64,000 bases of DNA from Blastococcus sp. TF02A-30. GTDB taxonomy: Bacteria > Actinomycetota > Actinomycetes > Mycobacteriales > Geodermatophilaceae. The DNA is taken from NCBI RefSeq assembly GCF_003319185.1, contig NZ_QOHJ01000002.1:434001-498000 (forward strand). The letters run 5' to 3'. Shown one piece after another: positions 1 through 64,000 of the stretch. Position numbers and translations under genes: made by a program. Under the pieces are notes generated by a model. It was not told the DNA's origin, did not search any database, and saw nothing but the letters and a program-made list of their open reading frames with translations. Numbering within the stretch: the stretch's first letter is position 1; each line of letters begins with the position of its first letter.

Positions 1-763
1 CCACCTTCTCGATGAACAGCTGTGTCTGGGCCTTGGTCGCCGATGCCTCCTCGACCATGGTCGCGATCCGCGCCACGACGCTGTCCCGCGCGGGCCGGAT
101 GACCTCGACGGTGAGCGCCCCGGTGCCGTTGCTCGTCCCGGCGAACACCTCGTCGCCGACGGCCTTGTCGACCGGTAGCGGTTCCCCGGTGATCGACGCC
201 TGATCGACCTCGGAGGTCCCCGCCGCGACTCGTCCGTCGGCGGGCACCCGCTCGCCGGGGCGGACCAGCACCCGGTCACCCACGGCCAGGTCGACTGCGG
301 CTACCGGCCGTTCCGCACCGTCGTCGGAGACGAGGTTGGCCTGCTCCGGGGCCAGATCCGTCAAGCCGCGGACGGCGTCGGCGGTGCGTCGGGTGGCGAA
401 CGCTTCCAAGGCGCCGGAGGTGGCGAAGATGACGATGAGCAGGGCGCCGTCGAAGATCTGGCCTATCGCCGCGGCACCGAGTGCGGCGACGATCATCAGC
501 AGGTCGACGTCCAGCGTCTTGTCGCGCAGCGCCTGCAGCCCGGCCCAGGCGGGCTCCCAGCCGCCCACGACGTAGCAGGCCAGGTACAGCGCCCAGAAGA
601 CCGGCGTCGGGGCGCCGACCAGCTGCGTCGCACCGCCGAGGAGGAACAGCACCAGCGCGGCGGTAGCCCACCGCACTTCTGGGAGCGACCAGAAGACCGA
701 AGGACGCCGCGTCGGCGTCACCGGCTGTGCAGAGGTGTGCGAGGTCGCTGCTGAAGCCGTCAC
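1..763 (-). CDS. Heavy-metal P-type ATPase, N-terminal part (truncated by window edge)
   Basis: This is the first 254 residues of a P1B-type metal-transporting ATPase that reads out of the window. The GTG start at 763 gives a cytoplasmic N-terminus, two early hydrophobic helices (about residues 33-70), a second helix pair (about 85-120), and the actuator domain. The family phosphatase motif TGEPLPVDK is at about residues 193-201, followed by GTSNGTG and ARIATMVEEA leading to the next membrane helix. No N-terminal CxxC or His-rich metal-binding domain is present. The DKTGT phosphorylation loop and the CPx-type metal site lie beyond the edge, so the exported metal cannot be assigned. It diverges from the SmtB-like sensor at 832 across a 68-nt gap, which suggests that sensor controls it. 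Confidence 0.93.
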   Translation of the reverse strand, partial: MTASAATSHTSAQPVTPTRRPSVFWSLPEVRWATAALVLFLLGGATQLVGAPTPVFWALYLACYVVGGWEPAWAGLQALRDKTLDVDLLMIVAALGAAAIGQIFDGALLIVIFATSGALEAFATRRTADAVRGLTDLAPEQANLVSDDGAERPVAAVDLAVGDRVLVRPGERVPADGRVAAGTSEVDQASITGEPLPVDKAVGDEVFAGTSNGTGALTVEVIRPARDSVVARIATMVEEASATKAQTQLFIEKV

Positions 764-772
764 TCGTCCGAG

Positions 773-790
773 CGTACCTGCGCAGGTGCG
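773..790. promoter_or_regulatory. Imperfect 18-bp palindrome between ATPase and metal sensor
   Basis: The core ACCTGCGCAGGT (776-787) is a perfect 12-bp palindrome, extended by 3 bp on each side with one mismatch. It lies between the divergent starts of the metal ATPase and the ArsR/SmtB-type regulator, where an autoregulatory operator is expected. It does not match the AT-rich operators known for many SmtB-family proteins, so the assignment rests on position and symmetry. Confidence 0.4.
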
Positions 791-831
791 AAGGCAGCTA
801 GGCAGTCGATGACACCGGTATCGTGGGGCCC

Positions 832-1218
832 GTGCATCATGGCATCGAAGGGTTCGACATGCCCGAGCCGGACGACGTCCGGCGGGCGGCCGACGCGCTG
901 CGCATGCTGGCCGACCCAACGCGGCTGAACATCCTGTGGGCACTCATGCAAGGCGAGACGTCCGTCGCCTGCCTCGCCGACCTGGCGGGAACCACCCCGA
1001 CCGCCGTGAGCCAGCACCTGTCCAAGCTCCGTCTGGCCGGTCTCGTCACCAACCGCCGGGAAGGGACGTTCGTCTTCTACACGCTGGCCGACCACCACAT
1101 CGGAGAACTCGTCCGTCAGGCGCTCTCCCACGCCGACCACCAGGCGGGCCGGACTGAAGCTCATCAGCAGCCTGCGGCTCATGTTCCGGGCGTGGCCGCG
1201 GCACGATCACGTCGCTGA
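832..1218 (+). CDS. ArsR/SmtB-family metal-sensing repressor (NmtR-like)
   Basis: A 128-residue winged-helix repressor. The HTH covers about residues 44-72, with recognition helix TPTAVSQHLSKLR. The C-terminal helix carries D87, H89, H100 and H103, an exact DxH-x10-HxxH pattern that is the alpha-5 metal site of SmtB/NmtR-type sensors. Starting at GTG 832 the protein begins MHHGIEG, close to the metal-ligating N-terminus (MGHGVEG) of M. tuberculosis NmtR. ATG 859 or GTG 823 are other possible starts; 832 is preferred because it keeps the histidines near the N-terminus. Divergence from a metal ATPase suggests it derepresses that pump when Zn, Ni, Co or a similar ion binds. Confidence 0.88.
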   Translation: MHHGIEGFDMPEPDDVRRAADALRMLADPTRLNILWALMQGETSVACLADLAGTTPTAVSQHLSKLRLAGLVTNRREGTFVFYTLADHHIGELVRQALSHADHQAGRTEAHQQPAAHVPGVAAARSRR

Positions 1219-1258
1219 TCCGGTGGGCGCGGTCCGCAACTGACGGCATGGTGAGCCG

Positions 1259-1774
1259 GTGACCACTGAACGGCCGACGCCGACGCGACCGGTCGATCCC
1301 GATGTCGATCTGCATGTTCCCGCGCAGCGGCGTGAACGGACGTGGGACCCGGCCGTGCTGTCCACCATTGCGGCGGGCGGTGCGCTGGGTGCCGAGGCGC
1401 GCTACGGGTTGACGGTGGCTCTACCGCACCAGCCGGGGCAGTGGCCGTGGGCGACGTGGCTGGTCAACGTCAGCGGCTGCTTCCTCATCGGGGTGCTGAT
1501 GGTCGTGATCATCGATGTGATCACGCCGCACCGGCTGGTCCGCCCGTTCATCGGCATCGGCTTCCTCGGTGGGTACACGACCTTCTCCACGGCGATGGTC
1601 GACGTCCAGCAGTTGGCGCTGGCCGGACACGGCGCCGTCGCGTTGGGCTACATGGCGGCCACCGTGCTCGCCGCCGTCACTGCGACCGTCCTCGGTGCGC
1701 ATGCAACGCGCACATGCGTGCGCTGGCGACGGAGTCAGACGCGACCGGCCCGCACCTCGGATGGTCGTCGATGA
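1259..1774 (+). CDS. crcB: Fluoride channel Fluc/CrcB, first subunit
   Basis: A 171-residue Fluc-family protein exporting fluoride. It shows the family blocks GGALGAEARYG (about 40-50), NVSGCFLIG (about 70-78) and GFLGGYTTFSTA (about 100-111, the TTFST track), and four predicted membrane helices. It has a longer, polar N-terminus (about 34 residues) and a basic C-terminal tail (about 20 residues) than usual. The GTG start follows GGTGAGCCG. The stop overlaps the next start as ATGA, so the two subunits are translationally coupled; such gene pairs usually form dual-topology heterodimers. No fluoride riboswitch was recognised upstream. Confidence 0.93.
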   Translation: MTTERPTPTRPVDPDVDLHVPAQRRERTWDPAVLSTIAAGGALGAEARYGLTVALPHQPGQWPWATWLVNVSGCFLIGVLMVVIIDVITPHRLVRPFIGIGFLGGYTTFSTAMVDVQQLALAGHGAVALGYMAATVLAAVTATVLGAHATRTCVRWRRSQTRPARTSDGRR

Positions 1775-2136
1775 TCGTGCTGTGGGTGGCGCTGGGGGCC
1801 GCTGTCGGCGCCCCGGCCCGCTACCTCACCGACCGGGCGGTGCAGACCAGGCACGACAGCGTCTTTCCGTGGGGAACGCTCACCGTGAACGTGGTCGGCT
1901 CGTTCATCCTCGGCGTGCTCGCCGCGTTGGGTAGTGACGTCTCTCCGGCGGTCAGCGGGCTGATCGCTGTGGGCTTCTGCGGTGCGCTGACCACCTACAG
2001 CACCTTCAGCTTCGAGGTGATGCGGCTGCTGGAGGAGCATGCTCGCTTCTACGCCTTGGCCAACGTGCTGGTGAGCCTGCTCGCCGGGTTCGGGGCGGTC
2101 GCCCTCGGGTGGTCCGTGGGCTCCTGGCTCGCCTGA
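1771..2136 (+). CDS. crcB: Fluoride channel Fluc/CrcB, second subunit
   Basis: A 121-residue CrcB protein of normal length. It has GAAVGAPARYLTD near the N-terminus, NVVGSFILG in helix 2, and GFCGALTTYSTFSFE (TTYSTF track) in helix 3, then a final helix ending GWSVGSWLA. ATG 1771 overlaps the upstream stop by four bases. Sequence differences from its partner, with the conserved Asn and Phe-track positions kept, fit a paired antiparallel Fluc channel. An upstream in-phase reading frame extends to 1342 but only as a shadow of the first gene. Confidence 0.94.
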   Translation: MIVLWVALGAAVGAPARYLTDRAVQTRHDSVFPWGTLTVNVVGSFILGVLAALGSDVSPAVSGLIAVGFCGALTTYSTFSFEVMRLLEEHARFYALANVLVSLLAGFGAVALGWSVGSWLA

Positions 2137-2221
2137 CCGGCGGCGGTGAGACCCGCCGGTCGGCTCGAACAGGCCCAGACGACATAGCCAGTCCGGATAC
2201 CGATGCGCGGCAGCGCGGCGT

Positions 2222-3283
2222 TCATGCGGCGTTGATGGACGCGCGCCGGCGGGAGACCGTGCGCTTGGTCGTGGCGAGCTGTTGGGCGATGTCACGGATG
2301 GACTTGCCGCGTTCGGTGAGGCGCCGGACGACTTCGTCCTGCTCAGCAACGGTGAGGTGTTCGAGGCGGACGCCGTCGCCGGCGAGAGCACGCTCGACGG
2401 CGATCTCGTCGATGTCCTCGATCGTCACTGCGTGCTCAATGTGCTGGGGCTCGGGGTCGGTGTCGATGTCGTCCCAGGCCAGCGGCGGCAGCCAGCCGCG
2501 TTCCGCGGCGAAGGCCCGGGCGGCGTCTGCGGCGGCGCGCTGCTCGTCAGTGGACAACGGTGGGCGCAGGCCCCACAGCTTGTCGTAGAGGGCACTGACG
2601 TCCTGCGCGGTCTGCGAGGTGACGGAGTCGCTGAGCATGCTGCGTCGGAGGCTGGCCGAGCCTCGACCGAGCCTGGCGGCCAGCTCGTCGTGGGGCCATC
2701 CGACGGCGATCAGGGCCTGCAGCCGGCGACGAGTGCCCGTGGCCTCGACGTGACTGCGCGGCGCCCGGTTGGCCTGGTCGATCCCGATGCGCAAGAGCCG
2801 CTGGGCTGTCTCGGGCCGGACCCGCCGGATGCCTGGGTTGCCGTGGCGTTCGGGGGCGGCCAGCTCGCGGACGTGGCTGGTGGAGATGCCGGCGAGCACG
2901 GCGATCTGTTCGACGCCGATGCCGGCGGCGCGTAGCTCACGGATGTGCTTCCGCACCGGGGCGGCGTCGACGAACGGCCGCCATCGGCCGAAGGTCTGCG
3001 CACGGTGCACGGCACGGCCGGTCGCGGTGTTGGCGGCAGTGCAGTCGGTGCATCGGCAGCGGTCCTTCACGTAGGCGACGCGGGTTCCGTGCACGTGCCG
3101 AGCACGCGGATGAGTGCAGTCCCGCCTCACCCGACCCTGAGCAAGGCGGACACGGCGACGTGCCCGCTCGATGGCCTGCCGATGCTTGGCGCAGGAATGG
3201 CGCGGGTGGTGGACGTCGGCGAGGGCGTCGCTGGCGTACCTGCCGGTGTAGCCGCAGGCCGGGCAGGTGCGGGTGGCGCTCAC
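2222..3283 (-). CDS. Putative zinc-ribbon / helix-turn-helix protein of mobile-element type
   Basis: A 353-residue protein of unknown function. The N-terminus has CPACGYTGRY then HHPRHSC, a probable zinc site. A second cluster (CTHPRARHVHG ... CRCTDC) follows within the first third. Residues of the middle part contain at least two HTH-like segments (GIGVEQIAVLAGISTSHVREL and a GWPHDELAARLGR segment). A GWLPPLAWDDID block and a final HTH-like segment (KSIRDIAQQLATTKRTVSRRR) are at the C-terminus. Proteins with the CxC-xx-C plus GW-PLAWDD architecture are common in actinobacterial phages and integrative elements (recalled, not searched). The GTG start overlaps the preceding stop as GTGA, coupling it to the gene at 3280-3675. 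Confidence 0.72.
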   Translation of the reverse strand: MSATRTCPACGYTGRYASDALADVHHPRHSCAKHRQAIERARRRVRLAQGRVRRDCTHPRARHVHGTRVAYVKDRCRCTDCTAANTATGRAVHRAQTFGRWRPFVDAAPVRKHIRELRAAGIGVEQIAVLAGISTSHVRELAAPERHGNPGIRRVRPETAQRLLRIGIDQANRAPRSHVEATGTRRRLQALIAVGWPHDELAARLGRGSASLRRSMLSDSVTSQTAQDVSALYDKLWGLRPPLSTDEQRAAADAARAFAAERGWLPPLAWDDIDTDPEPQHIEHAVTIEDIDEIAVERALAGDGVRLEHLTVAEQDEVVRRLTERGKSIRDIAQQLATTKRTVSRRRASINAA

Positions 3284-3675
3284 GACGTGCCCTGGCCGGA
3301 GGCGGCGATGGGCTGTCGGACGTCGATGTGGCCGCGACCGGGCACGCCGGCTCTGGCAAGGATGTCCTCGATCCAGTCTGTGCGGAGGCTGTCGGCATCT
3401 CCGACGTGGTCGTCGAAGGACATGGCCGTGAACTGCTGGGCGGTGTCGGCCCACTCCCGGTCGGACAGGGGCCGCTCGAGGTGGGCCTCGACGGTGGGCC
3501 GGTCGACGTAGGCGATGCTGGCGCCCAGGACGTCGGCGAGGTCTGTGAGCAGCCGGTGGGTGTCGCCGCCGTAGCAGTCGACGAGGTCCTGCAGTTCGCC
3601 GCGGTAAGCAGCAGGCACGTGGGAGGTTGCCGGCGCACGGGCTGCCGTCGTCCGACGTCCCCGCTGGCCGCACAT
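3280..3675 (-). CDS. Hypothetical protein, mobile-element associated
   Basis: A 131-residue soluble protein that I do not recognise. It starts at ATG 3675 after GGGAGCAGGG. Visible features are a basic N-terminus, an amphipathic helical middle (YRGELQDLVDCYGG ... LLTDLADVLG) and an acidic block LSDREWADTAQQFTAMSFDDH. It is coupled by GTGA to the downstream zinc/HTH protein, so the two probably act together. The conserved element at 3712-3754 lies 36 nt upstream of the start and is probably part of its promoter or control region. Confidence 0.62.
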   Translation of the reverse strand: MCGQRGRRTTAARAPATSHVPAAYRGELQDLVDCYGGDTHRLLTDLADVLGASIAYVDRPTVEAHLERPLSDREWADTAQQFTAMSFDDHVGDADSLRTDWIEDILARAGVPGRGHIDVRQPIAASGQGTS

Positions 3676-3711
3676 CCCTGCTCCCGCTCGTGAGTAGTCG
3701 CGCTCACCAGG

Positions 3712-3754
3712 AGAAGGCGCTATTTCGAGCTCTTTGGTGACACCCCGCCAAGAA
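3712..3754 (-). promoter_or_regulatory. Bipartite conserved element, left copy
   Basis: Read on the minus strand, this is TTCT-N8-TGTCACCAA-N13-GCGCCTTCT, followed 5 nt later by TGA. The same blocks with identical spacing occur at 7524-7566 on the plus strand. Each copy points outward and lies upstream of a small unknown gene (start at 3675 here). A shared promoter/operator is the simplest reading; inverted ends of a mobile unit are an alternative. Confidence 0.5.
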
Positions 3755-3972
3755 TCCGAACGAGGCGGTGCTCGACCAGATCCGCCACGAAACTGCGGTC
3801 ACGGTGAGCCGGTCGTTGGGCTGGCGTGGCCGCACCCGAGGTGGTCTGCGATCCGGGGGGAAGGGCAGCGGTCGTCGAGTCGGGCTGCGACGGCTTCGCA
3901 CCGCTGGTGTTGCTCGCGGGGAGCAGGCGATGACGGCCGGCGGGAGCGTGAGGGTGCGGTCGTCCGGGAGGG
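3755..3972. other. Intergenic stretch without a recognised gene
   Basis: Between the outward-facing conserved element and the end of the TauE-family gene I see no supported gene, tRNA or strong terminator. Open frames here are antisense shadows without ribosome-binding sites. Confidence 0.5.
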
Positions 3973-4749
3973 TCAAGCGAACAGGTCGACGGTCAGCTGG
4001 GTTGCGATGAGACCGGCGACGGTGAGTACCAACCAGGCGAACCAGCGGCGCAGTCGGTCCGTAGGGATGCGTGCGCCGACCCGTCCGGTCACCAGGGCAG
4101 CCACGACGGCCGCGCCGGTGAAGGTCAGAGTGACCGGTACGTCGAGAGTTGCCTCTCCGGCGTGCGCGGCGAAGCCGGCGGCGGAGTTGACGGCGACGAT
4201 GACCAGGGATGTGCCGATGGCGGTGGGCATCGGCAGGCCCAGGGCCAGCACGAGTACCGGGATGATCAGGAAGCCACCACCCACACCGAGCAGGCCGGTG
4301 AGGAAGCCGACCACGAGTCCGCCGGCCAGCGTGCGTGGCAGGCAGCGGCGCCAGTTCACCCCGCCGCCGTCCACAGCGCACGCGGTGCCGGTTGCAGGCT
4401 TCTCCTGCAGCATTCGGATCCCGGCGCCGACCATCACCACCGCGAACAGGGCCAGGGTCAGCTCGTCGGGCAGCACTCGGTTGACCGCAGCCCCGGCGAA
4501 CGCGGTGGCCGCTCCCGCCACGCCGAACAGCAGCCCGATCCGCCAGCTGATCTGCCGTTCTCGCAGCCGGGGGAGCACCGCCACGACCGCGGTGATGCCG
4601 ACCACCAGGAGCGAGGTGGCGACCGCCTGCTGCAGGTCCTGGCCCGCGAGGTAGACCAGCGCCGGCACCGCGAGGATCGAGCCACCTCCGCCCAGCAGCC
4701 CGACGAGAGCGCCGATGACGAGGCCGATGGCGATCGCGAGGGCGATCAT
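3973..4749 (-). CDS. TauE/SafE-family sulfite/organosulfur anion exporter
   Basis: A 258-residue integral membrane protein with about eight hydrophobic segments in two repeated halves. Each half opens with the family glycine motif ([17 protein letters not shown] at about 13-29 and [19 protein letters not shown] at about 152-170). The family moves sulfite, sulfoacetate or related anions across the membrane. Position at the end of a rhodanese / persulfide-dioxygenase cluster, 31 nt after the small Cys protein, indicates export of sulfite or thiosulfate made during sulfide or persulfide detoxification. tauE is likewise part of the Staphylococcus aureus cst locus. Confidence 0.9.
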
Positions 4750-4780
4750 CGGGCTGCTGCTGCCGCGGTGGTGGTTGACA

Positions 4781-4948
4781 TCAGCGGCGGCCGAAGAGCT
4801 TGCTCAGCCAGCTTCCGGACCGCTCGGGGCGGGGGTGGCCGGGGCAGCGCTGTGCGCTGGGGATGCGGGCCATGACCTGGTCGATGTGCTGGCCGCATCC
4901 GGCCCACGTCGTCTTGCCGCAGGTCTTGCAGGGAACTGCTCGACACAC
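4781..4948 (-). CDS. 55-residue Cys/His-rich small protein of the sulfur cluster
   Basis: A short gene with a good ribosome site (GAGGAG, 9 nt before GTG 4948). The product has C2, C7, C10, C18 and C35 with H21 and H38, arranged CxxC-x7-CGQH ... CPGH, and a basic C-terminal tail ending KLFGRR. The spacing suggests a small zinc ribbon or a thiol-reactive persulfide carrier; neither is demonstrated. It lies between the persulfide dioxygenase-rhodanese gene (37 nt) and the TauE gene (31 nt) on the same strand. Similar short proteins occur beside rhodanese/MBL genes in other actinobacteria as far as I recall. Confidence 0.75.
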   Translation of the reverse strand: MCRAVPCKTCGKTTWAGCGQHIDQVMARIPSAQRCPGHPRPERSGSWLSKLFGRR

Positions 4949-4985
4949 GGTTGGTCTCCTCGTAGTCGGTGGGACGGCCGGCAGG

Positions 4986-6371
4986 TCAGCGGGAGACGGA
5001 GTCGGTGTGCAGGCCGGCGGCGGCCGCACCGGTGTCGGGATCGCCGTAGCCGCCGTTGACCAGCACGGGCCGGCCACCGGCGCGGGCGAGCATCGAGGCG
5101 GCGATGGAGGCGCGGTAGCCCGAGCCGCAGTACACCCAGACGTCGCCGTCGGGAACCTCGTCGAGGCGGCCGGGCAGGTCGTGGATCGGGATGTGCAGCG
5201 AGCCCTGCACCCCGCCTCCGGCGCGCTCGTCGTCGCGGCGGGCGTCGAGGACGACGAGGTCGGGGTCGGTGTCCATCGCCGCGGCGAGTCCGGCGAAGTC
5301 GCTGACCGGGTAGGCGGCCAGCTCCTGGCCGGTGGACAGCTGATCGGGGCTGCCGACCGCGGCACCGGCGAGCCGGTCGATGCCGATGCGGACCAGCTCG
5401 CGGCGGGCGTCAGCCACCTGCTCCTCGTTCTCCCCGATCAGGGTGATCGGGGCGCCCCACGGGATGAGCCAGCCGACGTAGGTGACGAAGTTGGCGATGG
5501 CCAGCTCGAAGTTCAGCGCCCCGGGCAGGTGTCCGGCGGCGAAGGCGGTGCGGGTGCGCAGGTCGATGACCCACTCGCCGGCCGCCAGCCGGCCGGCCAG
5601 CTCCTCGGGGTCGACCAGCCGCGGCATCGACAGATCCACCGGCGCCGGGCCTGCGGCGTTGCCCGGGCTCATGCGCCCGTACCAGGCCGGGATCGCGGTG
5701 AGGCCGGCGATCAGCTCGTTGACGAAGGAGCGCTCGTCCTGCGTCAGCGCCGGGTTCACCGTCACCTGCTCGCCGACCGTGGAGGAGTCGCCGCTGGTCG
5801 GGGTGGCCGAGCAGAACGAGCCGAAGCCGTGGGTGGGGAACACCGGGGTGCCGGCCGGCAGCTCGTCGGCCAGTCGGCGCACCGAGTGGTACTGGGCGTG
5901 GGTGAGCTCGTCGGTGTGCTCGGGACCGACCAGGTCCGTGCGGCCGGTCGAGCCGTAGAGCATGGAGCCCCCGGTGAACACCGCCTGCACGTCGCCGCCG
6001 GCGTCGGCGTCGGTGAGCACGTAGCTGACGTGGTGGTGGGTGTGCCCCGGGGTGTGCAGGACCCGGAGGCGCATGGGGCCCGCTTCGAGCACGTCGCCGT
6101 CGGCGGCCGGCACCCGCTTGTAGGCGACGGAGTCACCGGCGGGGACGACGTAGTCGGCGCCCACCTGGCCGGAGAGTTCGAGCCCGCCGGTCAGGTAGTC
6201 GTTGTGCAGGTGGGTCTCCAGGACCAGCGCGATGCGCACGGCCCGCTTCTCGGCGAGGGCCAGCACCCGGTCGATGTCGCGCTGGGGATCGACGACGACG
6301 CCCACCCCGCTGTCGCTGACCAGGTAGCTGCGGTCGCCGAGTCCGGTGGTCTCGATGATGTCGATCTGCAC
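4986..6371 (-). CDS. CstB-like persulfide dioxygenase-rhodanese fusion
   Basis: A 461-residue fusion. Residues 1 to about 250 are a metallo-beta-lactamase-fold persulfide dioxygenase (ETHLHNDY with H54, H56 and D58; TPGHTHHH; PTHGFGSFC). A first rhodanese fold at about 255-345 (IDLRTRTAFAAGHLPGA) has no catalytic Cys. The second rhodanese at about 365-458 carries active-site C415 in CGSGYRAS. This domain order (PDO, pseudo-rhodanese, active rhodanese) and length match S. aureus CstB, which turns low-molecular-weight persulfides into thiosulfate. GTG 6371 is preceded by AAGGAG. A possible internal promoter (TTGCTT-N18-TACCGT) lies just upstream at 6387-6416. Cytoplasmic; no signal peptide. Confidence 0.9.
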   Translation of the reverse strand: MQIDIIETTGLGDRSYLVSDSGVGVVVDPQRDIDRVLALAEKRAVRIALVLETHLHNDYLTGGLELSGQVGADYVVPAGDSVAYKRVPAADGDVLEAGPMRLRVLHTPGHTHHHVSYVLTDADAGGDVQAVFTGGSMLYGSTGRTDLVGPEHTDELTHAQYHSVRRLADELPAGTPVFPTHGFGSFCSATPTSGDSSTVGEQVTVNPALTQDERSFVNELIAGLTAIPAWYGRMSPGNAAGPAPVDLSMPRLVDPEELAGRLAAGEWVIDLRTRTAFAAGHLPGALNFELAIANFVTYVGWLIPWGAPITLIGENEEQVADARRELVRIGIDRLAGAAVGSPDQLSTGQELAAYPVSDFAGLAAAMDTDPDLVVLDARRDDERAGGGVQGSLHIPIHDLPGRLDEVPDGDVWVYCGSGYRASIAASMLARAGGRPVLVNGGYGDPDTGAAAAGLHTDSVSR

Positions 6372-6429
6372 GGAAGCTCCTTAGTACGGTACGGGGCAGG
6401 GGTATCAATCAAGCAAATGCTGAGCGTTG

Positions 6430-6735
6430 TCAGACGGTCGGACGACCTTCGGCGATCCACTGAGTCATGCCGCCGTCGAGGTTGGCCACGTCGTAGCCCT
6501 GTCCGGCGAGAAACTGTGCGGCTTGCGAGCTGCGCCCGCCACTGCGGCACACGGTGATGACCGGACGGGCGCGGTCGAGCTCGAAGGCGCGCGCGGACAG
6601 CTGGCCCAGCGGGATGTGGGTGCTGCCGGCGATCCGTCCTTCGGTGAGTTCGGCGGCTTCGCGGACGTCGAGGACGACGGCCTCGGTGCGGTCGGCGGCC
6701 TGGGCAGGGGTGAGCTGGGGGATCTGCGGGTTCAT
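6430..6735 (-). CDS. Single-domain rhodanese sulfurtransferase
   Basis: A 101-residue GlpE/PspE-sized rhodanese. It has LDVREAAELTEGRIAGSTHIP (family CH2A-like start) and the active-site loop CRSGGRS with C63 as the persulfide-carrying cysteine, then NLDGGMTQW. It transfers sulfane sulfur, here probably between low-molecular-weight persulfides and the neighbouring dioxygenase-rhodanese, a role comparable to CstA. No TusA domain is fused, unlike staphylococcal CstA. It follows the CstR-like repressor by 21 nt and is presumably co-transcribed with it. The ribosome site before ATG 6735 is weak. Confidence 0.92.
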   Translation of the reverse strand: MNPQIPQLTPAQAADRTEAVVLDVREAAELTEGRIAGSTHIPLGQLSARAFELDRARPVITVCRSGGRSSQAAQFLAGQGYDVANLDGGMTQWIAEGRPTV

Positions 6736-6756
6736 GGGAGCTTCAAGGGGTGACGG

Positions 6757-7023
6757 TCAGGCGAGGGAGAGGAGCAGGCGCTCGAGCTCGCGCAGGTCGA
6801 CCTCGCGGGTCTCGCCGTCCTCGTTGGTCGAGCAGTAGCGCATCCCGGTCGAGACGACGGCGAAGCCGGCCTTGCTCAGAGCCTTGGATGCGGCGGCAAG
6901 TTGGGTGACGACGGCCGAGCAGTCCCGCCCGTCCTCGATCATGCGGACGATGCCGCCGATCTGGCCTTCGATGCGCTTGAGCCGCTTGACGACGTCGGCG
7001 AGTTCGCCCTGGGGGATGTCCAC
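6757..7023 (-). CDS. CsoR-family repressor of persulfide-sensing (CstR) type
   Basis: An 88-residue all-helical DUF156 repressor, starting RLKRIEGQIGGIVRMIEDGRD. The two sensing cysteines, C35 and C64, are 29 residues apart as in CsoR and CstR. Copper-sensing CsoR has a His four residues before the second Cys; here it is Gly60. Loss of that His with both Cys kept is the CstR signature, so this protein should sense per- or polysulfides by Cys-Cys crosslinking rather than copper. I chose GTG 7023 because the alternative ATG 7038 lies inside the perfect operator palindrome 7037-7052. The gene heads the sulfur cluster and probably represses it. Confidence 0.85.
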   Translation of the reverse strand: MDIPQGELADVVKRLKRIEGQIGGIVRMIEDGRDCSAVVTQLAAASKALSKAGFAVVSTGMRYCSTNEDGETREVDLRELERLLLSLA

Positions 7024-7036
7024 GGCTTCACCGTAC

Positions 7037-7052
7037 ATACCCCCGGGGGTAT
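7037..7052. promoter_or_regulatory. CsoR/CstR operator: perfect 16-bp G/C-tract palindrome
   Basis: ATACCCCCGGGGGTAT is a perfect inverted repeat 14 nt upstream of the chosen repressor start. TA-flanked runs of C and G are the known operator type of CsoR/CstR proteins. It most likely mediates autoregulation of the repressor and control of the downstream rhodanese, dioxygenase, small Cys protein and exporter genes. A degenerate half (GGGGTAT, 6399-6405) lies upstream of the dioxygenase gene. Confidence 0.8.
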
Positions 7053-7523
7053 CGGCCATGCGATTCCGCGGTGACCCGGACCACGCCAGCCAGGTCGCCC
7101 GTGCGGCCCTGCAGCCCCGCCGCTGAAAGGTCGTGAGCGGTGAACGTTGCTGAGACGGGCGCGGAGGCACTCTTCAGGCACCCAATACTCTCGCGATCCG
7201 CTCCGCGAGCCGTCACAGCCAACGCTCCACCTTGACTCTGACCTGGTGTTCAGCGCTGTCCAACACAGCTCAACGGTCCAAGATCAAATCGATGGATGAT
7301 TGATCCGAGCAGCAACAGGGTGGCAACTCAGCCCGACGTCGGCGCCCAACTCTCACAAGCGAAGTGCTCGCTCGCTACGGGGACCGTTGGCGTCCCCCCG
7401 GGAGCCTGCAGTGGTGTCACCGCTCACCCCGCGACGCACCTTCACGAACGGACGATGTCACCCGTACGCATCGCTTGTCCGAGCAGCGTCACCCCCGGAC
7501 TTTCAGTGTTGGCTGATCGGCGG
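7053..7523. other. 470-bp gap with no supported gene
   Basis: Base composition is visibly less GC-rich than the flanks (runs such as AAGATCAAATCGATGG). Open frames lack ribosome sites and family features. It presumably holds the promoter of the CstR-like gene on its left edge. No tRNA, terminator or repeat was recognised inside. Confidence 0.5.
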
Positions 7524-7566
7524 TTCTACCGCGGCTGTCACCAAGCCGCCCAATTCGGCGCCTTCT
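7524..7566 (+). promoter_or_regulatory. Bipartite conserved element, right copy
   Basis: TTCT-N8-TGTCACCAA-N13-GCGCCTTCT, identical in block sequence and spacing to the inverted copy at 3712-3754. It lies 52 nt before the ATG of the small gene at 7619. Its right edge overlaps a 10-bp palindrome (CTTCTAGAAG, 7562-7571). Between the two copies lies the whole sulfur cluster. Confidence 0.5.
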
Positions 7567-7618
7567 AGAAGTGACCCGTCGCCTGCCGAGGCGGCGGGCG
7601 CAGCTCTCCGGAGGAGCC

Positions 7619-7924
7619 ATGAGCGAGCCTGCCCTTGAGCCGAACCCGGCATCCGGCGACAGCCGGGCACGGGACCGTGCCGTAATCGCCCGCATCGCGG
7701 CCGCCGAGCGGTGGGCACGGACGTCTGACCGAGCGGCGGCGACCGAGCCGGCCCGGCGCGGACTGCGGGCACGGTTCGAGCGGGAGGCCGACCCCGACGG
7801 CGTCCTCGACGCCGCGGAGCGTGCTCGCCGGGGCCATGCCCTCATGACCGCGCACATGCTGCGTCTGGCCCGGGCGTCGGCGCAGGCCCGCCGGACAGCT
7901 GCCGGACGCGGCCGGCGTCACTAG
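7619..7924 (+). CDS. Small conserved Ala/Arg-rich protein
   Basis: A 101-residue soluble, helical protein with the block [20 protein letters not shown] followed by [17 protein letters not shown] and two further helices ending in a basic tail. I recall this block from many actinobacterial hypothetical proteins, often in variable regions, but know no function. ATG 7619 follows GGAGGAGCC, a strong ribosome site; the frame is open upstream to 7571 but that start has none. Its TAG stop overlaps the integrase stop on the other strand in the tetranucleotide CTAG (7921-7924). Confidence 0.75.
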
Positions 7925-8844
7925 AGCTGGTCGCCCAGCGCCAGTCGGCGGTGCGCACTGTGCGCGCGCTCGACGGCGGTCGAGGCGGCATAGCGGGACA
8001 GCATCTCGTCGCTGCGCCACCCGGCCAGCATCATCAGGTCCCGCTCCTGCCCGCCGCCGACGAGCCAGCGGTGGGCGAAGGTGTGCCGGAACCGGTGTGG
8101 ATGCACCCCCTCGACGCCTGCCTGCCGGCTGCGCACCTCGAGCACCTCGCGGACCCCGTCGACGGTCATGGGCCCGCGCAACCCGAGTAGCAGCTTCGGT
8201 GAGCTCGCCCGCGCATGCAGCGCGCGCACCCGCAGATAGCGGTCGATCGCCTGGCCCGTCCTGGCGCCGAACGGCACCGCGCGCGGCCGCGAGCCCTTCC
8301 CCATGACATAGGCGACCTCGCGGTCCAGGTCGACGTCCTCGAGGGTCAGCCCGCACAGTTCGGACACCCGGACGCCGGTGTCCAGCAGCAACCGCAGGAT
8401 CACCTCGTCACGTCGGCCGAAGAAGATTGGGCGAGCGAACGTCCCGGGACGACCCCGGCCGACGGCGCAGGTCTTGAGCAGGGCCGTGATGTCAGCGTCG
8501 GTGAGGATCGGCACGGGCTTGTCCGGGGCGGTGGCGATCTCGATGCCCTCGGTGGGCGCCTTGTCCACCTCTCCCTCGACGACGAGCCACCGGCAGAAGC
8601 GGCGCATGCCCCGCAGCCGGGTGGCCACGGTGCTGGGCTGACAGGTCTCGGCGAGCTCGGCCAGCCAGGCGCTGATCGCGTGCCGCGTCAGCTCGTCGAG
8701 GGTCTCCGGCCGGTCGTGCGCGGCCAGCCAACGGCTGAAGTAGTTGACGCTCTGGCTGTACAGCTCGATCGTCCGCGGTGCCTTACTGGCCGCGCGCAGG
8801 TGTCGACGAAAGGACGCAAGAAGGTCTTCCAGCCGCACCGCCAT
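7921..8844 (-). CDS. Tyrosine recombinase / integrase (XerC/XerD type)
   Basis: A 307-residue recombinase. It has an N-terminal SAM-like DNA-binding domain (residues about 1-95, [17 protein letters not shown]) and a C-terminal catalytic domain. The catalytic set is complete: R159 ([12 protein letters not shown]), K183 ([10 protein letters not shown]), H250 and R253 (HRFRH), W276 in the His/Trp position (GWRSDE) and nucleophile Y285 (RYAAS). Size matches Xer/simple integrases rather than large ICE integrases. No tRNA or obvious direct att repeats were seen beside it. It converges on the small gene at 7619 and marks the right edge of the accessory region. Confidence 0.93.
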
Positions 8845-8893
8845 GCCGGGAGGTTATCGGGCGAACGAGCGGTGCGCTACGTGCCCTGACGCG

Positions 8894-9967
8894 TCAGTCG
8901 CCGGTATCTTCGCTGGTAGGACGCTTGGCACGGCTCGGTTGCACCCGCATCGGCTCGCCCGGCATCTTCGGGTAGTCCGGCGGATAGGGCAGGTCGCCGA
9001 GGCCGTCGTCCGCCGCCTGGCGCTCGGCCAGCTCGAGCAGCGGCTCGATGCCGAAGGCGTGGTCGGCCAGGCCGGCGTGCTTGTCGCCGACGGCCGCGAA
9101 CCGGGCCGGCATGGTGAGGACGTCGAAGTCGAACGGCGAGACGTCGGGCAGCTCGTCCCAGTCGACCGGCGCGGAGACCGGCGCGTGCGGCTTGGGCCGG
9201 ATGGAGTAGGCCGAGGCGATCGTGCGGTCCCGGGCCATCTGGTTGTAGTCGATGAAGATCTTCTCGCCGCGCTCCTCCTTCCACCACGACATCGTCACGC
9301 GGTCGGGGAGGCGTCGTTCGAGCTCACGGCCGAAGGCGATCACCGCCCGGCGGACGTCGGTGAAGGTCCAGCGGGGCTGGATGGGGACGTAGATGTGCAC
9401 CCCGCGGCCGCCGGAGGTCTTCGGCCAGCCCTCCATGCCGAACTCGTGCAGCAGCTCCCGCACGTGCGGGGCCACCCACACCGCGTCGGCGAAGTCGGTG
9501 CCGGGCTGCGGGTCGAGGTCGATGCGGATCTGGTTGGGCTGCTCGACGTCGGCCTTGTCCACCGGCCACGGGTGGAAGGTCAGCGTGCCCAGGTTGGCGC
9601 ACCACGCGACGACCGCCACCGAGTCGGGCGCGATCTCGTCCGCGGTCCGCCCGCTGGGGAAGGTGATGTGCGCCGTCGGCACCCAGTCGGGGGCGTTCTT
9701 GGGCACCCGCTTCTGGTAGAACGCGTCGCCGGTGTTGTCCACGCGGGTGGAGATCCGCGCCCCCTCGAACACCCCGCCGGGCCAGCGCTCCAGCGTCGTC
9801 GGCCGGTCCTTCAGGGCGAACAGGATCCCCTCACCGACGGCCACGAAGTACTCGACGACGTCGATCTTGCGGATGCCCTTCTCGGCGAAGTACGGCTTCT
9901 CCGGGTTGGAGACGCGCACCTCGTGGCCGTCGATCTGCAGGACGACGGCGTCCTTGCTGCTCGGCAT
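8894..9967 (-). CDS. PrimPolC-like DNA repair polymerase (LigD polymerase-domain family)
   Basis: A 357-residue stand-alone protein of the archaeo-eukaryotic primase superfamily, as in the polymerase domain of LigD. Visible motifs are the metal-binding RIDLDPQPGTDF, the template/nucleotide segment TSGGRGVHIYVPI, and IDYNQMARDRTIAS. Length and nearness to a LigC gene match M. tuberculosis Rv3730c / M. smegmatis Prim-PolC, which fills short gaps with ribonucleotides together with LigC in excision repair. It is third in a minus-strand trio after ligC and an S33 hydrolase. The ATG at 9967 begins MPSSKDAVVLQIDG; the longer open frame upstream is a shadow of the hydrolase gene. Confidence 0.9.
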   Translation of the reverse strand: MPSSKDAVVLQIDGHEVRVSNPEKPYFAEKGIRKIDVVEYFVAVGEGILFALKDRPTTLERWPGGVFEGARISTRVDNTGDAFYQKRVPKNAPDWVPTAHITFPSGRTADEIAPDSVAVVAWCANLGTLTFHPWPVDKADVEQPNQIRIDLDPQPGTDFADAVWVAPHVRELLHEFGMEGWPKTSGGRGVHIYVPIQPRWTFTDVRRAVIAFGRELERRLPDRVTMSWWKEERGEKIFIDYNQMARDRTIASAYSIRPKPHAPVSAPVDWDELPDVSPFDFDVLTMPARFAAVGDKHAGLADHAFGIEPLLELAERQAADDGLGDLPYPPDYPKMPGEPMRVQPSRAKRPTSEDTGD

Positions 9968-10008
9968 CGCTGTCGCGCTCCGATCGGTCGGGTCAGGACC
10001 GCCGAGTC

Positions 10009-11589
10009 TCACGCAGGGCAGGTCAGCCCGTCCACCGGTGCCACCAGATCGATGAGGTAGGCGTTGACCGTGTCGGTCACGCAGGGGGTCTTCGGGTAGG
10101 AGGTGTGGCCCTGCCCCTGCCAGGTGAGCAGCACGCCGGCGGTGAGGTCCTCGGCCAGGTCGACGGCGCCGGGCAGCGGGGTGACCGGGTCGCCCTCGCT
10201 GCCGACGACCAGGATCGGCGCGCTGCCCTCGGCGTCGCGCTCCGGCAACGGGGTGCGCTCGGCCTCCCACGGCGTGCAGTTGTAGAGGGCCAGCGCCGCA
10301 CTGGCCCCGAACAGCGGGTAGGTGGCGTTCCACTGCTTGGTCAGCTCGCGCACCTCCGCCGCCTCGAAGGTCTGCTCGGTGTCCGCGCAGCTGATGGCCA
10401 GGTTGGCGTCCATCAGGTTCGAGTAGCCGCCGTCGGCGAGGCGGCCGGAGTAGCTATCGGCCAGCGTGAACAGGCCGGCGGAGTCGCCGTCGCGCGCCCG
10501 CGCCAGCGACTGGGCCAGCTGCGGCCACGCGCGGCTGTCGTACATCGCGGCGGTGATCGCCATGTGCACCACGCCCGGGGTGGCCTGCCGGGCCTCGCCC
10601 TCCTCCGAGCTGGGGATCGGCGTCTGCCCGGCCTGGTTCAGCAGGTCCTCGACGAACTGCCGCGGGTTGTCACCCACCGGGCAGCCGGCGATGAGCGCCG
10701 TGCAGTTCGCCGCGAAGGCGTCGAAGCCCCGCTCCAGGGCGGCGGCACCCGCCTCGGCGGCCTCGCGCGGGTCGGTGTCGGGGTCGACGGCGGCGTCCAG
10801 GACGAGCGCGCGGACCTTCTCGGGGAACAGCTCGGCGTACGTCGAACCCAGCGTGGTGCCGTAGGAGTAGCCGAGGTAGGTCAGCTGCTCGTCGCCGAGC
10901 GACTCGCGCAGCAGGTCCATGTCCCGTGCGGTGTCGACGGTGTTGAAGACACCGAGGGCGGCGGGGGAGCCGTACTCGTCGGCGCACTCCTGCGCGATGT
11001 CCTGGGTCAGGGCGAACGAGTCGTCGATCTGCTCGTCGCTGGTGGGCCGGGGCTCCGCGGCGACGACGCGGTCCTTCAGCTCGTCGGGGATGCACTCGAC
11101 CCGCTGCGAGGAGCCGACCCCGCGGGGGTCGAAGCCGACGAGGTCGAAGCGGGACAGGACCGAGTCGGGCAGGGTCAGCGCCATGCCGATGGCGGCGTCG
11201 GCGCCCGAGGCGCCGGGACCACCAGGGTTGACCAGCAGCGAGCCGATCCGGTCGGCCTGGGCGGCGGAGACGGCGCGCACCAGGAACAGCGGCAGGCGGT
11301 CACCGGTGGGGTCGTCGTAGCTGATCGGCACCGTCGTCCGGCCGCACTCGAAGCGCAGGTCGCGCTCGCTGCCGGGACGGCCCTCGATCAGCCGCGAGAT
11401 GTCGGCGTCGCAGTCGGTCCACTCGACCGGCTCCGCCTCGGCCTCGGCCGGAGGGGCCGAGGCGGTGGCGGCGGCCTCCTCGTCGGAGCCGTCCCCGAAC
11501 GACGTGCAGCCGCTCAGGACGAGGGCCAGCACGCTGAGGAGGGCCGCGAGGGTCGCGGGCACGGCCCGCCGGCCGGAGTGCAGACGCAT
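10009..11589 (-). CDS. Secreted lipoprotein alpha/beta hydrolase, tripeptidyl-aminopeptidase-like (S33)
   Basis: A 526-residue exported enzyme. A signal peptide of about 26 residues ends in the lipobox LSGC, so it is probably a membrane-anchored lipoprotein, followed by a Ser/Ala/Glu-rich linker. The hydrolase fold shows the oxyanion segment NPGGPGASG, DPRGVGSS, nucleophile elbow GYSYGT, and a C-terminal TAP-like domain with the acid region VGSEGDPVTP and catalytic His in GQGHTSY. Related Streptomyces and mycobacterial enzymes release tripeptides or act on esters; the substrate here is unknown. It sits between ligC and the PrimPolC-like gene in the same orientation. A GTG two codons upstream (11595) is an alternative start. 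Confidence 0.88.
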   Translation of the reverse strand: MRLHSGRRAVPATLAALLSVLALVLSGCTSFGDGSDEEAAATASAPPAEAEAEPVEWTDCDADISRLIEGRPGSERDLRFECGRTTVPISYDDPTGDRLPLFLVRAVSAAQADRIGSLLVNPGGPGASGADAAIGMALTLPDSVLSRFDLVGFDPRGVGSSQRVECIPDELKDRVVAAEPRPTSDEQIDDSFALTQDIAQECADEYGSPAALGVFNTVDTARDMDLLRESLGDEQLTYLGYSYGTTLGSTYAELFPEKVRALVLDAAVDPDTDPREAAEAGAAALERGFDAFAANCTALIAGCPVGDNPRQFVEDLLNQAGQTPIPSSEEGEARQATPGVVHMAITAAMYDSRAWPQLAQSLARARDGDSAGLFTLADSYSGRLADGGYSNLMDANLAISCADTEQTFEAAEVRELTKQWNATYPLFGASAALALYNCTPWEAERTPLPERDAEGSAPILVVGSEGDPVTPLPGAVDLAEDLTAGVLLTWQGQGHTSYPKTPCVTDTVNAYLIDLVAPVDGLTCPA

Positions 11590-11650
11590 GATCACGAGAC
11601 TAGGAGCCCGACGCCACCCGTGCAGGCGCGCGGTGCGCCCGATCGGGTCC

Positions 11651-12724
11651 CTACGGCGTCTCCAGGACCTCGTTCAGGTCGTACCGGACCGGCACGTCGA
11701 GCTGGTCGTACGTGCAGTCGCGGGGGTCCTTGTCGGGCCGCCACCGGAGGAACTGGCCGGTGTGACGAAGTCGACGGCCCTCCAGCTGGTCGTACTTGAT
11801 CTCCACGACCAGTTCGGGACGCAGCGGCACCCAGGAGAGGTCCTTCTTCGCGTTCCACCGGCTGACCGCGCCCGGCATGCGGTTCTCGCCGTTCTCCTGC
11901 ACCTGGGCGTTGGCCCAGTCCTGCCACGGGTGCCCGTCCAGCGCCTCCGCGCGGTACGGCGCCAGCTCCTCGACCAGCTCGGCCCGGCGGGCCATCGGGA
12001 AGGACGCGGCGACGCCGATGTGCTGGAGCTGCCCCTGGTCGTAGAGGCCCAGCAGCAGCGACCCGACGATCGGCCCGCTCTTGTGCCAGCGGAAACCGGC
12101 GACCACGCAGTCCGCCGTCCGCACGTGCTTGACCTTGGTCATCAGCCGCTGGTCGGGGCCGTAGGGGAGGGCCGGGTCCTTGGCGACGACGCCGTCCAGC
12201 CCGGCGCCCTCGAAGGTGTCGAACCAGCGCTGCGCCGTCGCCGGATCGCGGGTGATCCCGGTGAGGTACACCGGCGGGCGGATGCCGGTCAGCTCCCGCT
12301 CCAGGCGGGACCGGCGGTCGGCGAACGGCGTCTCGAGCAGCGACTCGTCGCCGATGGCCAGCAGGTCGAACGCGACGAACGACGCCGGCGTCTGCTCGGC
12401 CAGCAACCGCACCCGTGACTCGGCCGGGTGGATGCGCTGCAGCAGCGCCTCGAAGTGCAGCCGGTCGCCGGCAGGGACGACGATCTCGCCGTCGACCACG
12501 CACCGCTCGGGCAGCTGCGCCTTGACCGCCTCGACGACCTCGGGGAAGTACCGGGTGAGCGGGCGCTCGTTGCGGCTGCCCAGCTCGACCTCGTCGCCGT
12601 CGCGGAAGACGACGCAGCGGAAGCCGTCCCACTTCGGCTCGTAGAACAGGCCCTCGGCGGTGGGCAGCTTCGTCGCGGCCTTGGCCAGCATGGGCTTGAC
12701 CGGCGGGGAAACGGGCAGGTCCAT
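11651..12724 (-). CDS. ligC: ATP-dependent DNA ligase LigC
   Basis: A 357-residue ATP-dependent ligase. Adenylation motif I is EPKWDGFR with nucleophile K31; motif III FVAFDLLAIGD, motif IV GLDGVVAKDP and motif V LMTKVKHVR follow, then a C-terminal OB-fold (VVEIKYDQ). Length equals mycobacterial LigC (about 358 residues), and no nuclease or polymerase domain is fused, so it is not LigD. LigC works with PrimPolC in repair of short gaps; the matching polymerase is two genes downstream. The start ATG 12724 is divergent from the gene at 12766 with a 41-nt gap. Confidence 0.93.
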   Translation of the reverse strand: MDLPVSPPVKPMLAKAATKLPTAEGLFYEPKWDGFRCVVFRDGDEVELGSRNERPLTRYFPEVVEAVKAQLPERCVVDGEIVVPAGDRLHFEALLQRIHPAESRVRLLAEQTPASFVAFDLLAIGDESLLETPFADRRSRLERELTGIRPPVYLTGITRDPATAQRWFDTFEGAGLDGVVAKDPALPYGPDQRLMTKVKHVRTADCVVAGFRWHKSGPIVGSLLLGLYDQGQLQHIGVAASFPMARRAELVEELAPYRAEALDGHPWQDWANAQVQENGENRMPGAVSRWNAKKDLSWVPLRPELVVEIKYDQLEGRRLRHTGQFLRWRPDKDPRDCTYDQLDVPVRYDLNEVLETP

Positions 12725-12765
12725 GCGGGGCAGTCAACCAGCACGGACCGTGGCAGGGTGCCGGT

Positions 12766-13326
12766 ATGGCCACGATCCACCGCACGACGCTGGCGCCCAC
12801 CAAGCTCGAGCTGCTCACCGGCTGGCTGCCGTCGCAGCCCTGGTACCGGGAGGGGACGACGGCGCCGCGGCTGTCCCGGGCCGGTGGCTTCCGGCTCGAC
12901 GACCCGGCCGGCGAGGTGGGGATCGAGCTGATGGTGGTCACCGACGCGGCGGGGGACGGCACCGCCTACTTCGTCCCCATGACCTACCGCGGCGCGCCGC
13001 TGGAGGAGGCGGCGGCGGGCCTCATCGGCACCTCCGAGCACGGCGTGCTGGGCACCCGGTGGATCTACGACACGGAGCACGATCCGGTGGCGATGGCGCA
13101 GCTGCTCGCGTTCGTCACCGGGACCGTGCCGGCCCAGCACCAGAGCGAGAGCGACACCCCCGACCCGTCGGTGGGCCGGTCGTGGGACGGCGGCGAGGGC
13201 GGCGTGGTGGAGCTGGTCCGCGTCCCCGAGCCGGGCGTGCCGGCCACCGGGCGCGGGTCGGTCGAGGTGGACTGGACGCGCCCCGGCGGCGGCACCGCCC
13301 GCGGCGTCGTCGCCGTCGTCCGGTAG
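12766..13326 (+). CDS. Maltokinase N-terminal cap-like domain protein
   Basis: A 186-residue soluble protein. It begins MATIHRTTLAPTKLELLTGWLPSQPW and continues with a RLDDPAGEVGIELMVV strand pattern, which I recognise as the N-terminal cap fold of maltokinase (Mak/Pep2), here without the kinase domain. Such orphan cap proteins are widespread in actinobacteria and of unknown role. CAGGGT lies 6 nt before the ATG, a possible leaderless -10. It stands near, but not in, the trehalose pathway cluster, to which maltokinase belongs functionally. Confidence 0.75.
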   Translation: MATIHRTTLAPTKLELLTGWLPSQPWYREGTTAPRLSRAGGFRLDDPAGEVGIELMVVTDAAGDGTAYFVPMTYRGAPLEEAAAGLIGTSEHGVLGTRWIYDTEHDPVAMAQLLAFVTGTVPAQHQSESDTPDPSVGRSWDGGEGGVVELVRVPEPGVPATGRGSVEVDWTRPGGGTARGVVAVVR

Positions 13327-13399
13327 CCGGGGCCCTCGACGGGGACCGGCCGGTTCTCCTAGCGTCGTCCGCGCGGGGGAGGACCGGAGGCGCGCGGCC

Positions 13400-13741
13400 A
13401 TGCCCATGTACCTGACGAGGTTCAGCTACACCCCGGAGACCTGGGCGATGATGATCGCCGAGCCCGAGGACCGCCGCCGTGCGGCGACCGCCTACATCGA
13501 GTCCGTCGGCGGCAGGCTGCACGGGTTCTGGTACGCCTTCGGCGCCCAGGACGGCTTCACCCTGTGGGAGGCGCCGGACAACGTCGCGATGGCGTCGGTG
13601 GCCCTGGCGATCACCGGGGGCGGTGCGCTGAGCTCCTTCGAGACGACGGTGCTGCTCACCGTGGAGGAGACCCTCGAGGCCCTCGGCCGCGCGTCGCGGG
13701 TCGGCTACCGAGCGCCGGGCGCGCCGCCGCCGACGGAGTAG
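13400..13741 (+). CDS. GYD-domain protein
   Basis: A 113-residue alpha/beta-barrel-dimer style protein. The family hallmark is the segment GGRLHGFWYAFGAQDGF with the downstream TLWEAPD, matching the small GYD family (pattern G-YD-near F-D). Function is unknown. The C-terminal 37 bp overlap the end of the convergent RibD-like gene. A TAGCGT box lies about 37 nt upstream and GGGGGAGG about 28 nt upstream, so a normal leadered transcript is likely. Confidence 0.8.
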   Translation: MPMYLTRFSYTPETWAMMIAEPEDRRRAATAYIESVGGRLHGFWYAFGAQDGFTLWEAPDNVAMASVALAITGGGALSSFETTVLLTVEETLEALGRASRVGYRAPGAPPPTE

Positions 13742-14463
13742 CGGGTGAAGAGGACGCCGTCCTCCTCCAGCAGCTGCACCAGCTCCAGCGCGGCCGGCGA
13801 CGGCAGCGCCGCGTCGAGCAACCGCAGCGGTGCGCCGACCAGCGCCGGGGCGATCGTCAGGTCCAGCTCGTCGACCACCCCGGCGGTCAGCGCGGCCCGG
13901 AGCAGCTGGGCGCCGCCCTCGCAGGTCACCTGCGCCAGCCCCCGGCCGGCCAGCGCGTCCACGGCCGCGGGCAGGTCGACGTCGTCGTCCCCGCAGACGA
14001 GCACCTCGGCACCGGCGTCGGCCAGCGCCCGCCGCCGGTCGGCGTCGGCGGCCGCGCAGGTGACCACGATCGTCGGCACCTCCGCGCCGGTGACCAGATC
14101 CGACGACGGGTCGAGCGAGGCCCGCCGCGACACCACCGCGATCGGCAGCGGCGGCCGGTCGAGCGCCGCCCGCAGCCGGCCGACGGGGGAGCCCGCCCGC
14201 ACCGGGCGGTAGCCCTCGGTGGCGGCCGTGCCGTGCCCGACCAGGACGACGTCGGCAAGCGCGCGCAGCACCCGGAACACCCGCCGGTCGCCCGGCGAGC
14301 CCAGCCCGGCGCTCTTCCCGTCGACGGCGATCGACCCGTCGAGGGACGCCACGAAGTTGACCCGCAGCGCCCGGCCCCCGGGCAGCCGGTAGGCCTCGAC
14401 CAGCCCGTCGTCGTCCAGCGTCGCGTCGTCGGACCCGCCGGCCCCCGGCAGCAGCCGGCGCAT
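13705..14463 (-). CDS. RibD C-terminal-like NADPH reductase (pyrimidine/dihydrofolate reductase family)
   Basis: A 252-residue reductase of the RibD_C/DHFR superfamily. It shows LRVNFVASLDGSIAVDG (family start), GDRRVFRVLRALADVVLVGHGTA, and a terminal CEGGAQLLRAAL nucleotide loop followed by LDLTIAPALVG. It resembles M. tuberculosis Rv2671, which reduces a riboflavin intermediate and can act on dihydrofolate. ATG 14463 overlaps the treZ stop by one base (TGATG), so it is translationally coupled to treZ although no metabolic link to trehalose is evident. Its end overlaps the convergent GYD gene. Confidence 0.87.
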   Translation of the reverse strand: MRRLLPGAGGSDDATLDDDGLVEAYRLPGGRALRVNFVASLDGSIAVDGKSAGLGSPGDRRVFRVLRALADVVLVGHGTAATEGYRPVRAGSPVGRLRAALDRPPLPIAVVSRRASLDPSSDLVTGAEVPTIVVTCAAADADRRRALADAGAEVLVCGDDDVDLPAAVDALAGRGLAQVTCEGGAQLLRAALTAGVVDELDLTIAPALVGAPLRLLDAALPSPAALELVQLLEEDGVLFTRYSVGGGAPGAR

Positions 14464-16217
14464 CAGGCGGTGGTCAGCACGGCCGCGCTCTCGGCCGGCA
14501 GGGTCACCGTCTCGCCGTCCAGCGTCGGGAGCTCCGCCGTCGCGAACAGCACCTCGCCGGCCGGCCGGTCCAGGTCGATCTCCCGCGGCTGGTCCGCCAG
14601 GTTCACCACGACGCGCAGGCTGCCGCGGTGGACGACCAGCCAGCGGTCGGCGTCGTCCCAGTCGACCTGCACGGCGGTCAGGTCGGCGTCGACCAGGTCG
14701 GGGTGCGCCCGCCGCAGCGCGAGCAGGGACCGGTGCACGGCCAGCAGCCGGTCGTGCGGCTCCTGCGACAGCTCCGACCAGTCGAGCTTGGACCGGGTGA
14801 AGGTCTCCGGGTCCTGCGGGTCGGGGACGACGTCGGCGTCCCACCCGTGCTCGGCGAACTCGCCGATGCGGCCCTCGGCGGTGGCCTTGCCCAGCTCCGG
14901 CTCGGGGTGGCTGGTGAAGAACTGCCACGGCGTGCTCGCGCCCCACTCCTCGCCCATGAACAGCATCGGGGTGAACGGGCTGGTCAGGACCAGGGTGGCC
15001 CCGACGGCGAGCAGGCCGGGGGAGAGGGAGGCCGAGATCCGGTCGCCGACGGCGCGGTTGCCGATCTGGTCGTGGTCCTGCAGGTAGCCGAGGAACTTCC
15101 AGCCGGGCAGCGTGGCGGTGTCCACCGGGCGGCCGTGGTGCCGGCGCCGGAAGCTCGACCAGGCGCCGTCGTGGAAGAAGGCACCGGTCAGCACCTTCGC
15201 CAGCCCGCCCAGGCCCGCCTCCGCGAAGTCGGCGTAGTAGCCCTGCCCCTCGCCGGTCAGCACCGAGTGCAGCGAGTGGTGGAAGTCGTCGCTCCACTGG
15301 GCGGTGAGACCCAGCCCGCCGGCCACCCGCGGGGTGACCATGCGCGGGTCGTTCAGGTCGCTCTCGGCGATCAGCGTCAGCGGCCGGCCGACCGCGACCG
15401 ACAGCTTGTCGACCTCCTGGGCCATCTCCTCGAGCACGTGGGTGGCCCGCTCGTCGACCAGCGCGTGCACGGCGTCCAGCCGCAGCCCGTCGACGTGCAT
15501 GTCGCGCAGCCACATGAGCGCGTTGTCGATGATGTAGCGGCGCACCTCGTCGGAGTCGGGGCCGCTGAGGTTGATCGAGCTGCCCCAGGTGTTGGCGCCG
15601 CCCTCGGCGAAGATCGGGAAGAACTCGGGCAGGTAGTTCCCCGACGGGCCGAGGTGGTTGTAGACGACGTCCTGGATCACGCCGAGGCCCTGCTGGTGGC
15701 AGGCGTCGACGAACCGCTGGTAGGCCGCCGGGCCGCCGTACTGCTCCTGCACCGCGTACCAGAGGACGCCGTCGTAGCCCCAGTTGTGCGTGCCGTTGAA
15801 GGCGTTGACCGGCAGCAGCTCGACGAAGTCGACGCCCAGCCGGACCAGGTGGCCGAGCCGGCCGATGGCCGCGTCGAAGGTGCCCTCGGGGGTGAACGTG
15901 CCGACGTGCATCTCGTAGACGACCCCGCCGGCGAGCGGGCGGCCGGTCCAGGCGCCGTCGCCCCACTCGTAGGAGTCGGGCTCGTACCGGCGGGACAGCC
16001 CGTGCACGCCCTCGGGCTGGCGGCGGCTGCGCGGGTCCGGCCGCGGCGTCCCGTTGTCGTCCAGCAGGTAGCCGTAGTCGGACTCGGGTGCGGCCTCGAC
16101 CTCGGCCCGCCACCAGCCGCCGTCGTCGCGGCGCATGTCGTGCACGGCGCCGTCGACCTGCAGCCGCACCCGCTCGGGCAGGGGCGCCCAGACGGCGAAC
16201 TGGACGGGAGCGGGCAT
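14463..16217 (-). CDS. treZ: Malto-oligosyltrehalose trehalohydrolase
   Basis: A 584-residue GH13 enzyme that releases trehalose from maltooligosyl trehalose. An N-terminal CBM48-like domain (residues about 1-95, [17 protein letters not shown]) precedes the barrel. Catalytic residues visible are nucleophile D248 ([10 protein letters not shown]), acid E285 ([10 protein letters not shown]) and the third Asp in the [10 protein letters not shown] segment; [12 protein letters not shown] is the region I equivalent. Length is normal. It is the last pathway enzyme of the minus-strand treX-treY-(MDR)-treZ cluster and is coupled to the RibD-like gene downstream. Confidence 0.96.
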
Positions 16218-16280
16218 GCGTGAGCCTCCAGGCGCGAGGGGGACGGCGGATCGCGCCGATCATGCCCCTGCGCGGGCGGC

Positions 16281-17252
16281 TCAACCCTCGTCGTCGGTGA
16301 CCTGGATGACGACGTTGCCGAGCTTCCGGCCGGACTCCACGTACTCGTAGGCCTCGATGATCCGGTCCAGGGAGTAGCGCCGGTCGATCACCGGCCGGAA
16401 GCGGCCGTCGGCCAGCAGACCGGCGATCCGCCGGATCATCGCCTGGTCGTGCAGCGGGAAGGGGAACCGCACGTGCCGGCCTCGCATCACCGGCCAGAGG
16501 GCCGCCAGGCCGATGTTCTGGGCACCAGGGCCGAGCTCGGAGGACACGTACACGCCCGACGGTGCCAGCAACCGCCGCACCCGTCCGAAGGTGCTCCTGC
16601 CGACTGCGTCCAGCACGGCGTCGTAGCGCTGCCCGTCGTCCGGGACGCCCTCGGCCGGTGCCGTGATCACGCGGTCGGCGCCCAACCCGGCCACGACGTC
16701 GGCGTGCTCTCGGGCGACGGCGGTGACCCGCACGCCACCGGCGGTCAGCAACCGGACCGCAGCCGAGCCGATCCCGCCGGTGGCGCCCAGCACCAGCACG
16801 TCCTGGCCGGCGCGGATCCTCGCAACCCGGGCGAACGCGAGCGCGTAGTGGGCGCCTTCGGTGGCTGCCGCGGCGGTCGTCAGGTCGACGTCGTCCGGCA
16901 CGTGGGCCACGGACCCGTGCTGGGGGACCGTGAGGAACTCCGCGTGCGCGCCGAAGCTCCCCTCGACGTACCCGAACACCCGGTCCCCGGCGGAGAACGC
17001 CGTGACCTCGTTCCCCGCCCGCTCGACCGTCCCGGCGAACTCCGTGCCCAGCACCTGGACCCTCGGGTGGGGCCAACCGAACAGCAGGCGCGTGACGGCG
17101 GGCGTCCCGCCGCGGTACGCGCAGTCGGTGCGGTTCACCGTGGTCGCGTGCACCCGCACGAGCAGCTCACCCGGTCCGGGTTCGGGAGTCGGTACCTCCT
17201 CGATCCGGACCACGTCCGGCGGGCCGTACCGGCTGCGCACCGCTGCTCGCAC
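16281..17252 (-). CDS. Zinc-independent MDR-family NAD(P)-dependent oxidoreductase
   Basis: A 323-residue medium-chain dehydrogenase/reductase of the quinone-oxidoreductase type. The N-terminal GroES-like domain has VHATTVNRTDCAYRGG and GTEFAGTVERAG; the Rossmann fold has VLGATGGIGSAAVRLL; the C-terminus ends GRKLGNVVIQV. The four-Cys structural zinc loop of alcohol dehydrogenases is absent. Substrate unknown (typical relatives reduce quinones or enones). It interrupts the trehalose cluster between treY (40 nt away) and treZ (63 nt away) on the same strand; no trehalose-related role is known for the family. Confidence 0.88.
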   Translation of the reverse strand: MRAAVRSRYGPPDVVRIEEVPTPEPGPGELLVRVHATTVNRTDCAYRGGTPAVTRLLFGWPHPRVQVLGTEFAGTVERAGNEVTAFSAGDRVFGYVEGSFGAHAEFLTVPQHGSVAHVPDDVDLTTAAAATEGAHYALAFARVARIRAGQDVLVLGATGGIGSAAVRLLTAGGVRVTAVAREHADVVAGLGADRVITAPAEGVPDDGQRYDAVLDAVGRSTFGRVRRLLAPSGVYVSSELGPGAQNIGLAALWPVMRGRHVRFPFPLHDQAMIRRIAGLLADGRFRPVIDRRYSLDRIIEAYEYVESGRKLGNVVIQVTDDEG

Positions 17253-17292
17253 CGGGGCAGGCTATCGGCGGCCGCCGGCCACGCCGTCGTCG

Positions 17293-19599
17293 CTACGCGC
17301 GGACGAGCAGGGCGACCGGGAGCTTCGCGAGCAGCGCGTCGACCGGGATGCCGGCGACGTCGGAGACGAAGCGCCCGCCGGTGAGCAGGTCCTGCCACGC
17401 GCCGGTCGGCAGCTGCAGGGCGGTGTCGCCCCAGCCGGTGCCGGCCAGGGTCGCGGGCAGCCGCGTCCCGACGGTCACCGCGCCGCCCCGGTCGAAGGCG
17501 ACGACGTGGTCCGCGGCCTCGCCGCGCACCTCCACCGGCGCGTACCCCTCGAACCACTCCGGGTGGTCGCGGCGGGCGCGCAGCACCCGCGACACGACGA
17601 GCAGCTTGGCGGCGCCCGTCTCGTCGACCGCGGGCACCTCGCCGGCGTCGAGCCGGGCCAGCAGCTCCCGGCGGCGCGCGTAGTCGACCGGACGGCGGTT
17701 GTCCGGGTCGACCAGCGAGAAGTCCCAGAGCTCGGTGCCCTGGTAGACGTCCGGGACGCCGGGCATGGTCAGCTGCAGCAGCTTCTGGGTCAGCGAGTTC
17801 GACCAGCCGAACGCCTCGATCCGCGCCACGAACTTGGTGATCCGGGCCGCCGTCGCCTCGTCGTCGTACGCGGCGTCGACGAGCGCGTGCAGCTGCTCCT
17901 CGAACTCCTGGACCGGGTTGGTCCAGGTGGTCGACGTCCCGGCCTCGCGGGCGGCCTTCTCGACGTAGGCGTGCGCCCGCTCCCGGGAGAGCGGCCAGGC
18001 ACCGACCAGGTTCTGCCAGACCAGGTGGGCCAGCGGGCGGTCGGCCAGCGGGTGCCGGGAGAGCAGGTACCGCACCAGGCTCGCCCACTCGGTCGGCAGC
18101 TCGGCCAGCACCGCCAGCCGGGCGCGCACGTCCTCGCTGCGCTTGGTGTCGTGCGTGGACAGCGTGGTCATGGCCTGCGGCTTGACGGCCAGCCGGTTCT
18201 GCTGGGCGGCGTGGAAGCCGGCCACCGAGGTCCCGAAGTGCGCCGGGTCGCCGCCCACCTCGTTGAGCATCACGAACCGGGCCCACCGGTAGTAGGCGCT
18301 GTCCTCGACGCCCTTGGCCATCACCGGCCCGGACGTCTGCTCGAACCGGGTGGCCAGCTCGGTGCCGGCCTGGCCGAGCAGCGGGTGCAGCGCCTCCACG
18401 GCCGGCACGAGGTCGGGCCGCCGCTCCTTGACCGCGGCCACCGTCTCGTCGAGGTGCCGCCGGCCGTCGGGCAGGTAGCTGCGGTAGACGGGGAAGGACG
18501 CGAGCAGCTCGGCCAGCGCCTCGCGCACCCGGTCGGCCGGCAGACCGGGCAGGTCGCCGACGATCCGCTGCAGCCGGGCGACCTCCGAGCCGAGCATGCC
18601 GTCGGTGACCTCGCGCTTGCAGTCGTGCACCAGCTGCGCGTAGTCGACGGCCTTGCCGGCCAGCTCGGTGTCCAGCGCGGTGAGCGCGGGCTCGCCGGCC
18701 GGGTGGACCAGCACCTGGTCCACCTCGCTGAGCGCGTCGTACCCGGTGGTGCCGGCGGTCGCCCAGCCCTCGGGCAGCTCCTCGCCGGGCTCGAGGATCT
18801 TCTCGACGACGGTCCACCGGCCGCCGGAGGCCTCCGCGAGGCGGTCCAGGTAGCCCTTGGGGTCGGCCAGCCCGTCCGGGTGGTCGATCCGCAGCCCGTC
18901 GACGGCGCCGTCGCGGACCAGCTGCAGCACCAGCCGGTGCGTCGCGTCGAACACCGCCGGGTCCTCGACCCGCAGGCCGGCGAGCGTGTTGATCGCGAAG
19001 AACCGCCGGTAGTTCAGGTCGGAGTCGGCGCGCCGCCAGTCGACCAGCTCGTAGTGCTGGCGGGCGTGCACCTCCTGCGGTGTCCCGTCCCCGGTGCCCG
19101 GCGCGATGGGGAAGCGGTTGTCGTAGTACCGCAGCTCGCCGTCCACCAGTTCGAGCTTCTCGACGTCGTCCGCCGACCCGAGCACCGGGATGCGGACCTT
19201 CCCGCCGCCGAAGTCCCAGTCGACGTCGAAGGCGGCGGCGTGCTCGGAGTCGCGGCCGTGCTGCAGGACGTCCCACCACCAGCGCGCCGCCGACGGGTCG
19301 TCGACGCCCATGTGGTTGGGCACCAGGTCCAGCACCAGGCCGAGGCCGTGCTCGTGCAGCGCGGCGACGAACCGGTCGAGACCCTCCTCGCCGCCGCGCG
19401 CCTCGTCGATGTGCCCGTGGTCGACGGTGTCGTAGCCGTGCGTGCTGCCCTCGGCCGAGCGCAGCAGGGGGGAGGAGTAGGCGTGGCTCACCCCGAGGTC
19501 GGCGAGGTAGCCGGCCACCTCGGCGGCGTCCTGGAGCGGGAAGCCGGCGTGCACCTGGAGGCGGTAGGTGGCCGACGGCACCGCCCGCGGCTCGGTCAC
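17293..19599 (-). CDS. treY: Malto-oligosyltrehalose synthase
   Basis: A 768-residue GH13 enzyme that converts the terminal alpha-1,4 bond of maltodextrins to the alpha-1,1 bond of trehalose. Seen are ATYRLQVHAGFPLQDA at the N-terminus, LVLDLVPNHMG (region I), GLRIDHPDGLADP (nucleophile region), VVEKILEPGE (acid region) and the TTLSTHDTKRSEDVR segment typical of TreY. GTG 19599 overlaps the treX stop (GTGA), so start choice is well fixed. Acts in the cytoplasm between TreX and TreZ. Confidence 0.96.
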   Translation of the reverse strand: MTEPRAVPSATYRLQVHAGFPLQDAAEVAGYLADLGVSHAYSSPLLRSAEGSTHGYDTVDHGHIDEARGGEEGLDRFVAALHEHGLGLVLDLVPNHMGVDDPSAARWWWDVLQHGRDSEHAAAFDVDWDFGGGKVRIPVLGSADDVEKLELVDGELRYYDNRFPIAPGTGDGTPQEVHARQHYELVDWRRADSDLNYRRFFAINTLAGLRVEDPAVFDATHRLVLQLVRDGAVDGLRIDHPDGLADPKGYLDRLAEASGGRWTVVEKILEPGEELPEGWATAGTTGYDALSEVDQVLVHPAGEPALTALDTELAGKAVDYAQLVHDCKREVTDGMLGSEVARLQRIVGDLPGLPADRVREALAELLASFPVYRSYLPDGRRHLDETVAAVKERRPDLVPAVEALHPLLGQAGTELATRFEQTSGPVMAKGVEDSAYYRWARFVMLNEVGGDPAHFGTSVAGFHAAQQNRLAVKPQAMTTLSTHDTKRSEDVRARLAVLAELPTEWASLVRYLLSRHPLADRPLAHLVWQNLVGAWPLSRERAHAYVEKAAREAGTSTTWTNPVQEFEEQLHALVDAAYDDEATAARITKFVARIEAFGWSNSLTQKLLQLTMPGVPDVYQGTELWDFSLVDPDNRRPVDYARRRELLARLDAGEVPAVDETGAAKLLVVSRVLRARRDHPEWFEGYAPVEVRGEAADHVVAFDRGGAVTVGTRLPATLAGTGWGDTALQLPTGAWQDLLTGGRFVSDVAGIPVDALLAKLPVALLVRA

Positions 19600-21707
19600 T
19601 GGGCGGGGCCCGTCAGCACGACGATCGAGCGGCCCTGGACGGTGACCGTCTCGCCCGGCTTCAGCTCGACCGGCTCGACCTCGTGCATCTCCGCGGTGTC
19701 GAGGACCGGCGTCCACGCCTGGCAGTAGTCGGAGCTGGGCAGGGTGAACTCGATCGGCTCGTGCGAGGCGTTGTAGGCCAGGTAGAAGTGGTCGTCCTGG
19801 ACGTACTCGCCGCGCTCGTCCATCTCGCGGATGCCGACCCCGTTGAGGTAGACGGCTAGCGACTTGGCGTAGCCGACGTCCCAGTCGTCGTCGCCCATCT
19901 GCTCGCCCTCGGGCGTCAGCCAGTCGATGTCGGGCACCGGCTCGCCCAGCCCGCGGCGGACCGGCCGGCCGTGGAAGAAGCGGCGACGGCGGAACGTCGG
20001 GTGGTCGGTCCGGAGCTTGGTCACCTTCTTGGTGAACTCGAGCAGCCCCTCGTCGACGTTCTCCCAGTCGATCCAGGTCAGCTCGGAGTCCTGGCAGTAG
20101 CCGTTGTTGTTGCCGCCCTGCGACCGGCCGAGCTCGTCGCCGTGCAGCAGCATCGGCACGCCCTGGCTGAGCATCATCGTGGCGATGAAGTTGCGCCGCT
20201 GCTGGGCGCGCAGCTGCAGGATCTCCGGGTCGTCGGTCGCGCCCTCGACCCCGCAGTTCCAGCTCCGGTTGTGGCTCTCGCCGTCGTTGTTGCCCTCGCC
20301 GTTGGCCTCGTTGTGCTTCTCGTTGTAGGAGACGAGGTCGTTGAGCGTGAAGCCGTCGTGCGCGGTGACGAAGTTGATGCTGGCCACCGGGCGCCGTCCC
20401 GAGTGCTGGTACAGGTCGGCCGAGCCGGTGATCCGGCTGGCGAACTCGCCGACGGTCGCGTCCTCGCCGCGCCAGAAGTCGCGGACGGTGTCGCGGTACT
20501 TGCCGTTCCACTCCGTCCACAGCGCCGGGAAGTTGCCGACCTGGTAGCCGCCCTCGCCGACGTCCCACGGCTCGGCGATGAGCTTGACCTGGCTGACGAC
20601 CGGGTCCTGGTGCACCAGGTCGAAGAAGGTGGCCAGCCGGTCCACGGCGTGCAGCTCGCGGGCCAGAGCCGAGGCGAGGTCGAAGCGGAAGCCGTCGACG
20701 TGCATCTCGGTGACCCAGTACCGCAGCGAGTCCATGATCAGCTGCAGCGACTGCGGCGTCCGGACGTTGAGCGTGTTCCCGGTGCCGGTGTAGTCCATGT
20801 AGAACTGCTCGTCGCCCTCGACGAGCTTGTAGTACGTGCGGTTGTCGATGCCGCGGAACGACAGCGTCGGGCCCATGTGGTTGCCCTCGGCCGTGTGGTT
20901 GTAGACGACGTCGAGGATGACCTCGATGCCGGCCTCGTGCAGGGCCCGCACCATGCCCTTGAACTCCTGCACCTGCTGGCCCGACGTCGTGTTCGACGCG
21001 TACTCGTTGTGCGGCGCGAAGAAGCCGATCGTGTTGTAGCCCCAGTAGTTGCGCAGGCCCTTCTGCTGCAGGGTGTCGTCCTGCACGAACTGGTGCACCG
21101 GGAGCAGCTCGATCGCGGTGATCCCCAGCTCGGTCAGGTGCTCGATCGTGGCCGGGTGGGCGACGCCGGCGTAGGTGCCGCGCAGCTCCTCGGGGATCCG
21201 CGGGTTGGTCATCGTCAGACCCTTGACGTGGGCCTCGTAGATGACGGTCTTGTTGTAGGGGGTCTTCGGCGGGCGGTCGACGCCCCAGTCGAAGAACGGG
21301 TTGACGACGACGGACTTCGGCATGTGCGCCGCGGAGTCGTCGTCGTTGCGCTCCTTGGTCTCGAAGTCGTAGCCGAACACCGACTGGTCCCAGTCGATCT
21401 GGCCGTCGATGGCCTTGGCGTACGGGTCGAGCAGCAGCTTGTTCGGGTTGCAGCGCAGCCCTTGCGACGGGTCGTGCGGTCCGTGCACGCGGAACCCGTA
21501 CTTCTGCCCCGGGTGGATGCCGGGCAGGAATGCGTGCCAGACGTAACCGTCCATCTCGGGCAGCCGGATGCGTTCCTCGTTGCCCTCGTCGTCGAAGAGG
21601 CACAGCTCGACCTTCTCGGCGACCTCGCTGAAGATCGCGAAGTTCGTGCCGGTGCCGTCGTACGTGGCCCCGAGGGGGTAGGCGCTGCCGGGCCATACCT
21701 GCGTCAT
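19596..21707 (-). CDS. glgX: Glycogen debranching enzyme TreX/GlgX
   Basis: A 703-residue isoamylase-type GH13 enzyme that trims alpha-1,6 branches of glycogen to feed TreY/TreZ. An N-terminal CBM48 domain (PLGATYDGTGTNFAIFSE) precedes the barrel: VILDVVYNHTAEGN (region I), GFRFDLASALAR (nucleophile Asp), KLIAEPWDVGEGGYQVG (acid Glu), and FVTAHDGFTLNDLVSYNEKHN. The RNYWGYN block is typical of GlgX/TreX. ATG 21707 follows AGGAGGAAG. First gene of the trehalose cluster and coupled to treY. It has an unusually long, structured 5' region shared with divergent uvrB. Confidence 0.95.
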   Translation of the reverse strand: MTQVWPGSAYPLGATYDGTGTNFAIFSEVAEKVELCLFDDEGNEERIRLPEMDGYVWHAFLPGIHPGQKYGFRVHGPHDPSQGLRCNPNKLLLDPYAKAIDGQIDWDQSVFGYDFETKERNDDDSAAHMPKSVVVNPFFDWGVDRPPKTPYNKTVIYEAHVKGLTMTNPRIPEELRGTYAGVAHPATIEHLTELGITAIELLPVHQFVQDDTLQQKGLRNYWGYNTIGFFAPHNEYASNTTSGQQVQEFKGMVRALHEAGIEVILDVVYNHTAEGNHMGPTLSFRGIDNRTYYKLVEGDEQFYMDYTGTGNTLNVRTPQSLQLIMDSLRYWVTEMHVDGFRFDLASALARELHAVDRLATFFDLVHQDPVVSQVKLIAEPWDVGEGGYQVGNFPALWTEWNGKYRDTVRDFWRGEDATVGEFASRITGSADLYQHSGRRPVASINFVTAHDGFTLNDLVSYNEKHNEANGEGNNDGESHNRSWNCGVEGATDDPEILQLRAQQRRNFIATMMLSQGVPMLLHGDELGRSQGGNNNGYCQDSELTWIDWENVDEGLLEFTKKVTKLRTDHPTFRRRRFFHGRPVRRGLGEPVPDIDWLTPEGEQMGDDDWDVGYAKSLAVYLNGVGIREMDERGEYVQDDHFYLAYNASHEPIEFTLPSSDYCQAWTPVLDTAEMHEVEPVELKPGETVTVQGRSIVVLTGPAQ

Positions 21708-21851
21708 CGTGCGGGCTTCCTCCTGCTGTGGCTGCCCCCGGACATGGGGGCAGGGCCTCCTCCCACGATCTTCGTGGACGGCGGCTTGTCGGGGCGACCG
21801 TCGACGGGTGCCCGGGCGGAGGGCTCCGCACACCTGATCCGGGCGTGAGAT

Positions 21852-22031
21852 GCAGCGCTGCGCAGCAGGCGGTGCGACGACGCCTCCCGCGGCCGGGCCG
21901 CGGGAGGCGTCGTGCGCAGGTCCGGCCGGGACGCCGCAGCGTCCCGGCCGCCGGGGCGGGCACCTGCGCGGCGCCCGGGCCCTGGCCGGGGAGCACGCGC
22001 AGCGGGGTCCGACCTCGCCCGGGATCCCGGG
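21852..22031. repeat. Cluster of strong palindromes/hairpins between treX and uvrB
   Basis: Four inverted repeats lie within 180 bp of the 446-bp divergent gap. They are GCAGCGCTGC (21852-21861), a 16-bp perfect stem with 5-nt loop (21877-21913), an 11-bp stem GGCCGGGACGC with loop CGCA (21924-21949), and the 14-bp palindrome CCCGGGATCCCGGG (22018-22031). None is followed by a T-run, and both flanking genes read away, so simple terminators are not expected. Possible roles are a structured treX leader RNA (minus strand), a small RNA, or protein binding. No coding region is supported here. Confidence 0.55.
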
Positions 22032-22155
22032 TGGCGCTGGTCCCCGATGGTGACCGCTCCTGCGACGGAGCACGCTAGGGGGAGCGCCGGGGGCAGGACA
22101 AGTACCTCCGCGCACCCCGGCGGCCACGCAGTCCCAGCACGCGCAGCCACCCGTT

Positions 22156-22178
22156 CTGTCACAGGTGCGTCGTACCTT
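22156..22178 (+). promoter_or_regulatory. PafBC/RecA-NDp-like DNA-damage promoter of uvrB
   Basis: CTGTCACAG (22156-22164), 8 nt, then TACCTT (22173-22178) follows the actinobacterial LexA-independent damage promoter TTGTCRGTG-N8-TANNNT with a full TGTCR core and exact spacing. The GTG of uvrB lies 7 nt after the -10, predicting a leaderless mRNA. Confidence 0.62.
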
Positions 22179-22185
22179 CGTCTCC

Positions 22186-24303
<2,118 letters not shown>

Positions 24304-24335
24304 CGGCGGCGTCCCGTCCTGGACGGTGTGCGTCC

Positions 24336-24365
24336 GCGGCGTCTTCCGACCATGGAAGGCGCCGC
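24336..24365 (+). terminator. Hairpin downstream of uvrB
   Basis: A 12-bp stem (GCGGCGTCTTCC / GGAAGGCGCCGC, one T-G wobble) with loop GACCAT, 32 nt after the uvrB stop. No T-run follows, as is common for intrinsic terminators in high-GC actinobacteria. Confidence 0.5.
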
Positions 24366-24511
24366 AGTCGCACATCGCCGCATGGAACGCTCACCGGCCG
24401 ACCGGCCCCGACGTTCTGGGGACTCCGGGAACTCGGCGGGCGGCCGGTGCGTTGCACCCCCTGAACCACACGGGACGTGCGGCCATGACGGCATGCGCGT
24501 CCCCGGTTCGT

Positions 24512-24604
24512 GGAGGGGAGTATCCCGCCGCGACCGCGTCGTCAGTACGGGATCCCGTGATCCCCGGCCGGTCGGCCGCCCTCAGGGCGGTGGGAGAGAC
24601 CTCC
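24512..24604 (+). ncRNA. yybP-ykoY manganese riboswitch (aptamer)
   Basis: Leader of a TerC-family gene with the conserved yybP-ykoY features in order. GGAGGGGAGTA starts the aptamer; short helix CGAC/GTCG follows, then CGTCAGTAC, helix ACGG/CCGT, helices GGCC/GGCC and GCCC/GGGC, and the closing GAGACCTCC. The outer stem P1 pairs GGAGG (24512-24516) with CCTCC (24600-24604). The class senses Mn2+ and controls TerC/MntP/Alx-type exporters, matching the gene downstream. Confidence 0.8.
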
Positions 24605-24633
24605 GGTTGCTGACGTCTGCCAGTTCCGGAGGT
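24599..24633 (+). promoter_or_regulatory. Riboswitch expression platform: ribosome-site sequestering hairpin
   Basis: ACCTCCGG (24599-24606), which contains the 3' strand of aptamer P1, is perfectly complementary to CCGGAGGT (24626-24633), the ribosome-binding site 7 nt before the TTG start at 24641. Formation of P1 (Mn2+ bound) and pairing to the ribosome site are mutually exclusive, predicting translation ON with Mn2+. Confidence 0.68.
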
Positions 24634-24640
24634 TCCTACG

Positions 24641-25756
24641 TTGGACGTGCCCTTCTGGGTGTGGGCTGTCACGGTCGGGTTGATCGTGGGCATGCTCGTC
24701 TTCGACTTCGTCGGCCACGTGCGCACGCCGCACGCCCCGACGCTGCGTGAATCGGCGATCTGGTCGGCGGTCTACGTCGGCATCGCCCTGGTCTTCGGCG
24801 TCCTGGTCCTGTGGGGCTGGGGTGCCGGATACGCCGGCGAGTACTTCGCCGGTTACATCACCGAGAAGAGCCTCTCGGTCGACAACCTGTTCGTCTTCGT
24901 GCTGATCATGGCCAGCTTCGGCGTGCCACGGGAGCTGCAGCAGAAGGTGCTGCTGTTCGGCATCACGTTCGCGCTGCTGCTGCGGACCGTGTTCATCCTC
25001 GTCGGCGCCGCGGCCATCGAGAACTTCAGCTGGGTCTTCTACCTGTTCGGCGCGATCCTGATCTGGACCGCCTGGGTGCAGGCGCGCAGCGGCGGCCACG
25101 ACGACGAGAACTTCGAGGAGAACGCCGTCCTCCGGTTCGCCCGGCGGGTGCTGCCGACGACGGAGCAGTACGAGGGCGACCGGATGACCGTCCGGATCGA
25201 CGGCAAGCGCTTCATCACCCCGCTGGCGATCGCGCTGCTGGCCATCGGCACCGCCGACGTCATCTTCGCCGTCGACTCGATCCCGGCGATCTTCGGCCTG
25301 ACCCAGGAGACCTACCTGGTCTTCACCGCGAACGCCTTCTCCCTCCTGGGCCTGCGGCAGCTGTTCTTCCTCATCGACGGCCTGCTGGACCGGCTGGTCT
25401 ACCTCTCCTACGGCCTGGCGGTCATCCTCGGCTTCATCGGCGCCAAGCTGGTCATCCACGCGCTGCACACCAACGAGCTGCCGTTCATCAACGGCGGTGA
25501 GCACGTGACGGTGGTCCCGGAGATCCCGACCTGGCTGTCGCTGTCGGTCATCCTGGTGACCCTGGTCGTGACCACGGTGGCGAGCCTGGCCAAGAGCAAG
25601 CGGGACCGCGCCGAGCACGCCGCGACCCACGTCGTCGCCCCGGACGCGCCGCTGGCCCCGGGCGTCCCGGACGCCCCGCAGGCGGGGGAGGTGGCCGACG
25701 CCGTCGGCCCCACCGACGCGGAGCGCGGAACGGACGCGCCCGCTCCCCGGCACTAG
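24641..25756 (+). CDS. TerC-family membrane protein, riboswitch-controlled (probable Mn2+ exporter)
   Basis: A 371-residue TerC/Alx-family protein with about nine membrane helices. The two conserved acidic helix motifs are present: SLSVDNLFVFVLIM (about 77-90) and FAVDSIPAIFGLTQE (about 208-222). A Pro/Ala-rich cytoplasmic tail of about 50 residues follows the last helix. TTG 24641 is the start, supported by GGAGG and by the riboswitch design. TerC/Alx proteins with this leader export manganese, which the RNA supports. It is followed by a 14-bp terminator hairpin, separating it from a second TerC gene. Confidence 0.92.
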   Translation: MDVPFWVWAVTVGLIVGMLVFDFVGHVRTPHAPTLRESAIWSAVYVGIALVFGVLVLWGWGAGYAGEYFAGYITEKSLSVDNLFVFVLIMASFGVPRELQQKVLLFGITFALLLRTVFILVGAAAIENFSWVFYLFGAILIWTAWVQARSGGHDDENFEENAVLRFARRVLPTTEQYEGDRMTVRIDGKRFITPLAIALLAIGTADVIFAVDSIPAIFGLTQETYLVFTANAFSLLGLRQLFFLIDGLLDRLVYLSYGLAVILGFIGAKLVIHALHTNELPFINGGEHVTVVPEIPTWLSLSVILVTLVVTTVASLAKSKRDRAEHAATHVVAPDAPLAPGVPDAPQAGEVADAVGPTDAERGTDAPAPRH

Positions 25757-25766
25757 ACCGCCGGCT

Positions 25767-25797
25767 CCGGTGGGGACGGCGTGGCCGTCCCCACCGG
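25767..25797 (+). terminator. Intrinsic terminator after first TerC gene
   Basis: A perfect 14-bp stem (CCGGTGGGGACGGC / GCCGTCCCCACCGG) with a 3-nt loop, starting 11 nt after the stop codon. It separates the riboswitch-controlled gene from its leaderless paralog. Confidence 0.7.
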
Positions 25798-25843
25798 GGA
25801 TCCGCCGCCCGTCCGCCACCACGCCGGGTGGCGGGGCGCCCCG

Positions 25844-25849
25844 TAGAGT
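25844..25849 (+). promoter_or_regulatory. -10 box of leaderless promoter, second TerC gene
   Basis: TAGAGT ends 8 nt before GTG 25858. With no ribosome site upstream of the GTG this fits the TANNNT spacing of actinobacterial leaderless mRNAs. Confidence 0.5.
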
Positions 25850-25857
25850 GAGCGCCC

Positions 25858-26952
25858 GTGGAGCTCCCCGTCTGGTTCGAGGTCGCGACGTTCGTGGGGC
25901 TCACGGTCCTGCTGCTCGCGGACCTGGCCATCGTCGCCCGTCGCCCGCACGAGCCCTCCATCAAGGAGGCCAGCCTGTGGGTGAGCTTCTACGTGGGGCT
26001 GGCCCTGGTCTTCGGCCTGCTGATGCTGGCGTTCACCAACGGCACGTACGCCACGGAGTTCTACGCCGGCTGGCTGACCGAGTACTCGCTCTCGGTCGAC
26101 AACCTGTTCGTGTTCGTGATCATCATGGCCCGCTTCGGGGTGCCGCGGAAGTTCCAGCAGGAAGCGCTGATGATCGGCATCATCATCGCGCTGGTCCTGC
26201 GCGGGATCTTCATCCTGCTGGGCGCGGTGGTCATCGAGCGCTTCGTCTGGGTCTTCTACGTCTTCGGCGCCTTCCTCATCTACACGGCGATCAACCTGGT
26301 CCGGCACCGCGGCGAGGACGAGGAGTACGAGGAGAACGCCTTCATCCGGCGCATGCGCAAGGTCCTGCCGATCACGAAGGACTTCCACGGCGCCAAGATC
26401 CGGGTGACCGAGGGCGGCCGGAAGATGTGGACGCCGATGATCGTGGTCATCCTGGCGCTCGGCACCACCGACCTGATCTTCGCGCTGGACAGCATCCCGG
26501 CGATCTTCGGCCTGACCCGCGAGCCGTTCATCGTCTTCACCGCGAACGTCTTCGCCCTGATGGGGCTGCGCCAGCTGTACTTCCTGCTCGGCGGCCTGCT
26601 GCAGCGGCTGGTGTACCTGTCGCTGGGTTTGGCCGTGATCCTCGCCTTCATCGGCGTGAAGCTCATCCTCGAGGCGGTGCACGAGAACCAGCTGCCCTTC
26701 GCCGGGCACCGGGAGCCGCTGGAGAGCGTGCCGGAGATCCCGATCTGGCTGTCGCTCACGATCATCCTGGGCGTCCTCGTGCTCGCGACCGTCGCCAGCC
26801 TGCTCAAGACCCGCGGGCAGCTGGCCTCCCCGGGTGCGCCCTCGGTCGACCGGGAGACGGCGGAGTCCGTGCCGACCGGTGGCCCCGAGGCCGCCGCGGC
26901 CGCCGAGAGCCGGATCGCCGAGGAGTCGAGCGAGGGGCGCGCCGGGCGCTGA
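25858..26952 (+). CDS. TerC-family membrane protein, second paralog
   Basis: A 364-residue paralog of the preceding gene with the same helix plan and motifs SLSVDNLFVFVIIM (about 78-91) and FALDSIPAIFGLTRE (about 206-220), and a Ser/Glu/Ala-rich tail. Between helices it carries an acidic loop HRGEDEEYEENAF like its neighbour. The GTG start appears leaderless, with no riboswitch. The pair probably differs in expression: Mn-induced versus constitutive. The transported ion is not known; tellurite resistance is the historic family name only. Confidence 0.9.
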   Translation: MELPVWFEVATFVGLTVLLLADLAIVARRPHEPSIKEASLWVSFYVGLALVFGLLMLAFTNGTYATEFYAGWLTEYSLSVDNLFVFVIIMARFGVPRKFQQEALMIGIIIALVLRGIFILLGAVVIERFVWVFYVFGAFLIYTAINLVRHRGEDEEYEENAFIRRMRKVLPITKDFHGAKIRVTEGGRKMWTPMIVVILALGTTDLIFALDSIPAIFGLTREPFIVFTANVFALMGLRQLYFLLGGLLQRLVYLSLGLAVILAFIGVKLILEAVHENQLPFAGHREPLESVPEIPIWLSLTIILGVLVLATVASLLKTRGQLASPGAPSVDRETAESVPTGGPEAAAAAESRIAEESSEGRAGR

Positions 26953-26978
26953 CCGCCGGCCCTCCGGAACCGCTCGGC

Positions 26979-26984
26979 TAGCGT
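26979..26984 (+). promoter_or_regulatory. -10 box of leaderless promoter, S9 peptidase gene
   Basis: TAGCGT, 7 nt before ATG 26992, with no ribosome-binding sequence between; predicted leaderless transcript. Confidence 0.5.
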
Positions 26985-26991
26985 CGGCGGC

Positions 26992-29040
26992 ATGCGCCCG
27001 CACGACCTCGACCTGCTCCGGACGCCGGGCGTGCCGACCGTCTCCCCGGACGGCCGGATCGCCGTCGTCGCGGTCGGCCGCCCCGACCTCGACGCCGACG
27101 AGTACCGCGGCCGGCTGTGGGCGGTGCCCACCGACGGGTCGGCGCAGCCCCGCCCCATCTCCAGCGGCACGCGGGACGCCTCGCCGTCCTTCTCACCGGA
27201 CGGCCGGTGGCTGGCGTTCCTCGGCGCGGAGGAGGGCGGCAAGCCGCAGGTGCACGTGCTGCCCACCGCGGGCGGGGAGGCCCGCCGGCTCACCGACCAC
27301 CCGCTGGGCGCCGGCGTCCCGGTGTGGTCGCCGGACTCCCGCCGGCTGGCCTACACGGCCCGCGTGCCGGAGCCGGGGCGCTACGGCACCACCGAGGGCG
27401 TCGGCCCCGAGGCGGAGGCGCCGCGGCTGATCACCACGCTGCAGTACCGGCGCGACGGCGTCGGGTTCCTGCTCGACCGGCCCAGCCAGGTCTTCGTCCT
27501 CGACCTGCCCGCCGACCTGCGCGACGACGACGCGCCCGAGCCGGTCCAGGTGACCACCGGCGACGCCGACTGCACCGACGTCACCTGGCGCCCCGACGGC
27601 GCGGCGCTGGCGTTCGTCTCGGCGCGGCACCCCCGCGCGGACCGCGACCTGGTGCACGACGTCCACGAGATCGGCGTCGACGGGTCCGGCCTGCGGCGGC
27701 GCACCGGCTCGCGCGGTGACTGCAGCCACCCGACCTACGCGCCCGACGGCACGCTCGTGGTCACCGCCGTCCCGGACCTCGGCCCGGACGGGGTCGACTT
27801 CGTCGCCCGCCAGGCGGTGCCGTGCCGGGTGGCCGACGACGGCGCGCTGCAGCCGCTGCTCGACCCCGCGGAGCACCACCGGGGCGACGGCACCCCGGGC
27901 ACGGTCCTGGCCGACGGGGCGGTGCTGGTCGGCGTGGAGCGCCGCGGCGCGGTGGAGCTGCTGCGGGTGCCCCTGGACGGCGGCCCGCCGCAGGTGCTGG
28001 TCGACGGGCCGTTCACCGTGCGGGGCTTCGCGGCCGCCGGCGGCGTCGTCGTCGCCACCGTGGCGCACGACCGGTCGGCGGGCGAGCTGGTGGCGCTGTC
28101 CGGGGGCGGGCGCCGGCTGCTGACCGGCTTCGGCGCCGAGCTGGGGGCGACGGGCCGGGTGCGCCGCATGCGGGAGCGCACGGCGACCGCGCCCGACGGC
28201 TACCCGGTGCACGGCTGGGTCACCACGCCGCCCGGTCCCGGTCCGCACCCGGTGCTCCTCACCATCCACGGCGGCCCGTTCGCCCAGTACGGCTGGGCGC
28301 TGTTCGACGAGACCCAGGTCTACGTCTCCGCCGGCTACGCGGTGGTGCAGTGCAACCCGCGCGGCTCCTCCGGCTACGGGTCCGCGCACGGCCGGGCGGT
28401 GCGCCAGGCCATGGGCACGGTGGACGCCGACGACGTGCTGGCCTTCCTCGACGCCGCGCTCGAGGACCCGGCGCTGGACGCCGACCGCGTCGGCGTGATG
28501 GGCGGCTCGTACGGCGGCTACCTGACGACCCTGCTCATCGGCCGCACCGACCGGTTCGCCGCGGCGATCAGCGAGCGCGCCTTCACCGACCCGGTCAGCT
28601 TCGTCGGGTCCTCGGACATCGGCTGGGTCTTCCCCGACCAGTACGTGGGCACCGATCCCGAGCGCGTGGCCGCGCAGAGCCCGATGGCCGCGGCGGCCGC
28701 GATCACCACGCCCACGCTGGTGATCCACTCCGAGGAGGACTGGCGCTGCCCCCTCGAGCAGGGGGCGCGGCTCTACGTCGAGCTCAAGCGGCGCGGTGTC
28801 CCCTCGGAGCTGCTGCTCTTCCCGGGGGAGGGGCACGAGCTGTCCCGCTCGGGCCGGCCCCGGCACCGGCTCGCCCGGTTCGAGCACGTCCTCAGGTGGT
28901 GGGCGCGCTGGCTGCCGACACCGCAGAACCCCGGGCCGGCGACGGCGGAGCTGGTCGTGCCGGTCCCGGACGCGACGTCGCCCGACGAGGAGCCGGAGGG
29001 CGCCGAACCGCTCAGCGTGCGGACGACGCGGGTCCGCTGA
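26992..29040 (+). CDS. S9-family serine peptidase (acylaminoacyl/prolyl oligopeptidase type)
   Basis: A 682-residue cytoplasmic peptidase. Residues 1 to about 390 form a WD40/TolB-like beta-propeller (repeats such as SPSFSPDGRWLAFLG, VPVWSPDSRRLAYTA). The C-terminal alpha/beta hydrolase has the oxyanion segment TIHGGPFAQYGW, nucleophile GGSYGGY, acid in HSEEDWRCP and catalytic His in GEGHELSR. Family members remove acylated residues or dipeptides from short peptides. No signal peptide. The acidic C-terminal tail after the catalytic His is about 65 residues long. Confidence 0.92.
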   Translation: MRPHDLDLLRTPGVPTVSPDGRIAVVAVGRPDLDADEYRGRLWAVPTDGSAQPRPISSGTRDASPSFSPDGRWLAFLGAEEGGKPQVHVLPTAGGEARRLTDHPLGAGVPVWSPDSRRLAYTARVPEPGRYGTTEGVGPEAEAPRLITTLQYRRDGVGFLLDRPSQVFVLDLPADLRDDDAPEPVQVTTGDADCTDVTWRPDGAALAFVSARHPRADRDLVHDVHEIGVDGSGLRRRTGSRGDCSHPTYAPDGTLVVTAVPDLGPDGVDFVARQAVPCRVADDGALQPLLDPAEHHRGDGTPGTVLADGAVLVGVERRGAVELLRVPLDGGPPQVLVDGPFTVRGFAAAGGVVVATVAHDRSAGELVALSGGGRRLLTGFGAELGATGRVRRMRERTATAPDGYPVHGWVTTPPGPGPHPVLLTIHGGPFAQYGWALFDETQVYVSAGYAVVQCNPRGSSGYGSAHGRAVRQAMGTVDADDVLAFLDAALEDPALDADRVGVMGGSYGGYLTTLLIGRTDRFAAAISERAFTDPVSFVGSSDIGWVFPDQYVGTDPERVAAQSPMAAAAAITTPTLVIHSEEDWRCPLEQGARLYVELKRRGVPSELLLFPGEGHELSRSGRPRHRLARFEHVLRWWARWLPTPQNPGPATAELVVPVPDATSPDEEPEGAEPLSVRTTRVR

Positions 29041-29046
29041 GCTGTC

Positions 29047-29063
29047 GTTGCAGTCGCTGCAAC
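29047..29063 (+). terminator. Short hairpin after S9 peptidase gene
   Basis: Perfect 7-bp inverted repeat GTTGCAG/CTGCAAC with loop TCG, 6 nt after the stop. Small and without a T-run, so a weak terminator at best. Confidence 0.35.
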
Positions 29064-29111
29064 CAACCCGTCGACCTCCCGCTGGAGGGCTCGGGGGCCT
29101 AGCGTCGGGGG

Positions 29112-29405
29112 ATGGCCCTCATCTACCCCGTCCTCGCCGACGCTCCCGAGCCCGCCGAGGACGCCGATCCGGACTTCGCCGAGCTCGCCGCCGACCTCTC
29201 CGACTCGTGGCTCGTCGAGATCGCGGTGGGGAAGGACGGCGACGAGGGGTGCTTCGGGCCGCTCAGCGCCCGGGCCGCCTGGGACCTCGCCGTGGGGGTG
29301 GACCAGCGCCGTCCCGACTGGGCGGTGTCGGTGCTGCCGCTGTACCAGCCCGGGACGCCGGACGAGCTGGTCGAGGCGTTCGAGGAGGAGGACGCGGAGG
29401 GCTGA
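29112..29405 (+). CDS. Small acidic hypothetical protein
   Basis: A 97-residue, strongly acidic soluble protein (DADPDFAELAADLSDSW ... DELVEAFEEEDAEG) that I do not recognise. The middle has a mixed strand/helix pattern with a single Cys. TAGCGT lies 6 nt before ATG 29112, indicating a leaderless transcript and supporting this start. No membrane segment or known motif. Confidence 0.62.
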   Translation: MALIYPVLADAPEPAEDADPDFAELAADLSDSWLVEIAVGKDGDEGCFGPLSARAAWDLAVGVDQRRPDWAVSVLPLYQPGTPDELVEAFEEEDAEG

Positions 29406-29407
29406 AC

Positions 29408-29430
29408 TTGTCGTACCCGTGCGCCAGGGT
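29408..29430 (+). promoter_or_regulatory. RecA-NDp-like promoter of the reductase gene at 29437
   Basis: TTGTCGTAC, 8 nt, CAGGGT, then 6 nt to the ATG. The TTGTCR half is perfect and spacing exact, but the -10 (CANNNT) and the GTG part of the motif deviate; may be chance. Confidence 0.35.
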
Positions 29431-29436
29431 GGCGGC

Positions 29437-29988
29437 ATGGATGCCTCCTTCTCCGCCGCCATCTACCTCGGCATGAGCGTCGACGGGTTCATCGCCCGCC
29501 TCGACGGCGACCTCTCCTGGCTCACCGGCGGCGACGAGGCCGGCGGCCCGCCGGACGACGGCGGGGGCGGCGACTTCGGGTTCGCCGAATTCGTCTCCGG
29601 CGTCGACGCCCTGGTGATGGGCCGGTCGACCTACGACGTCATCGCGCCGATGGCGGAGTGGCCGTACCAGGGCAAGCCGGTGCACGTGCTCAGCACGACG
29701 CTCCCCGAGGGCGCCGACACCCGGATCACCGTGCACCGCTCGTTCGAGGAGGCCGTGGCCGCGCTCTCGGCGGCCGGTTACCGGAAGGTGTACGTCGACG
29801 GCGGCCGTACGGCGCACAGCTTCCTCGCCGCCGGCCTGGTCTCCGAGCTGACGCTCACCCGCGTGCCGGTGCTGATCGGCACGGGGCTGACGCCGTTCGG
29901 GCCGCTGGCCGGCGACATCCGGCTGGCGCACCGGCGCACGGAGTCGTTCGCCGGCGGCGCGGTGCAGAGCACCTACGACGTGCGCTGA
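29437..29988 (+). CDS. Dihydrofolate reductase-like / RibD C-terminal family protein
   Basis: A 183-residue single-domain reductase. It shows YLGMSVDGFIARLDG (family start), VDALVMGRSTYDVI, the strand/loop KPVHVLSTTLP, YVDGGRTAHSFLAAGLV and LTLTRVPVLIGTGLTPFG. These are typical of YyaP/YwjB-type NADPH-binding RibD_C proteins, whose substrates are mostly unknown. A Gly/Asp-rich loop (about residues 30-46) is longer than usual. ATG 29437 is chosen; a GTG six codons upstream falls inside the promoter-like sequence. Confidence 0.86.
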   Translation: MDASFSAAIYLGMSVDGFIARLDGDLSWLTGGDEAGGPPDDGGGGDFGFAEFVSGVDALVMGRSTYDVIAPMAEWPYQGKPVHVLSTTLPEGADTRITVHRSFEEAVAALSAAGYRKVYVDGGRTAHSFLAAGLVSELTLTRVPVLIGTGLTPFGPLAGDIRLAHRRTESFAGGAVQSTYDVR

Positions 29989-29995
29989 GCAGCGG

Positions 29996-30658
29996 TCACC
30001 AGCCGCGGGCCCGCCACTCGCCGAGGTGCGGCCGCTCCGCGCCGAGGGTCGTGTCCTTGCCGTGGCCGGGGTAGACCCAGGTGTCGTCCGGCAGGACGTC
30101 GAACAGCCGCTGCTCGACGTCGTCGATCAGGCTGGCGAACCGGGCCGGGTCCTGCTGGGTGTTGCCCACCCCGCCGGGGAAGAGGCTGTCGCCGGTGAAG
30201 ACGTGCGTGCCCGCGTCGCCGGGGCCGCGCCAGACCAGGGCGATGCTGCCGGGGGTGTGGCCGCGCAGGTGCACCACCTCGAGCACCTGCTCGCCGACGG
30301 CCACGGTGTCGCCGTGCTCGACCGGCCGCCGCACCGGCACGGGGAGGTCGGCGGCGTCGGCCGGGTGGGCGACGGTCTCCGCGCCGGTCTCCTCGACCAC
30401 CCGGGGGAGGGCGCGGTGGTGGTCCCAGTGCCCGTGCGTGGTGACGACGGTGCGCAGGCCGCCGTCGCCGACCAGCGCGAGCAGCGCGTCCGGCTCGGCG
30501 GCCGCGTCGACCAGCAGCTGCTCGCCGGTGGCGGTGCAGCGCAGCAGGTAGGCGTTGTTGGCCATCTCGCTCACGGCCAGCTTGCTGATCGTCAGCCCGG
30601 GGAGCTCCCGCACGTCGGCGGGACCCCCGACCTCGACGTCACCGGTGTACGGGCTCAT
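29996..30658 (-). CDS. Metallo-beta-lactamase-fold hydrolase (glyoxalase II-like)
   Basis: A 220-residue MBL-fold enzyme. The dinuclear metal site is complete: THGHWDHH, the His in LRGHTPGS, Asp in FTGDSLFPGG, and the last His in PGHGKDT. Family members hydrolyse thioesters such as S-lactoylglutathione or mycothiol analogues. ATG 30658 follows GGAGGCCTG. It lies between the reductase gene (convergent) and the amidase gene (divergent). A similar MBL gene precedes uvrA in Mycobacterium (Rv1637c), so the neighbourhood is conserved. Confidence 0.9.
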   Translation of the reverse strand: MSPYTGDVEVGGPADVRELPGLTISKLAVSEMANNAYLLRCTATGEQLLVDAAAEPDALLALVGDGGLRTVVTTHGHWDHHRALPRVVEETGAETVAHPADAADLPVPVRRPVEHGDTVAVGEQVLEVVHLRGHTPGSIALVWRGPGDAGTHVFTGDSLFPGGVGNTQQDPARFASLIDDVEQRLFDVLPDDTWVYPGHGKDTTLGAERPHLGEWRARGW

Positions 30659-30676
30659 CAGGCCTCCGTTCGGAAA

Positions 30677-30699
30677 CTGTCGGCGTCCGCCGTTACGGT
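30677..30699 (+). promoter_or_regulatory. RecA-NDp-like leaderless promoter of the amidase gene
   Basis: CTGTCGGCG (7 of 9 positions of TTGTCRGTG), exactly 8 nt, then TACGGT, and 7 nt to ATG 30707. Spacing and both elements fit the PafBC-dependent damage promoter class. Confidence 0.5.
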
Positions 30700-30706
30700 C
30701 GGCGGC

Positions 30707-32119
30707 ATGGACGCTAGCGGAGCTGTCGGCGCACGTCGGACCGTCGGTCTCCCGGCCACGGAGATCGCGGCCCTCGTGCGTTCGGGGGAGGTCACGGCGG
30801 TCGACGTCGTGCGCGCCCACCTCGAGCACCTCGACGAGGTCGACGCCCGGGTCGGCGCCTTCCGCGTGCTGCGCCGCGAGGCGGCGCTGGCCGAGGCCCG
30901 GGCGGTCGACACCGCGCTCACCCGGTTCGCCCTGCCGCTGGCCGGGGTGCCGATCGCGGTCAAGGACAACGTGGCCGTGGCCGGCGAGGTGATCACCGAC
31001 GGCTCCCCGGCGTGCCGGCAGGAGGTGGCGGCCAAGGACCACCCGGTCGTCACCCGGCTGCGCAAGGCCGGCGCGGTGGTCGTCGGCATCACGCACGCGC
31101 CGGAGCTCTGCCTCTACGCGGCCACCGACGGGCCGGGCGCGGTGAGCCGCAACCCCTGGGACACCGCGCGCTCGCCGGCCGGCAGCTCGGGCGGCAGCGC
31201 CGCGGCGGTCGCCTCGGGATCGGTCCCGCTCGCCCACGGCAACGACGGGATGGGCTCGCTGCGGCTGCCCGCGGCGGCGTGCGGCCTGGTCACCCTCAAG
31301 CCCGGGCGCGGCGTCGTCCCGGCCGAGATCGGGTTCGACAGCTGGTCGGGGATGGCGGAGAACGGCGCGCTGGCCACCACGGTCGCCGACCTCGCGGTGG
31401 CGCACGCGGTCCTGGCCGGCCAGGAGCGGGCCGCGCCGGCGGACCTCACGCGGCCGCTGCGCGTCGCCGTCAGCACCACCTCGCCGGTGCCCGGCGTGCG
31501 GGCCGACCGCGAGGCGCTGGCCGCCGTCGAGCGGGTCGTCGCGGCGCTCACCGCGGCCGGGCACACCGTCGTCCGCCGCGACCCCCCGATCACCCCCGGC
31601 GCCGCGGCCGGGGCGCTCGCCCGCTGGATGGCGGGTGCGGAGGACGACGCCGAGCACCTCGGGCTCGACCGGGCGGCGCTCCAGCCGCGCAGCCGCACGC
31701 ACGCCCGCATCGGCCGGCTCGTCCGCCGGGCCGGGCTGGTCCGGCCCGCGGCCCAGGAGCGCTTCCGCGAGCGCATGACCGGCTTCTTCGACGACGTCGA
31801 TCTGCTGCTCACGCCCGTCACGACTGGCCCGCCGCTGCCGGCCCGGCCCTGGCACGAGCGCGGCTTCCTGGCCAACGTGACGGCCAACGCCCGGTGGGCA
31901 CCGTGGACGGCGGCCTGGAACTACGCCGGCCTCCCCGCGCTGGTCCTGCCGGCCGGCGTGCGGACCGCTCCCGAGGTGCCGCTCGCCGCCCAGTTCGTCG
32001 GCCCCCCGGGCGCCGAGGCGCGGCTACTCTGGATCGCCGGAGAACTGGAGCGCCTGCTTCCGTGGCGCCGCTACGCGCCGGTCTTCGACCCCACCGCGCC
32101 GATGGCCGCCGCGACCTGA
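30707..32119 (+). CDS. Amidase-signature family hydrolase
   Basis: A 470-residue amidase-signature enzyme. The catalytic Lys is in AVKDN, the cis-Ser in SPAGSSGGSA, and the nucleophile Ser in GMGSLRLPA. The last loop deviates from the usual GSDxGGSIR (GNDGMGSLR) but keeps the Ser. Substrate cannot be predicted; the family covers amidases, ureido hydrolases and nitrile-derived amides. ATG 30707 is 7 nt after a -10 box, predicting a leaderless message. It lies just upstream of uvrA (162-nt gap) in the same direction. Confidence 0.9.
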   Translation: MDASGAVGARRTVGLPATEIAALVRSGEVTAVDVVRAHLEHLDEVDARVGAFRVLRREAALAEARAVDTALTRFALPLAGVPIAVKDNVAVAGEVITDGSPACRQEVAAKDHPVVTRLRKAGAVVVGITHAPELCLYAATDGPGAVSRNPWDTARSPAGSSGGSAAAVASGSVPLAHGNDGMGSLRLPAAACGLVTLKPGRGVVPAEIGFDSWSGMAENGALATTVADLAVAHAVLAGQERAAPADLTRPLRVAVSTTSPVPGVRADREALAAVERVVAALTAAGHTVVRRDPPITPGAAAGALARWMAGAEDDAEHLGLDRAALQPRSRTHARIGRLVRRAGLVRPAAQERFRERMTGFFDDVDLLLTPVTTGPPLPARPWHERGFLANVTANARWAPWTAAWNYAGLPALVLPAGVRTAPEVPLAAQFVGPPGAEARLLWIAGELERLLPWRRYAPVFDPTAPMAAAT

Positions 32120-32281
32120 GCCCGGCCTCCCCGCCGACGCAGCTCACACCGCGGGGGCGGACGACCACGGCGGGTGGCGGCGTTACCAGCAGCGATGCCA
32201 CGCCACCGCACGTCGTCCGCAGCAGCCAGCCTCGCGACACCGCCTCTGCCACACCCACCCACAGCGACCGACAGGGATCAC

Positions 32282-35173
<2,892 letters not shown>

Positions 35174-35179
35174 GCACGA

Positions 35180-35219
35180 CGACGGCGCTCCTCCCCGCAT
35201 CCCGGGGCGGGCGCCGTCG
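35180..35219 (+). terminator. Terminator hairpin after uvrA
   Basis: Stem CGACGGCGC / GCGCCGTCG enclosing an inner CCCCG/CGGGG pairing, starting 6 nt after the uvrA stop; ends the uvrA transcript before tctC. Confidence 0.65.
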
Positions 35220-35299
35220 CCGTCCCGGTCGGGTGGCGCCCGGGGGGCGACAGGAGTGGACTGACGCCACGTCCTGAGAGACCGGGAGGTTCGACCGCT

Positions 35300-36283
35300 G
35301 TGCCGCTGTCCCGCAGGTCCTTCCTCGCCGGTGCCGTGGCCGCGCCGCTGCTGGGGGGCCTCGCCGCCTGCGCCGGGACGGTCGTGCAGCCCGGTGACCT
35401 CTCCCGGCTGCGGATCATGGCGCCGGCCAGCCCCGGCGGCGGGTGGGACACCACCGCCCGCGTCATGCAGCGGGTGATCCAGAGCTCCGGGCTGGCCCGC
35501 AACGTGCAGGTGTTCAACATCGAGGGCGCCGGCGGGGTCATCGGGCTCGGGCAGCTCGGCCGCGAGGACGACGACGCGCTGCTCATGATGATGGGCCTGG
35601 TCATGGTGGGCGCCGTCGACACCAACGAGTCGGAGACCCGGCTCGACGACGTGACCCCCATCGCCCGGCTGATCGGCGAGACCGAGCTGATCGTCGCCGC
35701 CGCCGACGCGCCGTTCGACGATCTCGAGGGGTTCGTCGAGGCGTGGCGGGCCGACCCGGCCGGCACCCCGATCGCCGGCGGCTCGGCCGGCGGCACCGAC
35801 CAGATCCTCGCCGGGCTGCTCGCCCAGGCCGCCGGCATCGACCCCGGCCTGATCAACTACATCCCGTACTCCGGCGGCGGCGAGTCGCTGTCCGCGCTGC
35901 TCGGCGGGCAGGTGGCCGCCGGCATCTCGGGCACCGCCGACTACGGCCCTCAGGTGCAGGGCGGCGACCTGGTGGGGCTGGCCGTCTCCACCGCCGAGCG
36001 CTCCGACCAGGTGCCCGACGTCCCCACGCTGGTGGAGTCCGGCTTCGACGTCGAGGTCTCCAACTGGCGCGGGGTGATGGCCCGGCCGGGCATGACCGAC
36101 TCCGCCCGCGAGGACCTGATCCAGCTCGTCGTCGACATGCACGACAGCGACGAGTGGGCCGAGGCGCTGGAGAACAACGGGTGGGACGACCAGCTGCTGA
36201 CCGGCGACGAGTACGGCGAGTTCCTGGCCGAGGAGGAGACGCGCGTGCGGCAGATCCTGCAGGAGATCGGCCTGATCTCGTGA
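35300..36283 (+). CDS. tctC: Tripartite tricarboxylate transporter, substrate-binding lipoprotein TctC
   Basis: A 327-residue Bug/TctC-family extracytoplasmic receptor. The N-terminus is [17 protein letters not shown] followed by LAAC, a twin-arginine-like signal ending in a lipobox. Mature features are [18 protein letters not shown] and [19 protein letters not shown], typical of the ligand cleft. The GTG start follows GGGAGG. The stop overlaps tctB (GTGA). The ligand may be citrate, another tricarboxylate or an aromatic acid; not deducible. Confidence 0.93.
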
Positions 36284-36837
36284 GCACCGCCCAGGGGCTG
36301 CCGCCGGACGCGGCGCCGGAGCCGACGCCTCCCGGGGAGCAGCCGGGCCGCAACACCGGCGAGCTGGTGATGGCCGGCCTGCTCGCCGCCCTGGGGCTGT
36401 ACCTGGTCCTGGACGCCGGCAGCATCGCGGTGCCTGGATCGTCGAACCAGGTGGGGCCGCGGTTCTTCCCCTACCTCGTCGGCGGCGTCGTCCTGGCCAC
36501 CGGCATCGCGCTGGGCGTGCGGGTGTGGCGCGGCGACCAGGGCCCGGCCGACGAGAGCGAGGACGTCGACCCGACGGCGGGCACCTCCTGGCAGGCGGTC
36601 GCGATCATCTCCGTCGCGTTCCTCGCCCACGCGCTGCTGATCAACGTCGTCGGCTGGCCGCTGGCCGTCACGCTCATGTTCGCCACGGTCGCGTGGGCCC
36701 TGGGCGCGCGCGGCATCGTCCGGCCGCTGATCGCCGGGGGCATCGCGGCGGTCGTGGTCTGGATCGTCTTCGTCAAGGCCCTGAACGTGGCGCTGCCCGG
36801 CGGCACGCTCCTCGAGTGGGCGACGGACTGGTTCTGA
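36280..36837 (+). CDS. tctB: Tripartite tricarboxylate transporter small membrane subunit TctB
   Basis: A 185-residue protein with four membrane helices (after a Pro-rich 27-residue N-terminus: [40 protein letters not shown]; a paired set near 105-145; and a final helix). The [13 protein letters not shown] motif is characteristic of TctB. Overlaps tctC at its start and tctA at its stop (TGATG), so all three are co-translated. Confidence 0.92.
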
Positions 36838-38417
36838 TGGACGCCCTCGGCGACCTGGTCGGCGGTCTCGGCGACGCGCTGACCCCGCAGAACCTGCTCT
36901 TCGCGCTGCTCGGCGTGCTGCTGGGGACCGCGGTCGGCGTGCTCCCCGGCATCGGGCCGGCGATGACGGTCGCGCTGCTGCTGCCGGTCACCTACGTCCT
37001 GGAGCCGACCAGCGCGTTCATCATGTTCGCCGGCATCTACTACGGCGGCATGTACGGCGGGTCGACGACGTCGATCCTGCTCAACACCCCCGGCGAGTCC
37101 AGCTCGATCATGACCGCGCTCGAGGGCAACAAGATGGCGAAAGCCGGGCGGGGGGCCGCGGCGCTGGCCACCGCGGCGCTCGGCTCGTTCGTCGCCGGCA
37201 CCATCGCCACGCTGCTCCTCGCCCTCGTCGCCCCGACCGTGGTCGACCTGGCCATCGGCATCACCGCGGCCGACTACTTCGCGATCGCCGTCCTCGCGTT
37301 CGTCGCCGTCGCCACGGTGCTCGGCGCCTCCCCGCTGCGCGGCCTGGCCTCGCTGGGCATCGGCCTCTACCTGGGGCTGGTCGGCACCGACGTCCTCACC
37401 GGGCAGGAGCGGTTCACCCTCGGCGTCCCGCAGCTCTCCGACGGCATCGACGTCGTCGTCGTGGCGGTGGCGCTGTTCGCCGTCGGCGAGGCGCTCTACG
37501 TGGCCTCCCGGCTGCGGCGCGGCCCGGTGCAGGTGATGGGGGCGTCGGGGTCGTGGTTCACCCGCGAGGACCTCCGCCGGTCGTGGAAGCCCTGGCTGCG
37601 CGGCACCGCGTTCGGCTTCCCGTTCGGGGCCCTGCCCGCCGGTGGCGCGGAGATCCCCACGTTCCTCTCGTACGCGACCGAGCGGAAGCTGAGCAAGCAC
37701 CCGGAGCAGTTCGGGAAGGGCGCGATCGAGGGCGTCGCCGGGCCGGAGGCGGCGAACAACGCCGCGGCGGCGGGCGTGCTGGTCCCGCTGCTGACCCTGG
37801 GCATCCCGACGTCGGCGACCGCGGCGATCATCCTGGCCGCCTTCCAGGGCTACGGCATCCAGACCGGGCCCACGCTGCTCACCACCGAGTCGCCGCTGGT
37901 GTGGACGCTGATCGCGTCGCTGCTGATCGGCAACTTCATGCTGCTGGTGCTCAACCTGCCGCTGGTCGGCCTGTGGGTGAAGCTGCTGCGCATCCCGCGG
38001 CCCTACCTCTACGCCGGCATCCTGATGTTCGCCTCGCTCGGCTCGTACGCGGTCAACGCCGATCCGCTCGACCTGGTGCTGCTGCTGGTCATCGGGCTGC
38101 TGGGCTTCTTCATGCGCCGCTACGGCTGGCCGGTGGCCCCGGCGGTCATCGGGCTGATCCTCGGGCCGATCGCGGAGACCAACCTGCGGCGCGCGCTGGC
38201 CATCAGCGGCGGCGACCTCGGCGTCCTGGTGGAGAGCTGGGTGAGCCGCATCGTGCTCGGCCTGGTGCTGCTCGCGCTGGTCGGCCCGATCGTGCTGCGG
38301 CTGGTCCGCGGCCCCCGGTCCACACCGGAGGAGCTCCAGCAGGAGGGGACGCTCCAGCACCGGGTGCCCGCCGGGCGGGGCCGCGGGGACGACGAGGAGG
38401 AGGAGGAGGACCGGTGA
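36837..38417 (+). CDS. tctA: Tripartite tricarboxylate transporter large permease TctA
   Basis: A 526-residue permease with about twelve helices. Family motifs are [21 protein letters not shown], split by helix 2, [20 protein letters not shown], and the second-half [19 protein letters not shown] with [18 protein letters not shown]. The C-terminus ends in an acidic EEEEED run. It works with TctB and the TctC receptor in secondary, cation-coupled uptake of carboxylates. Stop codon overlaps the UspA gene by GTGA. Confidence 0.95.
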
Positions 38418-38824
38418 GCTCCGGGGTGGTGGTGGTCGGGTTCGTGCCGGGCCCGCGCGGGGAGGCCGCGCTGCAGCACGCCGTCGAGGAGTGCCGGCGG
38501 CGCGGGGCGCGGCTCGTCGTCGTCAACTCGTCGCGCGGGGATGCCCTGGTCGACGAGCGGTTCGTGCAGGGCGAGCCGCTGCGCCGGCTGCAGGACGAGC
38601 TGACCGTCTCCGGGGTGCCGGCCGAGCTGCGCCAGCCGGTGCGCGGTCGCGACGTCGCCGAGGAGCTGGCCGACGTGGTCCGGGAGACGGGAGCCGAGCT
38701 GCTGGTGATCGGGCTGCGCCGGCGCACCGCGGTCGGCAAGCTGCTCATGGGCAGCGCGGCGCAGCGGATCCTGCTGGACGTCGAGTGCCCGATCCTGGCG
38801 GTGAAGAGCGCGCCGGGGGACTGA
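38414..38824 (+). CDS. Universal stress protein (UspA family)
   Basis: A 136-residue single-domain Usp with the opening strand [19 protein letters not shown] and an ATP-loop region [19 protein letters not shown] followed by CPILAVK. The loop approximates the ATP-binding G-xx-G-x9-GS pattern but with Arg/Leu substitutions, so nucleotide binding is uncertain. It is translationally coupled (GTGA) to tctA, making it the fourth gene of the tct operon; it may tune transport activity. Confidence 0.88.
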
Positions 38825-38850
38825 CCGCCCGACCTCGCGGCCCGCTGCGC

Positions 38851-38887
38851 TTGTGCTGTTCGCCACATCCGGCCTACCCTGGATGTG
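38851..38887 (+). promoter_or_regulatory. Promoter with overlapping inverted repeat
   Basis: TTGTGC (38851-38856), 18-nt spacer, TACCCT (38875-38880). CACATCC (38864-38870) and GGATGTG (38881-38887) form a perfect 7-bp inverted repeat around the -10, a natural repressor-site layout. It drives the small membrane-protein gene at 38942. Confidence 0.55.
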
Positions 38888-38941
38888 ACCGACGCCACTC
38901 ACGGGCCTCCGCTGGGTGACGAGTCGTCGAGGAGGACCGCG

Positions 38942-39250
38942 ATGAGCACGCTGACGCCCGACTGCGATCCGGACATGAGCCACTGCGGTCAGCCGTGGCA
39001 GGGGAAGGGCAAGCCCGGCTCGGGGCTCCTCTCCGCCGTCGTGCTCGTCGGGCTGCTCGGTGTCGCGCTCCTCGTCGTGACCAAGGACGTCGTGGCCGAC
39101 GCGTTCGACCTCGTCGCCGTCCCGATCGGCGTGCTGGCTGCGGCGCTGCTGGTGCGGCGCGGCGTGCGGCTCGCCGTCCGCGGTGCGTCCGCCGTGGCCG
39201 CGCGGGTGCCCCGGGGCGTGCCCGTGCGCCGCTCGCAGCCGGTCGGGTGA
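38942..39250 (+). CDS. Small membrane protein of unknown function
   Basis: A 102-residue protein. A polar N-terminus (CDPDMSHCGQPW, two Cys and one His) is followed by two hydrophobic segments (LLSAVVLVGLLGVALLVV, about 29-46, and VAVPIGVLAAALLV, about 58-71) and a basic tail. Not recognised. ATG 38942 is preceded by GAGGAGG. Monocistronic: its own promoter upstream and a strong terminator downstream. Confidence 0.68.
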   Translation: MSTLTPDCDPDMSHCGQPWQGKGKPGSGLLSAVVLVGLLGVALLVVTKDVVADAFDLVAVPIGVLAAALLVRRGVRLAVRGASAVAARVPRGVPVRRSQPVG

Positions 39251-39277
39251 CCGCCGGCCACCGCTGACCGACCGCCC

Positions 39278-39306
39278 GGAGCGGGCCCCCGACGGGGGCC
39301 CGCTCC
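39278..39306 (+). terminator. Intrinsic terminator
   Basis: Perfect 13-bp stem GGAGCGGGCCCCC / GGGGGCCCGCTCC with loop GAC, followed by GTCGTG; ends the small membrane-protein transcript before uvrC. Confidence 0.75.
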
Positions 39307-39374
39307 GTCGTGCGCCGCTCTCCCGCGGTCGGACGGTGTGACGGGCGGGGCGCACGAGCCCCGGGGCGGGCGGC

Positions 39375-39397
39375 GTGTCGCACCCGCGACCTAATCT
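39375..39397 (+). promoter_or_regulatory. PafBC/RecA-NDp-like promoter of uvrC
   Basis: GTGTCGCAC (39375-39383), 8 nt, TAATCT (39392-39397), then 6 nt to ATG 39404. It shares the TGTCRCA core, N8 spacing, -10 and leaderless geometry with the uvrB promoter. Confidence 0.55.
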
Positions 39398-39403
39398 GGA
39401 GCC

Positions 39404-41407
39404 ATGGCCGACCCGTCGACGTACCGCCCGGCGGTCGGCTCCATCCCCGAGAGCCCGGGCGTCTACAAGTTCCGCGACCCCAACGGCCGGGTCATCTACG
39501 TGGGCAAGGCCAAGAGCCTCCGGCAGCGGCTGAACAGCTACTTCGCCGACGTCGCGGGGCTGCACCCGCGCACCCGCCAGATGGTGACGACCGCGTCGAG
39601 CGTCGAGTGGACCGTCGTCGGCACCGAGGTCGAGGCGCTGCAGCTCGAGTACAACTGGATCAAGGAGTTCGACCCCCGGTTCAACGTCCGGTACCGCGAC
39701 GACAAGAGCTACCCGTCGCTGGCCGTGACGCTGAACGAGGAGTACCCCCGGCTGCAGGTGATGCGCGGGCCCAAGAAGAAGGGCGTCCGCTACTTCGGCC
39801 CCTACGCCCACGCCTGGGCGATCCGCGAGACGCTGGACACGCTCACCCGCGTCTTCCCGGCCCGCACCTGCTCCAACGGCGTCTTCAAGCGGGCCGGGCA
39901 GATCGGCCGGCCCTGCCTGCTGGGCTACATCGGCAAGTGCGCCGCCCCGTGCGTCGGCAAGGTCTCCGCCGAGGAGCACCGCGAGATCGTCGACGACTTC
40001 TGCGACTTCATGGCCGGGCGCACCGACCAGATGATGAAGCGGCTCGAGCGCGACATGACCGCCGCCGCCGAGGCGATGGAGTACGAGAAGGCCGCCCGGT
40101 TGCGTGACGACCTCGGCGCCCTCAAGCGGGCCATGGAGAAGCAGGCGGTCGTGCTCGGCGACGGCACGGACGCCGACGTGGTCGCCTTCGCGCAGGACGA
40201 GCTCGAGGCCTCGGTGCAGGTCTTCCACGTCCGCGGCGGGCGGGTCCGCGGCCAGCGCGGCTGGATCGTGGACAAGGTCGAGGAGGTCACCACCGGCGAG
40301 CTGGTGGAGCAGTACCTCCTGCAGGTGTACGGCGGCGTCGACGAGCAGACCGGCTTCGTCGAGTCGGGGGAGTCGGTGCCCAAGGAGGTGCTGGTCCCCG
40401 AGCTGCCCGCCGACGCCGACGTCTACGAGGAGCTGCTCTCGGAGCTGCGCGGCAGCCGGGTCTCGCTGCGGGTCCCGCAGCGCGGCGACAAGCGGGCGCT
40501 GCTCGAGACGGTCGAGAAGAACGCCAAGGAGGCATTCGTCCGGCACCGGGTGAAGCGGGCCAGCGACCTCACCGCCCGCTCCCTGGCGCTGTCGGAGCTC
40601 CAGGAGGCGCTCGAGCTGCCCGACGCCCCGCTGCGCATCGAGTGCATCGACATCAGCCACGTGCAGGGCACCAACGTGGTGGCGTCGATGGTGGTGTTCG
40701 AGGACGGCCTGGCGAAGAAGTCCGACTACCGCCGGTTCAGCGTCACCAACGGAACCGACGACACCGCGGCGATGGCCGAGGTGGTCCGGCGGCGGTTCGC
40801 CCGGCACCTCAAGGAGGAGCAGGACCGGCGCGACGAGCAGGGCGTCGCCGCCGAGGAGGGCCGGCCGCGCCGGTTCGCCTACCCGCCGAACCTGCTGGTC
40901 GTCGACGGCGGAGCGCCGCAGGTGGCGGCCGCCGCCCGGTCGCTGGACGAGCTCGGCATCGTCGACGTCGCCGTCTGCGGGCTGGCCAAGCGCATGGAGG
41001 AGGTGTGGCTGCCGGGCGAGAGCGACCCGGTGATCCTGCCGCGCACCTCCGAGGCGCTGTACCTGCTGCAGCGGGTGCGCGACGAGGCGCACCGGTTCGC
41101 GATCACGTACCACCGGCAGAAGCGGTCGACCAGCATGCTGGTCTCCCTGTTGGACGACGTCCCCGGTCTCGGGGAGGCGCGGCGGAAGGCCCTGATGAAG
41201 CAGTTCGGATCGCTCAAGCGGCTGCGTGCCGCCACGGTCGAGGAGCTCATGGCGGTGCCGGGCATCGGCCGGCGCACCGCCGAGGCGGTGCAGGCGGCGA
41301 TCGCCGAGCCCGTGGAGTCCACCACCGCGCCGCAGGGGCCCGCCGAGCGCGGCACGCCCGCCGACGGCGCGGGGTCCACCGCCGAGGTCGGCCGGGTGGC
41401 CTCGTGA
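39404..41407 (+). CDS. uvrC: Excinuclease ABC subunit C
   Basis: A 667-residue UvrC making the dual incisions of nucleotide excision repair. Order: GIY-YIG domain ([20 protein letters not shown], residues about 13-32), a Cys-containing linker ([13 protein letters not shown]), UVR motif ([18 protein letters not shown]), RNase H-like endonuclease ([11 protein letters not shown] and [14 protein letters not shown]), and tandem helix-hairpin-helix ([25 protein letters not shown]). A charged insert of about 20 residues ([14 protein letters not shown]) in the endonuclease domain and a 30-residue tail are lineage extras. Stop overlaps rapZ (GTGA). Confidence 0.98.
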
Positions 41408-42318
41408 CCGGGCCGCAGACCGACGTCGCCCCTCCTCTCGACCCGGCGAGCACCGAGACCCAGCCGCTCGAGGTCGTCGTCGTCACCGGCCTGTCCGGAG
41501 CCGGCAAGAACAGCGCCGGGCGGGTCCTCGAGGACCTCGGCTGGTTCGTCGTCGACAACCTGCCGCCGGCGCTGCTGCTGCCGATGGTGGAGCTCGGGGC
41601 GCGCGGCGACCTCCGCCGCTTCGCCGCGGTCGTCGACGTCCGCAGCCGGGCCTTCTCCAGCGACCTGGAGGAGGCCATCCGCACCCTGGCCGACGCCGGG
41701 CACCGGCCCCGGGTGGTGTACGTGCACGCCCGGGACGAGGTGCTGGTGCGCCGGTACGAGTCCAACCGGCGCGAGCACCCGCTGCAGGGCAACGGCACGC
41801 TCATCGACGGCATCTCCGCGGAGCGGTCGCTGCTCACCGGCATCGCCGGCGAGGCCGACCTCTGGGTGGACACCAGCGACCTCAACGTGCACCAGCTGCG
41901 GGCCACGCTGGAGAACGCCTTCGCCCGCGACGGCGCCACGCCGCCGCTCACCGCCACGGTCATGAGCTTCGGGTTCAAGTACGGGCTGCCCCTGGACGCC
42001 GACCTCGTCGTCGACGCCCGCTTCCTGCCCAACCCGCACTGGGTGCCGGAGCTGCGGCCGCACACCGGGCGCGACGCCGACGTCCGCGACTACGTGCTCG
42101 GCCAGGAGGGGGCGCAGGAGTTCCTCGACCGCTACAGCGACGTCCTGCGCCTGCTCGTGCCGGGCTACCGCCGCGAGGGCAAGCGCTACCTGACGCTCGC
42201 GGTCGGCTGCACCGGTGGCAAGCACCGCAGCGTGGCCATCGCCGAGGAGTTCGCCCGCCGGCTGTCCGCCGACGGCATCGCCGCCGTCGCCCGGCACCGC
42301 GACCTGGGCCGCGAGTAG
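41404..42318 (+). CDS. rapZ: RapZ/YvcJ-family nucleotide-binding protein
   Basis: A 304-residue P-loop protein of the RapZ family (RNase adapter in E. coli; role in actinobacteria less clear). N-terminal loop [11 protein letters not shown], then [33 protein letters not shown], and the C-terminal signature [21 protein letters not shown] split over two strands, with [15 protein letters not shown] near the end. The Walker A has GKN where GK(S/T) or GR(S/T) is usual, an uncommon change at a Mg2+-ligating position. Coupled to uvrC upstream and yvcK downstream (one-base TAGTG overlap). Confidence 0.95.
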
Positions 42319-43274
42319 TGGGCGGCTCGCAGGCGCCGCGGGTCGTCGCGCTCGGGGGCGGCCACGGCCTGGCCGCCTCGCTCGCGGCCTGGCGGCGGAT
42401 CACCCCGCACCTGACCGCCGTGGTCACCGTCGCCGACGACGGCGGCTCCTCCGGGCGCATCCGGCGGGAGATGCCGGTCCTCCCTCCCGGTGACCTCCGG
42501 ATGGCGCTGGCCGCCCTGGCCGGGCAGGACGACCGCACCCGGCTGGTCGCCGACCTGCTCCAGCACCGCTTCGGCGGCACCGGGGCGCTCGCCGGTCACC
42601 CGGTGGGCAACCTGGTGCTCACCGGGCTGGTGGAGATGCACGGCGGCGACACCGTCGCCGCGCTCGACCGGCTCTCGGACCTGCTCGGCTGCGCCGGGCG
42701 GGTGCTGCCGATGGCCGACGTGCCGCTGGACCTGGTCGCGCACGTCGAGAGCACCGATCCCGACGATCCGGCCCGCTTCCGCACCATCCGCGGGCAGGTC
42801 GCGATCGCCTCCACCCCGGGCCACGTGCGCGAGATCGTCGTCTCACCTCCGGATCCGCCGGTCAACCCCGCGGTGCTCGACGCGATCGCGGCGGCCGACG
42901 TCGTGACGCTGGGCCCGGGGTCCTGGTACACCTCGGTCCTCCCGCACCTGCTGGTGCCGCAGCTGCGGGCAGCGCTCGCCGCGACCAGCGCGCGGGTGGT
43001 GGTGGTGCTGAACCTCGAGCCGCAGCCGGGGGAGACCGACGGCTTCTCGCCGGAGGAGCACGTGGCGGTGCTGCAGGCGCACCTGCGCGGGGTGGCGTTG
43101 CACACCGTCATCGCGGACGCGGATTCGGTTGTTGACCGCCGTGGTCTCCTGTCTGCGGTGCGCGAGTGCGGCGCCGAGCTCCTCCTGGCGCCGGTCGCCG
43201 AGCTCGACGGGGCGCCGCGGCACGACCCGGTTCGGTTGTCCGCAGCCCTGGCCTCCGTGGTCGGGGTGCGCTGA
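42318..43274 (+). CDS. yvcK: YvcK/CofD-like gluconeogenesis and cell-envelope factor
   Basis: A 318-residue Rossmann-like protein. Motifs: VVALGGGHGLAASLAA (UDP-sugar loop), VTVADDGGSSGRIRRE, PPGDLRMALAALA, GNLVLTGL, and GPGSWYTSVLPHLLVP. YvcK (CuvA in mycobacteria) binds UDP-GlcNAc and links carbon supply to peptidoglycan synthesis. GTG 42318 shares a base with the rapZ stop. The rapZ-yvcK-whiA trio is conserved across Gram-positive bacteria. Confidence 0.95.
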   Translation: MGGSQAPRVVALGGGHGLAASLAAWRRITPHLTAVVTVADDGGSSGRIRREMPVLPPGDLRMALAALAGQDDRTRLVADLLQHRFGGTGALAGHPVGNLVLTGLVEMHGGDTVAALDRLSDLLGCAGRVLPMADVPLDLVAHVESTDPDDPARFRTIRGQVAIASTPGHVREIVVSPPDPPVNPAVLDAIAAADVVTLGPGSWYTSVLPHLLVPQLRAALAATSARVVVVLNLEPQPGETDGFSPEEHVAVLQAHLRGVALHTVIADADSVVDRRGLLSAVRECGAELLLAPVAELDGAPRHDPVRLSAALASVVGVR

Positions 43275-43415
43275 AGGAGTAGGGGGAGCCGGGCGGGTTA
43301 TCGCACCACGGTGCCGGTCCGGTACGAGGGGGAAGAGGGGGACGCCGCACATGGCGGAGACCCGGTCGACGGTCGCGGGAGCCCCCGCGACTCAGTGGGG
43401 GTGGACGACGTGGCG

Positions 43416-44390
43416 ATGACCGCCATGGTGAAGGACGAGCTCTCCCGGGTGGAGTGCACGAAGACCTCCGAGCGGAAGGCCGAGGTGACCGCGCTGCTGC
43501 GGTTCTCGGGCGGCCTGCACATCGTGGGTGGCCGGGTGGTGATCGAGGCGGAGCTGGACACCGGCTCGGTCGCTCGCCGGCTGCGCCGCGACATCAGCGA
43601 GGTCTACGGCTACACCAGCGGCGTGAGCGTGCTCGCCGGCGGCAACATCCGCCGCGGTGTCCGCTACCTCGTGCGGATCGCCAAGCACGGCGAGGGGTTG
43701 GCCCGGCAGACCGGCCTGGTCGACCAGCGCGGCCGCCCGGTCCGGGGGCTGCCGCCGGCCGTCGTGTCGGGCAGCATCAACGACGCCGAGGCCGCCTGGC
43801 GCGGGGCGTTCCTGGCCCACGGCTCGCTCACCGAGCCCGGTCGCTCCTCCTCGCTGGAGGTCACCTGCCCCGGTCCGGAGGCCGCCATGGCGCTCGTCGG
43901 TGCGGCCCGCCGCCTCGGCATCGCCGCGAAGGCCCGCGAGGTCCGCGGCGCCGACCGCGTCGTGGTCCGCGACGGCGACGCGATCAGCGCGCTGCTCACC
44001 CGCATGGGTGCGCATGACGCAGTCCTGGCCTGGGAGGAGCGGCGGATGCGCCGCGAGGTCCGCGCCACGGCCAACCGGCTGGCCAACTTCGACGACGCGA
44101 ACCTGCGCCGCTCGGCCCGTGCCGCCGTGGCCGCCAGCGCCCGCGTGGAGCGCGCCCTGGAGATCCTGGCCAACGACGCACCCGAGCACCTGCTGGTCGC
44201 CGGCCGGCTGCGCCTGGAGTTCGGCCAGGCGTCGCTGGAGGAGCTCGGCCAGCGGGCCGACCCGCCGATGACCAAGGACGCCGTCGCCGGCCGGATCCGG
44301 CGGCTGCTGGCCATGGCCGACAAGCGCGCCAAGGACCTCGGCATCCCCGACACGGAGTCCGTCGTCACCGACGACATGCTCGCCAACTGA
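43416..44390 (+). CDS. whiA: Sporulation/cell-division regulator WhiA
   Basis: A 324-residue WhiA with an N-terminal LAGLIDADG homing-endonuclease-like fold lacking catalytic function ([40 protein letters not shown]) and a C-terminal HTH ([20 protein letters not shown]). It is very close to mycobacterial WhiA throughout. Starts in the region are ambiguous (43395, 43410, 43416); ATG 43416, giving [13 protein letters not shown], best matches the family N-terminus, with a G-rich stretch about 11 nt upstream. In Streptomyces WhiA with WhiB controls sporulation septation; in other actinomycetes growth and division. Confidence 0.96.
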
Positions 44391-45544
<1,154 letters not shown>

Positions 45545-45545
<1 letters not shown>

Positions 45546-46738
45546 TGCGCAGCGTCGACGACCTCATCACCGAGGGCGTCTCGGGTCGGCGCGTGTTCCT
45601 GCGCGCCGACCTGAACGTCCCGCTGGACAAGAGCACACGCGAGATCACCGACGACGGCCGGATCCGCGCCAGCCTGCCCACGCTGCAGGCGCTGCGCGAA
45701 GCCGGCGCCCGCGTCGTCGTCGCCGCGCACCTCGGCCGCCCCAAGGGCACGCCGGACCCGCAGTTCTCCCTGGCGCCGGTCGCGGCGCGGCTCGGGGAGC
45801 TGCTGGGTGCGCCCGTGCCGCTGGCCGCGGACACCGCCGGGGACGACGCCCGCGCCCAGGCCGCGGCCCTGGGTGACGGCGACGTCCTGCTGCTGGAGAA
45901 CGTCCGCTTCGAGGCCGCGGAGACCTCGAAGGACGACGCCGCGCGCGGCGAGCTGGCCGACCGGTTCGCCGGCCTGGCCGACGTCTACGTCGACGACGCG
46001 TTCGGGGCCGTGCACCGCAAGCACGCCTCGGTCTTCGACGTCGCCCAGCGGCTGCCGCGCTACGCCGGACGCCTCGTGGCCCGCGAGCTCGAGGTGCTCA
46101 CCCGGCTCACCCACGACCCGGACCGGCCCTACGTGGTCGTGCTCGGCGGCTCCAAGGTGAGCGACAAGCTGGCGGTCATCGAGGCGCTGCTGCCCAAGGT
46201 GGACCGGCTGCTCGTGGGCGGGGGGATGTGCTTCACCTTCCTCGCCGCCCAGGGCCACGGCGTCGGCACGTCGCTGCTGGAGGCCGACCAGGTGGACACC
46301 TGCCGCCGGCTGCTGGCCGAGGCCGGTGACCGCATCGTGCTGCCGGTCGACGTCGTCGTCTCGCCGGAGTTCAGCGCCGACGCCGGCTCCACCGTCGTCG
46401 ACGTGGCGGCCATCCCCGCGGACCAGATGGGCCTCGACGTCGGGCCCCGCACCGTGGAGCTGTTCGCCGCGACCCTGGGCGACGCCCGCACCGTGTTCTG
46501 GAACGGGCCGATGGGCGTCTTCGAGCTGGCCCCGTTCCAGGCCGGCACCCGCGGCGTCGCGCAGGCGGTCGGCGCCGTGGACGGCCTGTCGGTCGTCGGC
46601 GGTGGTGACTCCGCGGCCGCCGTGCGCCAGCTGGGGCTCGACGAGGACGCGTACGGCCACATCAGCACCGGCGGCGGCGCGTCGCTGGAGTACCTCGAGG
46701 GCCGGGAGCTGCCCGGCCTCGCGGTGCTCGCCGACTGA
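45545..46738 (+). CDS. pgk: Phosphoglycerate kinase
   Basis: A 397-residue PGK of normal length. Signature [13 protein letters not shown] at the N-terminus, [52 protein letters not shown], and the nucleotide loop [15 protein letters not shown] with [15 protein letters not shown]. Makes ATP from 1,3-bisphosphoglycerate in the step after GAPDH. Confidence 0.98.
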
Positions 46739-46749
46739 ACGAGGAGACC

Positions 46750-47541
46750 ATGGCAGCCACTGCCGCGCGTCGGCCGCTCATCGCCGGCAACTGGAAGATG
46801 CACCTGACGCACCTGGAGGCCATCGGCCTGGTGCAGAAGGTGGCCTTCTCCCTCAAGCCGGCCGAGCTGGCGGCGGCCGAGGTCGTCGTCCTGCCGCCGT
46901 TCACCGCCCTGCGCAGCGTCCAGACGCTGGTGGCCGGCGACAAGCTCGAGATCGGCTACGGGGCGCAGGACCTCTCCGCGCAGGACTCCGGCGCCTACAC
47001 CGGCGAGATCAGCGGGGCCATGCTCACGGCGCTGGCCTGCCAGTACGTCGTCGTCGGGCACTCCGAGCGGCGCGCGCTGCACGGTGAGGACGACGCCGTG
47101 GTGGCGCGCAAGGTCCAGGCCGCGCTGCGGCACGGGCTCATGCCGATCCTGTGCGTGGGGGAGGGGCTGGAGGTCCGCCAGGCCGGCTCGCACGTCGGCC
47201 ACTGCACCGGGCAGCTCGACGCCGCGCTCGAGGGCGTGTCGGCCGAGCAGATGGCCGGCGTCGTCATCGCCTACGAGCCGGTCTGGGCGATCGGCACGGG
47301 CGAGGTGGCCACGCCGGAGGACGCGCAGGAGGTCTGCGGCGCACTCCGGGCGCGGCTCGCCGAGCGGTTCGGCCCGGAGACGGCCGCCGCGGTCCGTATC
47401 CTCTACGGCGGGTCGGTGAAGGCCGCGAACACGGCCGGGATCCTGGCCGGGGCGGACATCGACGGTGCACTCGTCGGGGGCGCCAGCCTGGACGCCGACG
47501 AGTTCGCGCAGATCTGTCGGACCGCCGCCGACGTCAGCTAG
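46750..47541 (+). CDS. tpiA: Triosephosphate isomerase
   Basis: A 263-residue TIM barrel. Active-site residues visible: Lys in AGNWKMH, His in VVVGHSERR and Glu in [13 protein letters not shown], with phosphate loop [14 protein letters not shown] 46750 follows GAGGAGACC, 11 nt after pgk. Completes the lower glycolytic operon. Confidence 0.98.
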
Positions 47542-47591
47542 TCCCCGCTGACCGCCGCCGGCCGCAACACCCGGGGGCGGAACAGCACGTC

Positions 47592-49376
47592 GTGAACGAC
47601 ACCCTCGATCGGCTCATCGGCCGGCTGCCCGCGTGGGCGCAGGGCTGGCCGCGGCGGCGCCTGCTCGCCGCGGCCGCCCTCGTCGTCGTGGTCCTCGTCC
47701 TGGCGGTCAGCTGCCTCGGTGGCGGCGGTGGCCGCGCCGACGTCCCCGTCGCCGAGGGCGAGCCCGACGCGGGCATCGAGGGCGTGCGGGCGCCGTCGGA
47801 CGCGACCGGGGGCACGCTGCGCGTCGTCGCCCCGGAGATCGACAGCCTCGACCCGCAGCGCTCCTACCTCCCGGGCGTGTGGAACCTGATGCGGCTCTAC
47901 ACGCGCACCCTGGTCACCTACTCCACCGAGCCGGGGAAGACCGACCAGCTCGTCCCCGACCTGGCCACCGACCTGGGCACCCGCTCGGAGGACGGGCTGA
48001 GCTGGACGTTCACCCTGCGGGAGGGGGTGCGGTTCGAGAACGGCCGGCCGATCACCGCGCAGGACGTCAAGTACGGGATCGCCCGCTCGTTCGCCGCCGA
48101 GGTCATCGTCGGCGGGCCCACCTACGTGGTCGACCTGTTCGACGACCCGGCGAACCGGTACCCGGGGCCGTACTCCACCGAGGAGGACGACCCGGAGCTC
48201 ACCGCGGTGGAGACACCGGACGAGCGCACGATCGTCTTCCGCCTGCGCGCGCCGCAGCCGGACCTGCTGCACGTGCTGGCGCTGCCGTCGAGCAGCCCGG
48301 TGCCGGCCGAGGCGGACACCGGCGCCGACTACGGGCTGGACCCCGTCTCGTCGGGGCCCTACGCGATCACCTCGGTCGACGCCGCCGCCGGCATCCGCCT
48401 GGACCGCAACCCCGAGTGGGACCCGGCCACCGACGACGTCCGCACCGCGCTGCCCGACGCCGTCGTCGTCCGCACCGGGCTCACCGGTGTCGAGCGCGAC
48501 CAGGCCCTCCTGGCCGGGTCGGCCGACGTCGACATCTCCGGCTCGGGCGTGCAGGCGCCCACGACCGCGCGGCTCACCGAGGACGCCGAGGACCTGCTCG
48601 GCCGCGTCGACGACCTCACCACCGGAGCCGTGCGGCTGCTGGCCATGCCGACCAACGTGGCGCCGATGGACGACCCGGAGTGCCGGGCCGCGGTCCGCGC
48701 CGCCATCGACCGCCGGGCGGTGCAGGAGGACCTGGGCGGCGCAGCCAACGCGGTGCGCAGCTCGGTGCTGTGGCCGCGGGCGCTCGGCGGAGGGCCGGAG
48801 GAGAGCGACCCGGCGCCGGACCTCGACGCCGCACGCGAGCACCTGTCCGCCTGCGGGGACGGGTCCGGCTTCGCGACCACCCTCGCCGTCCCGGACTCGC
48901 CGGCCAGCGTCGACGTCGCCGACAGCATCGCCGCGCAGCTGGCCGAGATCGGCATCGAGGCCACGGTGCTCCCGCTCGACGCGGCCAGCTTCTACGCCCG
49001 CGACGTCGGCAACCCCGACAGCGTCGCGGCGAACGGCTACGGGCTGGTGCTGGCCAGCCGGACCCCGGACTTCCCGACGCCGAGCTCCTTCCTCGTGCCG
49101 CTGGTCGACGGGCGCAGCATCCGGAACGTCGGGAACACGAACTACGCGAAGCTGGACGACGCCGAGCTGAACGGGCTGGTCGACGCGGCGCGGGCGGCGG
49201 CGGACGGGGAGGCGCGCGACGCGTGGCAGGCCGTCGCCGCCGCGGCGGCCGAGCGCGACGTGTACGTGCCGCTGGCCGAGTCGCGGGTGCAGCTCATCGC
49301 GGGCCAGCGGTTGCGCAACGGGGTCGTGATGCAGCCGTACACGGGCTACGACCTCGCGACGGCCGGGGTTCGATGA
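47592..49376 (+). CDS. Orphan ABC-transporter solute-binding lipoprotein (family 5, peptide/opine type)
   Basis: A 594-residue extracytoplasmic receptor of the DppA/OppA family. A cytosolic stretch of about 25 residues precedes the hydrophobic signal (LLAAAALVVVVLVLAVSC), whose Cys is the likely lipid anchor. Family features are LRVVAPEIDSLDPQRSY, LVPDLATDLGTRSEDGLSWTF split over two strands, LREGVRFENGRPITAQDVKYG in two parts, and SSGPYAI. No permease or ATPase gene is adjacent. It lies 50 nt after tpiA and 68 nt before secG, both conserved housekeeping genes. GTG 47592 lacks a strong ribosome site, so a later start is possible. Confidence 0.85.
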   Translation: MNDTLDRLIGRLPAWAQGWPRRRLLAAAALVVVVLVLAVSCLGGGGGRADVPVAEGEPDAGIEGVRAPSDATGGTLRVVAPEIDSLDPQRSYLPGVWNLMRLYTRTLVTYSTEPGKTDQLVPDLATDLGTRSEDGLSWTFTLREGVRFENGRPITAQDVKYGIARSFAAEVIVGGPTYVVDLFDDPANRYPGPYSTEEDDPELTAVETPDERTIVFRLRAPQPDLLHVLALPSSSPVPAEADTGADYGLDPVSSGPYAITSVDAAAGIRLDRNPEWDPATDDVRTALPDAVVVRTGLTGVERDQALLAGSADVDISGSGVQAPTTARLTEDAEDLLGRVDDLTTGAVRLLAMPTNVAPMDDPECRAAVRAAIDRRAVQEDLGGAANAVRSSVLWPRALGGGPEESDPAPDLDAAREHLSACGDGSGFATTLAVPDSPASVDVADSIAAQLAEIGIEATVLPLDAASFYARDVGNPDSVAANGYGLVLASRTPDFPTPSSFLVPLVDGRSIRNVGNTNYAKLDDAELNGLVDAARAAADGEARDAWQAVAAAAAERDVYVPLAESRVQLIAGQRLRNGVVMQPYTGYDLATAGVR

Positions 49377-49444
49377 ACCGGGTCGGTTAGGCTCGTCCCC
49401 GGGAGCCGGTGCCCTGCGCCGGCCGAGACGTTTGCGGAGAGGTC

Positions 49445-49678
49445 ATGATCGAGGTCGTTCTCAACGTGCTGCTGGTGATCACCAGCGCGCTGCTCGTGGT
49501 GCTGATCCTGCTGCACCGCGGCAAGGGTGGCGGCCTGTCCTCCATGTTCGGCGGTGCCGTGTCCAGCTCGCTGGCCGGGTCGTCGGTCGTGGAGAAGAAC
49601 CTGAACCGGCTGACGGTGTTCACCGCGCTGATCTGGGCGGTCTGCATCGTGGGCCTGGGCATCCTCCTCAAGGTCTGA
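49445..49678 (+). CDS. secG: Protein translocase subunit SecG
   Basis: A 77-residue SecG with two membrane helices (LNVLLVITSALLVVLILLH and LTVFTALIWAVCIVGLGILL) joined by the conserved loop GKGGGLSSMFGGA. Auxiliary subunit of the SecYEG channel. ATG 49445 follows GGAGAGG. A TAGGCT -10-like box lies at 49388-49393, so it can be transcribed apart from the receptor gene upstream. Confidence 0.96.
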   Translation: MIEVVLNVLLVITSALLVVLILLHRGKGGGLSSMFGGAVSSSLAGSSVVEKNLNRLTVFTALIWAVCIVGLGILLKV

Positions 49679-49806
49679 TCCGGCACGTTCCGGTCGGCTT
49701 CCGGCTGAACGGGAGCAAAACGTGACCGGGAACTGAGCTCCGAGGCCCTACACTTCGGCGGGCGGTGATCTGCCGCACGTCCGGACCCGGAGATCAGGGG
49801 GCGCTC

Positions 49807-50148
49807 GTGGCTGGTGGCAACGCGATCCGGGGAACCCGGGTCGGCGCAGGTCCGATGGGTGAGGCGGAGCGCGGCGAGGCCGCCCCGCGCCGGCGCACCG
49901 CCTTCTGGTGCGCGAACCGGCACGAGACCCGCGTGGCCTTCGCGTCCGACGCGGAGATCCCCGAGGTCTGGGACTGCCCCCGCTGCGGGCTCCCGGCCGG
50001 GTCCGACGAGGAGAACCCGCCGCCGGCGCCGCGCACCGAGCCGTACAAGACCCACCTCGCCTACGTGCGCGAGCGGCGCAGCGACGCCGACGGCGATGCG
50101 CTGCTCGAGGAGGCGCTCACCCGGCTGCGCGCCCGCCGGGGCGTCTGA
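49807..50148 (+). CDS. rbpA: RNA polymerase-binding protein RbpA
   Basis: A 113-residue RbpA. The core has a zinc-type arrangement, FWCANRHETR ... WDCPRCGLPAG, then the basic linker and the sigma-interacting helix PYKTHLAYVRERRSDAD (compare TH-(x)n-ERR in mycobacterial RbpA). It stabilises RNA polymerase with the primary sigma factor. GTG 49807 is the start. Upstream, GGGAAC (49728-49733) and TACACT (49749-49754) may be part of its promoter; spacing is short for a sigma-R promoter. Confidence 0.92.
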   Translation: MAGGNAIRGTRVGAGPMGEAERGEAAPRRRTAFWCANRHETRVAFASDAEIPEVWDCPRCGLPAGSDEENPPPAPRTEPYKTHLAYVRERRSDADGDALLEEALTRLRARRGV

Positions 50149-50165
50149 CCCGCACCAGTTCCCAG

Positions 50166-50200
50166 GGCCCCGCGCCGGCCTCACCCGCCGGAGCGGGGCC
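50166..50200. terminator. Bidirectional terminator after rbpA
   Basis: GGCCCCGC / GCGGGGCC stem with an inner CCGGC/GCCGG pairing, 17 nt after the rbpA stop. It also overlaps the 3' end of the small minus-strand ORF ending at 50181, so it can serve both strands. Confidence 0.6.
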
Positions 50201-50342
50201 TCGGCACGTCCTCGCCGGTCGCCCGGTGGGGCGGCCAGCCAGCCGACGCCACGTCCCAGTACGTCGAGCGGTCCCGCTGCGATGCGGCGTCCCGCTGCGG
50301 TGGTAGCTGCGGCGAGCCGCCGTCGATGCCCTGCGTCGTCAT
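50181..50342 (-). CDS. Small YWDVA-motif protein, second copy
   Basis: A predicted 53-residue hydrophilic protein with central motif RSTYWDVASAGWPPHR. The same YWDVAxAxW motif occurs in the small ORF just upstream (50386-50556), and 14 nucleotides (TACTGGGACGTGGC) are identical between them, implying a duplication. No good ribosome site directly precedes ATG 50342; GGGAGG lies about 17 nt upstream. Function unknown. The two ORFs are the only coding evidence in the 514-bp gap between rbpA and the PIG-L gene. Confidence 0.5.
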   Translation of the reverse strand: MTTQGIDGGSPQLPPQRDAASQRDRSTYWDVASAGWPPHRATGEDVPRPRSGG

Positions 50343-50385
50343 GACAGGCGGAGGTGGCCTCCCACCTGGGTGGATACAGCGACCG

Positions 50386-50556
50386 TCACGATCTCGGGCA
50401 GCGCCGCCAGCGTGCCTGGGCCACGTCCCAGTACTGGTCCGGACGGGAGCGCGGCACCGCCTGCCGCGCCTCGGGGTCGGAGCCGGGGGAGCTGGTCGGC
50501 ACGGGGCTGCGCGGTGCGGGCACGGGCGGCACGGTCCGCTGCTCGGTGGCGGTCAT
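50386..50556 (-). CDS. Small YWDVA-motif protein, first copy
   Basis: A predicted 56-residue protein: a Pro/Ser-rich, probably disordered N-terminal half (VPPVPAPRSPVPTSSPGS), then RPDQYWDVAQARWRRCPRS at the C-terminus. ATG 50556 follows GAGGGGACCCC, an adequate ribosome site. It is 43 nt upstream of the related ORF at 50181-50342. The motif is not one I can link to a family; the pair may be a small duplicated regulator or RNA/protein-binding peptide. Confidence 0.58.
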   Translation of the reverse strand: MTATEQRTVPPVPAPRSPVPTSSPGSDPEARQAVPRSRPDQYWDVAQARWRRCPRS

Positions 50557-50662
50557 GGGGTCCCCTCGGGTCGGCGGCGCTGCCGGTGCCGACAGGGTGG
50601 CGCCGCCACGGGGAGAGCGGAAGCAGGTGGGGCGGGCTCCCGTGGGACGCCCCGGCCCGCCG

Positions 50663-51427
50663 TCACCCGCTGTCGCGCGCCGCGCGCACCCGCACCAGGT
50701 GGTCCTCGGTGAGGAACGCCCGGCGGAGCCCGGCGCTGAGCCCGTCGAACGGTGAGGTCTGCGACCGGTGCTCGGCGATGGCCGCCTCCCGCCGGTCCAG
50801 CACCGAGGCGACGTCGAGGACGTCGGTGACCTCGGCGTCGCGACGGCCGAGCGCGGCGGGGTCCAGGGCCAGGTAGGCGGTGCCGGGCCGCAGCTCGCGC
50901 ATCTCGGCCAACCAGCGGCGCATCAGCCGGTTGGGCAGGCAGTGCTCGTAGAGGGCGACCCCGTCGAGGTCGGGGAGCGCGGCGTGCGCGGCGGCCCGGA
51001 CGTGCAGGTGGTCGCGGTGCCCGTCGCTGCCGTCGAGCACCACCACGACGTCGGCCGCGAGCCGGGCTGCGGTCGCCGCGATCTGGGCCGCCAGGTCGGC
51101 GACCGGGACGCCGCACAGCGCCCCGGGCGGCAGGTCGCCGGCGAAGCCGGAGTCCCGGAGGTCGAGCAGCTCGACGTCGACACCCAGCCGCGCGGCGGCC
51201 CGGCGCAGCTCGTCCTCTCGGACCGCGCCGAGGTCGCCGTCCGGGCAGCCCTCGGCCGGTTCGCCGGCCTCGCCGCGAGTCGCGCAGACGACGGTCACGG
51301 CGGCGCCGAGCTGCGCGGCGCGGGCGAGCGTGGAGCCGCAGCCGAAGGACTCGTCGTCGGGGTGCGCCACCACGGCCAGCCACCGGTCGCCGGGCCGGAC
51401 GTCGCGGAGCACGTCCCGGGCTGCCAT
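50663..51427 (-). CDS. PIG-L/LmbE-family deacetylase
   Basis: A 254-residue zinc-dependent N-acetylglucosaminyl deacetylase-like protein. Metal-site motif AHPDDESFGCG near residue 23, VCATRGEAGEP, and VVVVLDGSDGHRDHLHV. MshB and Mca of mycothiol metabolism belong here, but sequence and length do not single out either. Start ATG 51427 follows GGAGGACGG. It is 31 nt after pgl on the same strand, probably the last gene of the pentose-phosphate operon. Confidence 0.88.
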   Translation of the reverse strand: MAARDVLRDVRPGDRWLAVVAHPDDESFGCGSTLARAAQLGAAVTVVCATRGEAGEPAEGCPDGDLGAVREDELRRAAARLGVDVELLDLRDSGFAGDLPPGALCGVPVADLAAQIAATAARLAADVVVVLDGSDGHRDHLHVRAAAHAALPDLDGVALYEHCLPNRLMRRWLAEMRELRPGTAYLALDPAALGRRDAEVTDVLDVASVLDRREAAIAEHRSQTSPFDGLSAGLRRAFLTEDHLVRVRAARDSG

Positions 51428-51458
51428 CCGTCCTCCCGACGCGTGGCCGGGCGGCGGG

Positions 51459-52274
51459 TCAGCCCGGCGGTGCCGGCAGCTTGCTCGCCGCGGCCGCGTC
51501 CAGCAACCACCTCGTCGCCCGCCGGCCGTGCACCCCGGCGGCCGGGATGTCGACGGCGTCGGCACCGCCCAGGGCGCGGGCGACCGCCTCGGCCTTGCCC
51601 TCGCCGGCAGCGATCACCCAGACCTCCTCGGCGGTGTTGATGGCGGAGAACCCGAGGCTGATCCGCGTCGGCGGCGGCTTGGGGCAGTCGCGCACGGCGA
51701 ACACCGGGCGCACGTCGGTCGCGGCGGGGGAGTCGGGGAAGATCGACGCGGTGTGCCCCTCGGGGCCCATGCCGAGCAGCAGAACGTCGAAGCGGGGGAC
51801 CTCCTCCCCGTCGGCGGCCAGCTCCGCCAGCTCGGCGGCGTAGTCCTCGGCGGCCTCCTCCGGGGAGCCGAAGCCGGCGTCGGAGGCGGGCATGGCGTGC
51901 ACGCGGGCGTCGGTCACCCCGACCCGGGCCAGCAGGGCGTCGCGGGCCTGCTTCTCGTTGCGCTCGTCGGAGGCGGCGGGCACGTAGCGCTCGTCGCCCC
52001 ACCACACCTCGACCGCCGACCAGTCGACGACCTCGCGCACCGGCTCGGCGGCCAGCCCGGCGACGTGCTCGAGGACGGCGATGCCGACCCCGCCGCCGGT
52101 GAGGACGACGGACGCGGTGCCGTGCACGGCCTGGGCGGCGGCGAGCCGGGCCACGAGCGCTTCGGCGACGGCCCGGGCCAGCGTGTCGGCGTCGGGCTGG
52201 ACGACGACGTCGGGCGCGGGCCGGCCGGCCTCGTCGAGCTCGGCGGCGATGCGGTCGCCCGGGGAGGTGGTCAC
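51459..52274 (-). CDS. pgl: 6-Phosphogluconolactonase
   Basis: A 271-residue Pgl/DevB-type lactonase: VVLTGGGVGIAVLEHV, VEVWWGDERYVPAASDERNEKQA, LLLGMGPEGHTASIFPDSP (catalytic region) and the C-terminal WVIAAGEGKAEAV. It hydrolyses the product of Zwf. GTG 52274 overlaps the opcA stop (GTGA), fixing the start. Confidence 0.96.
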   Translation of the reverse strand: MTTSPGDRIAAELDEAGRPAPDVVVQPDADTLARAVAEALVARLAAAQAVHGTASVVLTGGGVGIAVLEHVAGLAAEPVREVVDWSAVEVWWGDERYVPAASDERNEKQARDALLARVGVTDARVHAMPASDAGFGSPEEAAEDYAAELAELAADGEEVPRFDVLLLGMGPEGHTASIFPDSPAATDVRPVFAVRDCPKPPPTRISLGFSAINTAEEVWVIAAGEGKAEAVARALGGADAVDIPAAGVHGRRATRWLLDAAAASKLPAPPG

Positions 52275-53410
52275 GGCGTCACCGCGTCCTTCGCCGTCGT
52301 CTCGTCGTCGCCGCCGTCGTGCTCGCCGCTCTCGGCGACCTCGTCGGCGTCCTCCGAGTCACCGGGCACGGTGGGCGCGGTCGCGGCGGCCGCCGCACGG
52401 GCGCCGTTCCCGCCGTTCTCCTCGGCCGGGTCGAACCACACGTGCTCGCGGTTGGACGACCGGTCGGAGAGCCCGGTGAGCCCGGTGGCGACCTCCAGCG
52501 AGTCGCTGAACGGCTCGTCCGGGTCGAGGCGGCGCAGCTCCTCGCTGAGCAGGTCGCCCAGCACGCGCTCGGGGAGGGCCACGGTGGCGTCCGGCCGGTA
52601 GGGCTGGGAGATGACCGCTCCGCCGCGGCGGTCGGCCACGACCCGCACCTCCTCGTCCTGGTCCAGCTGCATCGTGACGCCGGTGATGCCGCTGCCGCCG
52701 GGGGACCGCTCGCCCGGCTTCACGTCGACGGGGCAGCCGCAGCGGGATGCCAGCCAACCGGCCAGCAGCTGCGCGGTGGCGCTGCGGGGGTCGCCCTCGA
52801 CCCGGGCACCGCGCACGACCACCGGGTCACCGCGCCGCCCGGAGACGGAGTCCAGCGACGACGCGAGGACCGCCCGCCAGTCGGTGCTGCGGGTCCAGGC
52901 GAGGTCGGTGTCGCCGGGGGCGTAGTCCTCGGCGCGCACGCGCAGCGCGGCCACCGGGTCGTCGGCCATCGAGCTGTCGGTGATCCGCCGGTCGGCGATG
53001 ACGGCGAGCGCGTCGGTGGCCATCCGTTCCGGCGGTGCGCCGTGCCACCAGGCCACCACCGGGGCGTCGGCGGCCAGCAGCGGCAGGACCACGGACTCGG
53101 CGTGCAGCGCCAGCCGCCCGTACATGCGCAGGACCACGGCCTCGCCGGGGCCCAGCCGGCCTCCGATCTGCACCTCGGCGTCCAGCCGGGGCACCGGGGC
53201 CTCGATCTGCCGGCGCACCACGATGAGCACCCGGCAGGGGTGCATCTCGGCGGCGTGCGTGGCGGCCTCCTCGGCCTCGGTCACCCGGCTCTCGTCGGCG
53301 ACCACCACCAGGGTGAGCGCGACCCCGGACAGGACCGCACCCCCGGTGCGCCGCTGCGCGGCCAGTTCCTTCACCACGGCCGAGCCGGTGGTGTCCCACA
53401 GCGTCGTCAC
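52271..53410 (-). CDS. opcA: Glucose-6-phosphate dehydrogenase assembly protein OpcA
   Basis: A 379-residue OpcA. Conserved N-terminus TTLWDTTGSAVVKELAAQRR, then the Rossmann-like core with HPCRVLIVV, ESVVLPLLAADAPVVAWWHG and TDLAWTRSTDWRAVLA. The C-terminal 60 residues are acidic and low-complexity. OpcA activates actinobacterial and cyanobacterial Zwf, encoded immediately upstream (40-nt gap). GTG 53410 follows GAGGAGATCCC. Confidence 0.95.
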   Translation of the reverse strand: MTTLWDTTGSAVVKELAAQRRTGGAVLSGVALTLVVVADESRVTEAEEAATHAAEMHPCRVLIVVRRQIEAPVPRLDAEVQIGGRLGPGEAVVLRMYGRLALHAESVVLPLLAADAPVVAWWHGAPPERMATDALAVIADRRITDSSMADDPVAALRVRAEDYAPGDTDLAWTRSTDWRAVLASSLDSVSGRRGDPVVVRGARVEGDPRSATAQLLAGWLASRCGCPVDVKPGERSPGGSGITGVTMQLDQDEEVRVVADRRGGAVISQPYRPDATVALPERVLGDLLSEELRRLDPDEPFSDSLEVATGLTGLSDRSSNREHVWFDPAEENGGNGARAAAAATAPTVPGDSEDADEVAESGEHDGGDDETTAKDAVTP

Positions 53411-53450
53411 GGGATCTCCTCGAATCCGAGCGGGTGGACGGGGGCGGCGC

Positions 53451-54968
53451 TCACGGCCGCCGCCACCGGCGGCCCTCGGCGGCCAGCATCTCGTCGGCGG
53501 CCCGCGGCCCCCACTCGCCGGCGCGGTACGCGTAGGGCTCGGTGCCGGCCCAGAACTCCTCGAGCGGGTCGATGACCGCCCAGGACGCCTCCACCTCTGC
53601 GTTGCGCGGGAACAGCGTCGCGTCGCCGAGGAGGACGTCGAGCAGCAGGCGCTCGTAGGCCTCGGGGGAGGACTCGGTGAACTGCTCGCCGTAGAGGAAG
53701 TCCATGGACACGTCCCGGACCTCCATCACGCTGCCCGGCACCTTCGACCCGAACTTGAGGGTCACGCCCTCGTCGGGCTGCACCCGGACCACGAGCTGGT
53801 TGTTGCCGAGCTCCTCGGTGTCGGTGTCGGCGAAGGGCAGGTGCGGGGCGCGCTTGAACACCAGCGCGATCTCGGTGACCCGGCGGGGTAGCCGCTTGCC
53901 GGTGCGCAGGTAGAACGGCACCCCGGCCCAGCGGCGGGTCTCCACGCCCAGGCGGACCGCCGCGTAGGTCTCGGTCGTCGACGCTGCGTCGACCCCCTCC
54001 TCCTGGCGGTAGCCGTGCGCGCGCTGGCCGGCCAGCCAGCCCTGCTCGTACTGGCCCCGGACGGCGAAGGTGCGCAGGTCGTCGGGGAGCGAGATGGCCC
54101 GCAGCACCTTGAGCTTCTCGGTGCGGATCTCCTCGGCGGAGAACTCGACCGGCTCCTCCATGGCGGTGAGCGCCAGCAGCTGCAGCAGGTGGTTCTGCAG
54201 CACGTCGCGGGCGGCCCCGGTCTTCTCGTAGAACCCGGCCCGACCGCCGATGCCGACGTCCTCGGCCATGGTGATCTGCACCGAGTCGACGTGGTGGCCG
54301 TTCCAGACGGGCTCGAACAGGGTGTTGGCGAACCGCAGCGCCATCAGGTTCTGGACGGTCTCCTTGCCCAGGTAGTGGTCGATGCGGAAGACGTCGTCGG
54401 CGCTGAACACCGAGTCGACCAGCGAGTTGAGCTCGCGGCTGGAGGCGAGGTCGGTGCCGAAGGGCTTCTCGACGACGACGCGGCGCCACCGGTCCGGGGT
54501 GCTCTCCGCCATGCCGGTGCGCTGCATCTGCTTGAGCACCACCGGGAACATCGACGGCGGGATCGAGAGGTAGAACGCGGCGTTGCCGCCGATGCCGTGG
54601 CTGCCCTCCAGCTCGCGCAGCGCCTCGGCCAGCTCGTCGAAGGCGTTGTCGTCGTCGAACGAGCCCTGCACGAAGTGCACGCTGGCGGCCAGCCGCTCCC
54701 AGACCTCCTCGCGCCAGGGGGTCCGGGCGTGCTGCCGGGCGGCGTCGCGGGCCAGCTCGGCGAACTCGGTGTCGCCCCAGTCGCGCCGGGCGAACCCGAG
54801 CATGGCGAAGTTGGTCGGCAGCAGCCCGCGGTTGGCGAGGTCGTAGACGGCCGGCAGCAGCTTCTTGCGCGCCAGGTCGCCGGTGATGCCGAAGACCACG
54901 AGCGCGCAGGGCTCGGGCACCCGGGGCAGCCGCCGGTCCCGCGGATCGCGCAGCGGGTTGGGGATCAT
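53451..54968 (-). CDS. zwf: Glucose-6-phosphate 1-dehydrogenase
   Basis: A 505-residue Zwf. Nucleotide motif VVFGITGDLARKKLLPA, substrate/active-site signature RIDHYLGKETVQN (catalytic His), and EKPFGTDLASSRELN. First oxidative step of the pentose-phosphate pathway, forming NADPH. Start ATG 54968 with a plain N-terminus NPLRDPRDRRLPRVPEP. Followed by its assembly factor OpcA and the lactonase. Confidence 0.97.
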   Translation of the reverse strand: MIPNPLRDPRDRRLPRVPEPCALVVFGITGDLARKKLLPAVYDLANRGLLPTNFAMLGFARRDWGDTEFAELARDAARQHARTPWREEVWERLAASVHFVQGSFDDDNAFDELAEALRELEGSHGIGGNAAFYLSIPPSMFPVVLKQMQRTGMAESTPDRWRRVVVEKPFGTDLASSRELNSLVDSVFSADDVFRIDHYLGKETVQNLMALRFANTLFEPVWNGHHVDSVQITMAEDVGIGGRAGFYEKTGAARDVLQNHLLQLLALTAMEEPVEFSAEEIRTEKLKVLRAISLPDDLRTFAVRGQYEQGWLAGQRAHGYRQEEGVDAASTTETYAAVRLGVETRRWAGVPFYLRTGKRLPRRVTEIALVFKRAPHLPFADTDTEELGNNQLVVRVQPDEGVTLKFGSKVPGSVMEVRDVSMDFLYGEQFTESSPEAYERLLLDVLLGDATLFPRNAEVEASWAVIDPLEEFWAGTEPYAYRAGEWGPRAADEMLAAEGRRWRRP

Positions 54969-55065
54969 CTTCCGTCCTCGAGATCGCAGGGGTGCCGCCG
55001 TCCGGCCCCGGCGGGGGACCGGACGGCGGGGGAGTGCGCGTGCCGCTGGGCGCGCCCGGAGCTGG

Positions 55066-56667
55066 TCAGCCGAGCGCTGCCAGGAGCTGGCCGAGCCCGG
55101 CGGCGCGGTCGGTCAGGTGCAGGTGGAGCAGCGGGCGGTCGCGGTCGGCCAGCGCCTTGCGGTCACCGCCGGCCTGGGCCGCCTGCAGCCCGCCGAACGT
55201 GTACTGCTTGTCGGGGACCGGCAGGTCCTCCGCCACCGCGCCGGTGATCTGCAGGAACGCCCCGACCTGCGGGCCGCCCTTGTGGTACTGGCCGGTGGAG
55301 TGCAGGAACCGGGGGCCCCAGCCGTAGGTGACGGCGCGCCCGGACCGCGCGGCCAGCGCCTGGCGGAGGTCGGCGGCGCTCGCGTCGGCGAACCGGTCGA
55401 GGTAGGCCATGACCGCCAGGTACCCGCCGGACGGGACCGCCGCCAGCAGGGCGTCGAGCGCGAGGCTGACGCCGTCGTGCGAGCTGAGGTCGACGCCGTC
55501 GAGCACGCCGCCGCTGCCGCGGATCTCGACGGCCCCGACGGTGGCGGCGGGCCGCTCGTCGGGCAGGCCCTCGGCGAGGATCCGGTTGGTGTTGTCCTTG
55601 CTCTCGGTGACGTTCGGCTGGTCGAACGGGTTGATGTCCAGCACCCGGCCGGCCACCGCGGTCGCGTACTCCCAGGCGAGGAACTGCGCGCCCAGCGGTC
55701 CGGTCACGCCGACCGACGGGGCGGTCCCGGGCGCCTCGGCGCCGACGACCGCGAGCAGCGTGTCGTCGGCTGCGGCGCCCGGCGCCTCCACCGACTCCAG
55801 GACGACCGGCAGGATGCCGCGGCCCTGCTTGCCGGTGGACTCGGCGATCAGCTGCTCGGCCCAGTCGCCGAAGCCCTGGATGGCCGTGCCCGGGGCGTCG
55901 GCCAGCGCCAGCTTGTCCCGCCCGGCCTGCCAGGCGGCGCCCAGCACCAGGCCGAGCTCCACCGCCGGGTTGGTGGCGTCGGCGAGCCCCTCGGCCAGCG
56001 CCTCCGCCTCGTCCAGCAGCGCGCCGACGTCCGCGCCGGCCAGGGCGGACGGCACGAGGCCGAAGGCGGACAGCGCGCTGTAGCGGCCACCGACGGTGGG
56101 GTCGGCGAGGAACACCGCCCGCGCGCCCATCGCCTCCGCGGTCTCGGCCAGGGGCGAGCCGGGGTCGGTGACGACGACGAAGCGCGCGCCGATCTGCTTC
56201 TCGTCCAGCCCGGCCTCCGCGAAGGCGTTGAGGAAGGCCCGCCGGTGGCTGTCGGTCTCCACGGTCCCGCCGGACTTGGAGCTGACCACGACCACGGTGC
56301 GGTCGAGGTCGGTCATCGCGGCGGCCACCTGGCCGGGGTCGGTGGTGTCGAGGACGACCAGCGGCACGCCGGCGGTCCGGCAGATGACCTCCGGCGCCAG
56401 CGACGAGCCGCCCATGCCGCACAGGACGACCCGGTCCAGGCCCTCCTCGGCCAGCGTCGCGCGCAGCTCGGCCAGCTGGTCGACCAGCGAGCGCGAGCCG
56501 GTGGGCAGGTCGAGCCAGCCCAGCCGGATCGCCGCCTCGCTCTCGGCCTCGGGGCCCCACAGCGTGGCGTCCTTGCGCACCAGCCGCGCCGCGACGTCGT
56601 CCTCGGTGAACCGGGCCCGCAGGTCCGCGGGGACCTCGAGCCCGTTGACGCTGAGCTCCAGGCTCAT
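55066..56667 (-). CDS. pgi: Glucose-6-phosphate isomerase
   Basis: A 533-residue SIS-domain isomerase: [18 protein letters not shown] and [16 protein letters not shown] in the first SIS domain, the [19 protein letters not shown] segment, and the terminal [21 protein letters not shown]. It is the divergent actinobacterial form found inside pentose-phosphate operons. ATG 56667 overlaps the tal stop (ATGA). Confidence 0.92.
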
Positions 56668-57764
56668 GCCTTGTCCTCGAGCTCCGTGCGCACCGACTCG
56701 GTCAGCTCGTCCCACGAGTCGACGAACTTCTGCACGCCCTCGTCCTCGAGCACGCGGAAGACGTCGTCGAGGTCGACACCGGCGTCGGCGACGGCCTTCA
56801 TGACGGCGGCGGCGTCGTCGTAGGCCTTCTGCACCGGGGTGCCGGGGGTGCCGTGGTCGGCGTAGGCCTGCATCGTCTTCTCCGGCATCGTGTTGACGGT
56901 GCCGGGGGCGATGAGCTCCGAGATGTAGAGCGTGTCGGAGTACTCGGGGTTCTTCACGCCGGTCGAGGCCCACAGCGGCCGCTGGGCGACCGCACCCTTC
57001 GCCTCGAGCGCCCGCCACCGGTCGGAGGAGAAGACCTCCTCGTAGGCCTGGTAGGCGAGCTGGGCGTTGGCCACACCGGCCTTGCCCTTGAGCGACGGGT
57101 CGGCGCCGGCCTTGTCCAGCCGCTTGTCGATCTCGGTGTCCACGCGGGAGACGAAGAACGAGGCGACCGAGGCGATGCCCTCCAGCGAGCCGCCCTGCTC
57201 GACCCGCTTCTCCAGGCCGGAGAGGTAGGCGTCCATGACGGCGCGGTACCGCTCGAGGCTGAAGATGAGGGTGACGTTGACGCTGATGCCGTTGGCGATC
57301 GTCTCGGCGATCGCCGGGAGGCCGGCCTCGGTCGCGGGGATCTTGATGAACAGGTTCGGGCGGTCGACCAGCCACCACAGGTGGCCCGCCTCGGCGGCGG
57401 TGGCGTCGGTGTCGTGCGCGAGACCGGGAGCCACCTCGAGCGAGACGCGTCCGTCGCCGGGCTGCCGGTCGGCGACCGGGCGCAGCAGGTCGCAGGCGTC
57501 GCGGACGTCGGCGGCGGTGATCGTCCGCAACGCCTCCTCGACGCTCACCTTGCGGACGGCCAGCGCGTGCAGCTGGTCGTCGTAGGACTCCGAGCCGCTG
57601 ATCGCGGCCGCGAAGATCGTCGGGTTGGTGGTGACGCCGACGACGGAGCGCTCGTCGACCAGCTGCTGCAGGTTGCCGCTGCGGATGCGGTCGCGGGAGA
57701 GGTCGTCGAGCCAGACGGCGACCCCCGCCTCCGACAGCTGTGCCAGGTTCTCGTTCTGTGCCAT
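56664..57764 (-). CDS. tal: Transaldolase
   Basis: A 366-residue transaldolase of the actinobacterial long type: [37 protein letters not shown] (Schiff-base Lys region), [13 protein letters not shown] and [18 protein letters not shown]. Acts in the cytoplasm in the non-oxidative branch. ATG 57764 follows AGAAGGGCAG. It lies 90 nt after tkt and is coupled to pgi. Confidence 0.96.
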
Positions 57765-57854
57765 GTCACTGCCCTTCTGGTGAGGTGCTGGAACGGCCGC
57801 CCTTCAGGGGCCCGCCGCGAGCCTGCGAGTGGTGGGGGGAAGGGCGGTCCTTCC

Positions 57855-60074
<2,220 letters not shown>

Positions 60075-60221
60075 CTGGTGGGTCTCCCTCGGATTGCCTG
60101 GCGTGCCCGGTGGGCGGTGGGTCGGTCCGGGCGGGCAGCGCTGCACGCCAACGGGACCGGCGGGGGTGACGTTCCTCGCTCCCGCGCTGGACCGGGGACG
60201 CCGCCTTCGTCGTCGACACGG

Positions 60222-60249
60222 CCCCTACCCGCGGTGGAGGCGGTGTCAA
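60222..60249 (-). promoter_or_regulatory. Promoter of the tkt (pentose-phosphate) operon
   Basis: On the minus strand: TTGACA (60249-60244), 16-nt spacer, TAGGGG (60227-60222), giving a leader of roughly 140 nt before tkt. The -35 is a perfect consensus. Confidence 0.6.
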
Positions 60250-60394
60250 CGTGATCAACCCTAGTCATCGGGGGTCTATGCCATGACGCTGGCGGAAGGG
60301 CTCCCGGGCTACAGTGGGCGGCGTTCCCATCCCCGGTTCGAAGGGACCTCCTGGTGCCCTGCAGCCTGCGCGTCGCCGCGCTCGAGGGCACCCG

Positions 60395-61333
60395 GTGACC
60401 GCGCTCTCCGAGCGCACCACCGCTCCCGCTCGCTCCGCCCGCAGCTCGTCGTCGGTCCGCGCCCGCGTGCTCGCCTACGTGGGGCTCACGAAGCCGCGCA
60501 TCATCGAGCTGCTGCTCATCACGACCGTGCCGGCGATGATGCTGGCCGACCGCGGCTGGCCGTCCTGGACGCTGCTGCTCTCCACCCTCGTCGGCGGCAC
60601 GCTCGCCGCGGGGGCGGCCAACGTCTTCAACTGCTGGTTCGACCGCGACATCGACCGGCTGATGAAGCGCACCGAGCGCCGTCCGCTGGTCACCGGCGAG
60701 GTGAGCCCGACCGGCGCGCTGGTCTTCGGCTCCGTGCTGACCGTCGCGGCCATCGTGCTGCTCGCGCTGACGACGACGCCGCTGGCCGCCGCGCTGGCCG
60801 CCGGAGCGATCTTCTACTACTCGGTGCTCTACACGATGGTGTTCAAGCGGCGCACCCGCCGGAACACCGAGCTCGGCGGCGTGCCCGGCGCGGCGCCGGT
60901 GCTCATCGGGTGGGCCGCGGTCACCGGCTCGCTGGACTGGCCGGCGGTCGTCTTCTTCGGCGTCGTCTTCTGCTGGCAGATGCCGCACTTCTGGGCGCTG
61001 GCGATCCGGTTCAAGGACGACTACGCCCGCGCCGAGGTCCCGATGCTCCCGGTGGTGGCCAGCGAGCTGTCCGTGGCGCGGCAGACCGTGGTCTGGACCT
61101 GGCTGACCGTCGCGGTGTCGCTGGCGCTGTGGCCGGTGGCCGACGACTACGGGATCGCGTGGATCTACACGGTCTCCGCGGCCGGCCTGGGCGCGTGGCT
61201 GCTCGTCGAGGCGCACAAGCTGCTGCGCCGCGTGAAGCAGGGCGCCGAGACCAAGCCGATGCAGCTGTTCCACATCTCGATCTCGTACATGGCGCTGCTC
61301 TCGGCCGCGATCGTCGTCGACGTCCTGGTCTGA
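60395..61333 (+). CDS. ctaB: Protoheme IX farnesyltransferase (heme O synthase)
   Basis: A 312-residue UbiA-family enzyme with about nine helices. Prenyl-diphosphate sites are AANVFNCWFDRDIDRLMKRT (first DxxxD) and the second loop WQMPHFWALAIRFKDDYARA; also LTKPRIIELLLITTVPAM. It adds farnesyl to heme B for cytochrome oxidase. GTG 60395 (MTALSERT) is preferred because upstream codons lack conservation; an earlier GTG exists at 60314. A TACAGT -10-like box lies at 60310-60315. Divergent from tkt, as in Mycobacterium. Confidence 0.95.
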   Translation: MTALSERTTAPARSARSSSSVRARVLAYVGLTKPRIIELLLITTVPAMMLADRGWPSWTLLLSTLVGGTLAAGAANVFNCWFDRDIDRLMKRTERRPLVTGEVSPTGALVFGSVLTVAAIVLLALTTTPLAAALAAGAIFYYSVLYTMVFKRRTRRNTELGGVPGAAPVLIGWAAVTGSLDWPAVVFFGVVFCWQMPHFWALAIRFKDDYARAEVPMLPVVASELSVARQTVVWTWLTVAVSLALWPVADDYGIAWIYTVSAAGLGAWLLVEAHKLLRRVKQGAETKPMQLFHISISYMALLSAAIVVDVLV

Positions 61334-61334
61334 G

Positions 61335-61646
61335 GTGCGGCGCGAGCTGCCCGAGGAGTCCTGGGGGTCACCCGGACGGTTCCTGGGCCCGGACGGGCGG
61401 ACCTACGCCCGCCGGACGACGCGGATCGACCGCGCCGAGATCGAGGCGCTGGTCGAGGGCGGCTGCCCGGTGCTCACCTACCTGCCCGGCGGGCGGCTGG
61501 TGTGGCACGACGAGGACGACGCCTGGCCGGCCTGGGCCGACGCGCGTGGGGCGCTGACGACGGGCCTCCCGGAGGGCGACGCCGTCACGGGCGGCCGCTG
61601 GGAGTCCGTGGACGGCGGCACCTGCGTCGTCCTCGTCTGGCACTGA
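61335..61646 (+). CDS. Small hypothetical protein following ctaB
   Basis: A 103-residue soluble protein that I do not recognise. It has GRFLGPDGRTYARRTTRIDRAEI, then a Gly/Asp/Trp-rich half (YLPGGRLVWHDEDDAWPAW) and a closing strand TCVVLVWH. GTG 61335 begins one base after the ctaB stop, so it is probably co-translated with ctaB. It faces ctaA tail to tail. Confidence 0.65.
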   Translation: MRRELPEESWGSPGRFLGPDGRTYARRTTRIDRAEIEALVEGGCPVLTYLPGGRLVWHDEDDAWPAWADARGALTTGLPEGDAVTGGRWESVDGGTCVVLVWH

Positions 61647-61716
61647 GCGCTGCCGACGACGTGCGCCGACGGCGCGTTCCCACGGTCGAGTGCGCCGCAC
61701 GCGCACACCGTGGACC

Positions 61717-62742
61717 TCAGCGGGTGGCGGTGGCCGGCTCCGCGGTCGTGCTGAGCGGGATCTCCGACGCCGGGCCCCGCACCGACCACACGAGGCGGGC
61801 GGCGTACGCGGTGGTCAGCACCGCGCCGGCCATGTGCAGCAGCACCAGCGCGATCGGCAGGCCGGTGAAGTACTGCACGTAGCCGACCACGCCCTGGGCG
61901 AGCTCGACGACCAGCAGGTCGCGCGCCGCCCGGCGCACGCGGGCGGGGGAGTCGGTGGCGTAGAGGGCCACCAGCAGCGCGATCGTCAGCCCGATGAGCA
62001 GGAAGACGACGTCGGCGTGCAGCTGGCTGACCAGCTCGGGGTCGAAGCCCATCCGGTCGCCGGTGGGGACGTCGGCCTCGTCGACGTCGCCGCTGTGCGG
62101 CCCGCTGCCGGTGACGACGGTGCCCAGCACCAGGACGGCGGCGGTGGCGGCGGCGATGCCGTAGGTCAGCAGCACGAACGGCCGGCGCACCAGCGGCTGC
62201 CCGACGCCGGGCTCGCGGGAGCGCAGCCACAGCGTGGTGGCCAGGGCGACGAGCACGGCGGAGAGCAGGAAGTGCGCCGCGACCGTCCACGGGTTCAGGC
62301 CGGTGAGCACGGTGACGCCGCCGAGCAGCGCCTGCGCCGGGATGCCGAGGAAGGTGACGACGGCGAGCGCGCGCAGGTCGCGCCGCGGTGAGCGCCAGAC
62401 GGCGACGACGGTCGCGATCGCCACGATCGCCAGGACGAAGGTCAGCAGCCGGTTGCCGAACTCGATGACGCCGTGCCCCGCGAGCTCCGGCGTCGCCACG
62501 AAGCTGTCGGAGGTGCAGCGCGGCCAGGTGGGGCAGCCGAGGCCGGAGCCGGTGAGCCGGACGGCGCCGCCGGTCACCACGATCAGCCCGTTGGCGACGG
62601 CGTTGGCCAGCGCCACCCGCGAGATGACGGCGGGGGAGAAGGCAGGAGGGAGTACCGGCACGGGATCGATGCTAGAAGGACGGCCGTCCTCCGCGGGCCC
62701 GAGGCGGGCCCGGCCCTCCGGGCCGGCGGTGAGGCTGGTCAC
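61717..62742 (-). CDS. ctaA: Heme A synthase (COX15/CtaA)
   Basis: A 341-residue membrane enzyme with about eight helices that oxidises heme O to heme A. Features: VTGGAVRLTGSGLGCPTWPRC (conserved Cys pair in the first loop), HGVIEFGNRLLTF, HFLLSAVLVALA and QLHADVVFLLIGL (heme-ligand His in paired helices). An N-terminal cytosolic stretch of about 40 residues precedes helix 1. GTG 62742 is used; GTG codons near MPVLPPAF (about 90 nt later) are an alternative. Divergent from sufR. Confidence 0.93.
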   Translation of the reverse strand: MTSLTAGPEGRARLGPAEDGRPSSIDPVPVLPPAFSPAVISRVALANAVANGLIVVTGGAVRLTGSGLGCPTWPRCTSDSFVATPELAGHGVIEFGNRLLTFVLAIVAIATVVAVWRSPRRDLRALAVVTFLGIPAQALLGGVTVLTGLNPWTVAAHFLLSAVLVALATTLWLRSREPGVGQPLVRRPFVLLTYGIAAATAAVLVLGTVVTGSGPHSGDVDEADVPTGDRMGFDPELVSQLHADVVFLLIGLTIALLVALYATDSPARVRRAARDLLVVELAQGVVGYVQYFTGLPIALVLLHMAGAVLTTAYAARLVWSVRGPASEIPLSTTAEPATATR

Positions 62743-62815
62743 GACGACGTCCCCCGGGCGGCTTTCTTAGGTGGACCTTGCTTGCGACGCTCCTGAAATA
62801 GGACACACTCGTGTT

Positions 62816-63619
62816 GTGGAATCCGTCGCGGCTGCTCCCCGGACGTCGGCACCTGCCGACGACGGGCGGACGCGCGACCGCGTGACCGGGCTCCTGCTGG
62901 AGCACGGGCCGCAGACCGCGACCGAGCTGGCCGGCCGGCTGGGCATCTCCCCGGCCGCCGTCCGCCGGCACCTCGACGCGCTGGTGCACGCCGGCCGGGT
63001 CGAGGAGCGGCAGGCGCGCGAGGCGCACCGCGGTCGCGGTCGTCCCGCCCGCCGGTTCCACCTGACCGACGCCGGCCGCTCGGCCTTCCCGCACGCCTAC
63101 GACGACCTCGCGCTGACCGCGCTCCGGTTCGTCGCCGCCGCGGGCGGGCCCGACGCGGTCCGCCAGGTCGCCGAGCAGCAGCTGGCCGGGCTCGAGCAGC
63201 GCTGCTCCACCGCCGTGGAGCAGGCCGTCGCCGCCGATCCGGCCGCCCCCGTCGACCGGGCGCAGGTGCTCGCCGCCGCGCTCACCGCCGAGGGCTACGC
63301 TGCCTCGGCCTCCGCGATCTCCGGCGGGGGGCAGCTCTGCCAGCACCACTGCCCGGTGGCGCACGTGGCGGCGGAGTTCCCCCAGCTGTGCGAGGCCGAG
63401 ACCGCGGTGATCGGCCGCCTCGTGGGCACCCACGTGCAGCGGCTGGCGACGATCGCCCACGGTGACGGGATCTGCACCACACACATCCCAGGACCCCTGC
63501 GGACGGGGAACAGATCGGCCCCCGCACGCCCTGTACGAGGTGAGCGAGCAGCGCCCGCGAGCGCGCCCACCAGCACCAGCACCACCCCCACGAACGACCG
63601 GGAGAGGACGCCCGCATGA
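62816..63619 (+). CDS. sufR: SufR-type Fe-S-sensing transcriptional repressor
   Basis: A 267-residue winged-helix repressor of the suf operon. The HTH is TATELAGRLGISPAAVRRHLDAL (about 35-57, in two helices) followed by wing residues GRGRPARRFHLTDAG. The Fe-S ligands are C179, C192 (x12 apart) and C220, with C175 nearby (CQHHCPVAH ... LCEAE ... GICTTHIP). The C-terminal 40 residues are Pro/Thr-rich and unconserved. ATG-overlapping stop (ATGA) couples it to sufB. An ACAC-TC-GTGT inverted repeat precedes the GTG start and may be the operator. Confidence 0.92.
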   Translation: MESVAAAPRTSAPADDGRTRDRVTGLLLEHGPQTATELAGRLGISPAAVRRHLDALVHAGRVEERQAREAHRGRGRPARRFHLTDAGRSAFPHAYDDLALTALRFVAAAGGPDAVRQVAEQQLAGLEQRCSTAVEQAVAADPAAPVDRAQVLAAALTAEGYAASASAISGGGQLCQHHCPVAHVAAEFPQLCEAETAVIGRLVGTHVQRLATIAHGDGICTTHIPGPLRTGNRSAPARPVRGERAAPASAPTSTSTTPTNDRERTPA

Positions 63620-64000
63620 CCAGCACGCAGCAGCCGGCACAGCCGCTGACGCAGGACGAGCAGATCGAGCAGCTCGGCCGCTACGAGTACGGCTGGGCCG
63701 ACGCCGACGTCGCGGGTGCCTCGGCGCGCCGCGGTCTGAGCGAGGACGTCGTCCGCGACATCTCCGCGCGCAAGAGCGAGCCCGAGTGGATGCTCGAGCG
63801 CCGGCTCAAGGCCCTCAAGCTGTTCGACCGGAAGCCGATGCCCGACTGGGGCTCGGACCTGTCCGGGATCGACTTCCAGAACATCAAGTACTTCGTGCGC
63901 TCCACCGAGAAGCAGGCGACGTCCTGGGAGGAGCTGCCCGAGGACATCAAGAACACCTACGACAAGCTGGGCATCCCCGAGGCGGAGAAGCAGCGGCTGG
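63616..64000 (+). CDS. sufB: Fe-S cluster assembly scaffold SufB (N-terminal part, truncated by window edge)
   Basis: First 128 residues of SufB, starting MTSTQQPAQPLTQDEQIEQL and continuing with GLSEDVVRDISARKSEPEWM, LKLFDRKPMPDWGSDLSGID in the middle and DIKNTYDKLGIPEAEKQRL at the edge, all typical of SufB. ATG 63616 follows GGAGAGG within the sufR end. SufB is the scaffold core of the SufBCD complex; the rest of the suf operon is expected beyond the window. No intein is seen in the part present. Confidence 0.96.
   Translation, partial: MTSTQQPAQPLTQDEQIEQLGRYEYGWADADVAGASARRGLSEDVVRDISARKSEPEWMLERRLKALKLFDRKPMPDWGSDLSGIDFQNIKYFVRSTEKQATSWEELPEDIKNTYDKLGIPEAEKQRL

Follow-up and report, generated by a model that had tools for sequence, protein, structure and literature searches.

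A family-wide two-block element before mobile-element control genes of Geodermatophilaceae as a candidate core promoter

In a 64-kb window of the genome of Blastococcus sp. TF02A-30 (the whole stretch of 64,000 nucleotides that was analysed), a sulfur operon is bracketed by two outward-facing copies of a bipartite sequence, which raises the question of whether these copies are the ends of one mobile unit or control sites of the genes that they precede. The initial annotation had described the pair as sharing its block spacing while differing in its spacers, and this was confirmed. A pattern search for TGTCACCAA-N13-GCGCCTTCT with up to 3 mismatches allowed found exactly two matches in the window, at 3712-3742 on the minus strand and 7536-7566 on the plus strand, both with 0 mismatches, with unlike spacer sequences and oriented outward, against a mean of 0.02 matches in 100 shuffles of the window, none of which contained two. 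The features around the two copies are given below; XISA, XISB, XISC, MCGQ1/2, MCSR and SMALL are labels coined in the present analysis.

2222..3283, minus strand: 353-aa multi-HTH protein (MCGQ2) with conserved Cys/His clusters
3280..3675, minus strand: 131-aa gene (MCGQ1)
3712..3742, minus strand: motif copy A (core of 31 bp), the predicted promoter core for the 131-aa/353-aa pair, whose start codon follows after 36 nt
3973..7170, minus strand: sulfur operon between copies A and B, comprising a TauE/SafE exporter, an MBL-rhodanese, a rhodanese and a CsoR-like repressor whose start codon position is uncertain
7165..7309, no strand: sequence resembling an attachment arm, with further occurrences upstream of the 131-aa/353-aa pair
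7536..7566, plus strand: motif copy B (core of 31 bp), the predicted promoter core for the 101-aa gene, whose ATG follows after 52 nt
7619..7924, plus strand: 101-aa gene (SMALL)
7921..8844, minus strand: XerC/XerD-like tyrosine recombinase, convergent with SMALL and adjoining the 3′ end of a ligD-like gene
8894-9964: ligD-like gene, with its 3′ end beside the XerC-like recombinase

The 131-aa protein MCGQ1 had no Pfam match at 0.1 and only weak NCBIfam and PHROGs matches. MCGQ2 (2222-3283) matched phrog_1590 of PHROGs at 7.5e-48 and has invariant Cys/His clusters and several predicted HTH regions; its structure model is of modest quality (mean pLDDT 71.5, pTM 0.35).

Among 60 related genomes, the exact pattern was found at 46 places in 19 genomes, of which 18 are among the 23 from the genus of the window, Blastococcus, and one is from another genus of Geodermatophilaceae; a reversed control pattern gave no match in the same 60 genomes. 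With up to 2 mismatches, 83 places were matched in 21 of the 23 genus genomes, again with 0 matches for the reversed control. A sequence-only motif model, built from 38 aligned of 65 40-mers, recovered 87 sites with E up to 0.004 in these 23 genomes, followed by noise-like partial matches, and found no strong site in two of them (G006 and G021). Of 112 Geodermatophilaceae genomes, 58 contain the form TGTCAC-N16-GCGCCTTCT (control 0); a class-wide sample of 394 genomes has it in only three, two from the genus of the window and one from outside the family. Because the reversed control also matched three times in that sample, once each in three genomes, the lone out-of-family match is no more than chance.

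A scan of the genomes of 84,980 species matched 87 stretches, and 71 of the 80 that were listed belong to Geodermatophilaceae, namely Blastococcus, Geodermatophilus, Modestobacter, Trujillonella and a few MAGs or mislabelled records. The other listed stretches comprise two on one Subtercola MAG contig, one on a Streptosporangiaceae MAG and six dispersed over Verrucomicrobiota, Bacteroidota, cyanobacteria and Planctomycetes, a number close to the approximately 7.5 that we estimate, assuming uniform bases, for an 18-base pattern in that DNA. A gene of the families described below lies at most 330 nt behind 68 of the 80 listed stretches, including all three Subtercola and Streptosporangiaceae copies and none of the six dispersed ones. 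The Streptosporangiaceae copy precedes XISA. On the Subtercola contig (L231 and L268; GC 0.65-0.67) the motif occurs twice with XISB, by transfer to another family or by misbinning. Given the copies on these MAGs, either the factor that reads the motif is not confined to Geodermatophilaceae or the contigs are misbinned. No exact match was found in IMG/VR viral contigs, no description of the motif was among the papers listed in literature searches, and among the matches listed in a literature text search with TGTCACCAA all were unrelated.

The fetched sites, which cover part of the family-wide site list, numbered 154 distinct ones after those with identical 80-nt context had been merged and those near locus ends omitted. 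At 144 of these the motif stands before one of four unrelated gene families, with first genes that cluster as XISA (81), the 131-aa gene (28), XISB (26), SMALL (6) and an extra gene before the 131-aa gene (3). The distance from motif to start codon, with starts chosen by script, is 32-91 nt in 143 of the 144 and 157 nt in one (L226); in the class of the 131-aa gene it is 33-37 nt at 27 of 28 sites. At seven of the ten other sites (L092, L224, L109, L037, L076, L106 and L115) we recognise the same genes in damaged, miscalled or truncated form, and behind the last three, L173 (G353), L194 (G068) and L196 (G076), there is no recognisable member of the four families; L173 is the out-of-family match of the class-wide sample. 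In related genomes the motif is tied to gene starts, and a scatter over random positions with no link to starts was not found.

The XISA protein and the XISB protein that were scanned both have matches to HTH_17 in Pfam and to phrog_66, an excisionase family of PHROGs. Across 24 loci examined, one tyrosine recombinase cluster occurred in at least 15, a second in at least 7 and a TrwC relaxase cluster in at least 7. All four families belong to integrative elements, which differ in their recombinases and sites, and the proposal in the initial annotation of a shared promoter or operator of mobile-element-type genes is supported by the 144 sites before them. The motif is a genuine cis-element, family-wide and highly specific, of the control genes of mobile elements. 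At one locus (L314:5679-10338), a tandem pair of long tyrosine recombinases, of which the first carries an ArdC-like N-terminal domain, is divergent from the excisionase-like gene behind the motif.

The reverse search led from gene to motif, using the 30 best-matching loci for each gene and allowing up to 4 mismatches of 18. The motif was upstream of XISA in 30 of the best 30 loci and upstream of the 131-aa/353-aa pair in 29 of the best 30, the exception (L126) being a contig start. Loci with a 353-aa homologue that is only 63-67% identical still have the motif upstream, with 0-4 mismatches. For SMALL, it stands directly before 10 of 30 homologues and, in one more, before an XISA gene upstream of SMALL; the remaining 19 lacked it by the strict test and are mostly but not only distant, two being 83-86% identical. 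Because the motif is absent at many of its loci, SMALL is often driven otherwise.

The persistence of the blocks before proteins that have diverged this far argues against a promoter cassette that is shuffled among elements, alike through shared ancestry and of little function by itself today. The elements do occur side by side in individual genomes, where DNA might pass between them, but flanks and spacers have diverged and the blocks have not, and we consider such shuffling improbable. More doubtful still is an arm-type binding site of a recombinase or excisionase, forming part of an attachment site. For it speak the location of the copies in integration modules and the additional CAGGAG/CYGGAG repeats just upstream of the motif in the two excisionase classes, XISA and XISB; however, the motif of the 131-aa class is fixed near the start codon but lies 0.28 to approximately 16 kb from the attachment-like arm, and modules with different recombinases have the motif in common. 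In our reading the repeats are a regulator site distinct from the motif, perhaps that of the excisionase itself.

The anatomy of the motif is rigid where the two blocks are concerned. When a gap of 9-21 nt was permitted between TGTCACC and GCGCCTTCT, 62 of 62 genus matches had exactly 15 nt, and a control with 16 instead of 15 nt before GCGCC had no match in the window's own genome. Both blocks are common to all four gene classes and the flanks differ; this sameness is partly by construction, as the blocks themselves, with at most 3 mismatches, were the basis for choosing sites, and the same holds in part for CGCC, which is present in nearly every site. The spacer is partly conserved, with a G-rich stretch at 12-13 and, in three of the four classes, GAAAT at 17-21 ahead of the second block, which is weak in the SMALL class and absent from window copy B. 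A loose GGTGA follows approximately 3 nt past the second block, that is, approximately 7 nt past CGCC, with one base of play. Beyond these elements the four classes have little in common. The TTCT-N8 extension, which had been included in the motif at first, is present in both window copies and in many copies of the 131-aa gene class but is not general, being missing from the two excisionase classes. Neither block is a repeat of the other, inverted or direct. Recurrence, spacing, asymmetry and the links to particular genes and to integrative elements are results of the computation itself.

Because the blocks are unlike, their distance is invariant, the orientation is single and the leader is short, the motif looks like a promoter, and because it stands almost only before small control genes of different chromosome-integrating elements, it is probably a shared one. 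With somewhat better than even confidence, we read it as a core promoter recognised by an alternative sigma factor that would drive integration-module genes of many unrelated elements in Geodermatophilaceae. The promoter identity, the type of sigma factor, the transcript start and the purpose are what we infer from the sequences. TGTCACC would be the −35 block and CGCC(TTCT) the −10 block, separated by a 16-nt spacer, and TGTCACC-n16-CGCC has the geometry of an ECF-type promoter. RNA polymerase with a non-housekeeping sigma factor, ECF-like in its geometry and apparently not ECF41, would read the motif, and the transcript would begin approximately 7-9 nt past CGCC, at the loosely kept GGTGA. 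The gene so driven would be the first of an integration/excision module, whether excisionase-like, SMALL or the MCGQ pair.

A match to housekeeping promoters is not apparent, as TTGACA/TATAAT-like hexamers of sigma-70 scored 6.55 of 12 at the 144 sites versus 6.62 in shuffled sequence. In SMALL, an in-frame GTG at 7571 coincides with the predicted transcript start. General leaderless translation from the conserved GTG is unsupported, because among sites having such a codon it is in frame with the chosen start in a minority of XISA (17 of 66), MCGQ (1 of 17) and XISB (5 of 17) sites; the count for SMALL is 4 of 6. An RNA element in the 5′ leader has next to no probability in our view: TCACC and GGTGA could pair, but the 38 aligned sites gave no consensus fold and no covariation beyond that of shuffles.

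The alternative that we take most seriously is an operator. One shared DNA-binding regulator, encoded by the host or, in trans, by a single element, would bind it and repress or activate the integration-module genes of many elements. The motif occurs almost only at mobile-element genes without a visible host regulon, and its conservation is stricter than promoters usually show, both of which would suit a regulator. On the other hand, two unlike blocks without symmetry and at invariant spacing are unlike a dimer site, and a separate promoter would then be needed, of which none stands out. Nor is any tested element gene common to all motif carriers: G003 and G016 gave no match for the 353-aa HTH gene, and G009 and G016 gave none for XISA, yet all three genomes have the motif. 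We regard an operator as rather unlikely.

For the promoter reading, the bimodal outcome of the model search, 87 strong sites and then noise, is odd if a host sigma factor is responsible, as it leaves no visible host regulon, and a sigma gene was not seen as the first gene behind any motif copy. It is possible, and we propose it only tentatively, that Geodermatophilaceae have a dedicated factor, a sigma factor or its equivalent, that targets almost only excision-control genes and acts as one master switch of the mobilome.

The same data bear on the outward pair in the window. Only 12 of the 154 fetched sites, in six genomes, form outward pairs. All of these join the two units seen in the window, and the distance between the copies is approximately 0.17 kb in G008 and G012, 0.4 kb in G060, 1.6 kb in G078, 3.8 kb in the window, where it holds the sulfur operon, and 16.5 kb in G022. 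The copies keep a fixed distance to the start codon and not to an element end. Because the DNA between paired copies is variable, the bracket represents two neighbouring units and not the termini of a single one. The outward pair consists of back-to-back transcription units, which in the window are two putative promoter-driven units around the sulfur operon. That the copies are terminal binding sites of one mobile unit with this operon as cargo, as had been considered, is extremely improbable. Its attraction is that the operon lies between two outward copies in G022 too, but the six pairs enclose unlike DNA of 0.17 to 16.5 kb, and G018 and G002 have the operon with only one motif copy nearby. 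In G002 (L106:9990-10020) the motif is kept beside the sulfur operon and the 131-aa gene behind it is truncated, its frame continuing into a membrane-protein-like stretch.

The suspicion that the operon sits in mobile DNA was nevertheless right, the attachment-like sequence being a separate one at 7165-7309. At 14 other loci it also lies upstream of the 131-aa/353-aa unit, 0.28 to approximately 16 kb away, and at 12 of the 13 other loci listed the 3′ half of tRNA-Asn directly adjoins it. This tRNA half is absent beside it in G078 and likewise in the window, for which ARAGORN reported no complete tRNA in the entire 64 kb; the program identified an intact tRNA-Asn gene elsewhere in the window's genome. 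In the window, G018 and G022 the operon lies between the attachment-like sequence and the 131-aa/353-aa unit. The sulfur operon thus lies in mobile surroundings, among element remnants. On the other side, the XerC-like recombinase, the 101-aa gene or both also occur beside the ligD-like gene, or beside short pieces of its end, in other genomes of the family, and this recurrence suggests the 3′ end of that gene as a candidate integration site. A second copy of this 3′ end, such as might lie at the far border of the recombinase element, was looked for in the window without success. A related recombinase is located beside tRNA-Met in L096, L100, L101 and L328.

In these genomes the motif can serve as a highly specific tag with which to locate integrative elements as well as their degraded remnants. 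If one factor reads it, the excision of many different elements in Geodermatophilaceae would be coordinated by a single cue; a shared promoter would probably let unrelated elements, with different recombinases and sites, obey that one cue.

Actinomycete integrative elements of the pSAM2 type carry xis-int modules, and the elements described here resemble them in that an HTH_17 excisionase-like gene adjoins a tyrosine integrase, with a TrwC relaxase in some. We know of no such shared promoter motif in pSAM2-like elements.

Among known sigma factors, ECF41 is an obvious candidate by sequence. A match to TIGR02957, which we take to stand for ECF41, was present at E ≤ 1e-20 in 11 of 12 genomes searched, and G008 had none despite its 13 strong motif sites. 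The ECF41 promoter is published as TGTCACA-n16(±1)-CGTC (PMC3426412); the −35 block TGTCACC of our motif shares 6 of 7 bases with TGTCACA, and the spacer length of 16 is the same, whereas the −10 block is CGCC(TTCT) here and CGTC there. The form TGTCACA-N16-CGTC was found in 7 of 19 fetched TIGR02957 loci of the genus, in five of them 18-38 nt ahead of a 183-190-aa gene with the sigma gene directly behind it, as in the published ECF41 arrangement (PMC3426412). Because these 7 of 19 loci carry the canonical form and the motif-rich G008 has no TIGR02957 match, ECF41 is disfavoured as the reading factor.

The closest precedent is found in staphylococcal prophages, which share a conserved int promoter of approximately 40 bp that is driven by the host sigma-H (PMC2869324). 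There, too, a conserved block precedes a recombination gene in nearly all compared prophages of one host group, as our motif precedes recombination-module genes of many elements in one host group, and no housekeeping promoter was recognised at the int promoter (PMC2869324). Our motif differs in sequence and host and is described here from sequence; its genes are excisionase-like or uncharacterised and not int, and it is shared by several unrelated types of element. As the staphylococcal case shows, it is possible for a conserved promoter to be driven in many different prophages by a sigma factor of the host (PMC2869324).
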